Shown here piece after piece: positions 1-64,000 of a stretch of DNA of 64,000 nucleotides. The stretch is from Candidatus Sumerlaea chitinivorans (lineage in GTDB: Bacteria; Sumerlaeota; Sumerlaeia; Sumerlaeales; Sumerlaeaceae). The stretch is taken from assembly GCA_003290465.1 (NCBI GenBank), contig CP030759.1, positions 536,672-600,671 on the forward strand, written 5' to 3'. The translations under genes and the position numbers were made by a program. Every line of letters begins with the position of its first letter. The stretch's first letter is position 1. The notes beneath the pieces were generated by a model. That model worked only from the letters and a program-made list of their open reading frames with translations, was not told where the DNA came from and ran no database searches.

Positions 1-3
1 GTC

Positions 4-453
4 ATGATCGAAAAGCCCATGGATAACAATTCTCCAGTGTCTGCTGCCGAGCAATCGCCTACAAGTGCTGCCCAGACTCAAAACGATGCCGAATCTCCTT
101 GTCGTGCAAATTCGGAGGTGTCGGGTACTTCAGATGCGAAGATTGATCCTGACGCCCTACGGCAGAAAATCATTCAGGTGCTTCACACGGTCTATGATCC
201 CGAGATCCCGGTGGACATTTGGGAATTGGGGTTAGTTTATCAGCTTTCGGTCACCGAAGAAGGCGACGTTTATGTCCAAATGACATTGACCTCGCCGATG
301 TGTCCTGTAGCGGGCTCCCTTCCACCCGAAGTCGAGGCAAAGGTGCGCGGTGTGGAAGGGGTGCGAAATGTCCGGGTGGAGCTGACGTGGGAACCCCCTT
401 GGAATATGGCGATGATGTCGGAGGCTGCCCGCCTCAAGCTTGGCTTCATGTAA
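4..453 (+). CDS. sufT: SufT/MIP18-like (DUF59) iron-sulfur assembly protein
   Basis: 149 residues. The first 50 are a low-complexity Ser/Ala/Asn-rich tail. Residues 52-140 form a DUF59 (MIP18/PaaD-like) domain with the typical DPEIPV segment at 65-70, the block IWELGLVY at 72-79, and the conserved Cys100 in SPMCPVAG. Proteins of this family help mature Fe-S clusters in the cytosol and usually sit at the end of suf operons. Anything upstream lies outside the window, so I cannot see whether suf genes precede it. The ATG at 4 lies at the window edge with no visible ribosome site; an in-frame ATG at 19 would also keep the whole domain. The domain call is firm; the gene symbol is by family resemblance. 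Confidence 0.8.
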   Translation: MIEKPMDNNSPVSAAEQSPTSAAQTQNDAESPCRANSEVSGTSDAKIDPDALRQKIIQVLHTVYDPEIPVDIWELGLVYQLSVTEEGDVYVQMTLTSPMCPVAGSLPPEVEAKVRGVEGVRNVRVELTWEPPWNMAMMSEAARLKLGFM

Positions 454-802
454 CTGTGGGTACACACGAAGCGAAGCGGTCGCCACGTCACAGCACAGTC
501 TCCCGTCCGTACAATTTTACCTTATGAGGCTGTCTTGCTATCTTGATCTCTCCCATCCTCGCTGTGGCAGATTGTTCGTTCAGACGTTCGGCGTTCGTCT
601 CAGACAAGGTGAACTACGAAAAATCTGCCTTGTCCTCAGCAAAAGGGGAGCGGCGGCAGGGGTGAGAAATGAAATCAGGGAGCTGCATCTTTTGCAGCCC
701 CCTGACGTTGGGAAAGGTCGATTCGCTTCTATCTAATTATTTGCCACGTCGAACCACTCGCTGGGCAGTGCCTCCAAGTAGCTAATTGGAATGACGCCAG
801 CG
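454..802. other. Intergenic stretch between convergent genes
   Basis: No gene is supported here. Several short open frames cross it but lack ribosome sites or protein-like composition. It holds a terminator-like hairpin at 675-705 (listed separately) and a weaker inverted repeat, GACAAGG at 603-609 with CCTTGTC at 628-634, which could end transcription of the sufT-like gene. Confidence 0.5.
675..705 (-). terminator. Hairpin terminator for the TlpA-like gene
   Basis: A 13-bp stem with one mismatch (675-687 with 693-705, 5-nt loop). Read on the minus strand it is followed by the T-rich TTTCATTTCTC. It lies about 100 nt beyond the stop codon of the minus-strand thioredoxin-like gene, so it probably terminates that gene. 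Confidence 0.55.
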
Positions 803-2197
803 CTACTTCTGTTCGATGAGCTTCTTAACAGTCTCGTTTAGCTTGGGTGGATGCTCGTCCACGGCAGCAATCACGCCGTTCTTGTCGATCACAACAGTAG
901 TGGGGAATTTCGAAATTCCATAGCGGTGGAGAACGGAGGTTGTTTCTTGTCCGGGCTCAAAAATCTGCGCCCACGCGATTCCTTCCTTTTCGACGTACGT
1001 CTTCAGATCCTCCAGCGTTTCGTCCCCGCTGATTCCAATCATGACGAAATCTTTCTCTTTGTTCTCTTCATAGAGCTTCTTCATCTCAGGCATGATCATG
1101 CGGCACGGCCCGCACCACGTTGCCCAGAAATCAAGAAGCACGACTTTCCCCTTTAGGTCAGAAAGGCGGACCTTTTTGCCATCAATGGTGCCCGCCTCGA
1201 AATCGGGAGCGGTTTTGCCCACTGCGATGGCCTGCCAGTTCCGCGTTCTTTGTTCGCTGGAGCGCACTTCGTCCGCGATTGCTTGGAACATACCCGCGAA
1301 TTCACCCTTCGGATGCTTGGCGAGATACTCATCGAGAGTGGTTAGCAGCTTCGTCGTATCGAGTTCATTTCCAGCGATGCTCTCGCGCATGGCGCGGGCA
1401 GCCGAAGCCCCTGCGGCAGCATCCTCTCGCAGTTTGGCGAGCTCTTCACTGGAGAGTTTGCTCATGCCGATGCGACGCGACTCGACCCGCGCATGAAGCT
1501 TCTTGGTTTCTTGGCTTCTGGGGTCCACGATTTCTGCTTGGAAATCCTGCTTGAACGACAATGGTGCGCCTTCGGTCGTGGAAAACTCCGCTTCGACGAC
1601 CAGTGAGCGAATCTTCAGCGGCGACGCTTGATCCTGTTTGTCGTCGTTAGCTGAGTAGGAGATTCTCTGATGGTAAATGCCATTGCTAAGTTTCGTTTCT
1701 AATTTGGCTGGCAACTCGACCCCGCTTGTCGGATCCAGGTAATTGAGCGTCCCATCCTTGGATTCGGTAAAAAGCCGGACCAGCTCCGCATTGACCGTCC
1801 ACCCCGGGAAAAGCTGCGTTGGGGCGAGCGTGCCGCGCTTCACGATCTCTCCTTGCTCAGTGATTTGGATCGTATCGCGAGGGCCAAACGCGGCGGCCTT
1901 GTTTTTGGCTGGCGGCTCCACACGCTCAATGCTCATGAAGATGTCGAGCGTGTCCTTTTCCTTGTTTAGGACAGTGTAAGAAGTGCGGTGGCGGACAACT
2001 TCTTCGCCTCCGTCGCGAATGTTGGTGAAAGTTCCTGAAGTTTCAAATTCCAGGCGGGATCCGGGGGCAAGAAGATACTTCGGAACTTGCCCTCTGGCAG
2101 AAGCTTCTTTTGGATTACTTGTGGGCTCTTGCGCACTCGCAAATGCCGTTAAGAGACACACGACCACGCCGATGAGAGGCGCTATTCTCGAATGCAT
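803..2197 (-). CDS. Exported TlpA-family thioredoxin-like protein
   Basis: 464 residues. An N-terminal signal peptide (hydrophobic 6-22, then ASAQE) sends it across the inner membrane. Residues about 35-260 form a beta-rich domain I do not recognise. Residues about 325-464 are a redoxin/TlpA domain with the active-site motif WCGPC at 361-365 and the cis-proline at 432 (KFPTT). TlpA-type proteins are periplasmic thiol-disulfide oxidoreductases, often reducing cytochrome c apoproteins or copper-site proteins; the partner here is unknown. The ATG at 2197 has GAGG 10 nt upstream. It stands alone, facing the sufT-like gene. The large N-terminal extension is a layout I know from Planctomycete/Bacteroidete-type redoxins. 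Confidence 0.85.
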   Translation of the reverse strand: MHSRIAPLIGVVVCLLTAFASAQEPTSNPKEASARGQVPKYLLAPGSRLEFETSGTFTNIRDGGEEVVRHRTSYTVLNKEKDTLDIFMSIERVEPPAKNKAAAFGPRDTIQITEQGEIVKRGTLAPTQLFPGWTVNAELVRLFTESKDGTLNYLDPTSGVELPAKLETKLSNGIYHQRISYSANDDKQDQASPLKIRSLVVEAEFSTTEGAPLSFKQDFQAEIVDPRSQETKKLHARVESRRIGMSKLSSEELAKLREDAAAGASAARAMRESIAGNELDTTKLLTTLDEYLAKHPKGEFAGMFQAIADEVRSSEQRTRNWQAIAVGKTAPDFEAGTIDGKKVRLSDLKGKVVLLDFWATWCGPCRMIMPEMKKLYEENKEKDFVMIGISGDETLEDLKTYVEKEGIAWAQIFEPGQETTSVLHRYGISKFPTTVVIDKNGVIAAVDEHPPKLNETVKKLIEQK

Positions 2198-2333
2198 GTT
2201 GGGAAGACCTCATTTCGTCGAATTAGCAACACGTTAGTTACTGGTAAATGCGGCTCTCACAAATAATTATTCGTGCACCCCCCTAAACGAACGCAGAAAA
2301 ACGAAGGTGTAGGTTTCCCTAAAGGAAAGTCGT

Positions 2334-3479
2334 ATGGTGTTTTTTTGGCGGAGAAAAACCGAGAGTGCTCCAGAAAGTTCTTCCCCTTCCATCCCTCAGC
2401 AAGAGGCTGAAAAAGACGTCGCAGAAATAGTCCAAGAGCAGCCTTCACCAGTGGTCGATGCCCAACCGCAACCACAGGAAACAGATAGTGAGTCTCAATA
2501 CCTGCCCGCAGATTCAGAAGGTGAAGGTTCACCGGAAGAAAGACCACGTGGACTCTTTGGGAAGTTAAAGAGTGCCCTTGCTCAACGTATTCGCAAGACG
2601 CGCGAGGGGCTTGTCGGTCAGATTCGTGCGGTAATTAAAGCCGCAGGGAAGGTGGACGAGGACCTTCTGGAGCGGATTGAGGAGATACTCATCAAGGCAG
2701 ATGTTGGGCCAGAGACAACCCTCCGAATCATTGAAGAGATGCGTGAATTTGAAGCGCGAGGGGCAACGGCCGAGGAACTCATTGCCGGTTTCAAGGGGCA
2801 GCTCATGGGCATTGTGGGGAAAGATCATCGGCCGCTTACCCTGCCCGATGTTCGGCCGTGGGTCGTCTTGTTTGTTGGTGTGAATGGAACAGGAAAAACG
2901 ACGACGATTGGCAAACTGGCTGCTCAATTGCGCAAACAAGGCAAGAAAGTCATGATGGTGGCAGGAGATACGTTCCGCGCCGCTGCTGTCGAGCAACTCC
3001 ACATCTGGGCCGAACGCACCGGTTCCGTTTTCGTGAGCAAAGGCATGGGAGCGGATCCCGCAGGCGTTGCTTTTGACGCCCTGACTCAAGCGCGCGCGGA
3101 GGGAGTGGACGTGGTCTTAATCGATACTGCGGGGCGGCTTCACACGAAGACCAATCTCATGGAGGAGCTTAAGAAAATTGTCCGCGTGGTTGGCAAACAG
3201 CTGCCGGGTGCGCCCCACGATACCCTATTGGTCCTTGATGCCACTACCGGACAGAACGCGATTTCCCAAGCTAAGGTGTTTACCGAGGCGATTCCCGTCA
3301 CAGGCATTGTCATGACCAAGCTTGACGGGACAGCAAAAGGCGGAGTACTAATCGCTATTCGCAATCTGTTCCCCATCCCCGTAGTGAAAATCGGGGTGGG
3401 TGAAGGCATTGACGATTTGCGCGACTTCAACCCGCAAGAATTTGTGGATGCATTGTTCGAGGATGAGACCGCGCAATAG
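2334..3479 (+). CDS. ftsY: Signal recognition particle receptor FtsY
   Basis: 381 residues. A Glu/Gln/Pro-rich acidic N-terminal region (about 1-65), as in FtsY proteins that touch the membrane, leads into the NG GTPase domain. The four-helix N domain is followed by the P-loop GVNGTGKTT (182-190), then DTFRAAAVEQL, DTAGRL and TKLDGTAKGG. It docks ribosome-SRP complexes at the inner membrane. The ATG follows AAAGGAAA at a good distance. FtsY and Ffh share these motifs; the acidic N-terminus and absence of a Met-rich M domain identify this one as FtsY. It stands alone, with an MFS gene about 100 nt downstream. Confidence 0.95.
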   Translation: MVFFWRRKTESAPESSSPSIPQQEAEKDVAEIVQEQPSPVVDAQPQPQETDSESQYLPADSEGEGSPEERPRGLFGKLKSALAQRIRKTREGLVGQIRAVIKAAGKVDEDLLERIEEILIKADVGPETTLRIIEEMREFEARGATAEELIAGFKGQLMGIVGKDHRPLTLPDVRPWVVLFVGVNGTGKTTTIGKLAAQLRKQGKKVMMVAGDTFRAAAVEQLHIWAERTGSVFVSKGMGADPAGVAFDALTQARAEGVDVVLIDTAGRLHTKTNLMEELKKIVRVVGKQLPGAPHDTLLVLDATTGQNAISQAKVFTEAIPVTGIVMTKLDGTAKGGVLIAIRNLFPIPVVKIGVGEGIDDLRDFNPQEFVDALFEDETAQ

Positions 3480-3582
3480 GTCACGTAGCAACTATCGATG
3501 CCCCAGCTTTCTCTGGTTAGGGTAGGGTAGACGTCTTTTTGAAGAGGGGAAGACCAAAAAAGCATTTACCGAGCGAATCCTG

Positions 3583-4815
3583 ATGATTCGAAAATTGGCC
3601 GAAATCCTTGCCCTTCGGCGTAACGTTGTTGTCCTCTTGGCGATGCTCGTTCTCGTCATGATGGGGGAGAGAATGTTCGAACGTTATCTCCCCAAATACC
3701 TTGAAGAGTTGGGAGCTTCAGCATCCCAAATCGGAATCCTCGGCTTCCTCCAAAATGGTTTGGGTGCCATTTACGCACTTTTTGGAGGATTTGTAACCGA
3801 TCGTTTTGGCCACAAGCGCTCCCTCTTCCTCTTCGCGCTTTTGAATCTGCTCGGATATGCTCTCCTCCTTGTTCCGCACTGGGGAGTCGTGCTTGCAGCC
3901 ACATTCTTCTACATGGGTTGGTCCCAGCTTTCTTTGCCGGCAACATTTTCACTCGTTGCCGAGCAACTCCCTCAGCATAAGCGGGTCATGGGGCTCGCCG
4001 TACAAGCCGTGGTCCGTCGGATTCCCATGGCCGTGGGACCCGTACTCGGAGGTGCCATCCTCACCTACTATGGAACAGTTCAGGGCATGCCCTACGTCGT
4101 CGGACTCGCCGCCCTTCTAACGCTCGTTGCGGTGTGGATGAATTTGCGGCTGTCGACTGCCGAGCGCTCCTCTGCACAATATGAACGACTTGATCTCCGG
4201 GGGCTCTGGAAGACGTTTCGTCCGCAGCTGAAACGCCTTCTGATCTCGGACATTCTCATTCGCTTTTGCGAACAGATCCCTTACACCTTCGTCAGTCTTT
4301 GGGTCCTCGATGTGGTGGCCCGTAGCAATTTTGAACTGGGTCTTCTTACCGCCGTGGAAATGACGACCGCAGCCAGCCTCTATATTCCCGTGGCGCTCTG
4401 GGTGGATGCGAAGGTGCGGAAAGCCGCGGTATCAGATCGCGAATCAACTGTCCTACAAACCGAGCGAAAGCCGTTTGTTCTCGCCACATTCGTCTTCTTC
4501 ACGGCGTTTCCGGCGTTACTCTACTTTTCTCGCTCGTTGTGGTGGCTGGTCCTTGCGTTTGTTGTCCGAGGGTTGAAAGAGTTTGGCGAGCCATCGCGCA
4601 AGGCATTGATTGCCGATCTTGCGGCTCCCGGAGTGAAAGCGCGCACGGTGGGGCTCTATTATTTCATTCGCGACCTCACGGTCTCGCTTGCAGCATTGAT
4701 GGGAGGCGCGCTATGGGGGGTGTCGCCGGGCTTGAATCTCTGGGTAGCTTTCGCTTTCGGCGTCGCGGGAACCCTCTTCTACGCCCTCACCACACCTGAT
4801 TCTGCCGAAAAGTGA
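3583..4815 (+). CDS. Major facilitator superfamily transporter
   Basis: 410 residues with about 12 predicted membrane segments and the usual two-halves layout. The MFS loop 2-3 signature is present as GGFVTDRFGHKR near residue 66. The middle cytoplasmic loop is about residues 190-220. The substrate cannot be told from sequence. The closest general resemblance is to drug/sugar-type MFS proteins, and the acidic EFGEPSRKALIADL segment after TM9 is typical of a common uncharacterised bacterial MFS group. The ATG at 3583 has only a weak ribosome site. It follows ftsY by 103 nt and may be co-transcribed, but nothing ties the functions together. Confidence 0.85.
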   Translation: MIRKLAEILALRRNVVVLLAMLVLVMMGERMFERYLPKYLEELGASASQIGILGFLQNGLGAIYALFGGFVTDRFGHKRSLFLFALLNLLGYALLLVPHWGVVLAATFFYMGWSQLSLPATFSLVAEQLPQHKRVMGLAVQAVVRRIPMAVGPVLGGAILTYYGTVQGMPYVVGLAALLTLVAVWMNLRLSTAERSSAQYERLDLRGLWKTFRPQLKRLLISDILIRFCEQIPYTFVSLWVLDVVARSNFELGLLTAVEMTTAASLYIPVALWVDAKVRKAAVSDRESTVLQTERKPFVLATFVFFTAFPALLYFSRSLWWLVLAFVVRGLKEFGEPSRKALIADLAAPGVKARTVGLYYFIRDLTVSLAALMGGALWGVSPGLNLWVAFAFGVAGTLFYALTTPDSAEK

Positions 4816-4873
4816 GCGTACCCGGCTCCTCCCATCCTGCAGCTTGCCTGCTGGCTATATTGAGTCCCTAAAC

Positions 4874-6031
4874 CTATTTTTTTTCCAGCTGTTCCGTCCG
4901 AAGGCGCAGGAATTTCATTCCTAAGAACTGCGCCTGTCCCTTTTTAGCGCGCTCTTTATTCTTTTTCACATTGTCCTCGACGTACTTCAGCATCGGGACC
5001 TCTACGACTTTTGGAGGCGTGGAATGGATAAAAGTCACTTCTCCCTTTTCGTTGTGTCCCACCAAACCTGTGTGCCCGACCCAAACACCTGGTCCGTTGC
5101 CACGAACAATATTCACAAAGTCGCCGTCTTGCAGCTTATCCAATACGCTCGGAATGGCATCCGCCGGAATGTAGTCATCTTCGAGAATCTCGACGGGGAT
5201 GTCTTGTCCGATACCAAACTTGGCAAAGAAAGCCGCGCGGTCGATGCGCTCGCGATACTTGGTTACGGTTGTCGCTCCCAATTTTGCGGTGACGTCTTCC
5301 ACGAGCCATGCGTTGTTCTTGTTCCAGTCTGCCTCTGTGTAATGGTTGCGGGTGAGCATGCCGATCTCCCCGTTTTTGTAGCGGATTTTTTGGAGTGTCT
5401 GGAAGAATTCCTTCCAATTCGCGCTCAACGCCATGGCGTAGGTGTGCTCACAGAAAACCACACAGTCGCTTTTCTCGAGGTTGAATAACGGCTGTGGGTC
5501 GTAGACCTCGAAGGGGAACTCACCCAACAAATACATTTCGTACGGCTGACCAAGACGTTTGCGTGCAAAATGCACGACTCGGTGTCTAAGGTCGGGGAAT
5601 TCTTTCTGGGCCCAAGCTAAGTAAACGTCGAGCTCTTTAGGTGTCGCCCGGTAGAGCGGTTTGGCTTGCACGGATTTCAACAGTTCCAGCCGCTGCTCCT
5701 CCGTTAGGCGGGGATTGGGCATGGTGTTTAGATACCAGTTCTTCCAGCTGGCCGGAAGTTTCCGCCACGGATAATCATGAAGATAGGCGAGCAGTTTCCA
5801 GCGATCGGAATCCTCAAGGCGTGCCGGTGGTGTGGCGAGCATTTTGCGTAATTCTTTTGCCACTCGCTGCCGAAGCGCAGCCGTCGTCTCACCCTTCTTC
5901 GGTTTGGCATTCCAAGCGGCAATAGCTAAATCTGGCTGGATCGGACCGACGCTTTTTGCTGTTGCGACGGGTCCTGCATTCATCAGGCCGAACAAGAGCC
6001 CGGCTAACAACAAATTCCTCGTACCCCTCAT
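4874..6031 (-). CDS. DUF1460-like exported amidase/NlpC-P60-type protein
   Basis: 385 residues from the preferred start. The ATG at 6031 has a strong AAGGAGAT eight nt upstream and begins a clean signal peptide (MRGTRNLLLAGLLFGL). The frame stays open further upstream to 6274, but that part is not protein-like. The body resembles DUF1460 (N-acetylmuramoyl-L-alanine amidase-like, papain-like fold). The likely nucleophile is Cys190 in KSDCVVFCEHTYA. The block MLTRNHYTEADW and the C-terminal WVGHTGLV supply the likely His. Such proteins act on peptidoglycan fragments in the periplasm. It is divergent from the epimerase gene. The fold assignment is moderately sure; the substrate is inferred. Confidence 0.72.
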   Translation of the reverse strand: MRGTRNLLLAGLLFGLMNAGPVATAKSVGPIQPDLAIAAWNAKPKKGETTAALRQRVAKELRKMLATPPARLEDSDRWKLLAYLHDYPWRKLPASWKNWYLNTMPNPRLTEEQRLELLKSVQAKPLYRATPKELDVYLAWAQKEFPDLRHRVVHFARKRLGQPYEMYLLGEFPFEVYDPQPLFNLEKSDCVVFCEHTYAMALSANWKEFFQTLQKIRYKNGEIGMLTRNHYTEADWNKNNAWLVEDVTAKLGATTVTKYRERIDRAAFFAKFGIGQDIPVEILEDDYIPADAIPSVLDKLQDGDFVNIVRGNGPGVWVGHTGLVGHNEKGEVTFIHSTPPKVVEVPMLKYVEDNVKKNKERAKKGQAQFLGMKFLRLRTEQLEKK

Positions 6032-6297
6032 CACCAGCGATCTCCTTTGCATAATTTCGGTGTGAAGCAAATAATTGCTCTCGGCTTGCGGATAGCTAGG
6101 GTCATTGCTTTGGGTCAAGGGCTTTCCTAAAAGTGGGCTGGCTTGGGGTGTAGCACTGCGAAGTTCGACAACCAACGCGCCCGCAAGCCTCCGGAAGAGT
6201 AGCGCAGTCGGGTTGCCTGCGCGAGAAGTGCAAACCGCGCAGCATGGTGGGTTTGCAAGCGTCAGGCGAATCATCTTTATGTGAAGGATAGCGGAGC

Positions 6298-7239
6298 ATG
6301 GCGAAATTTCTGGTAACGGGTGGATGCGGTTTTATCGGCTCAAACATTGCGGAGTACCTTGTCCGTGAGGGACACGAGGTCAGAATTCTTGACAATCTTT
6401 CGACGGGCAGGCGAGAGAACATTGCCGGATTTATCCACCAAGTGGAGCTGATCGAGGGCGATCTACTCGACCCAAAAGTTGTCGAACAAGCAGTTTCAGG
6501 AGTTGAATACGTTCTTCATCAGGCGGCTCTCCCGAGTGTTCAGCGTAGTGTGGAAGATCCTGAACGTTCCGACCGAGTAAATGTAGGCGGAACCGTTACC
6601 CTGCTGAACGCCTGTCGAAAAGCGGGGGTACGCCGCGTAGTCTACGCAGCTTCTTCCTCCGCGTACGGTGATCAACCCGTGCCCGTGAAACACGAAGGGC
6701 TCTTGCCGATGCCCAAATCGCCCTACGCCGTGAGCAAGTTGGCTGGGGAATATTACATGCAAGCGTTCGCGACGTGCTACGGCTTGGAGACGGTTTGTTT
6801 GCGCTATTTCAACGTATTTGGGCCCCGCCAAGATCCAACTTCCGAGTACAGCGCGGTTATCCCAAAGTTTATAACGCGAATTTTGCGCGGCGAGCAGCCA
6901 GTGATTTACGGCGATGGCACCCAAACCCGTGATTTTACCTACGTTGAAAACAACGTACGCGCCAATCTTGCGGCGGCCTTTGCTCCAAACGTATCCGGAC
7001 GAGTGTTCAATGTTGCTTGCGGAACGTCTTTTAGCCTTCTTGATCTGGTGCGCGAAATCAATTCCATCTTGGGAACAAAGGTTGAACCGATCTTCGCACC
7101 TCCCCGCAAAGGCGATGTGCGCCACTCACTTGCAGACATCACCGCCGCGAAAGAAGCGTTCGGATACGAAGTAACCGTCGACTTCCGCGAAGGATTGCGG
7201 CGCACGATTGCGTGGTATCGCGAGCAGTTGGGATTGTAG
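6298..7239 (+). CDS. NAD-dependent sugar-nucleotide epimerase/dehydratase
   Basis: 313 residues, an extended-SDR enzyme. It shows the NAD-binding GGCGFIGSN (8-16), the Ser-rich SSSAYGD (about 119-125), the catalytic pair Tyr143/Lys147 in YAVSK, and the sugar-binding motif YFNVFGPRQDP. The LPSVQRSVEDP stretch and overall length are typical of UDP-GlcNAc/UDP-glucose 4-epimerases such as WbpP/Gne types. It would supply a UDP-sugar for surface polysaccharide. A second, GalE-type enzyme is encoded at 37.8 kb. The ATG follows AAGGATAGCGGAG. It is monocistronic here, divergent from the DUF1460-like gene. Exact substrate preference cannot be read from sequence. Confidence 0.88.
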   Translation: MAKFLVTGGCGFIGSNIAEYLVREGHEVRILDNLSTGRRENIAGFIHQVELIEGDLLDPKVVEQAVSGVEYVLHQAALPSVQRSVEDPERSDRVNVGGTVTLLNACRKAGVRRVVYAASSSAYGDQPVPVKHEGLLPMPKSPYAVSKLAGEYYMQAFATCYGLETVCLRYFNVFGPRQDPTSEYSAVIPKFITRILRGEQPVIYGDGTQTRDFTYVENNVRANLAAAFAPNVSGRVFNVACGTSFSLLDLVREINSILGTKVEPIFAPPRKGDVRHSLADITAAKEAFGYEVTVDFREGLRRTIAWYREQLGL

Positions 7240-7329
7240 GCTCATAATTTATGGGCGAGCCAGGCGGGACCAAACGGATTCCGCCGTCGTAGCGGATGAC
7301 TTGGAGTGCAAACCGTTTTAGCAGGGGAT

Positions 7330-7359
7330 GCGCGATCCACCGAAGCGCGACCCACCGAA
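7330..7359. repeat. Tandem 15-nt repeat, two copies
   Basis: GCGCGATCCACCGAA is followed immediately by the same 15-mer with one change. It lies between the convergent epimerase and dnaJ genes. It may be a slipped-strand duplication; no function is apparent. Confidence 0.6.
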
Positions 7360-7423
7360 AAAAGAATTCCGTAAGCGCACTTTTTGACTGCGACGTGCGC
7401 CCGCAGCTCGCCGCTTTCGCTTC

Positions 7424-8557
7424 CTAAACTTTCCAGCCCATTTCACGAGCGAATGCGCGGAAAGCCTCCCGTTGCTTCGGCGTCAAGTTCTTAGGAGTCT
7501 GCACCTTTACCACGACATGCTGATCGCCCTGCGGTCCACCTCGCCGATGGACGCCTTTCCCTCGCAGGCGAAAGATGGTGCCGCTTTGCGTGCCCGCGGG
7601 GATTTTCAACTTCACGTCGCCATCAAGTGTCGGTACTGTGATTTCGCCACCAAGCACAGCCGTGGCCAAATCGATTTCTCGCTCCACGACAATATTGTCC
7701 CCCTCGCGGCGAAAGACCGGATGCGGTTGCACGTGAACTCGTAGGAGTAAATCGCCGGGCGGGCCCCCATTGACGCCGGGTTGGCCTTCACCGCGCAAAC
7801 GAATCGTTTGGCCGTCTTGCACACCTGCCGGCACCTTTAAAGTGATTGTCTTTGGGCGAACAGCAAAACCAGTTCCCCGACAAACGACACATGGGCTTGT
7901 GATCACCGTGCCTCGTCCGCCACAGCCGGGGCAAAGCCGTGTCACGCCAAAGGTGCCCTGTGAGATACTGATCGTTCCTCTCCCCCCACACTGCGCACAC
8001 GTCCCAACACGTGAACCCGGTTGAGCACCGTTGCCGTGGCAGTTCGGGCACACTTCGCTTTTGTTGATCGTGATCGTTTGTTTACCACCCCGCACCGCCG
8101 TCTCGAAGGGGACCGTCAGTTCAGCTTCAACATCATTGCCCCCTTCCATCTCCTCGTCTTCAAAACCGAAAGAGGAAAAAGGTGAGGCACTCGCGCGCGA
8201 GCGCTGCTGGTTTCGGAACAGGTGCTCGAAAATATCCGCAAACCCACCAAGATCCGAAAACGAGAATTGGGCTCCACCGGTCGTGAATTCAAATGGGCCT
8301 GTCCCCGCTCCAGAACGTGCCCCTCCAAAGGCGCCACTAAACGCACCCCGTCGCATTGCGTCGTATTGCGCACGTTTTTGCGGATCGCTCAGTACCTCAT
8401 ACGCTTCCGTGATCTCCTTAAATTTCTCCTCGGCTTCCTTGTTGCCCCGGTTACGATCTGGGTGGTACTTGAGCGCAAGCTTCCGATACGCCTTCTTGAT
8501 TTCTTCTTGGGTTGCGTTCTCCGGAACTCCCAAAACTTTGTAGTAATTTTCTTTCAT
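7424..8557 (-). CDS. dnaJ: Molecular chaperone DnaJ (type I Hsp40)
   Basis: 377 residues with the full type I layout: J domain 1-70 with HPD at 32-34, a Gly/Phe-rich linker about 71-135, and a zinc-binding domain with four CxxCxGxG repeats beginning at Cys170, 187, 209 and 223. The C-terminal substrate-binding beta domains follow. It stimulates DnaK ATPase and delivers unfolded proteins. dnaK and grpE are not adjacent. The upstream region, shared with argC, contains a perfect 17-nt palindrome (8591-8607). No CIRCE-like element (TTAGCACTC-N9-GAGTGCTAA) is present, so HrcA control is not supported. Confidence 0.95.
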
Positions 8558-8590
8558 GGTCGCCTGTAGTGTCGGTCTGATTTACACAGT

Positions 8591-8607
8591 CTGAAGTTAA
8601 ACTTCAG
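8591..8607. promoter_or_regulatory. Perfect 17-nt palindrome between dnaJ and argC
   Basis: CTGAAGT-TAA-ACTTCAG, a 7-3-7 perfect inverted repeat. It lies 34 nt upstream of the dnaJ start and about 98 nt upstream of the argC start, inside an AT-rich divergent promoter region. The size and symmetry suit a dimeric repressor operator. The regulator is unknown. Confidence 0.45.
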
Positions 8608-8704
8608 CGCTCATTTCGCCGCTATAGAATAATTAATTTATTTACAACGGCCTATTTCCTGAATGGGTCAAACTCAGTGAATTCAACCTAAGGAGCCACC
8701 GCTA

Positions 8705-9799
8705 ATGGCAAAAAGCAAAAAGATTGCAGTGGGAATTATCGGTGGGGCAGGGCTCGGAGCAGGTAGACTCATCGATATCCTTTCGCGTCATCCTGCTGTG
8801 CATCTGCGAACCATTGTGAGCGAATCCAGTCCAGGAGCACCCGTCTGGACATCCCATTCGCACCTGCGCGACTTGCCACACAAGTTTGAAGGTTTTGACC
8901 TAAAAGCTCTGAAGAAATGCGATGTGGTCTTCTCGTGCAAGCGACCGGGAGAGACCTTCCCTTTCATTGCCGAATTACTCGATAGCTCCGTTCGCTTTAT
9001 TGATCTAAGCGCAGATTACAGACTCAAGAACCCTGACGATTATCCCCAGTGGTATGGAATCTCGCATCCGTTTCCGAAATTACTGAAGCAGGCCGTTTAC
9101 GGCTTGCCGGAGTGGTATCGTGAAAAGATCCGGACCGCACGTATCGTAGCTAATCCCGGTTGCTACACAACGACCGCGATTCTTGCGTGCGCCCCCATTC
9201 TTGCTGCGGGGTTCGGACGCAAAAGTCCCGTGGTCATTGATGCGATCTCTGGGGTTTCTGGGGCCGGGAGAGCTGCGAAAGCCGAGAATCTGTTTATTGC
9301 CGTGGCCGAGAATGTTCGTACCTATCGCGTGGGGTCGCATCAGCATACTCCGGAAATTGAGCAAGAGTTGAGCGCGCTTGCTTCCCGTAGGATTCGAGGC
9401 AAGAAAGCTGGTTCCCCAGCCTCTGCAAGCGAGTCCGTGCGAGTGCTTTTCGTGCCTCACGTTGGACCGTACAAGGTTGGAATCATGGCAAACTGCTATT
9501 TAAAGGTCACTGAAGACGAAGTTTTGCCAACCGACGAAGAGCTTTACGAGATTCTGCTATCTGCCTACAAGGACGAACCCTTTGTGCGGGTGTATCCCCC
9601 TAATTCCCTCCCGCAAATAGAAGCCGTGTGGGGAACGAACTACTGTGACATTGGTGCGAAGGTGGATCCACGCACACGCACGATCGTTGTTATTTCTGTG
9701 ACAGACAACCTTGTGAAGGGGGCCGCGGGCCAAGCAGTCCAAAACATGAATATCATGTTTGGAGTTAGCGAGACGACTGCGTTGGTGGGAAGGCTATGA
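8705..9799 (+). CDS. argC: N-acetyl-gamma-glutamyl-phosphate reductase
   Basis: 364 residues. It makes N-acetylglutamate semialdehyde with NADPH in arginine biosynthesis. The dinucleotide-binding GGAGLGAGRL is at 13-22, the catalytic Cys153 lies in ANPGCYTT, and the conserved His is in HQHTPEIEQ. The ATG at 8705 has CTAAGGAG at optimal spacing. It overlaps the following Rieske gene by four bases (ATGA), so the two are translationally coupled. No other arg gene is in the window. Confidence 0.95.
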   Translation: MAKSKKIAVGIIGGAGLGAGRLIDILSRHPAVHLRTIVSESSPGAPVWTSHSHLRDLPHKFEGFDLKALKKCDVVFSCKRPGETFPFIAELLDSSVRFIDLSADYRLKNPDDYPQWYGISHPFPKLLKQAVYGLPEWYREKIRTARIVANPGCYTTTAILACAPILAAGFGRKSPVVIDAISGVSGAGRAAKAENLFIAVAENVRTYRVGSHQHTPEIEQELSALASRRIRGKKAGSPASASESVRVLFVPHVGPYKVGIMANCYLKVTEDEVLPTDEELYEILLSAYKDEPFVRVYPPNSLPQIEAVWGTNYCDIGAKVDPRTRTIVVISVTDNLVKGAAGQAVQNMNIMFGVSETTALVGRL

Positions 9800-10137
9800 C
9801 CTCACGGAGTCGACCGATCACCCTTGCACGTTCGGATGAAGTGGAAGAGGGGAGCCTATGCGGTCGGTGGGTGGGGCAGCATTGCATTGTGCTCACCCGG
9901 CACGAAGGGCAGTTGCGGGCTTTCTTGAGTGCTTGCCCACATCGCAAAGCGGAACTGGCAACGGGAAAGCTTCACGAAGGCGTGCTCACCTGCCCTTGGC
10001 ACGGTTGGCGTTTCGATATTGCGACGGGACGAGGACTTACCAATCCGCATGCCAAGCTGGAGTTCTTTCCTGTGGTCGAGGAGAAGGGTGAGGTCACTGT
10101 GTGGATTCCCGATCACTTGTTGCCATGGGAATCGTGA
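9796..10137 (+). CDS. Small Rieske [2Fe-2S] ferredoxin-like protein
   Basis: 113 residues, essentially one Rieske domain. The ligands are CxH (Cys47, His49) and CxxH (Cys66, His69) in CPH...CPWHGWRFD. There is no signal peptide or membrane anchor, so it is soluble and cytosolic, like ferredoxin components of oxygenases or NirD. No oxygenase or nitrite reductase is nearby. It overlaps argC by four bases (ATGA), which predicts co-translation with an arginine enzyme that needs no Fe-S protein. The domain is certain; the role is unknown. Confidence 0.88.
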   Translation: MTSRSRPITLARSDEVEEGSLCGRWVGQHCIVLTRHEGQLRAFLSACPHRKAELATGKLHEGVLTCPWHGWRFDIATGRGLTNPHAKLEFFPVVEEKGEVTVWIPDHLLPWES

Positions 10138-10237
10138 TATAGAAAGCATTCGCTCAAAAAAGCATTTGCGTGCATCCTCTTCGCCTCATTTACTCGGAGA
10201 GAATAACCAACAATTCAATAAGTGAGGTGACCGAACC

Positions 10238-11464
10238 TTGGCACTCGTAGTCCAGAAATTCGGAGGGTCAAGCGTTGCCGATCCCGAGCGGATCAAGCAC
10301 GTGGCGCGTTTGGCCATCAGGGAGTATGAGCGGGGAAACCAAGTGGTTGTGGTTGTGTCCGCGATGGGCAAAACCACGGACAATCTGCTCAATCTCGCAC
10401 ATCAAATCACAGACAATCCCGATCCCCGCGAAATCGACATGCTCATCTCCACAGGTGAGCAAATCTCAATCGCGATGCTGGCTATTGCCATTCAGTCGAT
10501 GGGATATCCGGCGAAGTCATTCACTGGGCCTCAAGTTGGAATCATCACGGACAATGCTCACAGAAAGGCAAAAATCGTCCATATTAACGACGAGAAAATC
10601 CGGGCGGAGCTCAACGCGGGAAAAATCGTGATCGTTGCCGGATTTCAAGGCGTCACCGGCGACAATGAGATCACAACGCTCGGTCGTGGCGGAAGCGATA
10701 CGACTGCGGTTGCGCTTGCTGCGGCACTCAAAGCCGATGTCTGTGATATCTACACGGATGTGGATGGCGTCTACACCGCCGACCCACGTATTGTAAAGAA
10801 TGCGCGTAAACTCGAGCGTATTTCGTATGACGAAATGCTCGAACTCGCAAGCCTTGGGGCAAAGGTTCTCCACTCAAGAAGCGTCGAATTCGCAAAGAAC
10901 TACAACGTGCCCATCCATGTGCGCTCCAGCTTTGTGGATGTGCCCGGCACAATGGTTGTAAAGGAGGTTAAGGAAATGGAAGATATCGTTGTCAGCGGCG
11001 TAGCATACAATCGCAATGAAGCAAAGATTTCGATCTTAGGTGTCCCGGATCGGCCGGGCATCGCTGCCGAGATCTTCGGTGCACTGGGGGCCAGAAATAT
11101 CGTCGTCGATATGATCATCCAAAATGTGGGTGCCAACGGACTGAATGACATTTCGTTCACAGTTTCAAAAGAAGATCTCAACGAAGCCCTGAAAGTCGCC
11201 AATGAGGTCGCGAAGAAGATCGGAGCTCGGGAAGTCGTCCACGACAGCAAGATCGCAAAAGTCTCAGTGGTTGGCGTTGGAATGAAGAGTCATGCCAATG
11301 TTGCAGGGACTATGTTCCGAGCGCTGGCAAAGAACAATATCAACATCGATATGATCAGTACTTCCGAAATCAAGATCTCGTGCGTCATCCGCGAAGAAGA
11401 CGTCGATAAGGCGGTGCAAGCCATTCACGAGGAATTCGAGCTTGCGGAGGCGTCGAGAGCATGA
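10238..11464 (+). CDS. lysC: Aspartate kinase
   Basis: 408 residues. It phosphorylates aspartate at the head of the Lys/Thr/Met and diaminopimelate pathway. The kinase motif KFGGSS (7-12) and the GRGGSDTTA region are present, and two C-terminal ACT domains (about 265-400) imply feedback control by lysine and/or threonine. The start is TTG at 10238, preceded by GAGGTGA; the N-terminus then matches the family exactly. It overlaps the next gene by four bases (ATGA). dapB lies about 8 kb away on the other strand. Confidence 0.95.
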   Translation: MALVVQKFGGSSVADPERIKHVARLAIREYERGNQVVVVVSAMGKTTDNLLNLAHQITDNPDPREIDMLISTGEQISIAMLAIAIQSMGYPAKSFTGPQVGIITDNAHRKAKIVHINDEKIRAELNAGKIVIVAGFQGVTGDNEITTLGRGGSDTTAVALAAALKADVCDIYTDVDGVYTADPRIVKNARKLERISYDEMLELASLGAKVLHSRSVEFAKNYNVPIHVRSSFVDVPGTMVVKEVKEMEDIVVSGVAYNRNEAKISILGVPDRPGIAAEIFGALGARNIVVDMIIQNVGANGLNDISFTVSKEDLNEALKVANEVAKKIGAREVVHDSKIAKVSVVGVGMKSHANVAGTMFRALAKNNINIDMISTSEIKISCVIREEDVDKAVQAIHEEFELAEASRA

Positions 11465-12420
11465 CGGAACGGCTAAAGCCGGTCGATCTGACGAAGATCA
11501 AGACGTATTCCGTTGCGGATCGACCGACAAAGGTGGATTTTTCCTTATTGGCAAAGGTGCCCAACATCCACCGGCCGCTCAGTGATTTTTTTGATACCTT
11601 GCCCAATCTCCTTAAGGCTCGTGAGCTTCTTCTTGCAGCCCGACGGATTGCCGAGGCTCGCCTTAAGGGGCGTGGGGTAATTTTCATGATGGGGGCTCAC
11701 GTCGTAAAATGCGGCTTGGGCCCCATTATCATCCGCATGATGGAGGACCAACTTCTCACGTGCGTCGCGATCAACGGGGCTGCGGCAATCCATGATTTTG
11801 AACTCGCATGCTTCGGCCACACAAGCGAAGATGTAGAGAAGGGACTCGAAACGGGGATGTTCGGCATGGTCAAGGAGACCGCCGACAGGATCAACAAAGC
11901 TGTGACCGACGGCGTCAAGGTGGGGTGTGGTTTGGGAGAATCTGTAGCGCGTGGACTCCGCCACTGGCTTCCACGCTATGAGTCCATTTCGATCCTCGCC
12001 AATGCCCATCGCCTCGGCATTCCCCTTACGATGCACGTTGCTTTGGGGACGGATACTGTTCACCAGCATCCCACTTGTGACGGGGAAGCCTACGGCAAGG
12101 GCGCTATGCGGGACTTCCGTCTATTGGCTGCGGCCATTGCCACCTTGCATGATGGCGGTGTTGTTATCAATTGCGGTAGTGCAGTGATTCTTCCCGAAGT
12201 TTTCCTAAAGGCTCTCACGGTTGCCCGCAACTTAGGCAACCCTGTCCGGAATTTCACGGCAATCAACATGGACATGATCCAGCACTACCGGCCGATGCAG
12301 AATGTTGTTTTGCGGCCCACACGTACAGGCGGCACCGCCATAACCTTGACCGGACACCACGAAATTATGGTTCCATTGCTGTATGCAGCCGTCCGTTCCC
12401 ACTTACGTGAATATCTCTAA
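11461..12420 (+). CDS. Deoxyhypusine-synthase-like protein, function unknown
   Basis: 319 residues. I recognise a conserved bacterial family with blocks MGAHVVKCGLGPIII, INGAAAIHDFELA, GHTSEDVEKGLETGMFGM, HVALGTDTVHQHP, and INCGSAVILPEVFLKAL, plus QHYRPMQNVV near the end. Fold-level resemblance to deoxyhypusine synthase (DHS-type NAD-binding) is likely, but the catalytic Lys motif of true DHS (GGGVVKHH-like) is replaced by NCGSAV, so spermidine-to-lysine transfer is unlikely. The ATG overlaps the lysC stop by four bases, suggesting coupled translation. The following exported protein starts 12 nt after this stop. Cytosolic enzyme is my inference; the substrate is unknown. Confidence 0.55.
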   Translation: MTERLKPVDLTKIKTYSVADRPTKVDFSLLAKVPNIHRPLSDFFDTLPNLLKARELLLAARRIAEARLKGRGVIFMMGAHVVKCGLGPIIIRMMEDQLLTCVAINGAAAIHDFELACFGHTSEDVEKGLETGMFGMVKETADRINKAVTDGVKVGCGLGESVARGLRHWLPRYESISILANAHRLGIPLTMHVALGTDTVHQHPTCDGEAYGKGAMRDFRLLAAAIATLHDGGVVINCGSAVILPEVFLKALTVARNLGNPVRNFTAINMDMIQHYRPMQNVVLRPTRTGGTAITLTGHHEIMVPLLYAAVRSHLREYL

Positions 12421-12432
12421 GGTGCGACCACA

Positions 12433-14040
12433 ATGAAGTCGCGTTTGCCGTGGATCATTGCGCTCGCAGCAGTGGGTTTTTCTGGGCTCCTGTTTCTTTA
12501 CACACGCAGTGAGCTGCGGCGCATAGAGGCCTTGGCAGGACTGCGTGACGCGTCTACTTCCACCACGGTTATCCAGCCTTTGGGGCAGCTAGAAGGCGCC
12601 GTTGCGGAACCTCCACAGTTAGCCTCTACTCCAACTTCGCCTCCTTCCCCCTCAGCCGGAAGCGGGATTCAGCTTGCCGGAATGACCACCGATCCCAATG
12701 GCATCGCAATTCCCAACGCAACTGTGAGTGCAATAGTGCGAGATCCAACAAACCAAAGCCGCCGTCGGTACACCACCCGCACGGATGCGAAAGGACGCTT
12801 TGCCTTCACTTTCCACGAGGCTGGGTTAGTCGAATTGCTCCAAGCGGAACGCGAAGGCTACGCACCTACGGAGCTTGTGAACCTACCCTTGCCCAACGAA
12901 AATATCCGACTCGTTTTGCCTAAGCTTGCTACGATCGAGATTCAGATATTTCAAACGGTCGAGGGAGCTTCGCAATTGGCGCGGTATTCTGGCCCAGCTC
13001 AAATTTACGTGCTAAAGCGCGTCAGCAATGACGCGGAGCCCGAGCCCAGCGCTCCCAGAGAAGTGACCGCGTTCCCCGGCCAGTTTGTGACCATTGGAGC
13101 CGAGCAGGCGAACGTCCGCGATGGCATGTACCGCATGCGTGGTTTCGCGGGGGGAATCTACAAGGTTGCCGTAGTCGCTGGGGAAGATTACGCCGAAAGC
13201 GGCCCTTTCAAACTTGAAACTAACGAAGGCTCAACTTGCATCGTGGTTTTGGGGACCCGTCAAAAGTTTGCTGGAACGGTCCTTTCGCAAAGCACCAAGG
13301 GACCCATTCCCGGTGCGGTCGTTCAGCTTACGATGACGAGTCGGCCAGCCAGTGCTGGGCCAATCCAGCCCTATCAAACCGTCACGGACAATACGGGGCG
13401 CTTCGAGTTCGATCGAGTCATTCCCGGCGTATATGCGCTCACCATTGCTGCTGATGGCTACACGACAAAAGTAGTCGAGGAAATTCAAGTCTCGGGGGAG
13501 ACTGCCCCTACTGCCGATACTTATTACTTGGTTGAGGGCACCCCAAAGCTTCAGATCCGTGTCCTCAACGCAAAGGATAAGCCAGTTTCTGAGGCGGCAA
13601 TGGTTCTCCTTAGTGTGGGAGGCCCGCGCCAAAAGACCTTCTTTGGGAAATCCTCGAGCGAAGGCATTGCGGTTTTCGACGATCTGCCCGCAGGGAAATA
13701 CTTACTCACTGTCAGCCTACCCGAAAACCCTGCTCGCCAGAAGCAATTGGAGTTTGTGGTGGAGGAAGGCAAGAACCAAACCGTCGAGGTCCGGTTCGAT
13801 GTTACCGTCCGCGTCGTAGGCTTGGCAAAGTATCAAGGCGCACCTTACCAAGGGCTTCTGGCGATTGTCCCCCGTGGGCGCCTTGCGCCAAAGATCTTTG
13901 CTAAAACTGACCAGTCAGGGATTTTCCAAGTCGAACTTGAGCCCGGCGACTACACCGTCTCTCGCGCGGAAGAAACCGCTGGAACTCTCATCAAAGTTCC
14001 ACAACTCGACACTGTGAATGTGGAAGTGGAGTTAAAATAG
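12433..14040 (+). CDS. Membrane-anchored protein with carboxypeptidase-regulatory-like repeats
   Basis: 535 residues. One N-terminal membrane segment (about 4-22) is followed by a Pro/Thr/Ser-rich linker to about residue 78. Several Ig-like carboxypeptidase-regulatory domains then follow, recognisable by the repeated pattern GxxxDxxG..I.NATV and DA(T)GRFxF...GxY at about 78-155, 280-360 and 370-450. Such domains bind surfaces or act as beta-sandwich spacers in periplasmic or outer-membrane proteins. No catalytic domain is seen. It starts 12 nt after the deoxyhypusine-synthase-like gene and probably belongs to the same transcript as lysC. Confidence 0.75.
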   Translation: MKSRLPWIIALAAVGFSGLLFLYTRSELRRIEALAGLRDASTSTTVIQPLGQLEGAVAEPPQLASTPTSPPSPSAGSGIQLAGMTTDPNGIAIPNATVSAIVRDPTNQSRRRYTTRTDAKGRFAFTFHEAGLVELLQAEREGYAPTELVNLPLPNENIRLVLPKLATIEIQIFQTVEGASQLARYSGPAQIYVLKRVSNDAEPEPSAPREVTAFPGQFVTIGAEQANVRDGMYRMRGFAGGIYKVAVVAGEDYAESGPFKLETNEGSTCIVVLGTRQKFAGTVLSQSTKGPIPGAVVQLTMTSRPASAGPIQPYQTVTDNTGRFEFDRVIPGVYALTIAADGYTTKVVEEIQVSGETAPTADTYYLVEGTPKLQIRVLNAKDKPVSEAAMVLLSVGGPRQKTFFGKSSSEGIAVFDDLPAGKYLLTVSLPENPARQKQLEFVVEEGKNQTVEVRFDVTVRVVGLAKYQGAPYQGLLAIVPRGRLAPKIFAKTDQSGIFQVELEPGDYTVSRAEETAGTLIKVPQLDTVNVEVELK

Positions 14041-14057
14041 CACCTGACAGCCACCGT

Positions 14058-14897
14058 TTAGGCAACGGATGCCAACAGTTCCCGTGCTTTGCCCCGACGT
14101 AGCTTCGATAATGCACGGCGTTCAATTCTTCGCACGCCCTCCTGGCTAAGTCCCACCACTTTGCTTGTGGCCCGCAGGCTGTTATCTTCTCGAGCCCCTA
14201 ATCCGAAACGAAGCTTCAGAATGGAGCGCTCACGCGGCGAAAGGGTGGCAAGCGCCTTTTGAACCAGTTCAGCCTTTTCGCGTTCAGCAAACTGGTCCGC
14301 AGGAGAAGCAGTACGAGTGTCGCGGAGAATCGTGTAGAGCCCGGTCGCCTCATCGTCAGATTTGCTGAGCTCGGCATCTAAGGAAATCACTGCATCGCGC
14401 ACCTGCAAAAGCTCCGCAAGCTTCTGTTCGTCCACGTCAAGCAGCAGCGCTAATTCGCGTGTGGTAGGTTGTCGCCCGTGGGCGTGGACGAAGTTCTGGA
14501 CAGCCTCCGTGACGTGTCCAAGCAAGCGGCTCTTGCGAATGGGCAAACGGATCATGTGGCACTGCTTGCGCACAGCCACCTCAATCGCTTGTCGAATCCA
14601 AAAGGCAGCATAAGTGGAGAAGCGGTAGCCACGGCGATAGTCGAATTTATCCACGACCTCAAGTAAGCCAATATTGCCTTCTTGGACTAAGTCGCTAATC
14701 GGGATTCCACGCCCCGCATATTTTAGCGCAATTTTGACCACGAAACGCAAATTTGCAGCGACAATTTCCTCTCGTGCGGTCTCGTCACCTGCTTCAAGGC
14801 GGCGAAAAAGTTCGACCTCTTCCTCGCGCGTAAGCACCTTGTACTTACTAATCTCGGCAAGGTAGGCACTCATCTCTTCGTTGATGTTTGCTCTCAT
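14058..14897 (-). CDS. RNA polymerase sigma-70 family factor (group 2-like)
   Basis: 279 residues from ATG 14897, which has GGAG nine nt upstream. The frame is open further (to 15176), but that part has no sigma features. It contains region 1.2, region 2 (NLRFVVKIA, DLVQEGNIGLL, YRFSTYAAFWIRQAI), region 3, and region 4 with LSPRERSILKLRFGL and a helix-turn-helix at the end. It lacks the long region 1.1 of housekeeping RpoD, so it resembles RpoS/SigB-like alternative factors. Region 2.4 differs at the canonical WW (AAFWIRQ). It probably directs stress or stationary-phase genes. Confidence 0.88.
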   Translation of the reverse strand: MRANINEEMSAYLAEISKYKVLTREEEVELFRRLEAGDETAREEIVAANLRFVVKIALKYAGRGIPISDLVQEGNIGLLEVVDKFDYRRGYRFSTYAAFWIRQAIEVAVRKQCHMIRLPIRKSRLLGHVTEAVQNFVHAHGRQPTTRELALLLDVDEQKLAELLQVRDAVISLDAELSKSDDEATGLYTILRDTRTASPADQFAEREKAELVQKALATLSPRERSILKLRFGLGAREDNSLRATSKVVGLSQEGVRRIERRALSKLRRGKARELLASVA

Positions 14898-15193
14898 CGC
14901 TGGCCACTCCGTCCAGATCAAACAATTTGCCCCAGATGAGAAGCAAGCGATGGTCCCGCGAGAGCTCGGATCTGTGACGTTCAAGTATAACACTGAAAAA
15001 CATGCGCTTAAATATGCACACCAAATGTATTGCTTGAGATAATTGGTTCTGTCTAATTGTGTGTTGAATCGCGCAGTGTGAGTAAAATCTCTCAGCCAAC
15101 TTCGCTGCGAGCAGCAAATTGAGGCGACCTCCTTGACGCGCAAGTGAGGAACGGCGAAATCGCCCATAAAGTCCAAAACCGGAATCTCGCGTC
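14898..15193. other. Divergent promoter region of sigma factor and response-regulator gene
   Basis: 296 bp between the sigma-factor start and the response-regulator frame. It is AT-rich around 14985-15070 (for example AAATATGCACACCAAATG), as expected for promoters. I see no convincing operator or small gene. Confidence 0.4.
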
Positions 15194-16033
15194 GTGCACT
15201 CCCTTTCGGTTTCTCGTAAGGCCTCTATTTGTTTAAATCGAACATCGAAACTTGCCGAGGCTAAAGCTTTCGAGAATCCATCTTTCGACTTGAGTGATTT
15301 GCGTTCGATTCCTACACGGGAGAGACGATGGTTGGTTTCTTGCTACGGGTACCGATTTGTTTTTAAGGAATGGCGGCCTGTTGGCTCCAGCGAGGGGTGT
15401 ACGTTGAGCGGTAACGATCCAACTTCATTGCCAGCCGATTTTCAGAAAGAACTCATCAACCTTTGTGTCGGCTTTCTGCGCGAGACAGAGATGCAAACGG
15501 GGCTCCCACTTCTTCCGCGGCGGGTGGAGATTCCTCGCTTATCCGCCCCGGGGGTGCTTGTGCCATTCTCAGCTACACGGTGTTCTATTCTCATTTTAGA
15601 TGTACTGGGGAGGATCATTGCTCGCTACGTCTATGATTGGGAAGCAGAAGCTTTATCGGGAGGAATCGGGGCAAAGCCGGTCTTGGTGATTGTGGAAGAC
15701 GAACCGGAGATCTTGGATTTGGTAGAGGAATCTTTTAGCCAAGACTTCTCCCTCCATACATTCACGGCGCCGCCACCGCTTCCTCTGCTTGAAGCACTTT
15801 CTCCCGATGCGATCCTGCTGGACTTGCAGCTCCCGGAGATCTTGGGTGAAGATTTCCTTGAAAAAGTACGAATCCGACAGCGTTGGCATGTCCCTGTGAT
15901 CATTGTATCGGGACAACCTCATCGGCAGGCAACACTCGACGCACGGGGACTCTTCTACAATCGCTTTCTCAGAAAACCGATCGAAATGTCTGAGATCGAG
16001 ATAGCAATTCGCAGGTGCTTGGCCCTTCAATGA
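15194..16033 (+). CDS. Protein with C-terminal response-regulator receiver domain
   Basis: 279 residues. The C-terminal 120 residues are a CheY-like receiver: acidic cluster in VIVEDEPEIL, phospho-acceptor Asp in AILLDLQLPE, the Ser of IIVSGQ, and Lys in LRKPIE. The N-terminal 155 residues are unassigned. No DNA-binding domain follows the receiver, so it acts by protein contact or through the N-terminal part. The start is GTG at 15194 with no clear ribosome site; a shorter form is possible. The sigma factor is divergent just upstream, but no kinase is adjacent. Confidence 0.65.
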   Translation: MHSLSVSRKASICLNRTSKLAEAKAFENPSFDLSDLRSIPTRERRWLVSCYGYRFVFKEWRPVGSSEGCTLSGNDPTSLPADFQKELINLCVGFLRETEMQTGLPLLPRRVEIPRLSAPGVLVPFSATRCSILILDVLGRIIARYVYDWEAEALSGGIGAKPVLVIVEDEPEILDLVEESFSQDFSLHTFTAPPPLPLLEALSPDAILLDLQLPEILGEDFLEKVRIRQRWHVPVIIVSGQPHRQATLDARGLFYNRFLRKPIEMSEIEIAIRRCLALQ

Positions 16034-16157
16034 AAATCTCCAACTTCGCCAGACGGAGTGACAAGTTTCATTGCGTTTGGATGCCGCAATCGAGAGTGTA
16101 GATCTAATTCGTGTCGTTGGGATCGATTTTGAAACGGAAAGGTTAGGCGACCTTGCA

Positions 16158-18239
16158 ATGCGTTGGTTCGACAAACAATCTCGAGCAGTGCGGCTCTGGA
16201 CATGGTTCACCCTCGTCGTACTTGGGACTCTGTCAGCGCATGCGACAGCAACAACTTCACTCACCAGCGAGACTGTCCAACACTTGAAGTTGCAAGACCA
16301 TGGCGGAGCTTGGGTACGCACGACCGGGCTGAGTACCGGGCCGGAAAAGTTCGATCGCGACAGGGAAACCTCCGTTCCCTCGCTTTTCGATCCCGCAAAG
16401 ATGATGCGAGTTTCTGATTTACGCCCGGGGATGAAAGGCTACGGCCTCACCGTGTTTAGTGGTATTCGGCCGGAGCGATTCGAGGTCGAGATCGTAGGTG
16501 TTCATCATCGCCGTTTTCCGGGCGACGACATGATTCTTTGTCAGCTTGCCCATCCGATGCTGCGCGACATCGGGGTTGTTGCAGGGATGAGCGGCAGCCC
16601 TGTCTTTGTGGACGACAAATTGATTGGCGCGGTTGCCTACGGCTGGACCTTTGCGAAAGAGCCGCTCGCAGGAGTCACCCCCATCGAAACGATGCTCCGC
16701 GTCATGGAAGTGACCCAACCTAATTTGCGCGACCCTGAAGAAGATGCGCCGGGCAGCATGGAGTCGTTTCGGGTCTATCGGGAAATGCGCGAGACGGTTT
16801 CGGTGAAGCCCTTGCCGAAAGGGGTTGCGCCCGACGGGATGCGCCGAGTCGTTCGACGTGACGAACTTCTCGGTGAGCCGCAGAAAGAACTCCCTGAAAC
16901 GTTCACATTGGAACCACTTTCGCTCCCGATATTCACAAATTGCCGATCCCCTCTTTCCTTACGAATAGCAGAAACTTTGCTTGGCTCAAATTCCGTTTTC
17001 CCCATGGTCGCCGGTGCGACGAGTGGCAACGACCCTGCCATGCAGGCGGAGAATGCCCCCGGCGGTCCAGTGACCGATTTGAAAAAACTATCTGAGGAAC
17101 TTTCCGGTGGCTACGGGCTGGCCGTGCCATTGCTGGAGGGGGACCTTTGTCTCGCCGGAATTGGCACCGTGACCTACCGGCAGGGCAATCGTCTCATCGC
17201 GTTCGGTCACCCCATGTTTGAGTTTGGTATAGTTTCCTACCCGATGGCCCCAGCGCGTGTCCAAACGCTGGTCCGAAACATTGCCCGCCCCTTTAAGCTT
17301 GGTGAGGCCTTAGGCCAAGTTGGAGCAATTCGCCAAGATCGCACACCGGCTGTTGGTGGTGTCTTTGGCGAATTTGCGCGAATGTTTCCGATCGAGATTA
17401 CCGTGACCGATCCTGAATATCGCGGCACACGCCATTTTTCTTGCCGCGTTTGGGAGAATCGCGATTACGGGCCAAGGCTCGCCATGATGGCCATCACAGA
17501 GTCAATGGCAGCCACGGGGCGTTCAGGGGGCCAGGCTGCGGTGCTGTACGAATACACGTTTGCGTTCGACGATGGCACCAGTATTACGAAGGAGAATTAT
17601 TTGGCAGATGAGTACGGCGGTGGGACTGCTGGGGTGATTGTCGGGAGCGAGCTTGGGATGCTGATGACCAATCCGTTCAAAAAAGTGCGCCCTCAAAAGG
17701 TAGATTTTCGTGCTACGGTTCTTGGCCGTTTCCCCGAGGCGGAACTCCGCACGGCACATACGGACAAGTCCGTCTATCGGCCCGGCGAGACCGTTCAGGT
17801 CACTTTGGAACTGCTTCCTTACCGAAAGTCCAAAATCGTGCAGAAAGCGCAGCTTACGCTCCCACAGCACTTGCCAGATGGGGACTACCAGTTAGTGATC
17901 ACGGATGCGGCTGGACGTGAGGAACTGGAACTCGAGAGAAACCCTGCGCTCGGTCAGATCTCCGACTACGACGCCCTCGTGCGCTACTTGCGCCGAAACT
18001 TCCCTCGCAATCGCGTTTATGTGGTCTGTCTTGATCGCGACACAGGCTCTTCAGTGCGAGGACAGGAGTTGGCACGTTTACCCAGTAGCATCATCACGAC
18101 CCTTGAGCAGTCCACCGAATCCCAGAATTATGCGCCGATCGCTGGAAACGTGGTGGTAGACGTGGATGCCGTCACAGACTTTGAAATTCAAGGTCGGTTG
18201 ACACTTCCAATTACAATCTCGCGCAAAGGCCGCGATTAG
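16158..18239 (+). CDS. SpoIVB-like S55 family serine peptidase domain protein
   Basis: 693 residues from ATG 16158, which begins a signal peptide (hydrophobic LWTWFTLVVLGTLSAHA). An upstream TTG frame extension to 16071 adds nothing recognisable. The S55 domain at about 75-440 includes PGMKGYGLTVF and the nucleophile motif GMSGSPV with Ser147, then a second conserved block GYGLAVPLLEGDLCLAGIGTV and FGHPMFEFG. The C-terminal about 250 residues form beta-rich domains. S55 peptidases are best known from the SpoIVB sporulation checkpoint. Here there are no sporulation genes, so the role is probably in envelope signalling or processing. Confidence 0.82.
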   Translation: MRWFDKQSRAVRLWTWFTLVVLGTLSAHATATTSLTSETVQHLKLQDHGGAWVRTTGLSTGPEKFDRDRETSVPSLFDPAKMMRVSDLRPGMKGYGLTVFSGIRPERFEVEIVGVHHRRFPGDDMILCQLAHPMLRDIGVVAGMSGSPVFVDDKLIGAVAYGWTFAKEPLAGVTPIETMLRVMEVTQPNLRDPEEDAPGSMESFRVYREMRETVSVKPLPKGVAPDGMRRVVRRDELLGEPQKELPETFTLEPLSLPIFTNCRSPLSLRIAETLLGSNSVFPMVAGATSGNDPAMQAENAPGGPVTDLKKLSEELSGGYGLAVPLLEGDLCLAGIGTVTYRQGNRLIAFGHPMFEFGIVSYPMAPARVQTLVRNIARPFKLGEALGQVGAIRQDRTPAVGGVFGEFARMFPIEITVTDPEYRGTRHFSCRVWENRDYGPRLAMMAITESMAATGRSGGQAAVLYEYTFAFDDGTSITKENYLADEYGGGTAGVIVGSELGMLMTNPFKKVRPQKVDFRATVLGRFPEAELRTAHTDKSVYRPGETVQVTLELLPYRKSKIVQKAQLTLPQHLPDGDYQLVITDAAGREELELERNPALGQISDYDALVRYLRRNFPRNRVYVVCLDRDTGSSVRGQELARLPSSIITTLEQSTESQNYAPIAGNVVVDVDAVTDFEIQGRLTLPITISRKGRD

Positions 18240-18402
18240 TTCGCCATCCCCAAAGCCATCACGTCGTCAAAGTGTGCTCTGCGTTTTAGCTTGTGGGGTT
18301 GGGTGCATTTCTGCGGAACCCCCGAGCTTGGAAAGCGCCCCGACCGAAGCTTTTATGTGCGGTTGCCTTCGTAGGCGTTGGCAGCCGAACGCGGAACGGC
18401 TG

Positions 18403-19206
18403 CTACAAACCAAGAACGTCGCGCATCGTGTAGAACCCACGACTCTTGTCCGCAAGAAAACGAGCCGCCTCGAGTGCTCCAGCTGCGAAGGTGTCGCGAC
18501 TGTGGGCGCGATGGGTGATTTCCACCCGTTCGCCTTCACCAGCAAAAATCACTGTGTGATCCCCGACCACATCGCCGCCGCGCACCGCGTGTATCCCGAT
18601 TTCTTCCGCGTGCCGGGGCCCCACCATTCCCTTGCGACCGAAGCGTGCAGCCTCTTCAAAACTAAGGGCGCGACCTCGTGCCGCAGCCTGAGCTAAGGTA
18701 AGTGCTGTTCCGCTGGGTGCGTCGCGCTTCAGCCGATGGTGCATTTCTACGATTTCAATGTCGAAATGCTGTAGCCGCCGCGCAAGCTGTTCAACGAGCG
18801 ACGTAAGCACCGTAACGCCCAAACTCATGTTGGAGGCCCAAAGCACGGCAGTTGTCCGTGCTGCATCGTGGAGGGCAGCTAAATCCGTGTCGCTGAGGCC
18901 CGTCGTTCCGGAGACCAATTTGAGATTGTGTTGGCTGGCCAAGGACGCGTGAGTCCGTGTAGCTGCTGGTGTCGTGAACTCGATCAAAACGGTGCCTGCA
19001 GGGGAATGGAGTTCCTTCAGGTCCGACACAAGCGGAATCTCTTTGCCGCGGATAGTCATGGGGGGCCGCTCTTTGATCCGCTCGGGCCGCTCAAGCAGCC
19101 CGACGATCTCAAAATCTTGGCGTTCACTGGCGAGCCGAATAATTGCAGAGCCCATTCGGCCGTAGGCTCCACTCACAATGATTGGGATGCGTTGTTGCGA
19201 AGTCAT
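18403..19206 (-). CDS. dapB: 4-hydroxy-tetrahydrodipicolinate reductase
   Basis: 267 residues, complete. It reduces 4-hydroxy-tetrahydrodipicolinate with NAD(P)H in the diaminopimelate/lysine pathway, feeding murein. The Rossmann motif is SGAYGRMG (12-19), and FTTP and VSGTTG lie near 78-103. The catalytic signature is HH (156-157), Lys160 and DAPSGT (162-167). The ATG overlaps the stop of the upstream Nudix gene by four bases (ATGA). lysC, the first enzyme of the pathway, lies 8 kb away on the other strand. Confidence 0.95.
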   Translation of the reverse strand: MTSQQRIPIIVSGAYGRMGSAIIRLASERQDFEIVGLLERPERIKERPPMTIRGKEIPLVSDLKELHSPAGTVLIEFTTPAATRTHASLASQHNLKLVSGTTGLSDTDLAALHDAARTTAVLWASNMSLGVTVLTSLVEQLARRLQHFDIEIVEMHHRLKRDAPSGTALTLAQAAARGRALSFEEAARFGRKGMVGPRHAEEIGIHAVRGGDVVGDHTVIFAGEGERVEITHRAHSRDTFAAGALEAARFLADKSRGFYTMRDVLGL

Positions 19207-19625
19207 GATTGTTTTACCTCACGATATGCGGAGTCGAGTCCCTGTTTGTTGCTTTCGTAGTGGATAAGTGCGCGTGCGCGCTCATAGGGAAGCCACTGGT
19301 GCGCCTCGTGTTCCCAACACAACGTAACGTCGGACTGAGTCGTCTCGGCGACAAAAACCGTCTCGTAAAAGCGCGTGTTTCCTTTTTCGAACTCAAAACC
19401 TCCAACTCGCCGACACGAACAGAGTTCGCGAATGCCTGTTTCCTCGCTGAGCTCGCGTAACGCAGCCTGCTCCGGGCTTTCTCCTTCTTCAACGTTGCCG
19501 GTCACGGGTTGCCAGATTCGGTTTTTTGCTGCAGTCCTTCGAAGAATCAAGAAAAGCGGTTCGCCCGTACCTTTCTCAAGCCGATAAAGGTGAACCTGCA
19601 CTTTTTGTTTGGTCGCGTTCGACAT
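19203..19625 (-). CDS. Nudix hydrolase (NudB-like size)
   Basis: 140 residues from ATG 19625; an in-frame ATG at 19649 would add eight residues and neither has a clear ribosome site. A full Nudix box is present (GNVEEGESPEQAALRELSEE then TG). Length and the QVHLYR...W start resemble dihydroneopterin triphosphate pyrophosphatase (NudB) or diadenosine-type enzymes. It hydrolyses a nucleoside diphosphate-linked compound; the substrate is not resolved. It is coupled to dapB by a four-base overlap. Confidence 0.82.
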   Translation of the reverse strand: MSNATKQKVQVHLYRLEKGTGEPLFLILRRTAAKNRIWQPVTGNVEEGESPEQAALRELSEETGIRELCSCRRVGGFEFEKGNTRFYETVFVAETTQSDVTLCWEHEAHQWLPYERARALIHYESNKQGLDSAYREVKQS

Positions 19626-19797
19626 GAGTTCGTTTGATCTGAGCCGCATTCTTTACGAGATCTCGTTCCTGATTGGGTGGGAAAATTTCCTCACGGTTCC
19701 GTAAGATGTTTTTACTCTGGGAACGTTCCACCTGTCGCATACCACGCGACACCGGCTCATCTTGTGTCAAGTGTAGCTGTTAGTAGTGAAATGGTAG

Positions 19798-20733
19798 TCA
19801 ATCGCACCAAACAGGGCCGTTCGACTCGTGAGGTGCCGTCTGGTGGTGAATGCTTACGAAGCTTATGTTCGGATAACGTTCTTGCAGGACCCGACGGACC
19901 GTTTCTTCAATTTCTTCCGTTTCCTTTGCAGAAAGGTGCTCACCCACAACAATGTGTAAGTCCAGATGGATATCGGTCTCGGTCCCGTGGCTGCGAATGG
20001 CGTGGCTATTGAGCACTCCCGGCACCCCCTCCACCACCTTGCGAACCTCATTCGGATCAAGTCGGACACGGTCGGTGAACACGTCGAAGTTTTCGCGCAG
20101 AATCAACCATCCTGCCCAAAAGATAAAGCCCACAACAATCAGAGCAAAAAGTGTGTCCAGCCACCACAGATGGCTCGATACCACGAGCGAAAGAATGCTC
20201 ATACTCGTAACAATGATATCAGAACGGGTATGAGCGGCGTCCGCCTTTAAAAATGCGCTGTTGAGGCGTTCGCCTTGGCGGCGCTCGTAGGTCGAGATAA
20301 AGAAGTTAGCGGCTAAAGTCATGGCAACGACAGCGACATAATGCCATTCCAATGGTGCACGTGAAGCGGCAACATCTCGATGCCCACGGTAGATCTCCCA
20401 GACGGTCTGGAATACTTGCTTGATGACCTCCCACCCGAGGCCAAAGATGAGCGCGCCAATCACCATTGCCGCCACGTTTTCAAACTTCTGGTGGCCGTAC
20501 GGGTGGTCTTCATCCGCGGGTCGCGTCGCCAGACGCATTGTGAAAATCCCCAGCACATTGTTGGCCGCGTCTACAAACCCGTGGAAGCCATCAGCCAAAA
20601 CAGTCATACTACCGGTCGCGAGTCCGACGACCGTTTTGGTAATCGCAATGAAGCAATTCAGTACGAGCGTGATCTGAATGACACGCAGTACCTGCTGATT
20701 GCGGGAAGACGTATCAATGCTGCGTGAGCTCAA
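19798..20733 (-). CDS. Cation diffusion facilitator (CDF) transporter
   Basis: 311 residues. There are six membrane segments and a C-terminal cytosolic metal-sensing domain (about 225-311, ending with the conserved IHHQ). The transport-site residues are Asp48, His51-xxx-Asp55 in ADGFHGFVD and His168-xxx-Asp172 in AHTRSD. The His-Asp set suggests Zn2+/Co2+/Fe2+ export rather than Mn2+ (which favours Asp-xxx-Asp). It exchanges divalent cation for protons across the inner membrane. It stands alone, transcribed towards the Nudix-dapB pair. Confidence 0.9.
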   Translation of the reverse strand: MSSRSIDTSSRNQQVLRVIQITLVLNCFIAITKTVVGLATGSMTVLADGFHGFVDAANNVLGIFTMRLATRPADEDHPYGHQKFENVAAMVIGALIFGLGWEVIKQVFQTVWEIYRGHRDVAASRAPLEWHYVAVVAMTLAANFFISTYERRQGERLNSAFLKADAAHTRSDIIVTSMSILSLVVSSHLWWLDTLFALIVVGFIFWAGWLILRENFDVFTDRVRLDPNEVRKVVEGVPGVLNSHAIRSHGTETDIHLDLHIVVGEHLSAKETEEIEETVRRVLQERYPNISFVSIHHQTAPHESNGPVWCD

Positions 20734-20952
20734 CTTCTCTCGCTCGACCTCTCCCTCTGGACTTCCTTAGAGAAACTTTTGCGCGAGCGCGATTCTTGCT
20801 CACAATCCATAACGACTGGCGCGTCAACCCTAATTGTGCTCGTGATCAGCTCACGCTTGCATTTTTCACAAGATGGCCATTTCCTGTCTATAACGATTGA
20901 ATCATACCCCCGCAAAGCCTCACCAGCTGGAGCGGGATTCAAGGAAGTAAAT

Positions 20953-22161
20953 ATGAAGCCAAAAGTGCTCTTACAAAACCTGGTTGTGTTTGGTGTCATC
21001 CTGCTAATGGTTGGTGGCAGCGTGCCATCCCTTAGGGCAGAGACAACAAGTCCTGCAGCACACTCATCAACTTCCCCAGCCACCACTAAGCCGCTGGACC
21101 TAAAATACACGATTCGCCCGACGCAGTGGAAAAAAGTAGCCAAGGCGGAGTGGTTGTCCCCGCGCGTTCGATCGGCCGAACCGTTTGACGAGTTGATCTA
21201 CAACTGGAAAGTCCGTTTGCCGCGAGATATGGGATTTCGTCTCTACCTAAAGGTCTTCGGTGACGATGACGTTGCGTCGCCGTGGCTTTATGCGGGTTTC
21301 TGGGGGACTGTGCCGCTCGTGGAGAACCGTACAAACCCTAAGTTCGAGTTTGGCGAATTGGATCAGGATCAACTCAAGCTCACGCGAAAAGTTCGTTCAT
21401 TTCAGTTCAAGTTGGTCGATGAGGGGCGCGTCCCCCTGACGGTCCTGCCGGCAATGAACATCATCGTCACGGACAATTCAGCCCCTGCTGAGTTGGTCGC
21501 TCGCTACGTACACAACGGAGCATCATGGCCTACCAGTGCATCTTTGGTTCTCGATGTCCCAATCAATGCTCAGCTCGATTCGGGTGGGAATTGGTTGCCT
21601 GATCGCTGTCAGTCCGCTGCCTTGGGAGCAGCACTCCAGTACTTTGGCACAACCGTGCCGCTCGAACACATTATCTTCTACACGACGGACCCGGAGTATA
21701 AGTCCTTTGGAATCTGGCCACGCACGATCAACGCCGCAATTGAGTTGGGCTTCGATGCCTACATTGACCGCTTTCGCGATTGGGACAAAGTGCGACGGAC
21801 GGTGGCGGAGAACAAGGTGATTCTCTGTTCCATCACCATGCCGCCAGCTCCAGACTACGTTGCCCCACCTTATCGCCAAATGCCGGGTCACATCGTTGCG
21901 TTGTGCGGTGTGACTGACGACGGCCGCGTTGTCGTCACTGATTCCGCTTTGGCGAAAAGTAATCGCGGATACCTATGTCAGTGGTTGCTCCCAGATTTTG
22001 AGCGGGTCTGGATGCGCAACAAAGGCGGAGTCGGGATGGTGATCTGCCCCCCAAAAAATGCTACGTTGCGGCCTGTAAAGAACTTGCCACCTTTCCCGTA
22101 TCATGAGCGAGCGCGTAACGCTGCTGAGACGACGGGAACCCTCCAACAAGCTCAAAAGTAA
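20953..22161 (+). CDS. Exported C39-like papain-fold peptidase
   Basis: 402 residues from ATG 20953, with AAGGAAG upstream and a signal peptide (VVFGVILLMVGGSVPSLRAE). The frame stays open to 20779 but that extension is not protein-like. Residues 1-195 are beta-rich and unassigned. Residues about 198-375 resemble peptidase C39-like double-glycine or cell-wall Cys peptidases, with Cys219 in PDRCQSA and His313 in MPGHIVALCGV; the Asp in VVVTDSA completes a plausible triad. It is not fused to an ABC transporter. A periplasmic cysteine peptidase is the best reading. Confidence 0.68.
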   Translation: MKPKVLLQNLVVFGVILLMVGGSVPSLRAETTSPAAHSSTSPATTKPLDLKYTIRPTQWKKVAKAEWLSPRVRSAEPFDELIYNWKVRLPRDMGFRLYLKVFGDDDVASPWLYAGFWGTVPLVENRTNPKFEFGELDQDQLKLTRKVRSFQFKLVDEGRVPLTVLPAMNIIVTDNSAPAELVARYVHNGASWPTSASLVLDVPINAQLDSGGNWLPDRCQSAALGAALQYFGTTVPLEHIIFYTTDPEYKSFGIWPRTINAAIELGFDAYIDRFRDWDKVRRTVAENKVILCSITMPPAPDYVAPPYRQMPGHIVALCGVTDDGRVVVTDSALAKSNRGYLCQWLLPDFERVWMRNKGGVGMVICPPKNATLRPVKNLPPFPYHERARNAAETTGTLQQAQK

Positions 22162-22198
22162 GGAGTGGCAATGCGCACAAACTTCGCGGGGGAGTGGG

Positions 22199-22747
22199 CT
22201 AACTCTCTGTTTGCGGAGCAATCAGCCCAATCGCCTTGAGAGTGGTGACGAAGACTGGCGAAAAGCAACGTCTGTGATTTTCGACCTCTTCCACGAGGTC
22301 CGAAAGGGGTAACTCATCCACAGCCACGATCTCTGAAGGGTTTGGAGCAAGGGGGGAGTCACTCGTCGCTCGATAGATTTCGATAAATTCGTGACCAGTA
22401 TCGTGACAGGCGGGAAGCTTTCCGATTCTCAAGAAAGCACTAACCCGGATTCCCAATTCCTCCTCCACCTCCCGTGCAGCCGCCTCATCGTAACGCTCTC
22501 CCGGGGCAAGATGGCCTCCCACGCATTCCCAGTGAAGGGGGTAGGTGTCTTTTTGCGGGCTGCGTTGCTGAATAATAAGGTAGCCGTTCGGGCGGAACAC
22601 CAGAACGTGCACGGCGCGGTGCAACAACCCACAGCGATGGACTTCTGCTCGGGTGGCGGCGCCAACCTCCCGATCGTGCTCGTCCACGACTGCGAGTAAC
22701 TCTTCTGGATTATTGAAGTCTGGGGTAGTGCCCAATGGGTTCTTCAT
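22199..22747 (-). CDS. Nudix hydrolase (YfcD-like)
   Basis: 182 residues from ATG 22747. The frame is open upstream to 22990, overlapping the divergent membrane gene, and is not supported there. It carries a Nudix box (GGHLAPGERYDEAAAREVEE then ELG). The surrounding context HRAVHVLVF, LLIQQRS-like and KDTYPLHWECVGGH is typical of the YfcD/isopentenyl-diphosphate-isomerase-like Nudix group. The substrate is unknown. It sits tail to tail with the C39-like gene, which ends 37 nt away. Confidence 0.85.
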   Translation of the reverse strand: MKNPLGTTPDFNNPEELLAVVDEHDREVGAATRAEVHRCGLLHRAVHVLVFRPNGYLIIQQRSPQKDTYPLHWECVGGHLAPGERYDEAAAREVEEELGIRVSAFLRIGKLPACHDTGHEFIEIYRATSDSPLAPNPSEIVAVDELPLSDLVEEVENHRRCFSPVFVTTLKAIGLIAPQTES

Positions 22748-22798
22748 GAATCGCTCTTGACGCCAATTAGAGGCAAGGCATGGGATTTGTTCGATCAG

Positions 22799-23518
22799 AT
22801 GATGTATCCAAGTCGCAGACAAGCCACAGATCGCGTGGTGAGTCTTCTCGCCACGCCGGCGGGAATTGCATGGGTAACGGTCTTGGGATGCCTTATTGGG
22901 TGGGTGATCTTGCGTCAACCTGAGCTCCGTGCATGGCTTTGCGGTTTGGTTCCGCACCGGTATCACATCACGTTTGCCCAGCAGCGGCAAATCCTGGCGC
23001 CCCGTTCCGTAGCGTGTGCAGGTGTTGCTGTAGCTCTTCTAACGGCGTGTTTTTATGTTCTTCCTCGCACTCGTAGACTTCTTAGGCAGCGTTTATCGTG
23101 GCCGCAGGGGCTCATGCTTGCTTTCACTTTTGCCCAGAGTGCTGTGGCTTTCGCGGTGGTCATCAACTTGCTTTGGTTTTTTGTACGGACTTTTGGGGCA
23201 CCTCCCTGTCAGATTTCTGAGGAGCAAATCCTAACTTACTGGGTGCCACAGGCGTATCCACACGCAAAGCTCTTACGTGCTCAGCTTCCCGCTGATGAGA
23301 AGGTGGCCTTGGCGACCTCGCAAGGGACGTTCAACGAGTATCTTTTCAGCGCACTTGCTTACCCCGTTCATTGCTACCACACCACTGTGACCCTTGAGGG
23401 CTTGAATGCTGTCAGTGCGGATCACGAACTGGAGTGGAAGAAGCTCGGGATAGGTTATTACGTCTACTACGAACCTTTTTCCACCACGCAACCCCTCCAC
23501 CTTCGGAAGGTGCAGTGA
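22799..23518 (+). CDS. Integral membrane protein of unknown function
   Basis: 239 residues from ATG 22799. Three or more hydrophobic segments are seen (about 22-40, 73-92, 105-135). The C-terminal 100 residues are soluble, including YPHAKLLRAQLPADEKVALATS and GYYVYYEP. This resembles a truncated form of the GT-C companion proteins in which a short periplasmic domain follows the membrane part. No family is recognised. Its stop overlaps the start of the next gene by one base (TGATG), so the two are one unit. Confidence 0.6.
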   Translation: MMYPSRRQATDRVVSLLATPAGIAWVTVLGCLIGWVILRQPELRAWLCGLVPHRYHITFAQQRQILAPRSVACAGVAVALLTACFYVLPRTRRLLRQRLSWPQGLMLAFTFAQSAVAFAVVINLLWFFVRTFGAPPCQISEEQILTYWVPQAYPHAKLLRAQLPADEKVALATSQGTFNEYLFSALAYPVHCYHTTVTLEGLNAVSADHELEWKKLGIGYYVYYEPFSTTQPLHLRKVQ

Positions 23519-24924
23519 TGCTGTGGCCGATTCTTGTCGTCGGAATACAAGTTTTCGTTGGGGCTGCCTGTCTTACTTTCGTACAGCCACAGACACTGCG
23601 GCAGTGGCCACGCGCTTGGAAGCTTGCACTCGCATTCTTGATGGGAACGTGCATCCCCACGCTTACGCTTTTGATTTTGCTTCAGCTGGGATTTCGATTT
23701 GCTCCGTGGCTTTGGGGAGTCTTCGGGATGGTGGCCCTGTGCATCCTGTTTGTCCGCCGTCGAGACCTTTCGGCACTGTGGACAGAGCCTTCACAGAAGC
23801 ATGCGTCTCCTTCACCGCTTCAGCGGTATGTCCTGAACATCGGGTTGGCTGCCCTCTTCGCATGGAACGTTGTGTCTGCTATCTGCTTGCCCACCACCGA
23901 TTACGACGGGCTGGTCATCTGGACGTACCGAGATCGCGTGCTACTCCGGGAAGAGACTTTGTATACTCCCAACCTGCGGGATCCGGAGCGAATAGCTCCA
24001 ATGAAGCGGCACCCATATTTTCTCCCAGTGCTGGAGGCCTCGTACTGCGCATGGACGGGGTTTCGATTTTCGCTGGCCCACATGCCCCACTTAACTTTTT
24101 ATCTAATTTATATTTTATTAGCGTCCGGGTCTACCAGACTTCTACGTTCAGGCGCACTCGCTCATGCTCTCCTCGCAGCCCTCTTATTGATGCCGGCAAT
24201 GTCGGTCCAGTTTTGGCTGGAAGGCCCCCGGGAGCCGGTGATCGGGATTCTCACGTTGGCTGCCACAGGTTGTCTTGTCTTATGGATTGAAAGGCAATCG
24301 CTCGCTCCTCTTTTGCTTGGCGGAATTCTGGTGAGTGCGGCGCACCAGACAAAAATCGAGGGTACTGCAGTGGCTGCAGGATACTTTCTTGCCGCTTTGT
24401 TATACTCTCTTGCCGTCGGGCATGAGCGCAAAAAGCACCTTTCGGCCACTATCCTTGTGTTCATTTTGGCGGTGTTTGTCGCAGTGCCGTGGGAGATTTT
24501 TAAATCTCAGATTCCCCACACATCGCAGGAATACCGCTTTACGGAAGGGTTCGGCACAGGTTGGAAGGAACGGCTCCCGTACGTTCTTCCAGTCGCGTGG
24601 ATGACAGGGAGTGAGGTTTTCTTCCGTCCTGAGCTCTACGGGTTCGCACCCATGGTCTTGCTTGCGGCTCTCGTTCTGCTGGTCAGACATCGTCCCCCAT
24701 TTCGTTGGTTCCTTGCTTGTCTTCCAGCAGTGGTTTGCCTTGCGGGGATTGTTGCTATTTACTTGGTGCGGCAGACTCAGCTCGAAGCCATCCGGAATCT
24801 CACGTTTTCACGGCGATTTGTTTGTGTTCTGCCTGCGCTGATCTTTGGAGTCCTCACCGCCCTCGACCGAGGAATGAACCCGCTCTCGAGTGGTGAGAAA
24901 AGCCGTTGCTCAGAAAAGCTCTAA
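23518..24924 (+). CDS. Multi-pass membrane protein, GT-C glycosyltransferase-like
   Basis: 468 residues from ATG 23518, coupled (TGATG) to the previous gene. About 11 membrane segments are predicted. After the first four there is a loop with DYDGLVIWTYRDRVL and the block MKRHPYFLPVLEAS, followed by a re-entrant series. An acidic motif in the first large loop is the hallmark of GT-C (PMT/ArnT/GT39-like) transferases, which use lipid-linked sugars in the periplasm. The assignment rests on topology and this loop only, so it stays tentative. Its last four bases overlap the convergent sdhB. Confidence 0.6.
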   Translation: MLWPILVVGIQVFVGAACLTFVQPQTLRQWPRAWKLALAFLMGTCIPTLTLLILLQLGFRFAPWLWGVFGMVALCILFVRRRDLSALWTEPSQKHASPSPLQRYVLNIGLAALFAWNVVSAICLPTTDYDGLVIWTYRDRVLLREETLYTPNLRDPERIAPMKRHPYFLPVLEASYCAWTGFRFSLAHMPHLTFYLIYILLASGSTRLLRSGALAHALLAALLLMPAMSVQFWLEGPREPVIGILTLAATGCLVLWIERQSLAPLLLGGILVSAAHQTKIEGTAVAAGYFLAALLYSLAVGHERKKHLSATILVFILAVFVAVPWEIFKSQIPHTSQEYRFTEGFGTGWKERLPYVLPVAWMTGSEVFFRPELYGFAPMVLLAALVLLVRHRPPFRWFLACLPAVVCLAGIVAIYLVRQTQLEAIRNLTFSRRFVCVLPALIFGVLTALDRGMNPLSSGEKSRCSEKL

Positions 24925-25715
24925 AAGTCGAGCAAGCGCTTTACCGCATGGGCTGTTACAGCCCGCCCCATGTCTGCAATGGAATCTGTGAGGGGAATGT
25001 TCTTCGGGCAAACCTGAACGCAATTTTGTGCATTCCCGCAGTCGTGCAGTCCACCGGGTCCCATCAGCGCCTCAAGTCGCGCAGAGGCGTGCATCTTGCC
25101 TGTGGGATGGCTATTGAAAAGGCGCACCTGAGAAATCGCTGCTGGGCCTATGAAATTGCTACGTGCATTCACCTGCGGGCAAGCCTCAAGGCAGCAGCCA
25201 CAGGTCATGCATTTGGCCAGCTCGTACATCCGTTCGCGAATCTCTTCTGCCATGCGTGGGCCGGGACCGATATCATACATGCCGTCGATCGGGATCCATG
25301 CTTTCACACGTTTGAGCGACTCAAACATGAAGGACCGATCCACGACGAGGTCCCGAATCACAGGAAACTTCGATAGTGGCTGAAGCACGATCGGGTCGGG
25401 AAGCTTATCAACAAGAGCCGAGCATGCCTGACGAGGCTTGCCGTTGATGAGCATCGAGCACGCCCCACAGACTTCTTCCAAGCAATTGCAGTCCCACACC
25501 ACAGGGGTCGTCTTTTGACCGTCTTCAGTGACCGGATTTAGCTGAATCTCCTGAAGGACGGAAATCACGTTCATTTGCGGCCGGTACGGGATCCGGAAGC
25601 GTTGCCAGTACGCTGAGCTCGCCGCATCATCTTGCCGCTGAATAACCACCCGGATATGGGTTCGCTGCGAATTCTGGGATGATGTTGAGTCTGCTCCAAC
25701 TATCGCTGCCGTCAT
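24921..25715 (-). CDS. sdhB: Succinate dehydrogenase/fumarate reductase iron-sulfur subunit
   Basis: 264 residues. The plant-type [2Fe-2S] site uses Cys76, Cys78 or Cys83, Cys86 and Cys98 (CNCLEEVCGAC...C). The C-terminal ferredoxin domain carries CMTCGCCLEACP and CGNAQNCVQVCPKN for the [4Fe-4S] and [3Fe-4S] sites. It links the flavin subunit to quinone in complex II. No flavoprotein (SdhA) or membrane-anchor (SdhC/D) gene is next to it, so it is an orphan unless partners lie elsewhere. The ATG at 25715 is preceded by GAAGGA. It overlaps the end of the convergent membrane gene. Confidence 0.92.
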   Translation of the reverse strand: MTAAIVGADSTSSQNSQRTHIRVVIQRQDDAASSAYWQRFRIPYRPQMNVISVLQEIQLNPVTEDGQKTTPVVWDCNCLEEVCGACSMLINGKPRQACSALVDKLPDPIVLQPLSKFPVIRDLVVDRSFMFESLKRVKAWIPIDGMYDIGPGPRMAEEIRERMYELAKCMTCGCCLEACPQVNARSNFIGPAAISQVRLFNSHPTGKMHASARLEALMGPGGLHDCGNAQNCVQVCPKNIPLTDSIADMGRAVTAHAVKRLLDF

Positions 25716-25867
25716 CTATATGCTTCCTTCGTGATCGTTGAAGACTCGCTGTTGTCTCTGAGTACTCGCTATTTGGCAAAAGCTTTATTCTTCGACGCAA
25801 AGAAATTTTACTTCGCAAAACACGCATTGCATTTCGATAGCGCTTTTCCAGAGTGACAAAAGAGACG

Positions 25868-27187
25868 ATGGTGAGCTCGTTGCGAAGAATCTTCGAGTTA
25901 GCGGTGTCGCTGCCGCGTGTAGCGCTTGAAGCGCTCCGCCTTTGGTGGATTGGACAGCGTCAGGCAGAGGATTACTACCGTTGTGCTGCACAGGCAGTGG
26001 AGCTCAACAATCCTTACCCGGCGGAGTGCGTGTGGATTGTTTCGGAAGTGATGTGGGATGAAGTTTGGCAGCGTCCCCAAGAGCTTGCACGACGCCTTTC
26101 GCGTGAAAGCGTGGTTGTCTACATCTCTCCAGTTCAACTCCATCGCTACTTGTTTTCCTTACGCAATCGTTGGCGCCCTTTTAGAGCCGAGGGAAGTTGC
26201 CTGGTACTTTCTCCGCTGATTTTCCCTCTGCATTATCGCTTCGCGCCCATCTATGCCTTAAACTGCGTGATGATGGCGTGGCTTCTTCGATCGTGGTTGC
26301 CTAAAAGTCTGCGGGTGCGCGTAGTTTGTAACAGCCCGTTCGCATGGCCCTTCCTGACCCGCTTGTTTTTCCCGAGCGGAAAACGGAGCCCGAACCTTGC
26401 GCGTTTGCTTTACGACGTCATTGACGACTTCCCTTCGTTTGAGTGGGCCCCCTCCTATGCCAGAGCACTGGAGGAACAATTTCTTACGAAGGCTGACGTT
26501 GTGACGACCGGTACCTACGAACTGTGGAACATGCATCGTGTCCAGCGGCCGGACGCCGAGTTCATCCAATGCGGGGTGGACTTTGAGCTGTTCAATCGCC
26601 CGGCTGGACCAATGCCCGAGGATCTTGCTGGACTCCCCCAACCCATGATCGGCTACTGGGGTTCCATTAGTGACCGGTTGGATTTTCGGCTGCTGGAGAA
26701 GCTTGCTCGCCAACTTCCGCAGGCGTCTCTCGTTCTGATTGGGCCCGTCCGCACAAGCTTGCCACTGCCGCAAGCGCCAAACATCTATTATTTAGGCCTA
26801 AAACCCCACGAGGAACTCCCACGATACGCGCAACATTTCTCGGTGGGCCTTATTCCATTTCTCGTCAATGAGGCGACTGAGAAACTCAATCCCGTGAAAA
26901 CGCTTGAGTACTTGGCCGCTGGTATTCCGGTTGTTTCCACGGAATTGCCTGATATCATAAGGTTTTTCTCGCATGCGGTCATCGTGGCACGCGACGCGGA
27001 TGATTTTATCGCAAAGGTTCGCGAAGCAATTGACTCGCCGGACCTCGACCGGATTCGAGCCGGAATTGCCATGGCGCAAAATGCGTCGTGGGATTATTTA
27101 GCAAAGCGGTTTGCGACTCGCTTGTTTGGTTCGGATTCCGCAACTATGGCTGTTTCTGCGGAGGGTGTGCAAGGAGGAGAGCAGTGA
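25868..27187 (+). CDS. Glycosyltransferase, GT4-like
   Basis: 439 residues from ATG 25868; an in-frame GTG at 25853 is an alternative. It shows the N-terminal half with LLYDVIDDFPSFEWAP and a C-terminal donor-binding half with GYWGSISDRLDF, YYLGLKPHEELP and NPVKTLEYLAAGIPVVSTELPD. It is likely cytosolic and uses a nucleotide sugar. It opens a run of overlapping genes: the next starts with GTG inside this stop (GTGA). Together they build surface polysaccharide. Acceptor and donor are unknown. Confidence 0.82.
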   Translation: MVSSLRRIFELAVSLPRVALEALRLWWIGQRQAEDYYRCAAQAVELNNPYPAECVWIVSEVMWDEVWQRPQELARRLSRESVVVYISPVQLHRYLFSLRNRWRPFRAEGSCLVLSPLIFPLHYRFAPIYALNCVMMAWLLRSWLPKSLRVRVVCNSPFAWPFLTRLFFPSGKRSPNLARLLYDVIDDFPSFEWAPSYARALEEQFLTKADVVTTGTYELWNMHRVQRPDAEFIQCGVDFELFNRPAGPMPEDLAGLPQPMIGYWGSISDRLDFRLLEKLARQLPQASLVLIGPVRTSLPLPQAPNIYYLGLKPHEELPRYAQHFSVGLIPFLVNEATEKLNPVKTLEYLAAGIPVVSTELPDIIRFFSHAVIVARDADDFIAKVREAIDSPDLDRIRAGIAMAQNASWDYLAKRFATRLFGSDSATMAVSAEGVQGGEQ

Positions 27188-28320
27188 GAATCGCGCTCGA
27201 TGCCCGCTACTTGCGGGACGAATACTCAGGAATCGGTGTGTACTCCGAGAACCTCATTGAGGCTCTTGCCCGAGCTGACTCATCACACGAATATGTTGTC
27301 ATCACTCACACTTCTTACCGCGGCACCCTTGAAGTTGGCCCCAATTTTACCGTGATTAGTGACCACGCGCGCCCTGTCTCCCTTCGCACAGTCTGGACGC
27401 TGCAGGAGTTGCTGCGCAAATATGAGATCGAGCTGCTTCATTCGCTCTTTCCGCTTTGTCCATTGCTGTGGCGAGGCAGGCTGCTTGTGACGGTTCATGA
27501 CCTTCAACCACTGCTTGATCCCGCATTTACGGGCGGGAGAATCCTACCGCTCAAGATGCTCTACGATGCCTTCTACCGCTTTACGTACCCAAGTGTCCTG
27601 CGCAAAGCGAACTATCTTGTCTGTGACTCATTTGCGACCAAGGAGTATGTGCGAGCACTCTTTCCGGATGTGGCAAATAAAGTGCTCGTGGTTCATGGCG
27701 GGATTGGCAAAGACTGTTTTCTCCCCCCCGATCCTGCGGACATCGAACGCGTTCGCGAGAAATACGCTATTCCCGACCGCTTTCTCTTCTACATAGGGTC
27801 CACACGCCCAAACAAGAACCTGCCGCGCATGCTCGATGCTTTTGAAGAGTTCATTAAGCGCTACCCCGAGCACGAGGACTTGTGCTGGGTGCTGGTCGTC
27901 AAGCCCGACCGCTTTTTCGACCCCTTTTTCGCGTCGGTGCGCGAGCGAGGTTTGTTGGGGCGAATCCAAATTCACGAACAGGTCAGCGAAGCGGACCGCC
28001 GTGTCTTTTATCATTTGGCCACGTTGCTCTACTTTGTCACAAAGTTTGAGGGGTTCGGCCTTCCCGTTTTGGAAGCGCAGGCCCAGGGCTTGCCAGTACT
28101 CGCTTCCACCCACGGAGCTTTACCTGAGATCGCCGGTAAGGCAGCCATCCTCTGCGACCCGGACGACGTAGATAGTATTGTCGACGGCCTGGCACGTTAT
28201 TTCCATGACCCAGCGCTGCGCGACCGTATGATTGCTGCAGGATATGAAAATGTGAAACGCTTCTCGTGGGACAAGGCGGCCCAAGAGGTCCTCGACATGT
28301 ATAATCACCTTCTCTCGTGA
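27184..28320 (+). CDS. Glycosyltransferase, GT4 family (mannosyltransferase-like)
   Basis: 378 residues from GTG 27184, which has AAGGAGGAGA just upstream; this decides the start against the longer frame from 27088. It begins MRIALDARYLRDEYSGIGVYS, the typical N-terminus of GT4 mannosyl/rhamnosyltransferases, and has FYIGSTRPNKNLPRMLDA and the EX7E motif in EGFGLPVLEAQAQGLPVLAS. It acts on a lipid-linked or lipopolysaccharide acceptor in the cytosol. It overlaps the upstream gene by four bases, and the kdtA-type gene begins at its stop. Confidence 0.87.
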   Translation: MRIALDARYLRDEYSGIGVYSENLIEALARADSSHEYVVITHTSYRGTLEVGPNFTVISDHARPVSLRTVWTLQELLRKYEIELLHSLFPLCPLLWRGRLLVTVHDLQPLLDPAFTGGRILPLKMLYDAFYRFTYPSVLRKANYLVCDSFATKEYVRALFPDVANKVLVVHGGIGKDCFLPPDPADIERVREKYAIPDRFLFYIGSTRPNKNLPRMLDAFEEFIKRYPEHEDLCWVLVVKPDRFFDPFFASVRERGLLGRIQIHEQVSEADRRVFYHLATLLYFVTKFEGFGLPVLEAQAQGLPVLASTHGALPEIAGKAAILCDPDDVDSIVDGLARYFHDPALRDRMIAAGYENVKRFSWDKAAQEVLDMYNHLLS

Positions 28321-28328
28321 GTCCGTCC

Positions 28329-29627
28329 ATGACACGCTATGATCTATTCTACTTCGCATTAGCGCCGGTGGCAGTGCCCGTGATCGCATGGCGCGCTCTT
28401 ACCAAAAGCAAATATCGTGAGAGCCTTCCAGGGATGTTTGGCCGCGGCTGGAATCCCGCCGACCCATCGCTTTGGCAAAACGGAAGTATTTGGCTCCATG
28501 CCGTGAGCTATGGCGAAGCTATGGCAGCAAAGGCGCTGTTGCCACTTTTGCGAACGGAAAACCCACACTGGCCCTTGGTGCTGACGACAGTCACGGAAAC
28601 GGGGCAAAGTCTTGCACGAAGTTTCCAGCCAGCCTTCGCCGACCACGTGTGCTATTTCCCAGCAGATTTATCTCCGGTGGTGAAGCGCTTTGTGCGCACG
28701 TTCCAGCCGCGCCTAATGGTGATCATGGAGACCGAGTTGTGGCCAAATGCCATCATGATTGCCGCGCAAGCTGGCGCGCATGTCATCATTGCCAACGGGC
28801 GCATTTCGGATAAATCTTTTCCGAACTACATGAGACTGCGCCGAGTACTACGGCAACCGCTTAGTCATGTGCGTGCCTTTTGCATGCAAACGGAGACGGA
28901 TGCGGAGCGAGTTCGAGCTATCGTCGGCGAGGGGGCACGGGTTTTCGTCACCGGAAACTGTAAATTCGATGCTCCACCGCGGCCATTGGAGGAAAATCGG
29001 CGTGCAGAACTGCTCCGCCGGTGTGGCATTCCTCCTACGGATCCCGTTATCGTTGTGGGGAGTACGCACGCCGGCGAAGAGGAAATCGTGTTACGGGCTT
29101 TTGAGGAAGTCCGTGTCCATATCCCGTCGCTGCGCCTCATTCTTGCGCCTCGCCACCCGGAGCGGTTCGACACCGTCTGGCAACTTCTTGGAAAAACTCC
29201 CTATTCCTGCTGCCGTTTTTCAGAAACCACGGCCCGCGGGAGTTTGGTCTCTACCCCTGACATCGTCTTAGTGGACCAAATGGGGGTATTGGCGGAGCTG
29301 TACGGTATCGCCACGGTCGGCGTGGTGGCTGGAAGTTTTGTGCCGGGCATTGGCGGCCACAATTTGCTCGAGGCAGCGGCTCACGCAGTTCCTGTGGTCT
29401 ATGGACCTTTCATGGATAAGCAGCCCGAGCTCGTAAGAATTCTAACAAAGGAAAACGGAGGGCTACAGGTTTCATCAGCCGAGCTCGGCACTGTTCTGGT
29501 CAAGCTCCTTGAAGATCCAAGTCTGCGAGCAGAACTGGGCAAGCGCGCAAGTCAAGCCGTCGAACGCCAACGCGGCGCGGCTGCGCGCACGATGGATGTG
29601 ATTCGACAGGTCCTCCACGAGAGGTAG
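28329..29627 (+). CDS. waaA: 3-deoxy-D-manno-octulosonate transferase (Kdo transferase)
   Basis: 432 residues from ATG 28329; a GTG at 28317 overlapping the previous stop is the alternative. It transfers Kdo from CMP-Kdo to lipid A precursor. It shows an N-terminal membrane anchor, WLHAVSYGEAMAAKALLP, the METELWPN block with the key Glu, and the C-terminal VGGSF-like segment VVAGSFVPGIGGHNLLEAAAH. It shows that the cell makes lipopolysaccharide. It sits in the polysaccharide cluster with GT4 enzymes on both sides. Confidence 0.93.
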   Translation: MTRYDLFYFALAPVAVPVIAWRALTKSKYRESLPGMFGRGWNPADPSLWQNGSIWLHAVSYGEAMAAKALLPLLRTENPHWPLVLTTVTETGQSLARSFQPAFADHVCYFPADLSPVVKRFVRTFQPRLMVIMETELWPNAIMIAAQAGAHVIIANGRISDKSFPNYMRLRRVLRQPLSHVRAFCMQTETDAERVRAIVGEGARVFVTGNCKFDAPPRPLEENRRAELLRRCGIPPTDPVIVVGSTHAGEEEIVLRAFEEVRVHIPSLRLILAPRHPERFDTVWQLLGKTPYSCCRFSETTARGSLVSTPDIVLVDQMGVLAELYGIATVGVVAGSFVPGIGGHNLLEAAAHAVPVVYGPFMDKQPELVRILTKENGGLQVSSAELGTVLVKLLEDPSLRAELGKRASQAVERQRGAAARTMDVIRQVLHER

Positions 29628-29633
29628 CAGTCC

Positions 29634-29870
29634 ATGCGATGGTTGCGGGAAATGTTCCTCTGGATCTATGCTTTCTTCCGATGGGTGTGGGATTTCTTTG
29701 ATGCGTGGTTTCTTCCCCACTACGAGAATGCGGATCTGGCGGCTGACGTCGAGGAGGAGCAACCAGAGACTGAATCCGGAGAGGTTGTTCAGTCGGAGTC
29801 TGTCACAAGTGTCGAGCTTGACCATGCGGATTCGAACAGCGTGGGTTCTTCAAAGGACTGGTTAGGTTGA
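29634..29870 (+). CDS. Small aromatic-rich protein in the LPS cluster
   Basis: 78 residues, start ATG 29634 with GAGAGGTAG upstream. The first 30 residues are a strongly hydrophobic, Trp/Phe-rich helix (MRWLREMFLWIYAFFRWVWD); the rest is acidic and Ser/Glu-rich. It is wedged seven nt after waaA, and its stop overlaps the next ATG by one base (TGATG), which argues for a real gene. It may be a membrane anchor for the adjacent transferases. No homologue is recognised. Confidence 0.6.
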   Translation: MRWLREMFLWIYAFFRWVWDFFDAWFLPHYENADLAADVEEEQPETESGEVVQSESVTSVELDHADSNSVGSSKDWLG

Positions 29871-32335
29871 TGATGCGAATAGGATTCGACATCCAGACGC
29901 TTGCAACGAACGAGAGAAGGCGCGGCATCGGCAAGTTGTGCGTGGCCACCATCAACGCCCTCCTCCAATACGCGCCAGAGCACGAGTACGTTCTCTTCGG
30001 GCTAACAGATCAGCCACCCGAAGAGGCTTTGCCTCTTCTGGAACGCGGAGCGCGATACGAACGACTGCAACTTTCCTCCTCCCCAAGCGAACACTTAAGA
30101 TTGGGATGTGCAGCGCCCTTTCTTTGGGACACTCCTGCTGCAGCGCGTCTCGACCTCTATCATGTCACGAGTCCAATGATGGACGACATCTTGATTCCCT
30201 CTTCGGCGCCGTGCCAGGTTGTTGCCACTTTGCTCGATGCGATTCCGGCTGTGATGCACGAACGACGGCAACCCTTGCTGAACGGCCAAAGCTGGGAACG
30301 TTATAAGACCCGTGCACGGGTCCTTGCACGCTGGGATGGTTACGCCGCCATTTCTCAAACTACTGCGGAGGATTGTGAGCGCTGTTTTGGCCTCGATCCG
30401 AAGCGAATCTTTGTCACCTATGTCCCAGTTGATCAGGATCCCCTGCGTGACGTGACCAGCGAGCAGAAAGCACTCGTCCAGCGCAAGTACCAACTGGCGG
30501 AAGGATTTGTCCTCTCGATCACTGGCTACCACCCTCGAAAAAATATCCCGACAACAATGGCCGCGTACGCGCTTCTCGAGCCAGCGTTGCGAGAGCAGGC
30601 GCCTTTGGTGATCGTCTGCGCTCTGAACGACCGCGAGCGTCAGGAACTTCTTGCTCTGGCTGAAAAGCATAAAATCCGGCAGGACGTTCGCCTACTCGGT
30701 TATGTGCCAGATGAGGAACTCCCCGTCTTGTTTGCGTTGGCAGGTGTAATGTTTTTTCCCTCGCGCTATGAAGGATTTGGACTACCTGTGGCAGAAGCGA
30801 TGGCGGCCGGTGTTCCTGTGGTCGCATCGAATGTTTCAAGTATTCCTGAAGTCACGGGGGACGCGGCCCTCTTGTGCGCTCCCGATGACACGCGGGGCTT
30901 TGCTCAGGCCTTGCGTAACATGCTTTCCGACCCAACCCGAGCGCAAGACCTGCGCGCCCGAGGTTTTCTCGAGTGCGCCCGCTTTGCTCCGGAGCGTTTT
31001 GCTCAGCGACTCCTCCGCGCCTACGAACACATCATTTCGTCGGAGCGCGCGATCAGAGGGCCGGAGACCGCACCGAACCCTGAGAGGACCTCGGCAACCA
31101 TAAGCGTGGAGTCGCCCCGACGCCTTCGCATCGCCATTTTCACTCCGTTGTCGCCGAAAATGTCTGGGATTGCCGATTATGCCGAGCAACTCCTCCTCAA
31201 TTTTTCGGAACGGGTGGACGGGCACTGCTTTACCGAGAATTACGTCCCCACGCACCCCGTGGTGACAAAACGTTTCAGCTGTTCTCCCCACTGGAATTTT
31301 TTGCGTGAGCACAAACAGCGGCCGTTCGACGTCCTCTTTTACCAGCTTGGGAATAACCTGCTCCATGCCTACATGTTGCCGTATATCGATCGCTTTCCGG
31401 GCGTGGTGGATCTCCATGATTATAGCATTTGGGGCCTCTATCGTCTCTTAGCGCGGAGTTATGGGGAGCGACGGGCGATCCAAGAACGCTTTGCCCAGGA
31501 GTACCCTCATGCCTCTGCCAAGGTCTGGGAGAATGAGGCCGAGCTGAGCGCGTTGGACCTCCTTGATTACCCCATGACCAAGTTGATTGTGAAACGCTCC
31601 AAATTGACGATCGTTCACAGTGAATGGCTACGAACCCACTTGCGTGATGAAGTTGGACCTTCAGCGCAGATCGAGCGTGTGCCGCTTGGAGTGGACACTA
31701 GTATGGTCACGGCGCCCCGCCCATCTCCTGCGGATCTGCGACGCAAGTATCACCTCCCCGCATCGGCTTTTGTGATCGCCAGTGTGGGAGTAATGAACCG
31801 ACTCAAGCGACTTCCAGTTGTGTTAGAGGCGTTCCGTGAGTTTAGACGGATCAATCCCCATGCCTACTTGGTATTTGTGGGGCCGGCAGACCGACTGGTT
31901 CTGCGGAGTCTCGTGCAATTGGCCGCCCAGGGGGGGGTTAAGCATTGCGTGCGCGTGCTCGGCCATCGCCCCCTGCCCGAGATGTTCGAAGTCATTGCAA
32001 TGGCGGACGTGTGCGTAAACTTGCGGAACCCCACGATGGGCGAATCCTCTGCAACTTTAGTTCAGATTCTTGCGATGGGCAAACCGGTACTCGTCACCCC
32101 CCTTGGCCAATACACAGAATTTCCCGATGACGTGTGTTGGAAAGTTCGGCCTGACCGCCACGAAAAGGCAGACCTCGTGAACTACTGGACTTTCCTCTCC
32201 CAGCACCCTGAAATTGCTATGCAGCTTGGGGAAAACGCCAAGCGCTTTGTCGCTGAGTGGGGATATGCGAATGTCGCATCGCAAATCGAAGATCTGCTCT
32301 TCAGCGTCGCAGATTCCATGCGTTTGCATGCTTGA
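29870..32335 (+). CDS. Double-domain glycosyltransferase (two GT4 modules)
   Basis: 821 residues from ATG 29870 (a second in-frame ATG follows at 29873; a TTG at 29867 is less likely). The N-terminal module (about 1-385) has RIGFDIQTLATNERRRGIGK, ITGYHPRKNIPTTM and the EX7E motif in YEGFGLPVAEAMAAG. A linker of about 35 residues leads to a second module (about 415-821) starting RRLRIAIFTPLSPKMSGIADY, with SVGVMNRLKRLPVVLEAF and MGESSATLVQILAMGKPVLV. Both look complete, so it may add two sugars in turn, as WbdA/MtfA-type fusion mannosyltransferases do. It ends the operon. Confidence 0.85.
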   Translation: MMRIGFDIQTLATNERRRGIGKLCVATINALLQYAPEHEYVLFGLTDQPPEEALPLLERGARYERLQLSSSPSEHLRLGCAAPFLWDTPAAARLDLYHVTSPMMDDILIPSSAPCQVVATLLDAIPAVMHERRQPLLNGQSWERYKTRARVLARWDGYAAISQTTAEDCERCFGLDPKRIFVTYVPVDQDPLRDVTSEQKALVQRKYQLAEGFVLSITGYHPRKNIPTTMAAYALLEPALREQAPLVIVCALNDRERQELLALAEKHKIRQDVRLLGYVPDEELPVLFALAGVMFFPSRYEGFGLPVAEAMAAGVPVVASNVSSIPEVTGDAALLCAPDDTRGFAQALRNMLSDPTRAQDLRARGFLECARFAPERFAQRLLRAYEHIISSERAIRGPETAPNPERTSATISVESPRRLRIAIFTPLSPKMSGIADYAEQLLLNFSERVDGHCFTENYVPTHPVVTKRFSCSPHWNFLREHKQRPFDVLFYQLGNNLLHAYMLPYIDRFPGVVDLHDYSIWGLYRLLARSYGERRAIQERFAQEYPHASAKVWENEAELSALDLLDYPMTKLIVKRSKLTIVHSEWLRTHLRDEVGPSAQIERVPLGVDTSMVTAPRPSPADLRRKYHLPASAFVIASVGVMNRLKRLPVVLEAFREFRRINPHAYLVFVGPADRLVLRSLVQLAAQGGVKHCVRVLGHRPLPEMFEVIAMADVCVNLRNPTMGESSATLVQILAMGKPVLVTPLGQYTEFPDDVCWKVRPDRHEKADLVNYWTFLSQHPEIAMQLGENAKRFVAEWGYANVASQIEDLLFSVADSMRLHA

Positions 32336-32358
32336 CGCTGCAGCCTTGATCCGTCGGG

Positions 32359-33096
32359 ATGAAAGTCATGATGAGGCCCCGACTGAAGTTCTTTATCCAG
32401 TGTGACGAAGTCCGCAACGAAAACGGGAAGTTTTCTGCCATCGGGATTTTTGACACCATTTACTCCCTCGTTTTTCCGGTAAGCCACCGACGATTTTTCC
32501 TTTTCATGGGGCTGGTGGGACCAGAAGGTCGTTACGAGCTTCAGCTTCTCATTCGTGGCCCGAACGATCAGCCAATAGCGGAAGTCCGAGGCGAACTCAA
32601 TCTGAGCGGGTCAGATCGCGTAGGGAACGTCGTCTTCGGCTTGGAGAATTTTCCCCTGCCCGCTCCCGGGCGTTATATGGTCACTGTCTTCCTTGAGGGG
32701 GACTTTTTGGCCGAGTTTCCGTTTTTTGCCGCGCGGCCGTTCGATGCCACAAAACGCACGCCGGAAGATATCCAGAGTCTTTTGCAGCGAGATGATGTGG
32801 TGAAGACCGCCAACTGTGATGTGGTTTGCCCTAAGTGCAAGGCGACTTACCGATTTCAGTACAATCTCGATCCGACCGCCCCTGTAGCTCCCGGATTTTT
32901 ACCCATACCGCCCGGTGATGAGTTCGTATGTGGGACGTGTACGACTCGTATCCCCATTGCGGATCTGAGGCTCAACTTGCAACATCTGGTAGGGATTCCC
33001 CGCGAATGGGTTGAGCGTATTCCCCCGAATTACCGTGCAAAATCCGCTGGACCGAATCAATCGCCGTCACCCGACGAAGGAGCAAGCGAGCAATGA
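32359..33096 (+). CDS. DUF6941-like protein with Cys-pair C-terminal domain
   Basis: 245 residues. Residues 1-125 resemble the DUF6941 family (opening with FFIQCDEVRNENGKFSAIGIF) and are beta-rich. Residues about 145-210 contain two Cys pairs, CPKC and CGTC, which would bind one zinc ion. The C-terminus is Pro/Ser-rich. The start is ATG 32359; the next ATG at 32368 or 32371 is close. No enzyme activity is visible. Its stop overlaps the hemL start by four bases (ATGA), so it is translated with the tetrapyrrole enzyme. Confidence 0.62.
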   Translation: MKVMMRPRLKFFIQCDEVRNENGKFSAIGIFDTIYSLVFPVSHRRFFLFMGLVGPEGRYELQLLIRGPNDQPIAEVRGELNLSGSDRVGNVVFGLENFPLPAPGRYMVTVFLEGDFLAEFPFFAARPFDATKRTPEDIQSLLQRDDVVKTANCDVVCPKCKATYRFQYNLDPTAPVAPGFLPIPPGDEFVCGTCTTRIPIADLRLNLQHLVGIPREWVERIPPNYRAKSAGPNQSPSPDEGASEQ

Positions 33097-34394
33097 AACG
33101 TGAGCGCTCGATGCAGCTCTGGGAACGCGCACGCAAAGTAATTCCCGGTGGTGTCAATAGTCCTGTGCGCGCGTTCAAAGCCGTCGGCGGAAACCCAATC
33201 TTTATCGCGCGCGGCGAAGGTCCCTATGTATTCGACGCCGACGGAAACCGGTTTATTGACTACGTTTGCTCATGGGGGGCGTTGCTCTTTGGCCACGCCT
33301 TCCCATCAGTTGTCCAAGCGGTGGCAGATGCGGCGAAACGCGGTACATCATTCGGCGCGCCTACCGAAGCGGAGATCGAACTGGCGGAGATGGTGCAAAG
33401 TTTTTTCCCCAGTATGGAGCTTGTCCGCTTTGTCAACAGCGGGACGGAGGCAACCGCTTCAGCGATTCGGCTCGCGCGAGGAGCCACACGCCGCCCCAAG
33501 ATTTTAAAATGCGCTGGATGCTATCACGGAAGCGTTGACTCCTTGCTGGTGACCGCAGGGTCCGGCGTTGCCACACTTGGTATTCCAGATACCGCCGGCA
33601 TTCCCAACAGTATCGCGGCCGAAACTATCGTGGTGCCGTACAACGACGTGGCCGCACTTGAAAAAGCATTCGCGTGCTTTGGCTCCGAGATTGCCGGCTT
33701 CATTGTCGAGCCGGTGGCTGGGAATATGGGCCTTGTGCCACCCAAGGAAGGCTATCTTGTGCGGGCGCGAGAACTTACGGCAGAAGCGGGTGCACTGTTG
33801 ATTTTTGATGAAGTGATTTCCGGTTTTCGTGTCGGTGCCGGTGGCGCCCAAGAGTGGTATGGGATCCAGCCTGACTTGACTTGCCTCGGCAAGATCCTTG
33901 GCGGTGGATTGCCTGTGGGAGCGTACGGCGGCCGCAAAGAGCTCATGGAATTTCTTGCTCCGGTTGGCCCTGTGTATCAGGCAGGTACGTTGGCCGGGAA
34001 TCCGATTTCCATGGCTGCCGGCATTGCCATGCTTCGCGCAATCCAATCCCAGAAAGAACAGTTGTATCCCGAGCTCGAGCAGCGGGGGCACTTGTTGGCG
34101 GACGGTCTTCGCGACATATTTGCGAAGGCGAGAATCCCCGCTTGTGTCTCTCAGCTTGGGTCACTACTTACCGTCTTCTTCACAGCTGGGCCAGTTTGGA
34201 ACTATGAGGACGCAAAGCTCTCGAGCACCGTCCGCTACGCAACTTTTTTCCACGCGATGTTGAGCCGAGGGGTCGCGTTGCCCCCCTCACAGTTTGAGTG
34301 CTGGTTTATTTCTTTTGCTCACGACGAGCGTGTGATCAAGCAGACGTTGGAGGCAGCGCATCACGCGGTTCGGGAGCTTGTGGAAAGGGGCTAA
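33093..34394 (+). CDS. hemL: Glutamate-1-semialdehyde 2,1-aminomutase
   Basis: 433 residues, a PLP-dependent class III aminotransferase-fold enzyme. It makes 5-aminolevulinate in the C5 heme pathway. Motifs are VIPGGVNSPVRAF near the N-terminus, NSGTEATASAIRLAR, FDEVISGFR, and the PLP Lys267 in LGKILGGGLPVG. The ATG overlaps the DUF6941-like stop by four bases. No other hem gene is in the window; hemA must lie elsewhere. Confidence 0.95.
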   Translation: MKRERSMQLWERARKVIPGGVNSPVRAFKAVGGNPIFIARGEGPYVFDADGNRFIDYVCSWGALLFGHAFPSVVQAVADAAKRGTSFGAPTEAEIELAEMVQSFFPSMELVRFVNSGTEATASAIRLARGATRRPKILKCAGCYHGSVDSLLVTAGSGVATLGIPDTAGIPNSIAAETIVVPYNDVAALEKAFACFGSEIAGFIVEPVAGNMGLVPPKEGYLVRARELTAEAGALLIFDEVISGFRVGAGGAQEWYGIQPDLTCLGKILGGGLPVGAYGGRKELMEFLAPVGPVYQAGTLAGNPISMAAGIAMLRAIQSQKEQLYPELEQRGHLLADGLRDIFAKARIPACVSQLGSLLTVFFTAGPVWNYEDAKLSSTVRYATFFHAMLSRGVALPPSQFECWFISFAHDERVIKQTLEAAHHAVRELVERG

Positions 34395-34467
34395 GTCGTA
34401 ACCGATGAGTTGCAGAGAACAGCAGATTGAACGCTAAGAGTAAGAATTCTTCGGAGGAGGAAGACCA

Positions 34468-36030
34468 ATGTTTTTGAGCTTAAGAGAATTGAGAATTTGG
34501 CTGGGGGGCATCGTGCTCGCAGTTGCATCTGTTGTTGGAGCCCAGGACGATGGCTCCATGATGAACCTACAATCCACTCCCATTCCCAACCGGCTCCTTG
34601 AATATGGAGCCCCTGAAACCGTGGGGATGAATTCCGAGAGACTCGCGCTTCTCGATGGGGTGGTCAGGGATGCGATTGATGCGCGCGAGACGTCGGGAGC
34701 AGTGGTGCTCATTGCTCGGCGCGGGAAAATCGTCTACGAGCGGGCCTTCGGCTATCGTGCCGTCGTGCCAGAAAAAGAGGCAATGACCACCGACACGATT
34801 TTCGACCTTGCTTCGCTTACGAAGTGCGTGGCCACGGCCTCGGCCGTGATGAAACTGGTTGAAGACGGTAAACTCCGACTTGGGGATCCGGTAAAGAAGC
34901 TCATTCCCGATTGGGCTGCTTCCAAAGAAGAAAAAGCCTATCAGACGGAACTTGCGAAAGTGCGCCGGTGGATTCGTGCGGGAGTTCTTCAGGTGGCACC
35001 CGAGATGCAAGTTTCGCAGCACCTTGAGACCACGCAAAGTAAGAGACTGGTCACAGGTCGCGAGAATCCCCGGGAAGTATGGGAGCGGCTCGTGCGGAAA
35101 GGGGTGCTGAAAATCCCACAGCGGGCTTTGGAGGAGCAGCTCACACTCGCCTTGCCCGATCGGGAAGCCGTGAGTGTGCGTCATTTGCTCACCCACACTT
35201 CTGGCCTCGACCCCTATGACAATTATTATTTGAAGTTCCCGCAGGGAAATGCGCGGCAGCAAATCATCCAAGACATTGCCCGGCGCCCATTACTGGCTCC
35301 CGCAGGTGAGACTTTTGTTTATAGTGATCTGGGCTATATCACGTTGGGGGAAATTGTGGAGCGAGTTTCTGGCACAGATCTGAACACGTTCTGTCGCAAG
35401 ACCTTGTATGAGCCATTGGGCATGCATGACACCATGTTCAATCCGCCCAAATCGCTCTTGCCACGCATTGCACCAACCGAGTGGCGACTTCGTCCCGAGC
35501 CGCAGGCTAAGCAACAGAAGAGTGGCGTCGCGCCCCAGCCACAGAAATACATGATACGCGGCGAAGTGCACGACGGAAATGCCTTTGTGCAGAATGGGAT
35601 AAGCGGGCATGCCGGGCTGTTTTCCACGGCGCACGACTTGGCTATCTTTGCTCAGATGCTACTCAACGGGGGACAGTATGGCAACGTCCGAATCTTTTCT
35701 CCCCTGACCGTCCGAGCCATGATCTCCGATCAGGCGCGACTCAAGGACGGCACGAAACGGGGTTACGGCTGGGACATCGCCAGTGGCTACTCAAGCCAAA
35801 GAGGAGACATTTTCACTACCGGATTCGGTCATACAGGGTGGACGGGAACTTCCCTCTGGGCGGTACCCGAAGAGGAGTTGATCATCATTGTGTTGACCAG
35901 TCGGTGCCATCCGGATGGGACAGGTGACGTAGGGCCGTTGCGGGCAAAAATTGCGAATGTTGTAGCCTCGAGCATCGTTGAGCCCAATTCCACCGGCATG
36001 GAACTGAAAGACGGGGAGGAGAAACCATGA
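34468..36030 (+). CDS. Exported serine hydrolase, beta-lactamase family (class C-like)
   Basis: 520 residues. A signal peptide (WLGGIVLAVASVVGAQ) exports it. The catalytic set of the DD-peptidase/AmpC fold is present: Ser116-x-x-Lys119 in SLTK, Tyr285 in YSD, and His455-Thr-Gly in HTGWTG. True AmpC has YAN and KTG, so this is an esterase/EstB-type or peptidoglycan peptide hydrolase rather than a proven lactamase. The ATG follows GGAGGAGGAAG. It overlaps the Gfo/Idh gene by four bases (ATGA), so an amino-sugar or glycopeptide role is plausible. Confidence 0.85.
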   Translation: MFLSLRELRIWLGGIVLAVASVVGAQDDGSMMNLQSTPIPNRLLEYGAPETVGMNSERLALLDGVVRDAIDARETSGAVVLIARRGKIVYERAFGYRAVVPEKEAMTTDTIFDLASLTKCVATASAVMKLVEDGKLRLGDPVKKLIPDWAASKEEKAYQTELAKVRRWIRAGVLQVAPEMQVSQHLETTQSKRLVTGRENPREVWERLVRKGVLKIPQRALEEQLTLALPDREAVSVRHLLTHTSGLDPYDNYYLKFPQGNARQQIIQDIARRPLLAPAGETFVYSDLGYITLGEIVERVSGTDLNTFCRKTLYEPLGMHDTMFNPPKSLLPRIAPTEWRLRPEPQAKQQKSGVAPQPQKYMIRGEVHDGNAFVQNGISGHAGLFSTAHDLAIFAQMLLNGGQYGNVRIFSPLTVRAMISDQARLKDGTKRGYGWDIASGYSSQRGDIFTTGFGHTGWTGTSLWAVPEEELIIIVLTSRCHPDGTGDVGPLRAKIANVVASSIVEPNSTGMELKDGEEKP

Positions 36031-37037
36031 AACCGATTACAGTAGCAATCGTGAGTTTTGAACATATGCACGCATATGCGTATGCCGACGCACTGACCCA
36101 GATGCAGAATGTCGAGCTTGTTGCAATTGCTGAATCGGACCCAGCTCGTCTCTCTGAGCTTTATCGAAAGTATCCGCAGGTCTCGCAATTTTTCTCGGAT
36201 TATCGCGTTATGCTCGATACCGTGAGCTGTGATGCGGTGATCATCACCTCTGCGAATGCTGACCACTGTGCGATTGCGTTGGAATGTGCGCGGCGGCGGA
36301 AGCACATCCTCTGCGAAAAGCCATTAGCGACAACGGTCGAGGACGCAAAAACCATGATCCAAGCAGCACATGAAGCAGGGGTCAAGTTGATGACAGCGTT
36401 TCCGGTCCGATTTAGCCCTGCAGTGCGCGAAGCCAAACGCCTGGTAAAGGAAGGCAAGCTTGGTCGGGTCTTGGGTGGGGCCACCTCGAATCACGGCTCG
36501 ATGCCGGGGGGATGGTTTACACAACCCCAGCGATCGGGTGGGGGAGCGGTGATTGACCATACTGTGCACGTGGTCGATTTGATTCGTTGGATATTTGAGG
36601 ATGAGGTCGAGAGCGTTTTTGCACTGGCCGCGAACAGGCTCCATCCTGAAATTCCATGCGAAGATTGCGGCTTGCTCCTCTTCCGTACGCGCCGAGGGCT
36701 GACCTTCAGCTTGGATACCAGTTGGTCACGCTGCAAAAGCTATCCCATTTGGGGGGACGTGAAACTCGATATTCGTGGGGAGTACGCGAACTTGTCTCTC
36801 AACTGTTTCCCATGCGCTGTGAATCTTTACGACGATACGGTTCCGCGGCATTCTGCGTTTTCCCTTGGCGACAATCTGGATCGCCTCATGCTGGAGGAGT
36901 TTTGTGCAGCAATTCGCGAAAATCGAGAGCCAGAAGTAACAGGCGAAGACGGCTTGCGCGCCCTCGAGGTCGCTCTTGCAGCCTACCAGGCCAATTCGGC
37001 GGGGAGTGTTGTAAACCTCAGTCTTTGTCCGGCGTAG
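36027..37037 (+). CDS. Gfo/Idh/MocA family oxidoreductase
   Basis: 336 residues, a sugar or inositol dehydrogenase family member. The N-terminal part is a Rossmann domain, though its start (VSFEHMHAYAYADAL) replaces the usual GxGxxG with a His-rich stretch. The EKPLATTVEDA motif is intact at about 94-104, and HTVHVVDLIRWIFED supplies the substrate-binding His. It oxidises or epimerises a sugar using NAD(P)H. It is translationally coupled (ATGA) to the exported serine hydrolase and ends 14 nt before a convergent gene. Confidence 0.85.
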   Translation: MKPITVAIVSFEHMHAYAYADALTQMQNVELVAIAESDPARLSELYRKYPQVSQFFSDYRVMLDTVSCDAVIITSANADHCAIALECARRRKHILCEKPLATTVEDAKTMIQAAHEAGVKLMTAFPVRFSPAVREAKRLVKEGKLGRVLGGATSNHGSMPGGWFTQPQRSGGGAVIDHTVHVVDLIRWIFEDEVESVFALAANRLHPEIPCEDCGLLLFRTRRGLTFSLDTSWSRCKSYPIWGDVKLDIRGEYANLSLNCFPCAVNLYDDTVPRHSAFSLGDNLDRLMLEEFCAAIRENREPEVTGEDGLRALEVALAAYQANSAGSVVNLSLCPA

Positions 37038-37050
37038 TCCTCTCGCAGGA

Positions 37051-37752
37051 TTAAGAGCCCTGTTTCTTCTGTCGCAGTCGTTCCTTGACGCGTGCGACTT
37101 CCTCGGGCGTGAGCAAACCTTGTTGAGCCAAGGCCTCGACATCGGGGGGAAGAGGAATGTCCTCGTAATCTTCTGGACCACGCAAGCCAGCGTCTGGGGT
37201 TTTGCCAACGGCGCGATCTACGGAAGATGAGAGATTACTACCGGAACCAGATGAACTTGCCTGAGCGTTTACACTACAGCCCGTTACCAGCGACTCACGA
37301 GTTGAAAGGGCAGGAGGCTTTTGTCCCGCGCGCTTCGCCTCCGCAATTTGCCTGAGGCGTATGACTTCAGGGTCAGCCAACAAGGCGTCTGCCCCTCCAC
37401 TCGGCACCGAACTCTTCTCGGATAAGCGCTCCATGGCTCGTCTCGCGAGGACTTCGCGCACGCGCCTTGCTTCCTCCGGCGTAAGCAACCCCTTTTGCTC
37501 CATTTTTGTAAGATCCGTCATTGTCATGGATAACGACTCGTCGGAACGGCGAAAGGCACCAGACCGCTGAAAAATATAAATGATGATCAGCACCAGAAAG
37601 ATCAACGCGAGTGCTGCGATAGCAAATTTCGGATAAGCTGTCACAAACGGATTCGCAAACGGGTCCTCCGCCGCCACGGCCGGGAAACTGGCTGTGCCCA
37701 AAGACACTGCCCATCCGAGCTCGATGAGGTTTTGAACGGGTGTTTTCCTCAT
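37051..37752 (-). CDS. Membrane protein with two repeated short helical motifs
   Basis: 233 residues. Two hydrophobic segments are seen (about 10-28 and 41-60: FAIAALALIFLVLIIIYIF). Two copies of the same short motif follow in the cytosol: MEQKGLLTPEEARRVREVLAR at about 87-107 and ALAQQGLLTPEEVARVKERLR near the C-terminus. These are SHOCT-like (short C-terminal helical pair) elements. Low-complexity Ser-rich sequence links them. The role is unknown, possibly oligomerisation or membrane targeting. It is divergent from galE. Confidence 0.6.
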   Translation of the reverse strand: MRKTPVQNLIELGWAVSLGTASFPAVAAEDPFANPFVTAYPKFAIAALALIFLVLIIIYIFQRSGAFRRSDESLSMTMTDLTKMEQKGLLTPEEARRVREVLARRAMERLSEKSSVPSGGADALLADPEVIRLRQIAEAKRAGQKPPALSTRESLVTGCSVNAQASSSGSGSNLSSSVDRAVGKTPDAGLRGPEDYEDIPLPPDVEALAQQGLLTPEEVARVKERLRQKKQGS

Positions 37753-37822
37753 ACCACTACTAACGCGCCGCGAAAGGTTTTGTTTGCAATTGGATTTCGC
37801 GCACTCGCACGAAACTACAGCT

Positions 37823-38815
37823 ATGAGAATTCTTGTTGCTGGTGGTGCGGGTTACATCGGAAGCCTTGTTGTTGCCGAACTTTCTAAATTAGGGCACGAA
37901 GTCGTCGTGGTGGACAATCTATCGCGTGGTCACGCACGCGCTGTTTTGGCCGAGATTCCCCTTCACGTCGGCGACGTCGGGGACGAAGCTTTCCTGAATG
38001 CCGTCTTTGCCCAGTATCAGTTCGACGCAGTCATGCATTTTTGTGCGTTGTCTTTGGTTGGCGAGTCTGTTCAGAAACCGCTCGAATACTATCAGAATAA
38101 TGTTGGGAAGGGGCTCACCCTTCTGCAGACAATGAAGGAGCACGGGGTACGATACCTCATTTTCAGCTCCACTGCTGCCATTTTTGGCGAACCGGAAATT
38201 GTCCCCATCCCAGAGGACGCGCCAAAGAAACCAACGAACCCTTACGGCAGATCAAAGCTCATTTTTGAAGAGGTCCTTGAGGATTGCGAGAGAGCGTGGG
38301 GCTTGCGAAGCGCCTGTTTGCGCTACTTCAACGCTGCGGGGGCAACACCTGAGCTCGGCGAGGACCACCAGCCTGAGACTCATCTCATCCCACTCGTTCT
38401 GGATGTGGCTGCAGGTCGCCGTCCTTCTATCACGGTGTTTGGCAATGATTATCCGACTCCCGACGGCACGTGCATTCGGGATTATATTCACGTCGTGGAT
38501 TTGGCACGTGCCCATGTATTAGCTCTCAATGCGCTCCTGGAACGCGAGGCCAGTCTCCGTTACAATTTAGGAAATGGAAAAGGTTTTTCTGTTTTGGAAG
38601 TGATTCGCACAGCGGAGCGCGTGACGGGACGAATCATTCCTTTCGAGATTGGGCCGCGCCGGGCGGGCGATCCTGCAGTGCTTGTGGCTTCCAGTGAGCG
38701 GATTCAAACCGAGTTGGGGTGGAAACCTCAGTATCCCGAGCTCGCGGACATCATCGCCTCCGCGTGGGAATGGCGCCAGGCTCACCCGGATGGCTATGGC
38801 GATGGCCATCGCTGA
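37823..38815 (+). CDS. galE: UDP-glucose 4-epimerase
   Basis: 330 residues from ATG 37823 (the open frame back to 37784 starts with TTG). It is an extended SDR with GGAGYIGSL (8-16), SSTAAIFGEP and the Tyr-Lys pair in NPYGRSKLIFE, and GTCIRDYIHVVDLA, which is diagnostic for GalE. It interconverts UDP-glucose and UDP-galactose for polysaccharide and galactose use. It is monocistronic between a divergent membrane-protein gene and the convergent carB, which starts 20 nt past its stop. Confidence 0.93.
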   Translation: MRILVAGGAGYIGSLVVAELSKLGHEVVVVDNLSRGHARAVLAEIPLHVGDVGDEAFLNAVFAQYQFDAVMHFCALSLVGESVQKPLEYYQNNVGKGLTLLQTMKEHGVRYLIFSSTAAIFGEPEIVPIPEDAPKKPTNPYGRSKLIFEEVLEDCERAWGLRSACLRYFNAAGATPELGEDHQPETHLIPLVLDVAAGRRPSITVFGNDYPTPDGTCIRDYIHVVDLARAHVLALNALLEREASLRYNLGNGKGFSVLEVIRTAERVTGRIIPFEIGPRRAGDPAVLVASSERIQTELGWKPQYPELADIIASAWEWRQAHPDGYGDGHR

Positions 38816-38835
38816 CGTGGAAATTGAACCGCCCC

Positions 38836-41800
38836 TCAACTGGCTTCCAAGTGGTACTCCTGAAGTGATTTCAGCGTAACCTTGCGAGCGCGAAGCGCTT
38901 CAATGCCTTCCACTGCGGCTCGAGCTGCGCTTACCGTGGTGATGAGCGGAATTCCCCGCGAAATCACAAGGCGACGAATGGCTTGCTCATCTGGCCGACT
39001 CAAAGGACCGCTAAACGTGTTGATCACCAACTGGATTTGTCCGTTGATGACGTAATCAATGATGTTCGGCCGTCCCTCCTTGATCTTATTCAGAGCTGCG
39101 CTGGCAATACCGTGCTTCTTTAGGAAGTGATGTGTTCCCTCCGTGGCATAGAGATGGAACCCAAGCTCCTGAAGTCGCCGCGCCATGGGCAGAAATTTGG
39201 GTTTGTCTTCGTCGTTGATTGAGATGAATACTCCCCCATGGAGCGGCAGGGAGCATCCCGCAGCCGCCTGCGACTTTGCGAACGCGAGGCCGGGGTCAGG
39301 GTCAATCCCCATCACCTCTCCTGTTGAGCGCATCTCAGGCCCCAGACGAATCTCACAACCGGGGAATTTATTGAAGGGGAGAACCGCCTCCTTCACGGAA
39401 TAGTAAGGTACGTTGGGCTCGTCCGTGAATCCGATCTCCTCGAGCGTCTTGCCCACCATGACCAGCGCAGCGTATTGCGCAATCGGTCTGCCGATGGTTT
39501 TGGAAACGTAGGGGACTGTGCGGCTGGCCCGCGGGTTGACCTCGAGTACATAGACCGTCTCATCCTTGACAGCATATTGAATGTTCATGAGGCCGCACAC
39601 CCGCAGCGCTCTTCCCAACGCTTCCGTATAGCGACGAATCTGAGTCAATACGTGGTCGCTGAGCGTCCGTGTCGGGATCACGCAGGCGCTGTCACCGGAA
39701 TGAATGCCGGCTTCTTCGATGTGTTCCATGATCGCCGCAATGACGCACCGCCCCTCAACCTTTTCATTGCCGGATCCTACGGCTCGGAAGTCGCACACTG
39801 CATCCACATCCACCTCGATGGCACCGTCCAAGAATTTGTCCACAAGGACAGGGTGTTCGGGAGAGACGTCGAGGGCCATCTTCATGTACTCGCGCAATTG
39901 GCGCTCGTTGTAGACGACTTCCATGGCGCGTCCGCCGAGAACGTAACTTGGCCGCACCATCACCGGGAAGCCGATTTTCTGCGCTAAATCGCGAACCTCG
40001 CGGTAGCTTCGGCCGCTCCCGTTGGCAGGTGCCGGAATTCCCAATTCCTCGAGCAGGGCCCCGAAGCGTTTGCGGTCTTCCGCCAAATCTATCGAATCTA
40101 CCGACGTCCCCAAAATGCGCGTCGGCAGGTTCTTACGCTGAATGTAGCTTTCCAGTGCATGGGCGAGCTTGAGTGGAGTTTGGCCGCCAAACTGGACAAT
40201 GATTCCCACGACCTCGCCATCTGCGCACTCGTTCTCGATGATATTCAGCACGTCCTCAGCGGTGAGCGGCTCAAAGTAAAGGCGGTCGGCGGTATCGTAG
40301 TCCGTGGAGACCGTTTCCGGATTTGAATTGACCATGATGGTCTCATAGCCAGCTTTGCGCAAGGCAAAGACGGCCTGAACACAGCAGTAGTCAAACTCGA
40401 TGCCCTGGCCAATGCGGTTCGGCCCTCCACCCAGGATGATGACCTTCTTGCGGTTCGAGGGGCGCGCCTCATTCGCGTCGGGCGTGGAAGAGCGCTCGTA
40501 GGTCGAATAAAAGTACGGTGTACTCGCCTCGAACTCGCCGCCGCAAGTATCCACCGATTTGAAGACGGGCTTCACTCCAAGCTCTAAGCGGCGATCGCGA
40601 ATTTCCCACTCCGTAAACCGCGTGCGGCTTCCCGCGGAGGCAAGATAGGCGATCTGAAGATCGGAGAATCCCAACTGCTTTGCCTCATATAGAAAATCCC
40701 GTTCACGTGCAAGAGCCTCTGCCGAAGCAGATGTTCCGGGCTTGCGAATGAGGCGCTGTTTCGCTGCTGCTGCGATCCGATGCTCAAAGTCGCTGAGCTC
40801 ACGGATATTCTCCAAGAACCACGGATCGATGTGGGTGTTCTCGTAGACTTCCTGTACGGACATTAGCGCATTGCGACTTTTGCCCGAGGCCCATTCCTCA
40901 GGTCCGTTGATAGCAGCAGCGCCAAAGACCTCCTGCTTGCCTTTCGCCCCCGGCACGCGCCCCCGCAATGCGGCCCGAACCCAGAAGATCCGCTCCGGAT
41001 TCGGATTGCGCAGATGCCAAAGCAGTTGCGTCCGGACGTCGTCCGCCGTGGGATCGTAGTTGAATTTACCATCGCCGCCCAAGCCCGCACGGCCAATCTC
41101 AAGCCCACGCAGCCCTTTTTGTAGGGCCTCTTTGAACGTGCGGCCAATCGCCATCGTCTCGCCCACGGACTTCATCTGGGAGCCCAAAATGGGTTCTGCG
41201 CCGCGAAACTTTTCGAAGGCGAAGCGCGGGATCTTCACTACGCAGTAGTCGATGGTGGGCTCGAAACACGAAGGAGTCTTTTTCGTGATATCGTTCGGAA
41301 TCTCGTCCAACCGAAGGCCTGTTGCAAGTTTAGCCGCAATCTTCGCAATCGGGAACCCTGTAGCTTTACTGGCAAGTGCGCTTGAGCGCGATACCCGAGG
41401 ATTCATCTCGATAACCACGCGACGTCCCGTCTTTGGATCGACGGCAAACTGGATGTTGCTTCCTCCGGTGTCCACACCGATCGCGCGGATGATTTTGAGC
41501 GCATCGTCGCGCATGGCTTGATATTCGCGGTCTGTTAGCGTTTGGATTGGCGCGACCGTAATGCTGTCTCCAGTGTGCACACCCATTGGGTCGAGGTTTT
41601 CGATGGTGCAGATAATGACGACATTGTCGTGCATATCGCGCATGACCTCGAGCTCGAACTCCTTCCACCCGAGGACACATTCCTCGACCATGATCTCATG
41701 AACAGGGGAGAGGGTCAGGCCGCGCAGCGCAATGCCCTCAAATTCTTCGGCGTTGTAAGCGATACCCCCGCCACTCCCTCCTAACGTGAACGATGGGCGA

Positions 41801-42333
41801 ATGATAATCGGAAACCCAATGTTGCACGCGTGTTCAAGCGCCGTGTACATAGCACGACGGATCTGGTCCTCACGTGGCCCCTCGGCCTTGATCACAGCGC
41901 TTCTCGGGACATCCAACCCGATCGCGAGCATAGTCTCTTTGAAGCGCATGCGGTCCTCTGCGCGCTCGATCGCATCGGCATTCGCCCCAATGAGTCGGCA
42001 GCCGTAGCGCTCGAGTGTTCCGTTTTGCCATAATTCCATCGCAAGGTTGAGCGCCGTTTGCCCGCCTAAAGTTGGCAGGAGCGCCGCTGGTCGCTCTCGC
42101 TCAATGACCGCTGCGACCATTTCGGGTGTCAGAGGTTCAATGTAAGTGCGGTCCCCGAACTCCGGGTCCGTCATGATTGTCGCCGGGTTGGAGTTGATGA
42201 GCACCACCTCGTAGCCACTTTCGCGCAGTGCTTTGCACCCTTGAGTCCCAGAGTAATCAAATTCACACGCTTGCCCGATCACAATCGGACCGCTGCCGAT
42301 GATGAGGACCTTCTTCTCGTCCTGTTTGCTCAC
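38836..42333 (-). CDS. carB: Carbamoyl-phosphate synthase large subunit
   Basis: 1165 residues from GTG 42333, where the homologous N-terminus begins ([20 protein letters not shown]); GAGG lies 11 nt upstream. Two ATP-grasp halves are separated by an oligomerisation domain and followed by an MGS-like allosteric domain, whose end ([19 protein letters not shown]) is visible. It makes carbamoyl phosphate for arginine and pyrimidines. It is about 90 residues longer than the E. coli protein. Most of the excess lies in the middle domain (the segments with [19 protein letters not shown] and [15 protein letters not shown]). carA is not adjacent. Confidence 0.95.
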
Positions 42334-42685
42334 TACCGGTTCAACCTCGCGAGAAATGTATTCCTTAATCCTAAAGCCGAACCTAACTGCTGACCACCTA
42401 CAGCGAACTTCAAGCCTTTTATCTTCCTCAATATCCAGCTTAGCCAGTTTGGTGATGTGACAGAAATGTGACAAATTCAGACACACGGAACCAAGCCTGG
42501 ACTGGCATGCTGTCGGCGTTCTGGGGTCTCCCTGCCCGCCTGCAGATTTTGATTAAGGGCAGAGTAGGCTGCCGTCCCATCACAAAAGTCTTGCTTGAAC
42601 GAATTTGCCCAAGCGTCGCACACTCATCCTGTGTTTCCGAGACTCAAAGGTCTCGAAAAATAAAGAAAGACGCGTGGGAAACCGG
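42334..42685. other. Divergent regulatory region of carB and histidine kinase
   Basis: 352 bp with no supported gene. It contains the spaced direct repeat TGTGACA-N4-TGTGACA (42456-42473) described separately. The upstream frame of the kinase gene is open from a TTG at 42605 but is not protein-like. Confidence 0.45.
42456..42473. promoter_or_regulatory. Direct repeat TGTGACA-N4-TGTGACA (Pho-box-like spacing)
   Basis: Two perfect 7-mers separated by four bases (11-bp period). This is the layout bound by OmpR/PhoB-type response regulators; on the reverse strand it reads TGTCACA-N4-TGTCACA, near the PhoB half-site. It lies 123 nt upstream of carB and 213 nt upstream of the histidine kinase gene. 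The regulator is inferred from spacing only. Confidence 0.4.
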
Positions 42686-44290
42686 ATGAGCGATACTCTC
42701 CCCAGCGCAAAAGGCGAAAGTCGCACAGTAGAAGTCTTAGCGCATATTGCCCAGATCGTGGCTTCAAATAAGAGCTTGGATACTGTTCTGCAAGCTGCGA
42801 CAAACCTCATGCGCACAATGCTCGGCCTCGAGCGTTGCTCGGTGATGCTCTTGGACGAAAACCGGGAAGCACTCTGCGTTGCGGCGGCCACAGGACTTCC
42901 GCGAGACGTTTGGCTCACCGTTCGCATCCCAATTGGGACAGGGATTTCAGGCAAGGTCGTCTACGAGCGAAAACCGGTTCTAATTGAGGATATCACAAAG
43001 AGTGAATTTGCCGATGCCGCCCACGTCGAACGTTATAGTTCACGGTCGTTCATTAGTGTGCCGCTTATGGTTCAAGGCGAAGTCGTCGGCGTACTAAACG
43101 CAAATAGCCCAAGCGAGGCGGCCCCTTTTAGCCGCGACGACCTCGAGCGGATGATCGCCATTGCCGCATTTTTAGCTTTGGCGATTGAGACCCACCGGCT
43201 TCGGGAGAAATCCGCGCGAACCGAACTTTATCTGAACTCGTTGCTTCAGTCTGTAGATATTGGAGTTTTGGCAGTTAGCGCGAATTATCGGGTTCTCTTT
43301 TGCAATCCGGCTCTATGTTATTGGATGGGGGAGCAGCGCCACTATGTGGAGGGACGAAACTTTTCAGAGGTTTGGCCGGCGTCCTCGAGGGACGCAATGT
43401 ATGCCCTGTTGCGCGAGTGCATAGAAACCGGTCAGCCCAGTTCTGGTGAAATCGTCCGTCCAGCTGCTGGCGGAGTGCGGCGGCTCTTGCAAGTGCAGAC
43501 TGTACCTTTTTTTGAGGAGGAGGGCCGGGTGGCGGGTGTGTTCATTTTTGTTAGGGATCTCTCGGGCGCTCGGGAGGCTGAGGAACTGCGTCGGCTTCAC
43601 GGCATTTGGTCGGATTTTATTGCGATTATGTCCCACGAGCTACGCACGCCCCTCACGGCCATGAAAGGAGCAATTCATCTTCTCAAGGCCCCAGAGCAAG
43701 ATCCCGACAACGTCCAACGCGAGAATCTTTATCACGTCCTTGAGAAGAACACAGAGCGTCTGACTCACGTGCTAACGAATCTTATGGACGTGGTCATGCT
43801 CGAACGAGATGTTTTCGAAATTCGCAAAGAAATTGTTTCGCTGGCCCCACTATTGGAGGAAGCCTTGCAACCCTATCGTGCCGCAGCAGATGCGAAGCGG
43901 CTTTTGGTGCGAATCGACGTTCAAGACTGTCATGCCCACGTTGATCCCGGGCAATTTAAGCGACTTGTGTCCTTCCTTGTGGACAATGCAGTGAAGTTTA
44001 CACCCAGAGATGGCGAAGTCGCCATACGATTACTCCCGGAAGGAGAGCACGTTTTGCTCGAGGTTCGAGACAGTGGCTGTGGCATGGATCTCGAGACGAA
44101 AGCAAATCTGTTTGCGCGCTTTTCGCAGGGGGAGCCCCCGCTGCGCAGGAAGGCAGGTGGTTTGGGACTTGGCCTTTATCTCGCTAAAGCGATTGTAGAT
44201 GTGCACGACGGAACGATTGAGGTCGAGAGTGAAGAAGGGCAGGGGACCCTCGTTCGCGTGCGGTTGCCAGTAGCGGTGGAGCACGCATAG
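42686..44290 (+). CDS. GAF-PAS sensor histidine kinase
   Basis: 534 residues from ATG 42686. The order is a GAF domain (about 14-165, with LGLERCSVMLLDE and GKVVYERKPVLIED), a PAS domain (about 180-300, SVDIGVLAVSANYRVLFCN), HisKA with His317 in SHELRTPL, and HATPase_c with N box FLVDNAVKFT, DSGCGM and GLGLGLYLAKAI. No membrane segment is seen, so it is a soluble kinase sensing a small ligand or redox signal. No response-regulator gene is adjacent, so the partner is unknown. The Pho-like repeat lies upstream. Confidence 0.9.
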   Translation: MSDTLPSAKGESRTVEVLAHIAQIVASNKSLDTVLQAATNLMRTMLGLERCSVMLLDENREALCVAAATGLPRDVWLTVRIPIGTGISGKVVYERKPVLIEDITKSEFADAAHVERYSSRSFISVPLMVQGEVVGVLNANSPSEAAPFSRDDLERMIAIAAFLALAIETHRLREKSARTELYLNSLLQSVDIGVLAVSANYRVLFCNPALCYWMGEQRHYVEGRNFSEVWPASSRDAMYALLRECIETGQPSSGEIVRPAAGGVRRLLQVQTVPFFEEEGRVAGVFIFVRDLSGAREAEELRRLHGIWSDFIAIMSHELRTPLTAMKGAIHLLKAPEQDPDNVQRENLYHVLEKNTERLTHVLTNLMDVVMLERDVFEIRKEIVSLAPLLEEALQPYRAAADAKRLLVRIDVQDCHAHVDPGQFKRLVSFLVDNAVKFTPRDGEVAIRLLPEGEHVLLEVRDSGCGMDLETKANLFARFSQGEPPLRRKAGGLGLGLYLAKAIVDVHDGTIEVESEEGQGTLVRVRLPVAVEHA

Positions 44291-44436
44291 TCTTTTTCCT
44301 TGTAATGAAATCTGCCTGTTTTCATCATCACCACCAATCCTGCTCAGGAATTGAGTGGTCTGTTTTTGTGAAACAAGCGGCAAGAAGCGCATCGCTTGCT
44401 TTCCCGATGCGCATTCGCGAGTGCGGAGATAAAGCC

Positions 44437-45396
44437 ATGAGAAAGTTGAACCGAAAAGGTCCCCGACTCTTGATGGGGATGTTCGTTTGCATGCTTATGC
44501 TTCCAACGCTTGGGTGGACGGTGGGTGTTGGCGAACAAGCTGAATACACTACGCGCGAAAAGGCGAGCCGCTCTGGGGTTGTGCCGGAACGGGTCTCGAT
44601 TGTTCCCAAGCCGGTGGATGTGCCACTGAATGTTCGTGTGCGCACGGACCGCGCCCGCTACCACATAGGGGATTCCATACGTGTGCATTTCAGCGTGACG
44701 CGTGACGCTTACGTCTTCATCTTTAACACCGACGCGGCCGGTATTACCCGCCAGATTTTCCCGAACTACTACGACCGGCAGAATTTCTGTAAAGCGGGAC
44801 GAGAGTATTACATTCCGGACCGATCGTACGATCTTGAAGTCACGGGTCCTCCCGGCAACGAAACGCTCACGATTGTTGCGGTTGCGCAGGATTTGCCCAT
44901 TCTTAGGGAGTTTCATCGTTATTCCCGTCGGGATCCCTACCCTGCCTCCCGCGATGGGGCGGCTGCCTTGGTACGCAGGATCGAACAGTTGCGCGCCGAG
45001 CCCAGCTCGCTCAGCATCCGTCCGGTGCCGCGGCGCGAACGAGAAAACCTTTGGGCCGAGGATACAACCACCTTCTACGTGATGGGAGTAAGTCGTGTCC
45101 CCCCGCCAACGTATAAAGTTCCCCGTTATGGACAGATCGAGGTCGACAGTGTGCCTGATCAAGCTCGGATCTACCTCGATGGCGAGTACTACGGCCGTAC
45201 CCCTCAGACCATTGAGCGGGTAGAGATGGGGTACCACCGCATCCGGATCGAAAAAGAAGGCTATCAGCCGTATGACACCCACGTCTACGTGCAGCCAAAT
45301 GTCACCAAGCATCTGGATATTTTCCTGAAAAAGACTGAGCCACGGCCTGCACCACGCTGGAAAGGCCTATCGATCTTTTGCCCGAGCAATGATTGA
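44437..45396 (+). CDS. Exported DUF4384 and PEGA domain protein
   Basis: 319 residues from ATG 44437, with GGAG upstream; the open frame to 44305 is not used. A signal peptide (LLMGMFVCMLMLPTLGWT) leads into a DUF4384 domain at about 55-150 (RTDRARYHIGDSIRVHFSVT, FPNYYDRQN) and a PEGA domain at about 230-305 (GQIEVDSVPDQARIYLDGEY, GRTPQTIERVEMGYHRI). Both are adhesive or sugar-surface-binding modules. It is probably anchored to the envelope. murD starts 36 nt later, within the same transcript. Confidence 0.83.
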   Translation: MRKLNRKGPRLLMGMFVCMLMLPTLGWTVGVGEQAEYTTREKASRSGVVPERVSIVPKPVDVPLNVRVRTDRARYHIGDSIRVHFSVTRDAYVFIFNTDAAGITRQIFPNYYDRQNFCKAGREYYIPDRSYDLEVTGPPGNETLTIVAVAQDLPILREFHRYSRRDPYPASRDGAAALVRRIEQLRAEPSSLSIRPVPRRERENLWAEDTTTFYVMGVSRVPPPTYKVPRYGQIEVDSVPDQARIYLDGEYYGRTPQTIERVEMGYHRIRIEKEGYQPYDTHVYVQPNVTKHLDIFLKKTEPRPAPRWKGLSIFCPSND

Positions 45397-45431
45397 GAGC
45401 GCGTGACTCACTGCGGCGAAACGACCTGACG

Positions 45432-46838
45432 ATGAAGCGAAACGAATTGTTGTCCGTCCCGGTTGCCGTCTTCGGAGCGGCACGTAGTGGCATCGCAAGT
45501 GCCAAGCTGCTGTTGCGCCAAGGAAATAGCCGCGTTCGTGTCCTTGACGAGGTGCCCGGAGGGGAGTCAGCGCGCGTTCGTATAGCTGCCGCCTTGGCTG
45601 CGGAGGATTTGCACGCTGTTTACTTGGGGCGCGAAGAGTGCATGAAAGCCCTCGAGGGTGTTGGGGTAATGGTCAAAAGCCCCGGCATTCCGCAAGACAA
45701 TCCCGTTGTGCTTTGCGCACGTGAGCGTGGCATTCGCATCATTAGTGAAATCGAACTTGCTGCGGCATTTGCTCATCCCAAAGCGAAAATCGTTGCGGTC
45801 ACGGGTACGAATGGAAAGACAACCACGACTGCGTGGCTTGCCCACATCCTGAAGGGAGCCGGCCTAAATGCTGTTGCCTGTGGCAACATCGGGGAAGCCT
45901 GGGCCAACGTGGTGGATCGCCCCGAGTTTCAAAGCGAGAACGCCGCCTTTGCCCTCGAGGTCTCGAGCTTCCAGCTTGAGGACATTGAGGATTTCAGTCC
46001 CCACGTCGCCGTTCTTACGAATTTGGCACCCGATCACTTGGACCGTTACGCCGACTATGCTGCTTATGTGGCGGCCAAACGCAACATCCTAAGGGCCATG
46101 CCTCCTCAGGCAGCCCTTGTCTGGAATTGGGACAATCCCGATAGTCACGCGTTTGCCCAGAACATTTTGCCTCGCTCATGCCCATTTTCGGCCCATACAG
46201 ATCCCCAAGCTGCCGAATCAGCATGGGTGCACAATGGTGTGATGATGCTTCGGTGCAGTGGGGGAGAACAGCGGCTTGCGGAGGTGTCTACGCTCCCTCT
46301 GCCGGGGCGTCACAATTTGGAAAATGCTCTTGCTGCAGCGCTTGCTGCAGCTCTTGCCGGCGTGGAGACCGACGCAATTCGCCGCGGGCTCGCCACATTC
46401 CAAGGTGTTGAGCATCGCATCGAATTTTGTGGGGAGTTGGGTGGAGTACGGTTTTACAACGACTCCAAAGCCACCAACTTAGATTCCGTAGAAAAGGCCC
46501 TTCAGAGTTTCGCAGACCCTATTGTGTTGATTGCAGGGGGACGGGATAAGAAGAGCGACTATGCTACGCTATCGGACTTGGTCCGCACTCGCGTGAAGGC
46601 CCTTGTGACAATCGGCGAGGCCGCGCCACTCATCGAAGCGGCGTGGGGCAAACTTGTGCCTACCCAGCGTGCAACAACTATGGAGGACGCGGTCCGCTGC
46701 GCCGCAGAGCTGGCCGCCGCCGGCGACGTCGTCCTGCTCTCGCCTGCCTGTGCCAGCTACGATATGTACGCTAACTACGAAGAGCGCGGCCGAGATTTCA
46801 AAGCCTGCGTCGCGCGGCTCATCGAGGAATCGCACTGA
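45432..46838 (+). CDS. murD: UDP-N-acetylmuramoylalanine--D-glutamate ligase
   Basis: 468 residues from ATG 45432; a TTG at 45393 that overlaps the previous stop is an alternative. It adds D-Glu to UDP-MurNAc-L-Ala in murein synthesis. The P-loop GTNGKTTTT is at 125-133, and LEVSSFQLE and LAPDHLDRY give the Mur-ligase signature. The N-terminal domain (GAARSGIASAKLL) binds UDP. It is isolated from the other mur/fts genes normally found in the dcw cluster. It converges on purH. Confidence 0.95.
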   Translation: MKRNELLSVPVAVFGAARSGIASAKLLLRQGNSRVRVLDEVPGGESARVRIAAALAAEDLHAVYLGREECMKALEGVGVMVKSPGIPQDNPVVLCARERGIRIISEIELAAAFAHPKAKIVAVTGTNGKTTTTAWLAHILKGAGLNAVACGNIGEAWANVVDRPEFQSENAAFALEVSSFQLEDIEDFSPHVAVLTNLAPDHLDRYADYAAYVAAKRNILRAMPPQAALVWNWDNPDSHAFAQNILPRSCPFSAHTDPQAAESAWVHNGVMMLRCSGGEQRLAEVSTLPLPGRHNLENALAAALAAALAGVETDAIRRGLATFQGVEHRIEFCGELGGVRFYNDSKATNLDSVEKALQSFADPIVLIAGGRDKKSDYATLSDLVRTRVKALVTIGEAAPLIEAAWGKLVPTQRATTMEDAVRCAAELAAAGDVVLLSPACASYDMYANYEERGRDFKACVARLIEESH

Positions 46839-46954
46839 GTGCAGAGGGGAGCTACCGACAGTGACTGACGTCGGCGCCAGGCCGCTTTGCTGCTGACCGC
46901 CGCGCCGTGGATGGATCAAGTGCCCTGCGCCAGCCCCGCAGTTGAGCTTGCCAG

Positions 46955-48520
46955 TCAGTGTCTAAAGTGCCGCATTCCCGTGAACACCATGATGAGGCCG
47001 TGTTCGTCCGCCGCTGCAATTACCTCGTCGTCGCGCACGCTTCCACCGGGTTGAATGATGGCCCGAATACCGATTTGTGCCGCCCGATCCACATTATCGC
47101 GGAAGGGGAAGAATGCATCGCTCGCCATATAGGCGCCCCGCACCGGCGATTGCGCTTTTACTGCTGCAATGTTCGTGGAATCAATCCGGCTCATTTGCCC
47201 AGCTCCAATTCCAATCGTGGCGTCGCGCGAGGTGTAGACGATCGCATTCGACTTTACGAATTTTGCGACTTTCCACGCGAAAAGAAGGGCTTCGAGATCA
47301 TCCTCCGTCGGTTGGGCCTTCGTCACGACTCGCAGATCCTCTTTGCGAATCATGCCAAGGTCACGAGTTTGAACCAGCACCCCGCCGACCACACTTCGCA
47401 GCATCCGTTGCGGATAGAGTTGAGTGAACGGCCCCGTCTCGAGGAGCCGCACATTCTTTTTCATTCTCAGGATCTCGAGTGCGTCGCCATCGAAGGCGGG
47501 GGCGATGACTGCCTCCACGAAGAGATCACTCATAGCTTCAGCCGTGGCACGGTCAACCGCGCGGTTGAAACCGATTACGCCCCCGAAAGCGCTCACGGGG
47601 TCGCACGCTCTCGCAGCCCGAAACGCCTGATCAAGGGTCGTGGCGCGCGCCACGCCGCACGGATTATTATGCTTGATGATCGCGCACGTCGGCTCCTCGA
47701 ACGCCCGCACGATCTCCAGAGCCGAATCTAAGTCAATGATGTTGTTATACGACAGCTCTTTGCCATGGAGTTGCCGGGCACTCGCCACCGACGTCTCATC
47801 TTTTGGGTTATTCCAATAGAATGCGGCCTGCTGATGGGGATTCTCACCGTAACGCAGATCTTGGATTTTCGGCAGCGATAGCGCTAAGTGCGGGGGGAAT
47901 TCTGACAGCTCCTCTCCGGCCGGCTGTGTCGGGTGTTTACGGCTGAGGTAATCCGCGATTGTGCAATCGTACTCGGAGGTCATCCGGAAAACCGCTGCTG
48001 CCAATTCTGCACGCTTACGCGCTGCCTGCTCAGCTCCGGCATCGAGGGCCCCCAAGATCTCACCGTACTGCGACGGATGAGCCGCAACCGCGACAGAGGC
48101 ATGGTTCTTGGCCGCTGCCCGCAGCAAGGCCACGCCACCGATGTCTATTTGTTCAATGGCTTCAGCAAGCGTGACGTTGGGCTTGGCGATGGTCTCCGCG
48201 AAAGGGTACAGATTCACAACTACAACATCAATCGGCGCGATACCCTCCCGCGCTAACAATTCCATATCCTCAGGCACATCGCGCCGCGCAAGAATGCCCG
48301 CGAAAATCTTTGGGTGGAGGGTCTTGACACGCCCACCCAAAATCTCAGCCTGGCCCGTGTACTCCGCGATGCTTGTGCAGGCGATATTCTGTTGCTGAAG
48401 GTAACTTAGTGTCCCACCTGTGGAAAGTATGTCGAATCCGCGTGCTTGCAGGCCGCGCGCCAGTTCCTCGACACCATCTTTCGAATAAACGCTAATAAGT
48501 GCAAACTTTTTACCCTTCAT
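46955..48520 (-). CDS. purH: Bifunctional AICAR transformylase/IMP cyclohydrolase
   Basis: 521 residues. The N-terminal part (about 1-200) is IMP cyclohydrolase (MGS-like fold, [21 protein letters not shown]); the C-terminal part is AICAR formyltransferase with KHNNPCGVA in the middle and [23 protein letters not shown] near the end. It makes the last two steps to IMP. The ATG sits in the arm of a perfect hairpin (see 48513-48539). The gene lies 215 nt downstream of the BMC flavoprotein gene on the same strand, but nothing shows that they share a transcript. Confidence 0.95.
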
Positions 48521-48539
48521 GGCCGCTCACCATGAAGGG
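48513..48539 (-). promoter_or_regulatory. Hairpin covering the purH start codon
   Basis: CCCTTCATG (48513-48521) pairs perfectly with CATGAAGGG (48531-48539) across a nine-nt loop. In the mRNA the ribosome site GGTGAG lies in the loop and the purH ATG in the 3' arm. An in-frame-independent ATG at 48533 opens an eight-codon leader that ends at TAA 48510, overlapping the purH start. Confidence 0.5.
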
Positions 48540-48734
48540 CTCGACACGGCGTTCGCAATCACGAAATGAAGGTCGTTGAGCCCTTGCTGAACCGCTGGTC
48601 TCGCCTGTTGGCCCAAAAGGTAAGAACGACATGTGTCAGCAATCAATCAGCGGAAGGTGTTGGCAAGGATAAGCGATTGGCGAATTCCCCACCTCCTCAC
48701 GTCCGGAATGACGTCCTCGCCACAGCGGTCGCAG

Positions 48735-49553
48735 CTACTCGCTGCGAAGGTGAATCCCGTAGCGCTGTGCGCTATCCCTTGCTTCGTCCGTGATGATAGC
48801 GTCTGGTTCGTGCACCAGTTCTTTTGCGCCGCGCGAGGACGCTCGCCATACATCTTCTGCCGTGATAAATTGCCGCCGCTTTTGCGGTCGAACCCGCGCG
48901 AGGCGTTGCGGGGTTTCGTTGATGGGCACATGGAAAGCTTCATCCACAGCCGCTACGAGTTCGCTTGGCGGCACAAAGCGTAATCCAAGCTGTTCCAACG
49001 CGTGAAAGTGGTCTTCCGCAGCTCGCACCAACCGCGGGGGGACCACTGCTTGCCCGAAACAGAACTGGCGCACCGTTGCAAGATCCAGCGCGACTATCAC
49101 CGGTTTGCCGTGTTCCACAAAATGGGAGACCAACTGTGTGGGGATCGAATCCGCAATTCCCACAGCAATCTTCGCCGCCGAGTTTAGGGAGAGTGAGGCG
49201 ATAATGAGCGCATCGCACTGCTTAGAGAGTGTATGGAGCGCCGCTTCTCCGGCGTCCTCGATAAATTCTCGCGCACCTCGAAGCCGGATGCGGGCTCTTT
49301 CTAAGCCCACCAAAACAGCGTAAGATTGGCTTGCGACAACACTGAGCGTGTGGCCGCGGGCGGCGAGTGCTGCACAGTGATCAAATACCGCATCGTCGGG
49401 CTCCCGTGCTCCGCTAAACAGCAGCGCCAAGTGCTTGCGCGTGGCTACACGGAGAGGTGCCTGCGTGCCGTTTTCAAATTCCGACAGCACACGCACCACC
49501 GTCTCACGCACGAGAGTGCGTAATTGTTCCTCGCTAAATCGAGATTCTGCCAT
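48735..49553 (-). CDS. BMC-associated flavoprotein (CoaC/Dfp-like)
   Basis: 272 residues. Residues 7-25 (SEEQLRTLVRETVVRVLSE) form an amphipathic helix like the encapsulation peptides of PduP/EutC-type lumen enzymes. Residues 40-200 match the HFCD/Flavoprotein fold, with the FMN-binding-type stretch LIIASLSLNSAAKIAVGIAD at 116-135 and KPVIVALDLATV. The C-terminal 229-268 segment (FITAEDVWRAS, AIITDEARDSAQRYGI) resembles the ITPLARDxAxxxGI tail seen in other microcompartment proteins. It follows the shell gene by 81 nt on the same strand, separated by a strong hairpin. The enzyme activity is unknown; FMN-dependent decarboxylase or redox chemistry is inferred. Confidence 0.72.
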   Translation of the reverse strand: MAESRFSEEQLRTLVRETVVRVLSEFENGTQAPLRVATRKHLALLFSGAREPDDAVFDHCAALAARGHTLSVVASQSYAVLVGLERARIRLRGAREFIEDAGEAALHTLSKQCDALIIASLSLNSAAKIAVGIADSIPTQLVSHFVEHGKPVIVALDLATVRQFCFGQAVVPPRLVRAAEDHFHALEQLGLRFVPPSELVAAVDEAFHVPINETPQRLARVRPQKRRQFITAEDVWRASSRGAKELVHEPDAIITDEARDSAQRYGIHLRSE

Positions 49554-49567
49554 GACGACCTATATGA

Positions 49568-49601
49568 GTGTGCGGTCCGCCCCCGCGAGCGGACCGCACA
49601 C
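49568..49601 (-). other. Perfect 13-bp intercistronic hairpin
   Basis: GTGTGCGGTCCGC (49568-49580) and GCGGACCGCACAC (49589-49601), eight-nt loop. It lies between the shell gene (stop 49635) and the flavoprotein gene (start 49553). No T-run follows on the minus strand, so it is more likely an mRNA-stabilising or attenuating element than a full terminator. Confidence 0.7.
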
Positions 49602-49634
49602 CTGAACTTTCATGTTGGAAAAATTGCGACTCCC

Positions 49635-49922
49635 TTAGCCTTTGGGGAGGATCTTCTCCAGATCCGAATGCGGCCGCGGAATGACGTGCACGCTGATGAG
49701 TTCCCCGACGCGACGAGCCGCAGCCGCTCCCGCATCTGTCGCCGCTTTCACGGCTCCCACGTCGCCGCGGACCATCACGGTCACCAGTCCGCCGCCAACA
49801 TGTTCTTTCCCAATCAAGCGGACGTTGGCTGCTTTCACCATCGCATCCGCCGCTTCAATGGAACCCACAAGGCCACGCGTTTCAATCAATCCTAATGCGT
49901 TGCCGTAGATCTCCTCTGCCAT
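49635..49922 (-). CDS. Bacterial microcompartment hexameric shell protein (BMC-H)
   Basis: 95 residues from ATG 49922, the length of single-domain PduA/EutM/CcmK proteins; GAGGAGA lies nine nt upstream, which rejects the longer frame to 49940. It has the full family pattern: [20 protein letters not shown], the pore loop [14 protein letters not shown] (VGGG where PduA has IGSG), [14 protein letters not shown], and the edge motif [14 protein letters not shown]. Six copies form a shell tile. No BMC-P or BMC-T gene is near, so the shell must be completed from another locus. Confidence 0.95.
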
Positions 49923-49960
49923 CGGTTTGGCTCTCCTCAAGGTGTTTTGCTACATTTGAA

Positions 49961-49996
49961 CAGTGTCACTGTAGGGACCTGCCGCACGTGTGTCAA
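49961..49996 (-). promoter_or_regulatory. Sigma-70-type promoter of the BMC genes
   Basis: On the minus strand TTGACA (49991-49996) is followed after exactly 17 nt by TACAGT (49968-49973). Transcription would start near 49961, giving a leader of about 39 nt. An 11-nt inverted repeat CAGTG-T-CACTG (49961-49971) overlaps the -10 box and could bind a repressor. Confidence 0.6.
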
Positions 49997-50135
49997 GAGC
50001 ACAAAATCGAGAAAATAAAACCCATCGCGTAAATCCACCGGTACGTGCATTGCCGCAAATGCGCTTCCGCTCAATCGGTCTCTGCCCCACGGAAATTCTT
50101 GCCTGCTTTACCCGACGCGTTAGAAGAGTTCGGTA

Positions 50136-51365
50136 ATGCAAGAGCACAATACAATGAACTCAACGCCTCCGCCTGCCGGATGGCGAGGCGACCGAATCTT
50201 ACGCCGCGCACTGCTTGCGCTTCTGATTCTGCTCGATGTCGGCCTTGTTCTTGCCCTTTTGGCATATCTCAAGCCTGTGATCGTGTGGAGCCTTAACGTT
50301 CTTTCCCCGTTTTTCGTCGCGTTGCTCGTGGCCTACATCTTTAATCCATTTGTTTCCATGATTCAGCGGCAATTCCGGCTCGCACGCACCGCAGCGGTGA
50401 CAGTGGGCTACGCAATCATCCTGTCGGTCACCGTCACCGTTTTCGCAGTGCTTTTGCCTATTGTTTATGTGCAACTGCGAACCGGGGTGCACAACCTCGT
50501 GCAAGCAACGCCAATGGCCATCGCTGCTATTTCGGAACGCTTGCAGCTGCAGGTGTCGCAGGAGGATATTGCTCGGCTGCAGGAGGCTCTTGCTGGCCGA
50601 CTTGACCTCGACAGAATGGTAAATGAAGCCGGCCCTACGCTGAAAGGCCTGTTCCGCGAAGTGGTCGCTACCGCCTCCTCTCTCACTCGCCTTGCCGTCG
50701 ACGCCATAAAGTATTCGTTAGGATTCATCGCGTTTTCCGTCTTCGTCGCGATGATTACTTTCTACTTTCTCGTGGATTTTGGCCGCATCGGGCCGATCAT
50801 GGCCATTCTCGTCCCGCCTCAACACCGCGAACGAGTGTTTTCCCTCTGGAAGGAAATGGACCGAGCCCTTGGGGGTTTCCTGCGGGGGCAGCTCACGGTG
50901 TGCGTGATCATAGGTGTCCTTTACAGCATCGCCCTCATGCTTTTGGGCATGAAGCACTACGCGATCCTCATTGGATTTCTGGCGGGATTTGGAAACCTGA
51001 TCCCCTACGCGGGTCCCGTTTTAGGGGCGGTCCCGACCATGCTTTGGATCGTCTTCGGGCCCGCCTATCCTGACCTCAACGCGAAGCTGATGGGTATCGG
51101 TGCGGTTATTCTGGTCAGTATCGCAATCCAGTCTCTCGATGGCTTTTTTCTCCAGCCCCGCATTGTGGGAAAGGGGGCAGGACTTCACCCGGTCTTGGTT
51201 CTTATCGCTTTAGTGATCGGCTCACAATTTGGTTTGGGCGGACTCATTCTTGCCGTGCCGTGCGCAATCGTAGCACGCGTCCTTATGCGAGAACTCTGGT
51301 GGCGGCCTTTAGCGGAACGACGCAGACGGCAAGCCCTTGAGACTGCTTCCACGTCCTCCCAATAG
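50136..51365 (+). CDS. AI-2E family transporter (PerM-like)
   Basis: 409 residues with about eight membrane segments and a soluble loop at about 120-190, as in the AI-2E (PerM/TqsA) family of permeases. LILLDVGLVLALLAYLKPVIVW opens the first segment, and the conserved block FLRGQLTVCVIIGVLYS, FGNLIPYAGPVLGAVPTMLW is present. Members export signalling molecules or exchange cations for protons; the substrate is unassigned. It is divergent from the BMC shell gene. ATG 50136 or 50154 can start it. Confidence 0.85.
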   Translation: MQEHNTMNSTPPPAGWRGDRILRRALLALLILLDVGLVLALLAYLKPVIVWSLNVLSPFFVALLVAYIFNPFVSMIQRQFRLARTAAVTVGYAIILSVTVTVFAVLLPIVYVQLRTGVHNLVQATPMAIAAISERLQLQVSQEDIARLQEALAGRLDLDRMVNEAGPTLKGLFREVVATASSLTRLAVDAIKYSLGFIAFSVFVAMITFYFLVDFGRIGPIMAILVPPQHRERVFSLWKEMDRALGGFLRGQLTVCVIIGVLYSIALMLLGMKHYAILIGFLAGFGNLIPYAGPVLGAVPTMLWIVFGPAYPDLNAKLMGIGAVILVSIAIQSLDGFFLQPRIVGKGAGLHPVLVLIALVIGSQFGLGGLILAVPCAIVARVLMRELWWRPLAERRRRQALETASTSSQ

Positions 51366-51653
51366 TTGTGGCTGGGAACTGGAAAACGCTCCTCACCTTT
51401 GCCACCCGGAAGTGAGTGGGCGAGTGAAACCCTATAGCGCAGCACAATGCGTTTCTCCTGCGAAAGAAATGGGCCGTGCCTGTGTTGGCCTGTCTTTAAG
51501 AGCTCGGGGGCCCTGCCCAAGCCGTCAGCAAAGTGCCTGCGAACGAAGGGGTTCGGATGGGATCCCCGACTTGGATACCGGCTTGCCTCCAAGTCAACAG
51601 GGGAGTGCATGAACCTCTGGTGAAGAGAAAACTGCCCTCACGAACGTAGCGGG
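51366..51653. other. Spacer between AI-2E gene and tRNA-Arg
   Basis: 288 bp with no gene. It contains short open frames lacking ribosome sites. Nothing else is recognised. Confidence 0.4.
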
Positions 51654-51728
51654 TAGCCCTGGCAGGATTCGAACCTGCGACCAACGGTTTAGGAAACCGC
51701 TGCTCTATCCTTGCTGAGCTACAGGGCC
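51654..51728 (-). tRNA. tRNA-Arg, anticodon CCT
   Basis: 75 nt cloverleaf on the minus strand. The acceptor GGCCCTG pairs with CAGGGCT (first pair G-U), the D arm is GCTC/GAGC, the anticodon stem is GCGGT/ACCGT with loop TTCCTAA, giving CCT (51691-51693) for AGG codons, and the T arm is GCAGG-TTCGAAT-CCTGC. The discriminator is A. The CCA end is not encoded. Confidence 0.95.
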
Positions 51729-51968
51729 ATAAGTGGCGGTCGTCCAAGAATTATTCTTCTGACGCTTGAACTATTCCCGGCCAGACTCTTATCTTCCGCT
51801 TTCCTCTCCCGAGAGCTACTTGTGCGCCGCTTTCCAAAGGCACTTTCCCAAGGTTCTCTGCGCACTACCAATCGAACCCGTGCTCACTTGGTTCCCGTAT
51901 TTTTCTGGATAAAAGTTGCATGTCCGCGGTAATTGCTCGGTCAACATCATGCTCAGGAGGCCATACCT

Positions 51969-53150
51969 ATGCCGCGCCGTGCAGTCATTATCGTACTCGA
52001 CAGTGTCGGAATCGGTGAGTTGCCCGATGCCCACCTTTTTGGCGACGAAGGAAGTAATACGCTCGGCAATCTCTCGCGAGCTTTTCCTGACGGCTTACGC
52101 CTTCCCAACATGGCAAAACTTGGTCTCGGCAACATCGCCGAACTTCGGGGGGTGCCACCGGATCCGCAAGCGATCGGCGGCTGGGGGAAGTGCGCGGAAA
52201 AGAGCATGGCGAAGGATACCACATTAGGGCACTGGGAGATTGCGGGAATCATTTCCGAGAAACCGTTCCCAACGTACCCCAACGGCTTTCCCCCGGAAAT
52301 CATTCAGGAGTTTGAACGGCGCATCGGGCGTGGCACGTTAGGCAATATCCCTGCAAGCGGGACGGAGATCATTCAGAAGCTCGGCGATGAGCACGTCCGC
52401 ACGGGAAAGCCGATTGTCTACACGAGTGCGGATAGCGTCTTCCAAATTGCCGCCCACGAGGAGGTCATTCCGCTGGAAGAACTCTACGAAATGTGCCGGA
52501 TTGCGCGCGAGCTCCTCGATGGTCCGCACCGCGTCGGGCGCGTGATTGCCCGCCCGTTCATCGGAACCTCCGGCAATTACACCCGCACCCGCAACCGACG
52601 TGATTTCTCAGTTCCACCGCCGCGTCCTACCATTCTGGACCGGCTCAAGGAAAATGGATATGCAGTGATTGGCGTGGGCAAAATAGGGGACATTTTTGCC
52701 CACACAGGCCTGACCCACGAAATCCACACCGGAGCTAACGAGAAAGGTATCTTAGCCACCCTTGTCCAGCTCAACGAGGCGCCTGATGGCCTTATCTTTA
52801 CGAACCTTGTGGATACCGACATGATCTACGGGCACCGCAACGACACGGTCGGTTATCGCGCGTCTTTGGAAGAGTTCGATTCCTATCTGCCAAAGATTCT
52901 AAGCGCGCTGCAACCCGAGGATCTGTTGATCATCACGGCCGATCACGGATGCGATCCCACGACACCCAGCACCGACCACTCGCGGGAGTATGTTCCGCTT
53001 CTGGTCTATTCAAAGGCGATGCCGCATGGCGTAAATCTTGGTACCCGCGAAACCTTTGCTGATACCGCCGCAACCATCGCCGAGTTCTTCAATATCGCGT
53101 GGGATGGGCCCGGCACAAGCTACTTGCGGCAGGTGTTGCCCCAACCATAG
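51969..53150 (+). CDS. deoB: Phosphopentomutase
   Basis: 393 residues from ATG 51969, with AGGAGG nine nt upstream. It interconverts ribose-1-/deoxyribose-1-phosphate and the 5-phosphates during nucleoside breakdown or salvage. It is a Mn-dependent alkaline-phosphatase-superfamily enzyme: [16 protein letters not shown] at the N-terminus (with the metal-binding Asp), the GNLSRAFP and [12 protein letters not shown] blocks, and the C-terminal metal site [20 protein letters not shown]. No deoC or nucleoside phosphorylase is beside it. It lies about 2 kb from the BMC genes. Confidence 0.95.
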
Positions 53151-53365
53151 CGTATAGCCCCCGGTGAAGTGCAGGTTTGGATCGCCACCTAGGCTCGCGC
53201 CCTCCTGCCGAGCAATAGGTTCATCGCGCGGGGCGGAAGATTGTGCACGTTGGGTGGGCGCCTACGCCACGCCCGTTCCCTTTCCCTGAGGCCCGTTCAC
53301 GGGGGAGCCTCCTCCGTGCGTCTCGTCCCCCGAGGTTTAGCTCGGTCAACATTCGCACGTGGTCC

Positions 53366-53836
53366 TCACGCAGCATGACGCTGCTCGACCCATCTCAGGA
53401 AATCATTCAGGTACTGAGACGCCCATTCTTTTGCTGCTGCGGCAAAAGGAGCCCGAGGCGCCCGTTTGCACCAGATGTCCTCGCCTGCGCGCTCTGCCGT
53501 CAGCCACTTGTATTCATGGATGCTTCGTAAGATAGCTTGGGCTTGTTTTTCGGGGACATAGATGCCCAAGAGCTTAAAAACAGCTCGACGTGCCGGATTT
53601 CGGCCGAGTGCGCCTCGTACCAATGGACGCGGCACGCCTGCCTCTTCCGGGGGAAGTGCGCCGCGCTCAACCAGCAGTCGCGAGCGAGGCTCGAGCTCGC
53701 GAAGCCCAACCTGAAACCGGCTGGCGTTCTCACGCTCCTGACGATATTCCGCGAGCTGCGAAAAGCAAACTGGACAATACGGCTCCGGCGAATTCACATA
53801 TTGGCTACAACAATGGTTCACCGTCTTCGACCACAT
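53366..53836 (-). CDS. Small conserved-looking protein with N-terminal Cys pair
   Basis: 156 residues from ATG 53836, which has AAGGAGG nine nt upstream. An N-terminal CPVC pair and nearby Cys suggest a half zinc site. The C-terminal 60 residues, IYVPEKQAQAILRSIHEYKW then LTAERAGEDIW and ASQYLNDFLRWVEQ, look like a helical conserved domain I cannot name but resemble tails of some DUF4032-type proteins. The ribosome site overlaps the loop and 3' arm of a seven-bp hairpin (53842-53860). Confidence 0.55.
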   Translation of the reverse strand: MWSKTVNHCCSQYVNSPEPYCPVCFSQLAEYRQERENASRFQVGLRELEPRSRLLVERGALPPEEAGVPRPLVRGALGRNPARRAVFKLLGIYVPEKQAQAILRSIHEYKWLTAERAGEDIWCKRAPRAPFAAAAKEWASQYLNDFLRWVEQRHAA

Positions 53837-54322
53837 CACGTATGTCCTCCTTCAGGACATTATCAGTACACTTTGCAAGAACCGTTCCGTTTGTTTTGGG
53901 GTGAGTTCTAACTACACACCCCTCTTCCTTCGGGACCCGCACTCTCTCAACCAACCATTTACGCAGGAAAGTTAGTGAACTCCCCATTCCTCCATTTTGT
54001 GAAAGTTAGGTGAGAACGGGGGCGTGCGCACTTGTGTCCGAAGCTGTGCAGCACTGGTGCTTTTTGGTCGCGGGGTGCATCAGAAGCTCGAAAGATTTTT
54101 ATGACAGCGGCGACACGCGCAAGAATTTCGCAATCCCTTCCACTCCGGTGAACCCTAAAAACGTGCGAAGGGAAGGCGAGGTCAAAGCCCTCACCTTCCC
54201 TTCGGTTGTGCTGTCGAATCTGCTCACCCCCTCGTCGGACCCCTTGAATGGTCCATCCAAGGAAGTGCACTCTCTTGCCTCGCGAGAAGCCTCGCTATAT
54301 CCGCCGCACTGCTGCTTACGGA
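53837..54322. other. Leader of the small gene plus terminator region
   Basis: 486 bp. It holds the SD-hairpin at 53842-53860 (ATGTCCT pairs with AGGACAT), which could hide the ribosome site of the downstream minus-strand gene, and the terminator at 54155-54204. Overlapping open frames on the plus strand look non-coding. Confidence 0.5.
54155..54204 (-). terminator. Rho-independent terminator of pseudopilin gene
   Basis: A 16-bp stem with one mismatch (54166-54181 with 54189-54204, seven-nt loop). Reading the minus strand, the stem is followed within a few bases by TTTTT (CACGTTTTTAGG). It lies about 120 nt past the stop of the first pseudopilin gene. Confidence 0.8.
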
Positions 54323-54937
54323 TCAATACGGTGGCTGCGGACCATCGGACAGGCGCTGCGATCGCACGATGTCACCATTCGATACGGTTCCATTCGTCGG
54401 ATCATAAAGCACAAGGACCTCGACAAACGATCCCGTCGGATAGGGTCCCGCGTTGCGATCCGGTCCTGCTGAGCTGATGCGCCATTTGCCCCAAATCCTC
54501 TCGCCGTTCGCGTATGCGGCTGCGGTGGCGACTCCGCCCGGTACACCATTCGTCTGGTAGTAGGACGTCATGCCGTAGTTGATGTAGCGGAATCGCTTAT
54601 ACTCCGTCGGAAGAGTCGTCGCGTTGACCCGGAACGGATCGAGAAGCATGTTGTTTGTGATGTAGGCCACCGGAGTTGTCAGCCGATGGCTGATGTACCA
54701 ATACCACCCCGGCCCGATCGTCATGCCATCAACGGTCGTGATATCCGGCGGGAACTGGTTGTTGTCCACCGCGTAACTCTCGAGCGCAGTAGCCAGCGAA
54801 CGAATATCGGCTTTCGCGCGGGAAACCTTCGCGCGGGTTTGCGCCTCGAGGAAGTTTGGCACAGCAATGGCCGCAAGAATTGCAATGATCGCCACCACGA
54901 TCAGCAACTCGATCAGAGTGAATCCCCTGAGTTTCAC
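54323..54937 (-). CDS. Type IV pilin-like / type II secretion pseudopilin
   Basis: 204 residues from GTG 54937, with AGGGGGTGAG immediately upstream. The leader peptidase site is KLRG-FTLIE, followed by the long hydrophobic helix LLIVVAIIAILAAIAVPNF. The mature part has a beta-rich C-terminal domain, and the end has the motif YDPTNGTVSNGDIVRSQ. It is a pseudopilin, inserted by a type II secretion-like or pilus assembly system that is not encoded nearby. Its paralogue starts 364 nt upstream. About 33 residues at the N-terminus are almost identical between the two. Confidence 0.88.
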   Translation of the reverse strand: MKLRGFTLIELLIVVAIIAILAAIAVPNFLEAQTRAKVSRAKADIRSLATALESYAVDNNQFPPDITTVDGMTIGPGWYWYISHRLTTPVAYITNNMLLDPFRVNATTLPTEYKRFRYINYGMTSYYQTNGVPGGVATAAAYANGERIWGKWRISSAGPDRNAGPYPTGSFVEVLVLYDPTNGTVSNGDIVRSQRLSDGPQPPY

Positions 54938-55300
54938 AGTTCTCACCCCCTTTCTTGTACCCGACCGCCTCGCCGGGCAGTGTTTTCCTCCGCGCACCTC
55001 CTCCTCTGCCTACTTTAAACAGTCCTCACAGTTTCTTGCTTTTCAAGGGAAAAGATTTCTCGTATCGGAACGTGGCACCTCAAACGTGGTCCCGGATGCG
55101 CCACCGTCTGAGGGGCAATACCCTGCAAAACCGTATCTGCTAATAGAAATCAAAGCGTATTGGCTGTGCCGCGTGAACCCCAACGCTCAGAAGAGGATGG
55201 CGAGATTTGTTGCTGGGTTCAGCACCAAAAGAAGAGGGTGCCCTTCTGAGGGCACCCTTCTGGACTGCTTGCGATCGAGCCTATGCAGACTCGGCGCGAA
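54938..55300. other. Spacer between the two pseudopilin genes
   Basis: 363 bp. It contains the terminator of the upstream pseudopilin at 55235-55258 and must hold the promoter of the downstream one. No gene or clear promoter is seen. Confidence 0.4.
55235..55258 (-). terminator. Rho-independent terminator of second pseudopilin gene
   Basis: A 10-bp perfect stem: AGGGTGCCCT and AGGGCACCCT, four-nt loop, followed on the minus strand by CTTCTTTT. It lies 43 nt after the stop of the gene at 55301. It shows that the two pseudopilin genes are separate transcription units. Confidence 0.82.
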
Positions 55301-55984
55301 TTACTGGCAGTTGATATAAGCGTTTGTGGCCACCTGCGAACGGATGATGTCGCCGTTGCTCACCGTGCCGTTCGTTGGATCGTAAGGAAGCGGCAGCGCG
55401 GTGGTTGGATAGGGCGTATAATTGGGATTCCCTGGCTCCGGCTTGGTCGATACGCCCTCCCATCCGTACGGGCCATAGGTGCGATCGGGGCCGGCGGAAG
55501 TCAGGCGCCATCCACCAAATTCCTTGCGCATTGCTGGAAGGTATGCCGAATCGCTCGACCGGCCATTCAGCGCACCCCACTTTGCGCTCCACGTCGCGTT
55601 GACGTTGGTGTAGCGCAGGTTGTTCAGCTGCCACGCCTGCGTGGTTGGCTGAACATGTTGACGGAATGGATCCACAAAAATGCAGGTCGTCAGATACGCA
55701 GTCGGCGTGGAGATAGTTTTGGGCAGGTACCAGTAGTTGTACTCATTCACCGGCGAGGTGGGGTAGGCCGGTGAGCTCACGTAGTACCCATCGTACGGAT
55801 ACTCGTTGTAATCGACTGCGTACGACTCGAGCGCGGTAGCAATCGAGCGCATATCCGCTTTCGTACGGGCCACTTTGGAGCGGGTTTGCGCCTCGAGGAA
55901 GTTCGGCACTGCGATGGCGGCCAAAATTGCGATGATGGCCACGACGATCAGCAATTCGATAAGAGTGAAGCCTTTCTTCGACAT
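55301..55984 (-). CDS. Type IV pilin-like / type II secretion pseudopilin
   Basis: 227 residues. It begins MSKKG-FTLIELLIVVAIIAI, with the peptidase cleavage after Gly5 and Glu5 of the mature protein, and continues AILAAIAVPNFLEAQTRSKV. A Tyr/Pro/Asn-rich mature domain (about 60-225) ends in YDPTNGTVSNGDIIRSQ, shared with the neighbouring paralogue. AAGAAGGGA precedes the ATG. An imperfect GC-rich inverted repeat (56032-56049) lies in its upstream region. The pilus machinery is elsewhere. Confidence 0.9.
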   Translation of the reverse strand: MSKKGFTLIELLIVVAIIAILAAIAVPNFLEAQTRSKVARTKADMRSIATALESYAVDYNEYPYDGYYVSSPAYPTSPVNEYNYWYLPKTISTPTAYLTTCIFVDPFRQHVQPTTQAWQLNNLRYTNVNATWSAKWGALNGRSSDSAYLPAMRKEFGGWRLTSAGPDRTYGPYGWEGVSTKPEPGNPNYTPYPTTALPLPYDPTNGTVSNGDIIRSQVATNAYINCQ

Positions 55985-57169
55985 TAGTCTGTCCCTTCTT
56001 TAATAATGGAATTATGAAGGATGTAGTGCAGGGGGCAGATGTCTACCCCTCCCACATTTTGCCTCATGATCGAGGCGGCGCGTTTTTCCTATTCGGTTCT
56101 CACCTCCACTTCAATTTAAAGTCTTTTTGAGCATGCTGCCCAGTTCACAGGGGACTTTTCCGCAATTCACGAACCCCTATTTCCTTGCAGCAAAATGACG
56201 CCTTCAACAAAAAAATACATGGCTTTTTTACTTCTTCCCGCGTGCGAAATGAGCCGAACGCTGACGACTCTGACAACGTTCTTCAGCACAAAATCAGCTG
56301 AAAATAAATAACTTAGAAGACGGTCTATACACTTGCTCCGCTCCGCTCATCCGCTGGCTTCTCTCAATCAATTGTCAAAAGAACGGGCGAAAAATCGAAT
56401 ACAATTTCTTCTTTTTTCTCCTCGAAGAAATTCAAAAGGGAGAAATCACAGTCTTCCTCCTTGTGAACCCACCGTGTTCTCGGTCCAACCATGATTAGTT
56501 CGCTGCGTGATGGGGCGCCCGAACCGTTCTTCTTTGTTGAGGAAACTCGCTCTCCTTCTTGCCCCACCCAGGGCAGACAAGCTAAATGTTTCTGCTCCAG
56601 TTATATTACGCTGCGCCGCAAATGCCACGGCCCTGTCACAGAATATAAAGTTCATTGGATGCGCGACTGCCCAACCGATGCAAGGCAACTTGCTGCTTCC
56701 ATTGCTGGATTAGCCGCATTTCACCGTCCACACACCTCCCAATTCTTGCGCACGGGTGTCGGACTGCCCGAGCGGAGAACTCGGTTCGCACCGCAGGACA
56801 TGTCACATTCCATGCCTGAAGATGGACGAAGGATGTGTTTTCGGTTGAGTCCGCCCCACGATGCTTTCGATAACCGCAGCATATTACTCAGGCGAGAAAC
56901 AAGCTGGATAGAAAAGCAGTGGACGGGCGAGCTCAACCATCACGCAAGAAAAACGTACAAGATGCGATTGCAGCTGCTTCGCCGGCAGAGTGCCTTGCCA
57001 GCTTGCTGCGGACGACATGATGGATCTAACAAAGTATGTAAGAAAACCTCTATGGTTTCAGATGGCAGCGCGAAGCCTCTTGGCCACCAAATGTGTCCGG
57101 CGGTTCATAACGTGCCGGTTGAAAAGTTGGGTGGGTCTCTGTCAGATGTTGCGAGCCTTAGGAGACTCG
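55985..57169. other. About 1.2 kb without a supported gene
   Basis: The longest non-coding stretch of the window. It contains a GC-rich inverted repeat at 56032-56049 (upstream of the pseudopilin gene) and a T-rich inverted repeat TTTCTTC (56405-56411) with GAAGAAA (56424-56430). A 274-codon open frame on the plus strand (56491-57315) has neither ribosome site nor protein-like composition. The C25 protease promoter must lie here. A non-coding RNA is possible but not shown. Confidence 0.45.
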
Positions 57170-60100
57170 ATGCACCGGCGATGGGTGTGGAGACAGGCGC
57201 ATTCGCTCCTTGTGGTCCTGCTTGCGTGCGCAGCATTGGCGCAAGCTACCGCGCGTCCTTCTCCCGCAAATTTCCCAGCTCAGGACGTGCGGGTGTTTCG
57301 CGAGTGGGTGAGTAGTTCGACACTCCGCCTACGTTTTGAAGCCCCGACGATTGCTCCCCGTCAGATTAGTGCCGCGCGATCAGCCACTTTTCTTATTGCT
57401 GGATCGCCGTTCCGCTCTCCGCAATTTCAGGTGCGCTCGTGCCATTTTTACCGAGTGCGTGCAGACCGGGTGGTTGGTGAGAGTTACGAACTTCCCTATG
57501 CGAATGAAGCCAGAACCCAACCTTTGCAGATCTTACGCTTTACCGACTTGGGGCAATTTCGGCATTATCATGTCTACGCGCTCCATTTGAATGTCGCAAC
57601 CGTTGCGCCGGCTCGGGTGGCAGGGATCTCTGAACTCTGGGTTTTGGATTACGCTGAAGTGGATGTGGACCTTGGCCCACCAGTCACAATGAACCTCTCC
57701 GACTTGGAACGAGCACGTGAGTTTGCGCGCACGACCCCCCAGTTCGTTGCTGAAGAAGCCATGCTGCTGAATCCCGATTTGGACGCAAGTTATTTTCAAA
57801 CAACCACCAGCCAGAACTGGTCGGCAATTCGGGATTGGGGCAAAGTCCTCGATACTTATGCAAAGCAGAGGCACGCCTTCCGGCTTGGGTTCTATCAACC
57901 CGGAGTTTTTCGAGTCACTCCTGAGGAGATTGTGCGACAGCGGGGTGGGGAAGAGGTGCTGCCACCCGAGCGCTGGCGCGCGTTGGAGCGAGGACAAACG
58001 GTTCCTCTCTACCTGCCGCAAAACGGACCTGCTCGGCGCGCGGCCTACGTAATCGTCGGCCCTTGGGATGTGGAAAGTGAGGGGATGCGATCACTCTGGC
58101 TTTTTACTGGTGCAGACGATGAGGAAGTCTCGTCGCCGGCGCGAATAACCCTTCGCGAGTCACAGACGAACGACGATGTAAACGCCACCGCCTCCGTCCC
58201 TCTCCAGCTCGAAATAGTCGCACAACGTTACGAAGATTATCAGGCGCGCATTCGGCCGAATGCTGATGTCACCAAGTGGTTTTGGAAAACGATTGCCGAC
58301 GGACAGATAGAGCATTTCCCTATTGTCCTGCCCACTTCCTATGAACCTCAGGGTGGCGTGTCTGTGACTGTATTTTACGCTCTCTCAAATACGCGCCAAC
58401 GCCTTCCCCATATAGAATTCATCGCGAACGGAGAATCTGTGACGAGTTCTCCGCTCGCGACCCAGCAAGGTTCAGTGGCTTTCCAAGTGCCCGCTCACTT
58501 TCTGCGCCCAAGCACGAATACTCTCGCGCTAAAGGTGCGGTACGTTGACGATAGTCTGGAAGAGAAGCGCGAGGTGCTGGTGCAGAAGTTTGTGTTTCGC
58601 TGGAGCCAGCCCTCTTCCTCCCTTAAGGATATGAATTTACCCTTTCGTTTTGCCTATCCGGCGGCGGGACGTGAACTTGTGGCGGCGTTTGCTGACAAGG
58701 GAGACAACATCCGCTTGGTCCGACTTGATGGCGGGAATTATTGGGTCAGCCGACCCAACAGCCGGGGTGAGTTTCAAGTCCCTGCCGAGCACTCCGCCGG
58801 GCTTTTCACCCTTGTGGACTTGGACCAAATCCCATCTGTCCCCAACCTGACTCTCGTGGGCCCTAAAGCGAGAGAGCTCCTGACACCCGTAACGGGATGT
58901 GATTATCTGGCAATTGCTCATTCCTCGTTAGCGGAAGCTGTGCGTGGTCTGCTCGATCGCCGAGCTGCCCAAGGTCTGCATACTCGACTCGTGTGCGTCG
59001 AGGACATCTTCGATGTTTTCGGCTTTGGATATCGCACGGCCGAGTCAATTCACTCATTTCTCACCTACGCGTACTTTGAGTGGCCGAGCCCACGACTTGC
59101 CTACACATTGCTGGTGGGTGAAGCGAGCGACTTCAACGCTGACCCAAGCCTGATGCCACCCAAATGCCAGATGAACATGGTGCCGACGAACGGTTCGGCG
59201 CGCAGTGAGAATCCGCGCGGAGATCACCCATACGCCTGCGTGGCAGGAGCAGATCAAGTCGCGGATTTGGCGGTGGGGCGGCTCTCCGTCGCGACGCCAG
59301 ACGAGCTCTCCACCGCAATTGAGAAGATTGCCGCGTACGAGGATGCCGCGGTGGACCAGTGGGTGCTACGCGCTATGATGGTGACGGATGATAACGAGGA
59401 GTTTCCAACCGTCGCAAGCGAAGTCATTGAGCGGACAGCGGCGCCACCGGCGATCTTTGAGCATTTCCGGGAGTCGGCGTACCCTTATGTGCCCAACGTT
59501 CGCGTGTACGGTAAACAACGTTCGTGGGAGGCAACACGCGAACTCATTCGGCGTTTCGATGAAGGACGACTACTGGTGATTTACTGGGGGCACGGCGGCC
59601 CAAATCTTTGGTCACACGAACGCCTTTTTCATCTGGCGGACCTTCGTCAGCTTCGGCCTACATCCCACATACCATTTGTTGCATGCGCAAGCTGTGATAA
59701 TGCGTGGCTCGACTATCCGATTCCCCCTGTTCATTTCTCAATGGGTGAACTCTTAGTCAAACAACCGAATGGGGGAGCGATTGGGGTTTTCGCCCCCGTT
59801 TCTGGGGCAACACCCTATGAGCATCAAACGCTCATGACGCGTTTGGTGGAGGGTCTCTTACGCCGAAATGTGCGCCGTCTTGGCGAAGCGACCCTGTACG
59901 CGAAAAACCAGTATTACGGGCAGACGTTTGCTGCGAGTATTCCCCAACAGTACGTGTTAGTGGGTGACCCAGCTGTGAAGCTCAAATTACCGAAAGACGA
60001 TGGACAGCTGGTGCTCGATCCTCCTCAGGTAGCAGCGGATCGTCCAGTTGCTGTCAGTGTTTCGGCTTCAAGTCTTCCCGAGGAAACTTCGTCATCCCTC

Positions 60101-62518
60101 ACGCTTTACGTCTACGCCATAGAGGACCGGGATCTTGGGCTCACGCGACCCGTGGAGGTGATTCGTTCGAACGTGCGCGCAGAGCTCACTTTCGAATCAC
60201 TGAGGGAAGGAACATACTGTGTTCTTTTGCCATACTTTGCGCGCGACGGCCTCCATTATCGAGCAGCCCGCTTCGATGCGATTCGTCCCGAAGTCGCTTT
60301 GAATGAAGAGACGGTTACAATCACGTCTGCAATAGGCACAACCGACAGCCTACCGATGCGCATCGAGTTTTTCAACCCCACCCAACAATCGCTATCGAGT
60401 ATATTATGCGAACAGAGATTCCTAAACGCACCGCTTCAAAAGGGACTACTGGGACTGCGCGACTGCTTCTCGTTGCCAGCAGGAGCTTCGCGTCGATACG
60501 AATTTGAATGGACCCCTGCATGTCCGAACCTCATGAAACTCGCATGGCGTGGGCTGAACCCATTGCTCGAAGAACGAGTCGTGCACGTGATGCTACCTCG
60601 CAAATCCGATGCTATGGGCTCCGTCGCACTTTGCCTTTCGCGTGATCTTCAGCCCACAAGTTCGCAGCCTCCTACGGATGTGGAGAGCCTTTCGCTTGCG
60701 GCAGAGATTTGGAATATTGGTTCCGACAGTTGCGAAGGCGCCGTAGCAGTACTTGAGCAGAACGGAAAACCCATTGGGAATCAGGTTCCGATTCCGCGCC
60801 TTGGGCCCGGCGAACGGCGAAGTATAGCATTGTCATCGGGGGATCCTCTTCCTGCGGGAGAAACAACCGTTACACTCGTCGTGAGTGTGCCGGATCCTGC
60901 CAGTACGGCGACAAATGGATGGCGTCGGCTATTCGTGTATTCGCAGCCGGTGAAAATTCTGCGTGGTCCTGACCTTGAGTTTGTTCCGGAAAGTGTTTAC
61001 GTCGAAAACGCGACGTCTGGCATCATCGCACGCACAACGGTGATGATCCACGCGGCGATCCGCAACAACGGCGACGTGCCAATTCGCAATGTGCCAATTC
61101 AGGTGTATGTAGGCGATCCCAAATCCGGTTCGCCCGGACTTATGCTCAATGGTGAACGTACGATGCGTATCCCGGAAATCCCGCCCTATGAGACCGTGCC
61201 ATTTTTGGCACGCTGGGAAGACTGCTCAAAGCCGGGGACGGCGCGAGTCTGGCTTGTTGCCAATCGCCAGCGAAATTTGCGCGAGAGAAATTACGATAAC
61301 AATACGTTGGAAGTTCCCCCGTTTACTGTCCGGCCTTTGGGGGACTTCAGAATTGCAGGACTCACGGTCACTCCAACTGTCTGTGAGTCTGGAACAACGG
61401 TGAGTTTCACTGTGCTTGTTTCAAATGACGCAGACATTGCTCGTGGCCCGCTCGATATCGAGTACGGGTTCGACAATCCATTGACTGGGGCAAAAGCGAG
61501 GGAGCGGTACGTGTTGCCCTCGATTGGCCCCATGACCACCGAAACGGTGCGCGTAAGCCTTCCGCTCACGGCAGGAATGACGCGAGCGTATGCCATTGTG
61601 AATGCCTCGCGCGAACTGGAAGAAGCCGACGCTGGGGGCAATGACGCGTACGTCTACCTCACACCTGTGGTTGACTTAGTCGAGAGTTCCGACGCTCGCA
61701 CTCAGTGCAAGGCGGACCTAAGTCGGTATTTCGCGCTCTCCGATGCACGCAATTGCGAGCTTCTTGAGCCCGGGGTTCTCCGCCTCGCTGACGCGTTCAC
61801 GTCTACGAGCGGTCTGATGCCGGCATCAGGCGCTTGGTACCGCGCCGGTAATGTGGTTGGCCCGCCAATCCGCGACGAGCAAGATTCTGACGGGAAATGG
61901 ACCCTTGCGCCGTGGCGGATTGACGCTTTCCCGAACGAGAACGCAGGCGCTTTGACCCTGAGCATTCCGGTCGGACCGGTGGGAAACGACATTCTTGCCG
62001 ATGTCTACGTCCACTCTCGCTGCGCTCAAGTGTACAAGAATGTCCGTCTCGGTCGGTTTTCGATCACGGTAGAGGGGAGCGAGCCGCAGATTGTTGACTT
62101 CAAGTTGGAACAGCAGTCGAACGCTCCGCAGCGGTTTTATGTGGGCCGATACAGTGTGGGCGACGACATGCTCGACGTAACCCTGAACACGACTACTGGG
62201 AGCGCGGTCTCGATCGTGGGGTTTGAGATTGCGCCGGCGGCAGGCACTGCAACCTCACCAGCGATGCGTTTGCCAGCGCACTGGAAAAAGTCTTTGTTGC
62301 GTTATGAAGCTATTGCGGCCGATCCGGGACAGGTGAAACTCGAATACCGTTGCGGCGAGGATCGAGCGGGCAGTATAGTGTGGAGCGACTGGGTAGCCGT
62401 GCCACCCAGAGGCATAGAACTCCCTTGTCAGGGACGACTTCTGCAGTGGCGGGTCACCATGAAGCCGGGTGCTCTCGTGCAGCCGATTTTACGAAAGGTC
62501 GAGCTCGAATGCAAATAA
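57170..62518 (+). CDS. Large exported gingipain-like C25 peptidase with CARDB-like repeats
   Basis: 1782 residues from ATG 57170, with AGGAG at good spacing and a signal peptide (LLVVLLACAALAQATA); the frame is open upstream but is not used. The N-terminal 550 residues are beta-rich. A C25-type caspase-fold domain (about 580-940) has a catalytic His808 in YWGHGGPNLW and a Cys at 839 or 842 in FVACASCDNAW. The C-terminal half has CARDB-like Ig repeats (VMIHAAIRNNGDVPIRNVPI and VSFTVLVSNDADIARGPLDI). It is likely secreted or surface-displayed. No type IX secretion (Por) C-terminal signal is recognised. The TPR gene overlaps its end by 10 bases. Confidence 0.85.
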   Translation: MHRRWVWRQAHSLLVVLLACAALAQATARPSPANFPAQDVRVFREWVSSSTLRLRFEAPTIAPRQISAARSATFLIAGSPFRSPQFQVRSCHFYRVRADRVVGESYELPYANEARTQPLQILRFTDLGQFRHYHVYALHLNVATVAPARVAGISELWVLDYAEVDVDLGPPVTMNLSDLERAREFARTTPQFVAEEAMLLNPDLDASYFQTTTSQNWSAIRDWGKVLDTYAKQRHAFRLGFYQPGVFRVTPEEIVRQRGGEEVLPPERWRALERGQTVPLYLPQNGPARRAAYVIVGPWDVESEGMRSLWLFTGADDEEVSSPARITLRESQTNDDVNATASVPLQLEIVAQRYEDYQARIRPNADVTKWFWKTIADGQIEHFPIVLPTSYEPQGGVSVTVFYALSNTRQRLPHIEFIANGESVTSSPLATQQGSVAFQVPAHFLRPSTNTLALKVRYVDDSLEEKREVLVQKFVFRWSQPSSSLKDMNLPFRFAYPAAGRELVAAFADKGDNIRLVRLDGGNYWVSRPNSRGEFQVPAEHSAGLFTLVDLDQIPSVPNLTLVGPKARELLTPVTGCDYLAIAHSSLAEAVRGLLDRRAAQGLHTRLVCVEDIFDVFGFGYRTAESIHSFLTYAYFEWPSPRLAYTLLVGEASDFNADPSLMPPKCQMNMVPTNGSARSENPRGDHPYACVAGADQVADLAVGRLSVATPDELSTAIEKIAAYEDAAVDQWVLRAMMVTDDNEEFPTVASEVIERTAAPPAIFEHFRESAYPYVPNVRVYGKQRSWEATRELIRRFDEGRLLVIYWGHGGPNLWSHERLFHLADLRQLRPTSHIPFVACASCDNAWLDYPIPPVHFSMGELLVKQPNGGAIGVFAPVSGATPYEHQTLMTRLVEGLLRRNVRRLGEATLYAKNQYYGQTFAASIPQQYVLVGDPAVKLKLPKDDGQLVLDPPQVAADRPVAVSVSASSLPEETSSSLTLYVYAIEDRDLGLTRPVEVIRSNVRAELTFESLREGTYCVLLPYFARDGLHYRAARFDAIRPEVALNEETVTITSAIGTTDSLPMRIEFFNPTQQSLSSILCEQRFLNAPLQKGLLGLRDCFSLPAGASRRYEFEWTPACPNLMKLAWRGLNPLLEERVVHVMLPRKSDAMGSVALCLSRDLQPTSSQPPTDVESLSLAAEIWNIGSDSCEGAVAVLEQNGKPIGNQVPIPRLGPGERRSIALSSGDPLPAGETTVTLVVSVPDPASTATNGWRRLFVYSQPVKILRGPDLEFVPESVYVENATSGIIARTTVMIHAAIRNNGDVPIRNVPIQVYVGDPKSGSPGLMLNGERTMRIPEIPPYETVPFLARWEDCSKPGTARVWLVANRQRNLRERNYDNNTLEVPPFTVRPLGDFRIAGLTVTPTVCESGTTVSFTVLVSNDADIARGPLDIEYGFDNPLTGAKARERYVLPSIGPMTTETVRVSLPLTAGMTRAYAIVNASRELEEADAGGNDAYVYLTPVVDLVESSDARTQCKADLSRYFALSDARNCELLEPGVLRLADAFTSTSGLMPASGAWYRAGNVVGPPIRDEQDSDGKWTLAPWRIDAFPNENAGALTLSIPVGPVGNDILADVYVHSRCAQVYKNVRLGRFSITVEGSEPQIVDFKLEQQSNAPQRFYVGRYSVGDDMLDVTLNTTTGSAVSIVGFEIAPAAGTATSPAMRLPAHWKKSLLRYEAIAADPGQVKLEYRCGEDRAGSIVWSDWVAVPPRGIELPCQGRLLQWRVTMKPGALVQPILRKVELECK

Positions 62519-63552
62519 AGTGGCTGTGGAAGAATGGCGATTGGCAGCATTTGCGTGCGGTCATTCTGCTTTGGGCTTTTCTTTTCGGGTTTGCCGTGGT
62601 GGCACTTGTCATCTTCAACGCCAACGCCTCGCGTTTAGTGAACCATATTGAGTATGTGCGCGCGGGACGTTATCCACGTGCTCTTGTTCTCTACGAGGAA
62701 GCTTTTAAGTACGCCGAGAAAGCTCTGCAGAAAATTGGGGGCAAGAGTGACGGCAAAACCGCGAAGCTTTCAGCGGACGATCCAGATGTGAAACGAGCGA
62801 TTGAACTCTTCGGCAAAGCCTTCGAACTCGACCCGCGAGATCCGTACGCTCCTGAAATGCGCAAGTACTACGAAGTGTTGGCACATCTCTATGCAGCCAT
62901 AGGCAATGAGAACATGGTGGCCAAACTGGGTGCTCGCGGGTTCATTTGTGAGCGCAACTTTCGGGATGCTGAGATTTATGCTGAGTCGGTGACCACACGT
63001 GATCCTCAGGACTATGAGGGGTGGCTGTTGCTTGCGGATGCCCAGTTGCGGGCAAATAAGCTGAGCGAGGCAGAAATGACGATTCGTCGAATGGAGTCCG
63101 CGGGCGCTCCCGCGGCGGTCGTTCACGAGCTGCGTGGGCAGTTGTTTGAAGCCAAAAAGGAAATGAGAAAAGCGATCGCGGAATATCGTTTGTCGCTCGA
63201 AAAGCAGCCCTCCAACCTCGAATTGCGCAAGCGCCTGCAGTGGCTGTTGCAGGGGGATGGGCGTTTGGATGAGGCGCTCACTGTGCTTGAAGAAGGGTTG
63301 CGCTACGGCGGAGATCTCGACCCCAACCTTCTTCATCGAATGGGGCTTCTGTGTTTGGCTAAAGGGGATAATACCCGAGCGGCAAAACTGCTTGAGCAAG
63401 CGGCACGTTTAGAGCCACGTTCAGGCGATATTTGGTTCAATCTCGCACAAGCGTACCAACGTCTGGGAAAAGACGCTCGGGCGAACGATGCTCTTCAAGA
63501 AGCCCTGCGACTCAAACCGGAGCTTCGCCAAGCAGTACTTGGCAAAGAATAG
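62509..63552 (+). CDS. Membrane-anchored tetratricopeptide repeat protein
   Basis: 347 residues from ATG 62509, inside the end of the C25 gene (10-base overlap). One N-terminal membrane segment (about 19-42) is followed by TPR-type helical repeats from about 80 to the end; the last ones (ALTVLEEGLRYG, LHRMGLLCLAKGDNTRAAKLL, IWFNLAQAYQRLGKDARAND) are clear. TPR domains hold protein complexes together. Translational coupling to the protease suggests an assembly or export partner. A GGTC-type hairpin follows. Confidence 0.85.
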   Translation: MQIKWLWKNGDWQHLRAVILLWAFLFGFAVVALVIFNANASRLVNHIEYVRAGRYPRALVLYEEAFKYAEKALQKIGGKSDGKTAKLSADDPDVKRAIELFGKAFELDPRDPYAPEMRKYYEVLAHLYAAIGNENMVAKLGARGFICERNFRDAEIYAESVTTRDPQDYEGWLLLADAQLRANKLSEAEMTIRRMESAGAPAAVVHELRGQLFEAKKEMRKAIAEYRLSLEKQPSNLELRKRLQWLLQGDGRLDEALTVLEEGLRYGGDLDPNLLHRMGLLCLAKGDNTRAAKLLEQAARLEPRSGDIWFNLAQAYQRLGKDARANDALQEALRLKPELRQAVLGKE

Positions 63553-63570
63553 ATAGGAACGCCCTGCCTC

Positions 63571-63603
63571 GGACCCACACTGGGGCCTCCACGCGCTGGG
63601 TCC
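63571..63603. terminator. Candidate terminator between convergent genes
   Basis: GGACCCA (63571-63577) and TGGGTCC (63597-63603) enclose a 19-nt loop and are followed on the plus strand by CCAACTTATTTT. It can end the TPR-gene transcript. Confidence 0.45.
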
Positions 63604-63608
63604 CCAAC

Positions 63609-64000
63609 TTATTTTGCGCGATAGGCTTGGGCCTCGTCGACAAGTCGGCGAAAGAGCGCCAAGTGAGGCGCTTCATCTGTCAACGCCTCAGGATGCCATT
63701 GGACACATAGCCCAAAACCATAATCTTCCAACTCACAGGCTTCAATAATTCCATCCTCCGCACGCGCGCTGATTCTCATCCCTTTTCCCGGCGTCTCAAT
63801 GGCTTGGTGGTGGGAACTATTGGTTTCGAGGGTCGTCGTGCCTACGATGTCCTCGAGGACGGTGCCCGGTTCTACGTGCACAAGGTGTCGAGTGGCGCTT
63901 GGGTGTTGGCGTCGCCCGTGGACGATACTGGTGCTTGTCTGGCTCGCGATATCTTGGATTAAGGATCCCCCCAGCGCTACAGTGATCTCTTGCGCTCCGA
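63609..64000 (-). CDS. Gamma-glutamyl-GABA hydrolase family (C26) protein, 3' part
   Basis: Partial: the frame stays open to the right edge, so the start and the nucleophile Cys are outside. The visible 130 residues run from GAQEITVALGGSLIQDIA, the block just after the nucleophile elbow in this family, through SSHHQAIETPGKG to CVQWHPE, which carries the catalytic His and Glu. Class I glutamine-amidotransferase-like enzymes of this type (PuuD-like) cleave gamma-glutamyl-GABA in putrescine breakdown. A GTG at 63881 is internal and not the real start. Confidence 0.85.
   Translation of the reverse strand, partial: GAQEITVALGGSLIQDIASQTSTSIVHGRRQHPSATRHLVHVEPGTVLEDIVGTTTLETNSSHHQAIETPGKGMRISARAEDGIIEACELEDYGFGLCVQWHPEALTDEAPHLALFRRLVDEAQAYRAK

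Follow-up and report, generated by a model that had tools for sequence, protein, structure and literature searches.

The gene under study occupies positions 48735-49553 (minus strand, 272 codons) of a window of 64,000 nucleotides taken from the genome of Candidatus Sumerlaea chitinivorans (CP030759.1, positions 536,672 to 600,671). A preliminary description, made from the sequence alone, had presented its product as a flavoprotein with an encapsulation-peptide-like N-terminus and a C-terminal tail of bacterial microcompartment (BMC) type. The gene directly upstream, on the same strand and separated by a gap of 81 nt, encodes a BMC-H shell protein recognized by the EutM model NF012018 (138 bits, cut-off 133), and purH lies downstream. 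The following features were delineated.

49968..49996, minus strand: sigma-70-like promoter TTGACA-17-TACAGT ahead of the BMC-H gene (10/12 match; 1 found against 0.5 expected)
49635..49922, minus strand: gene of the BMC-H shell protein (EutM-like), 95 aa, with ATG at 49922 and AGGAG ahead of it (PF00936, E=6e-30)
49567..49602, minus strand: stem-loop between the BMC-H and flavoprotein genes (MFE -40.8 kcal/mol, z=-5.1)
48735..49553, minus strand: coding sequence of the BMC flavoprotein, 272 aa (PF02441; homologues in 20/40 genomes of the phylum)
49473..49532, minus strand: N-terminal encapsulation-peptide-like helix, residues 8-27 (AlphaFold2 helix; match to the AldDH and DeoC tags; in 19 aligned homologues)
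49434..49472, minus strand: flexible linker 1, residues 28-40 (pLDDT <50 at 29-36; mean pairwise identity 0.19)
48936..49433, minus strand: HFCD/PF02441 flavoprotein core, residues 41-206 (PF02441, AlphaFold2, Foldseek)
49137..49190, minus strand: PASANT-like putative FMN-contact motif SLNSAAKIAVGIADSIPT, residues 122-139 (alignment to AfpA/DmrB and AtHAL3a; motif survey)
48876..48935, minus strand: flexible linker 2, residues 207-226 (pLDDT <50 at 209-223)
48738..48875, minus strand: C-terminal module resembling the EutQ N-terminus, residues 227-272 (hmmsearch against E. coli EutQ 4-46; pLDDT ~93)

The intervals between the BMC-H and flavoprotein genes of L038, L039, L041 and L043 also held strong hairpins, of unrelated sequence; such stem-loops perhaps set a high shell-to-flavoprotein ratio. 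Neighbours of the gene pair were conserved in L038 and L039. A phosphopentomutase-like gene (named by eye; 51933-53150, plus strand) was located 2 kb from the pair; phosphopentomutase feeds deoxyribose-phosphate aldolase (DeoC) in nucleoside catabolism.

An AlphaFold2 model built with five relatives (mean pLDDT 82) consisted of a helix (residues 8-27), a disordered linker, a core (residues 41-206, pLDDT ~91), a second disordered linker and a separate C-terminal unit starting at residue 228. The N-terminal helix had been proposed to stand outside the core fold, and the model agreed, with a linker below 50 pLDDT at residues 29-36 and a core beginning at residue 41 only. This arrangement corresponds to that of encapsulation peptides, in which a flexible linker separates a terminal helix (~18 residues expected) from the core.

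Terminal elements in common with microcompartment proteins

Three proteins encoded by this genome bear the same kind of tag: the flavoprotein (EEQLRTLVRETVVRVLSE), and the aldehyde dehydrogenase (AldDH) and DeoC (EAKISAIVEEVVRRLKEQ and EELSLIVEEVVRRVTAIL). Scored with a profile of AldDH and DeoC tags from which flavoproteins had been left out, the flavoprotein tag obtained 18.6 as compared with -5.6 +/- 4.0 for shuffled sequences, a value reached by 0/20,000 shuffles, and it ranked third among the 161 ORFs examined, below AldDH and DeoC. Its hydrophobic moment was 0.351, and 31% of shuffles were equally high. Of the amphipathic, encapsulation-peptide-like helix described beforehand, the helix and its likeness to cargo tags were thus retained, while amphipathicity alone lay within chance. 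The tag helix was present in all 19 aligned homologues. Most flavoprotein-bearing genomes had a DeoC with a tagged extension, and this extension was little developed or missing in several genomes devoid of shell genes. Since AldDH and DeoC carry the tag of the flavoprotein, the latter is, on sequence grounds, very probably a cargo of a dispersed SPU-like (deoxyribose-phosphate) microcompartment.

The C-terminal tail, previously noted over 14 residues, turned out to be a larger module of ~45 residues in common with EutQ. An hmmsearch profile made from the C-terminal 55 residues of 20 homologues aligned residues 227-269 of the flavoprotein with residues 4-46 of E. coli EutQ at E=7.6e-11, as compared with 0.43 for the best unrelated sequence. 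It also detected a 94-aa ORF of genome G039 (1.9e-6) and, in a PVM-like locus of genome G021, a class II aldolase (1.5e-5). The link with EutQ was found independently through NCBIfam, with 8/19 members matching. Kinship of the module with E. coli EutT was not supported (E=0.86), and among solved structures the module alone had no match of significant E-value. Present in all homologues aligned, it was the best-conserved part of the flavoprotein, with a pairwise identity of 0.41 against a mean of 0.24 for the core. Among the genomes of the phylum, it was encountered only in flavoproteins, in the BMC-type aldolase of G021 and in the 94-aa ORF of G039. The UbiX-like and CoaBC proteins of the same genome were devoid of it, in line with the earlier remark that ordinary CoaC/UbiX-type enzymes lack such a tail.

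In Salmonella, EutQ attaches to the shell (EutM/EutL) through residues 9-41 (H1/H2) and to cargo-enzyme tags through residues 62-99, and the connection of cargo with shell requires EutQ (PMC12487888). The match of the module to EutQ ended at residue 46, so that the cargo-tag-binding H3/H4 segment was absent; the cupin acetate-kinase domain PF06249 was absent as well, Pfam scans showing only PF02441. Unlike EutQ, the flavoprotein has its module at the C-terminus, an N-terminal tag of its own and a flavoprotein body. These correspondences suggest that it possesses the shell-binding half of EutQ and that its own tag replaces the cargo-binding half. Taken together, the adjoining BMC-H gene, the tag found also on AldDH and DeoC and the EutQ identity of the C-terminal module, three points that had been overlooked there, corroborated the BMC association proposed in the preliminary description.

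In the aldolase of the PVM-like locus (L105:4544-5635, minus strand, in G021), the EutQ-type module is N-terminal and a tag-like helix is C-terminal; tagged AldDH and PduL-like genes lie near the aldolase gene. Additionally, the N-terminal region of EutQ was matched by the NCBIfam EutA model (E=1.6e-9; residues 6-92 of the E. coli protein; L073:4303-5004, minus strand), so that the entire shell-cargo linker segment of EutQ may be present in some EutA proteins.

The flavin-fold core and its relatives

The flavoprotein assignment was confirmed by PF02441, which matched residues 41-156 with 34.4 bits (cut-off 22.7), by the modelled core and by Foldseek, whose top matches were all of HFCD type: DmrB with FMN (3wis) was best (E=1.4e-7), followed by CoaBC, TvaF and UbiX, with EpiD also among the fold matches. 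PF02441 was matched at E<=0.01 by 8/19 aligned family members. The PASANT-like FMN/substrate loop of the protein, SLNSAAKIAVGIAD, lies in a motif region that aligned to SNT/SANT stretches of AfpA/DmrB and AtHAL3a. The pattern SxNxxxK was present in this protein and in 10 others, and an SxN loop with a conserved Lys after it occurred, in exact or near form, in 12 of the 19 aligned sequences. A stretch SxNTxAK..G..D..PT is common to the flavoprotein and DmrB/AfpA (PDB 3wis, 4mwg); however, identity is 20%, DmrB/AfpA have neither tag nor BMC module, and DmrB reduces dihydromethanopterin.

In most members, redox activity of the flavin core is probable, given the retained loop, the redox flavoprotein as closest fold and the need of this genome for another route of NADH re-oxidation. 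Redox activity cannot be the sole function because the loop had degenerated in three sequences (L053, L054, L104) and was altered in L048-L052, with tag and module kept, and because PduS was not detected in the flavoprotein-bearing genomes G031 and G033 (both 94% complete). On account of these same two genomes, a universal dependence of the flavoprotein on PduS was rejected.

The nearest named family was TIGR02536 (eut_hyp, ethanolamine-type BMC flavoproteins), aligned over residues 109-267 and thus covering core and module. It was matched by 12/19 homologues (best 1e-17), but the protein itself scored 31.1 bits, below the curated cut-off of 152.6, and the TIGR model is shorter (207 positions). 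Moreover, TIGR02536 belongs to the ethanolamine BMC type whereas the flavoprotein described here is likely of the deoxyribose-phosphate type.

Distribution and the dispersed microcompartment

Flavoprotein homologues were found in 20 of the 40 genomes of the phylum, and one more genome, G014, was added through its C-terminal module (21/40). Shell genes were present in 20 of these 21 genomes, and five shell-bearing genomes, some of them incomplete, had no flavoprotein (Fisher p=7.5e-6, uncorrected for kinship). In most homologous loci, across divergent families, a BMC-H gene adjoined the flavoprotein gene on the same strand, with a PduL gene inserted between the two in two loci; no recognisable BMC-H was seen beside the flavoprotein in four genomes of one family (L048-L051). 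A profile search of genome contigs with a narrower alignment yielded five MAG loci, all from Candidatus Sumerlaeota/Sumerlaeaceae. The scan of genome contigs with the single protein as query gave no relatives, and the plasmids and phages searched contained no match to the flavoprotein.

The most distant genome, G039, displayed a core fused to DeoC (PF02441-like, 22.5 bits; TIGR00126, 240.7 bits). The contig carries this fusion together with two BMC-P, an RpiB-like protein, a PduT-like BMC-T, PduS, a tagged AldDH, a further BMC-P and a BMC-H, and its gene content identifies it as an SPU-like locus. Downstream of a BMC-H gene of the same genome, the 94-aa protein consists of tag, linker and module without core; its ORF starts with GTG and was a single occurrence.

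Three consecutive BMC domains within one protein of ~295-330 aa were observed at L106:5190-6128 (minus strand, G022), with three PF00936 stretches, and in ORFs of G023, G028, G019 and G002. A search of the open-access literature for shell proteins with this triple-domain layout gave no result; two copies could make one pseudohexamer.

The C. Sumerlaea chitinivorans genome is a single contig of 3.29 Mb over which shell and enzyme genes were spread in many places. BMC-T was located at 0.091 Mb with PduS, the BMC-H of the window at 0.586 Mb, another BMC-H at 0.875 Mb, and BMC-P at 0.906, 1.162 and 2.850 Mb. The CoA-acylating, EutE-type AldDH (630 bits for PRK15398, cut-off 403) was at 1.143 Mb and DeoC at 0.673 Mb. 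PduS, with Nuo51-FMN and 4Fe-4S domains, adjoins the PduT-like BMC-T; a 127-aa protein is encoded directly downstream of both genes (L008:6515-6898, minus strand). An rpiB-like ORF without tag was situated 5.2 kb from the second BMC-H; its homologue in G039 is the RpiB-like gene mentioned above. PduL was absent from the genome and the PF00465 protein examined (iron alcohol dehydrogenase) had no visible tag; consequently, re-oxidation of the NADH from the AldDH reaction must take another route.

A DeoC aldolase and an acylating AldDH, both tagged, are a feature of SPU-type BMCs (Axen 2014; Sutter 2021), with which PduS is a further common point and of which G039 contains a contiguous locus. This genome differs from that type by the dispersal of its genes and by the fact that PduL was not found. 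The main papers on Sumerlaeota were not found to discuss BMC genes.

This phylum was formerly named BRC1. For BRC1, satellite-like BMC loci only had been reported, with isolated shell genes as observed here, and dispersal could not be told from missing sequence (Axen 2014, PMC4207490). The single-contig genome demonstrates that the BMC genes are truly dispersed in this organism and answers the 2014 question for the phylum.

Possible roles of the flavoprotein

Carrying a cargo tag N-terminally and the EutQ shell segment C-terminally, the flavoprotein may clip enzymes to the shell. We give an even chance to the reading that it is a lumenal component of an SPU-like BMC, most likely one that links shell and cargo by way of an FMN-fold body and is probably also redox-active. 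The N-terminal tag helix would join the AldDH and DeoC tags in the cargo core; as H3/H4 of EutQ are absent, linking would have to rely on contacts between tags. The C-terminal module would hold the shell from the lumenal side, probably through the neighbouring EutM-like BMC-H. The core would serve as the linker body. In most members it would probably also be a flavin redox site, supplied with electrons by the NADH of the aldehyde dehydrogenase reaction, rather than a decarboxylase. The same-strand pairing with BMC-H, the co-occurrence with shell genes and the shared tags argue for linking, as do the correspondence of the module with EutQ 4-46 and its confinement in the phylum to three kinds of protein. 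The G039 fusion of core and DeoC, accompanied by a core-less tag-module protein behind BMC-H, and the module being better conserved than a core whose FMN motif decays while tag and module stay, point in the same direction. For the redox part, the closest fold match is a redox flavoprotein, DmrB. However, an ordinary cargo enzyme could just as well carry the tag and the shell-binding tail as two redundant signals for targeting, and linking fits less easily with the L048-L051 loci devoid of an adjoining BMC-H or with the five shell genomes lacking the flavoprotein; the 94-aa ORF of G039, for its part, is GTG-initiated and was seen once.

If the module is such a second targeting signal, the protein would be an encapsulated flavin redox enzyme, an FMN cargo passing electrons between lumenal NADH and PduS/PduT in the shell. 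This is possible, though we consider it rather doubtful. The conserved SxNxxxK of this and other members, the same DmrB match and the PduS gene beside the PduT-like BMC-T are consistent with it, and in a genome with no PduL and no tag on the PF00465 protein examined, lumenal NADH needs another route of re-oxidation; an electron-shuttle role had in fact been proposed for BMC PF02441 proteins in 2014 (PMC4207490). It is at odds with the flavoproteins of G031 and G033, where PduS was not detectable, and with the tags and modules kept where the FMN motif was lost or altered. A BMC decarboxylase of CoaC/EpiD/UbiX type, one of the roles suggested initially, is very improbable. The PF02441 core, the fold matches to CoaBC, TvaF, EpiD and UbiX, and the Rossmann-like fold and PASANT-like loop held in common with CoaC/CoaBC, EpiD and UbiX would favor it, but the catalytic HFCD His was not conserved (the H107 position was occupied by L, W or other residues across the aligned family) and PxMNxxM was absent from all 19 aligned sequences, which makes decarboxylation unlikely and led us to reject a CoaC-type enzyme. 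In addition, the SPU pathway, made up of DeoC and acylating AldDH, has no decarboxylation step, and the flavoprotein differs from these enzymes by its two added terminal BMC elements. It is scarcely credible that a non-encapsulated housekeeping flavoprotein came to lie near a BMC gene by chance. The other neighbours (purH and an AI-2E-type transporter) are indeed of the housekeeping sort and most BMC genes of the genome are unclustered, but the BMC-H pairing conserved over divergent families, the co-occurrence with shell genes, the shared tags and the EutQ module all speak against such a coincidence.

That PF02441 flavoproteins occur in BMC loci, EUT2B/2D and GRM3 among them, and may act there as electron shuttles was reported in 2014 (PMC4207490). 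An electron-transfer role in a BMC is thus not the novelty that it was first taken for, and it is the two-ended architecture, with the linker role that it implies, that appears to be new. In the open-access literature we found neither an EutQ segment on a flavoprotein nor a flavoprotein proposed as linker, which is not proof of novelty. Attachment of cargo to shell is known for a few BMCs only, through CcmN, CsoS2, PduB and EutQ (PMC12487888). These flavoproteins have been a puzzle of BMC loci since 2014 and the shell-binding segment of EutQ was defined in 2025; its presence on a flavoprotein encoded beside a likely shell partner makes the puzzle directly testable. The two-ended design also suggests a portable means of loading engineered shells.

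In this poorly known phylum, the flavoprotein very probably resides in a protein-walled organelle for sugar phosphate breakdown. It is conceivable, at somewhat less than an even chance, that the linker organises a BMC encoded at scattered chromosomal sites, that the module serves catabolic BMCs in general as a movable anchor to the shell, and that the core is dispensable in some lineages. If true, one movable anchor would be common to EutQ, BMC flavoproteins, a PVM-type aldolase and a stand-alone tag-module protein.
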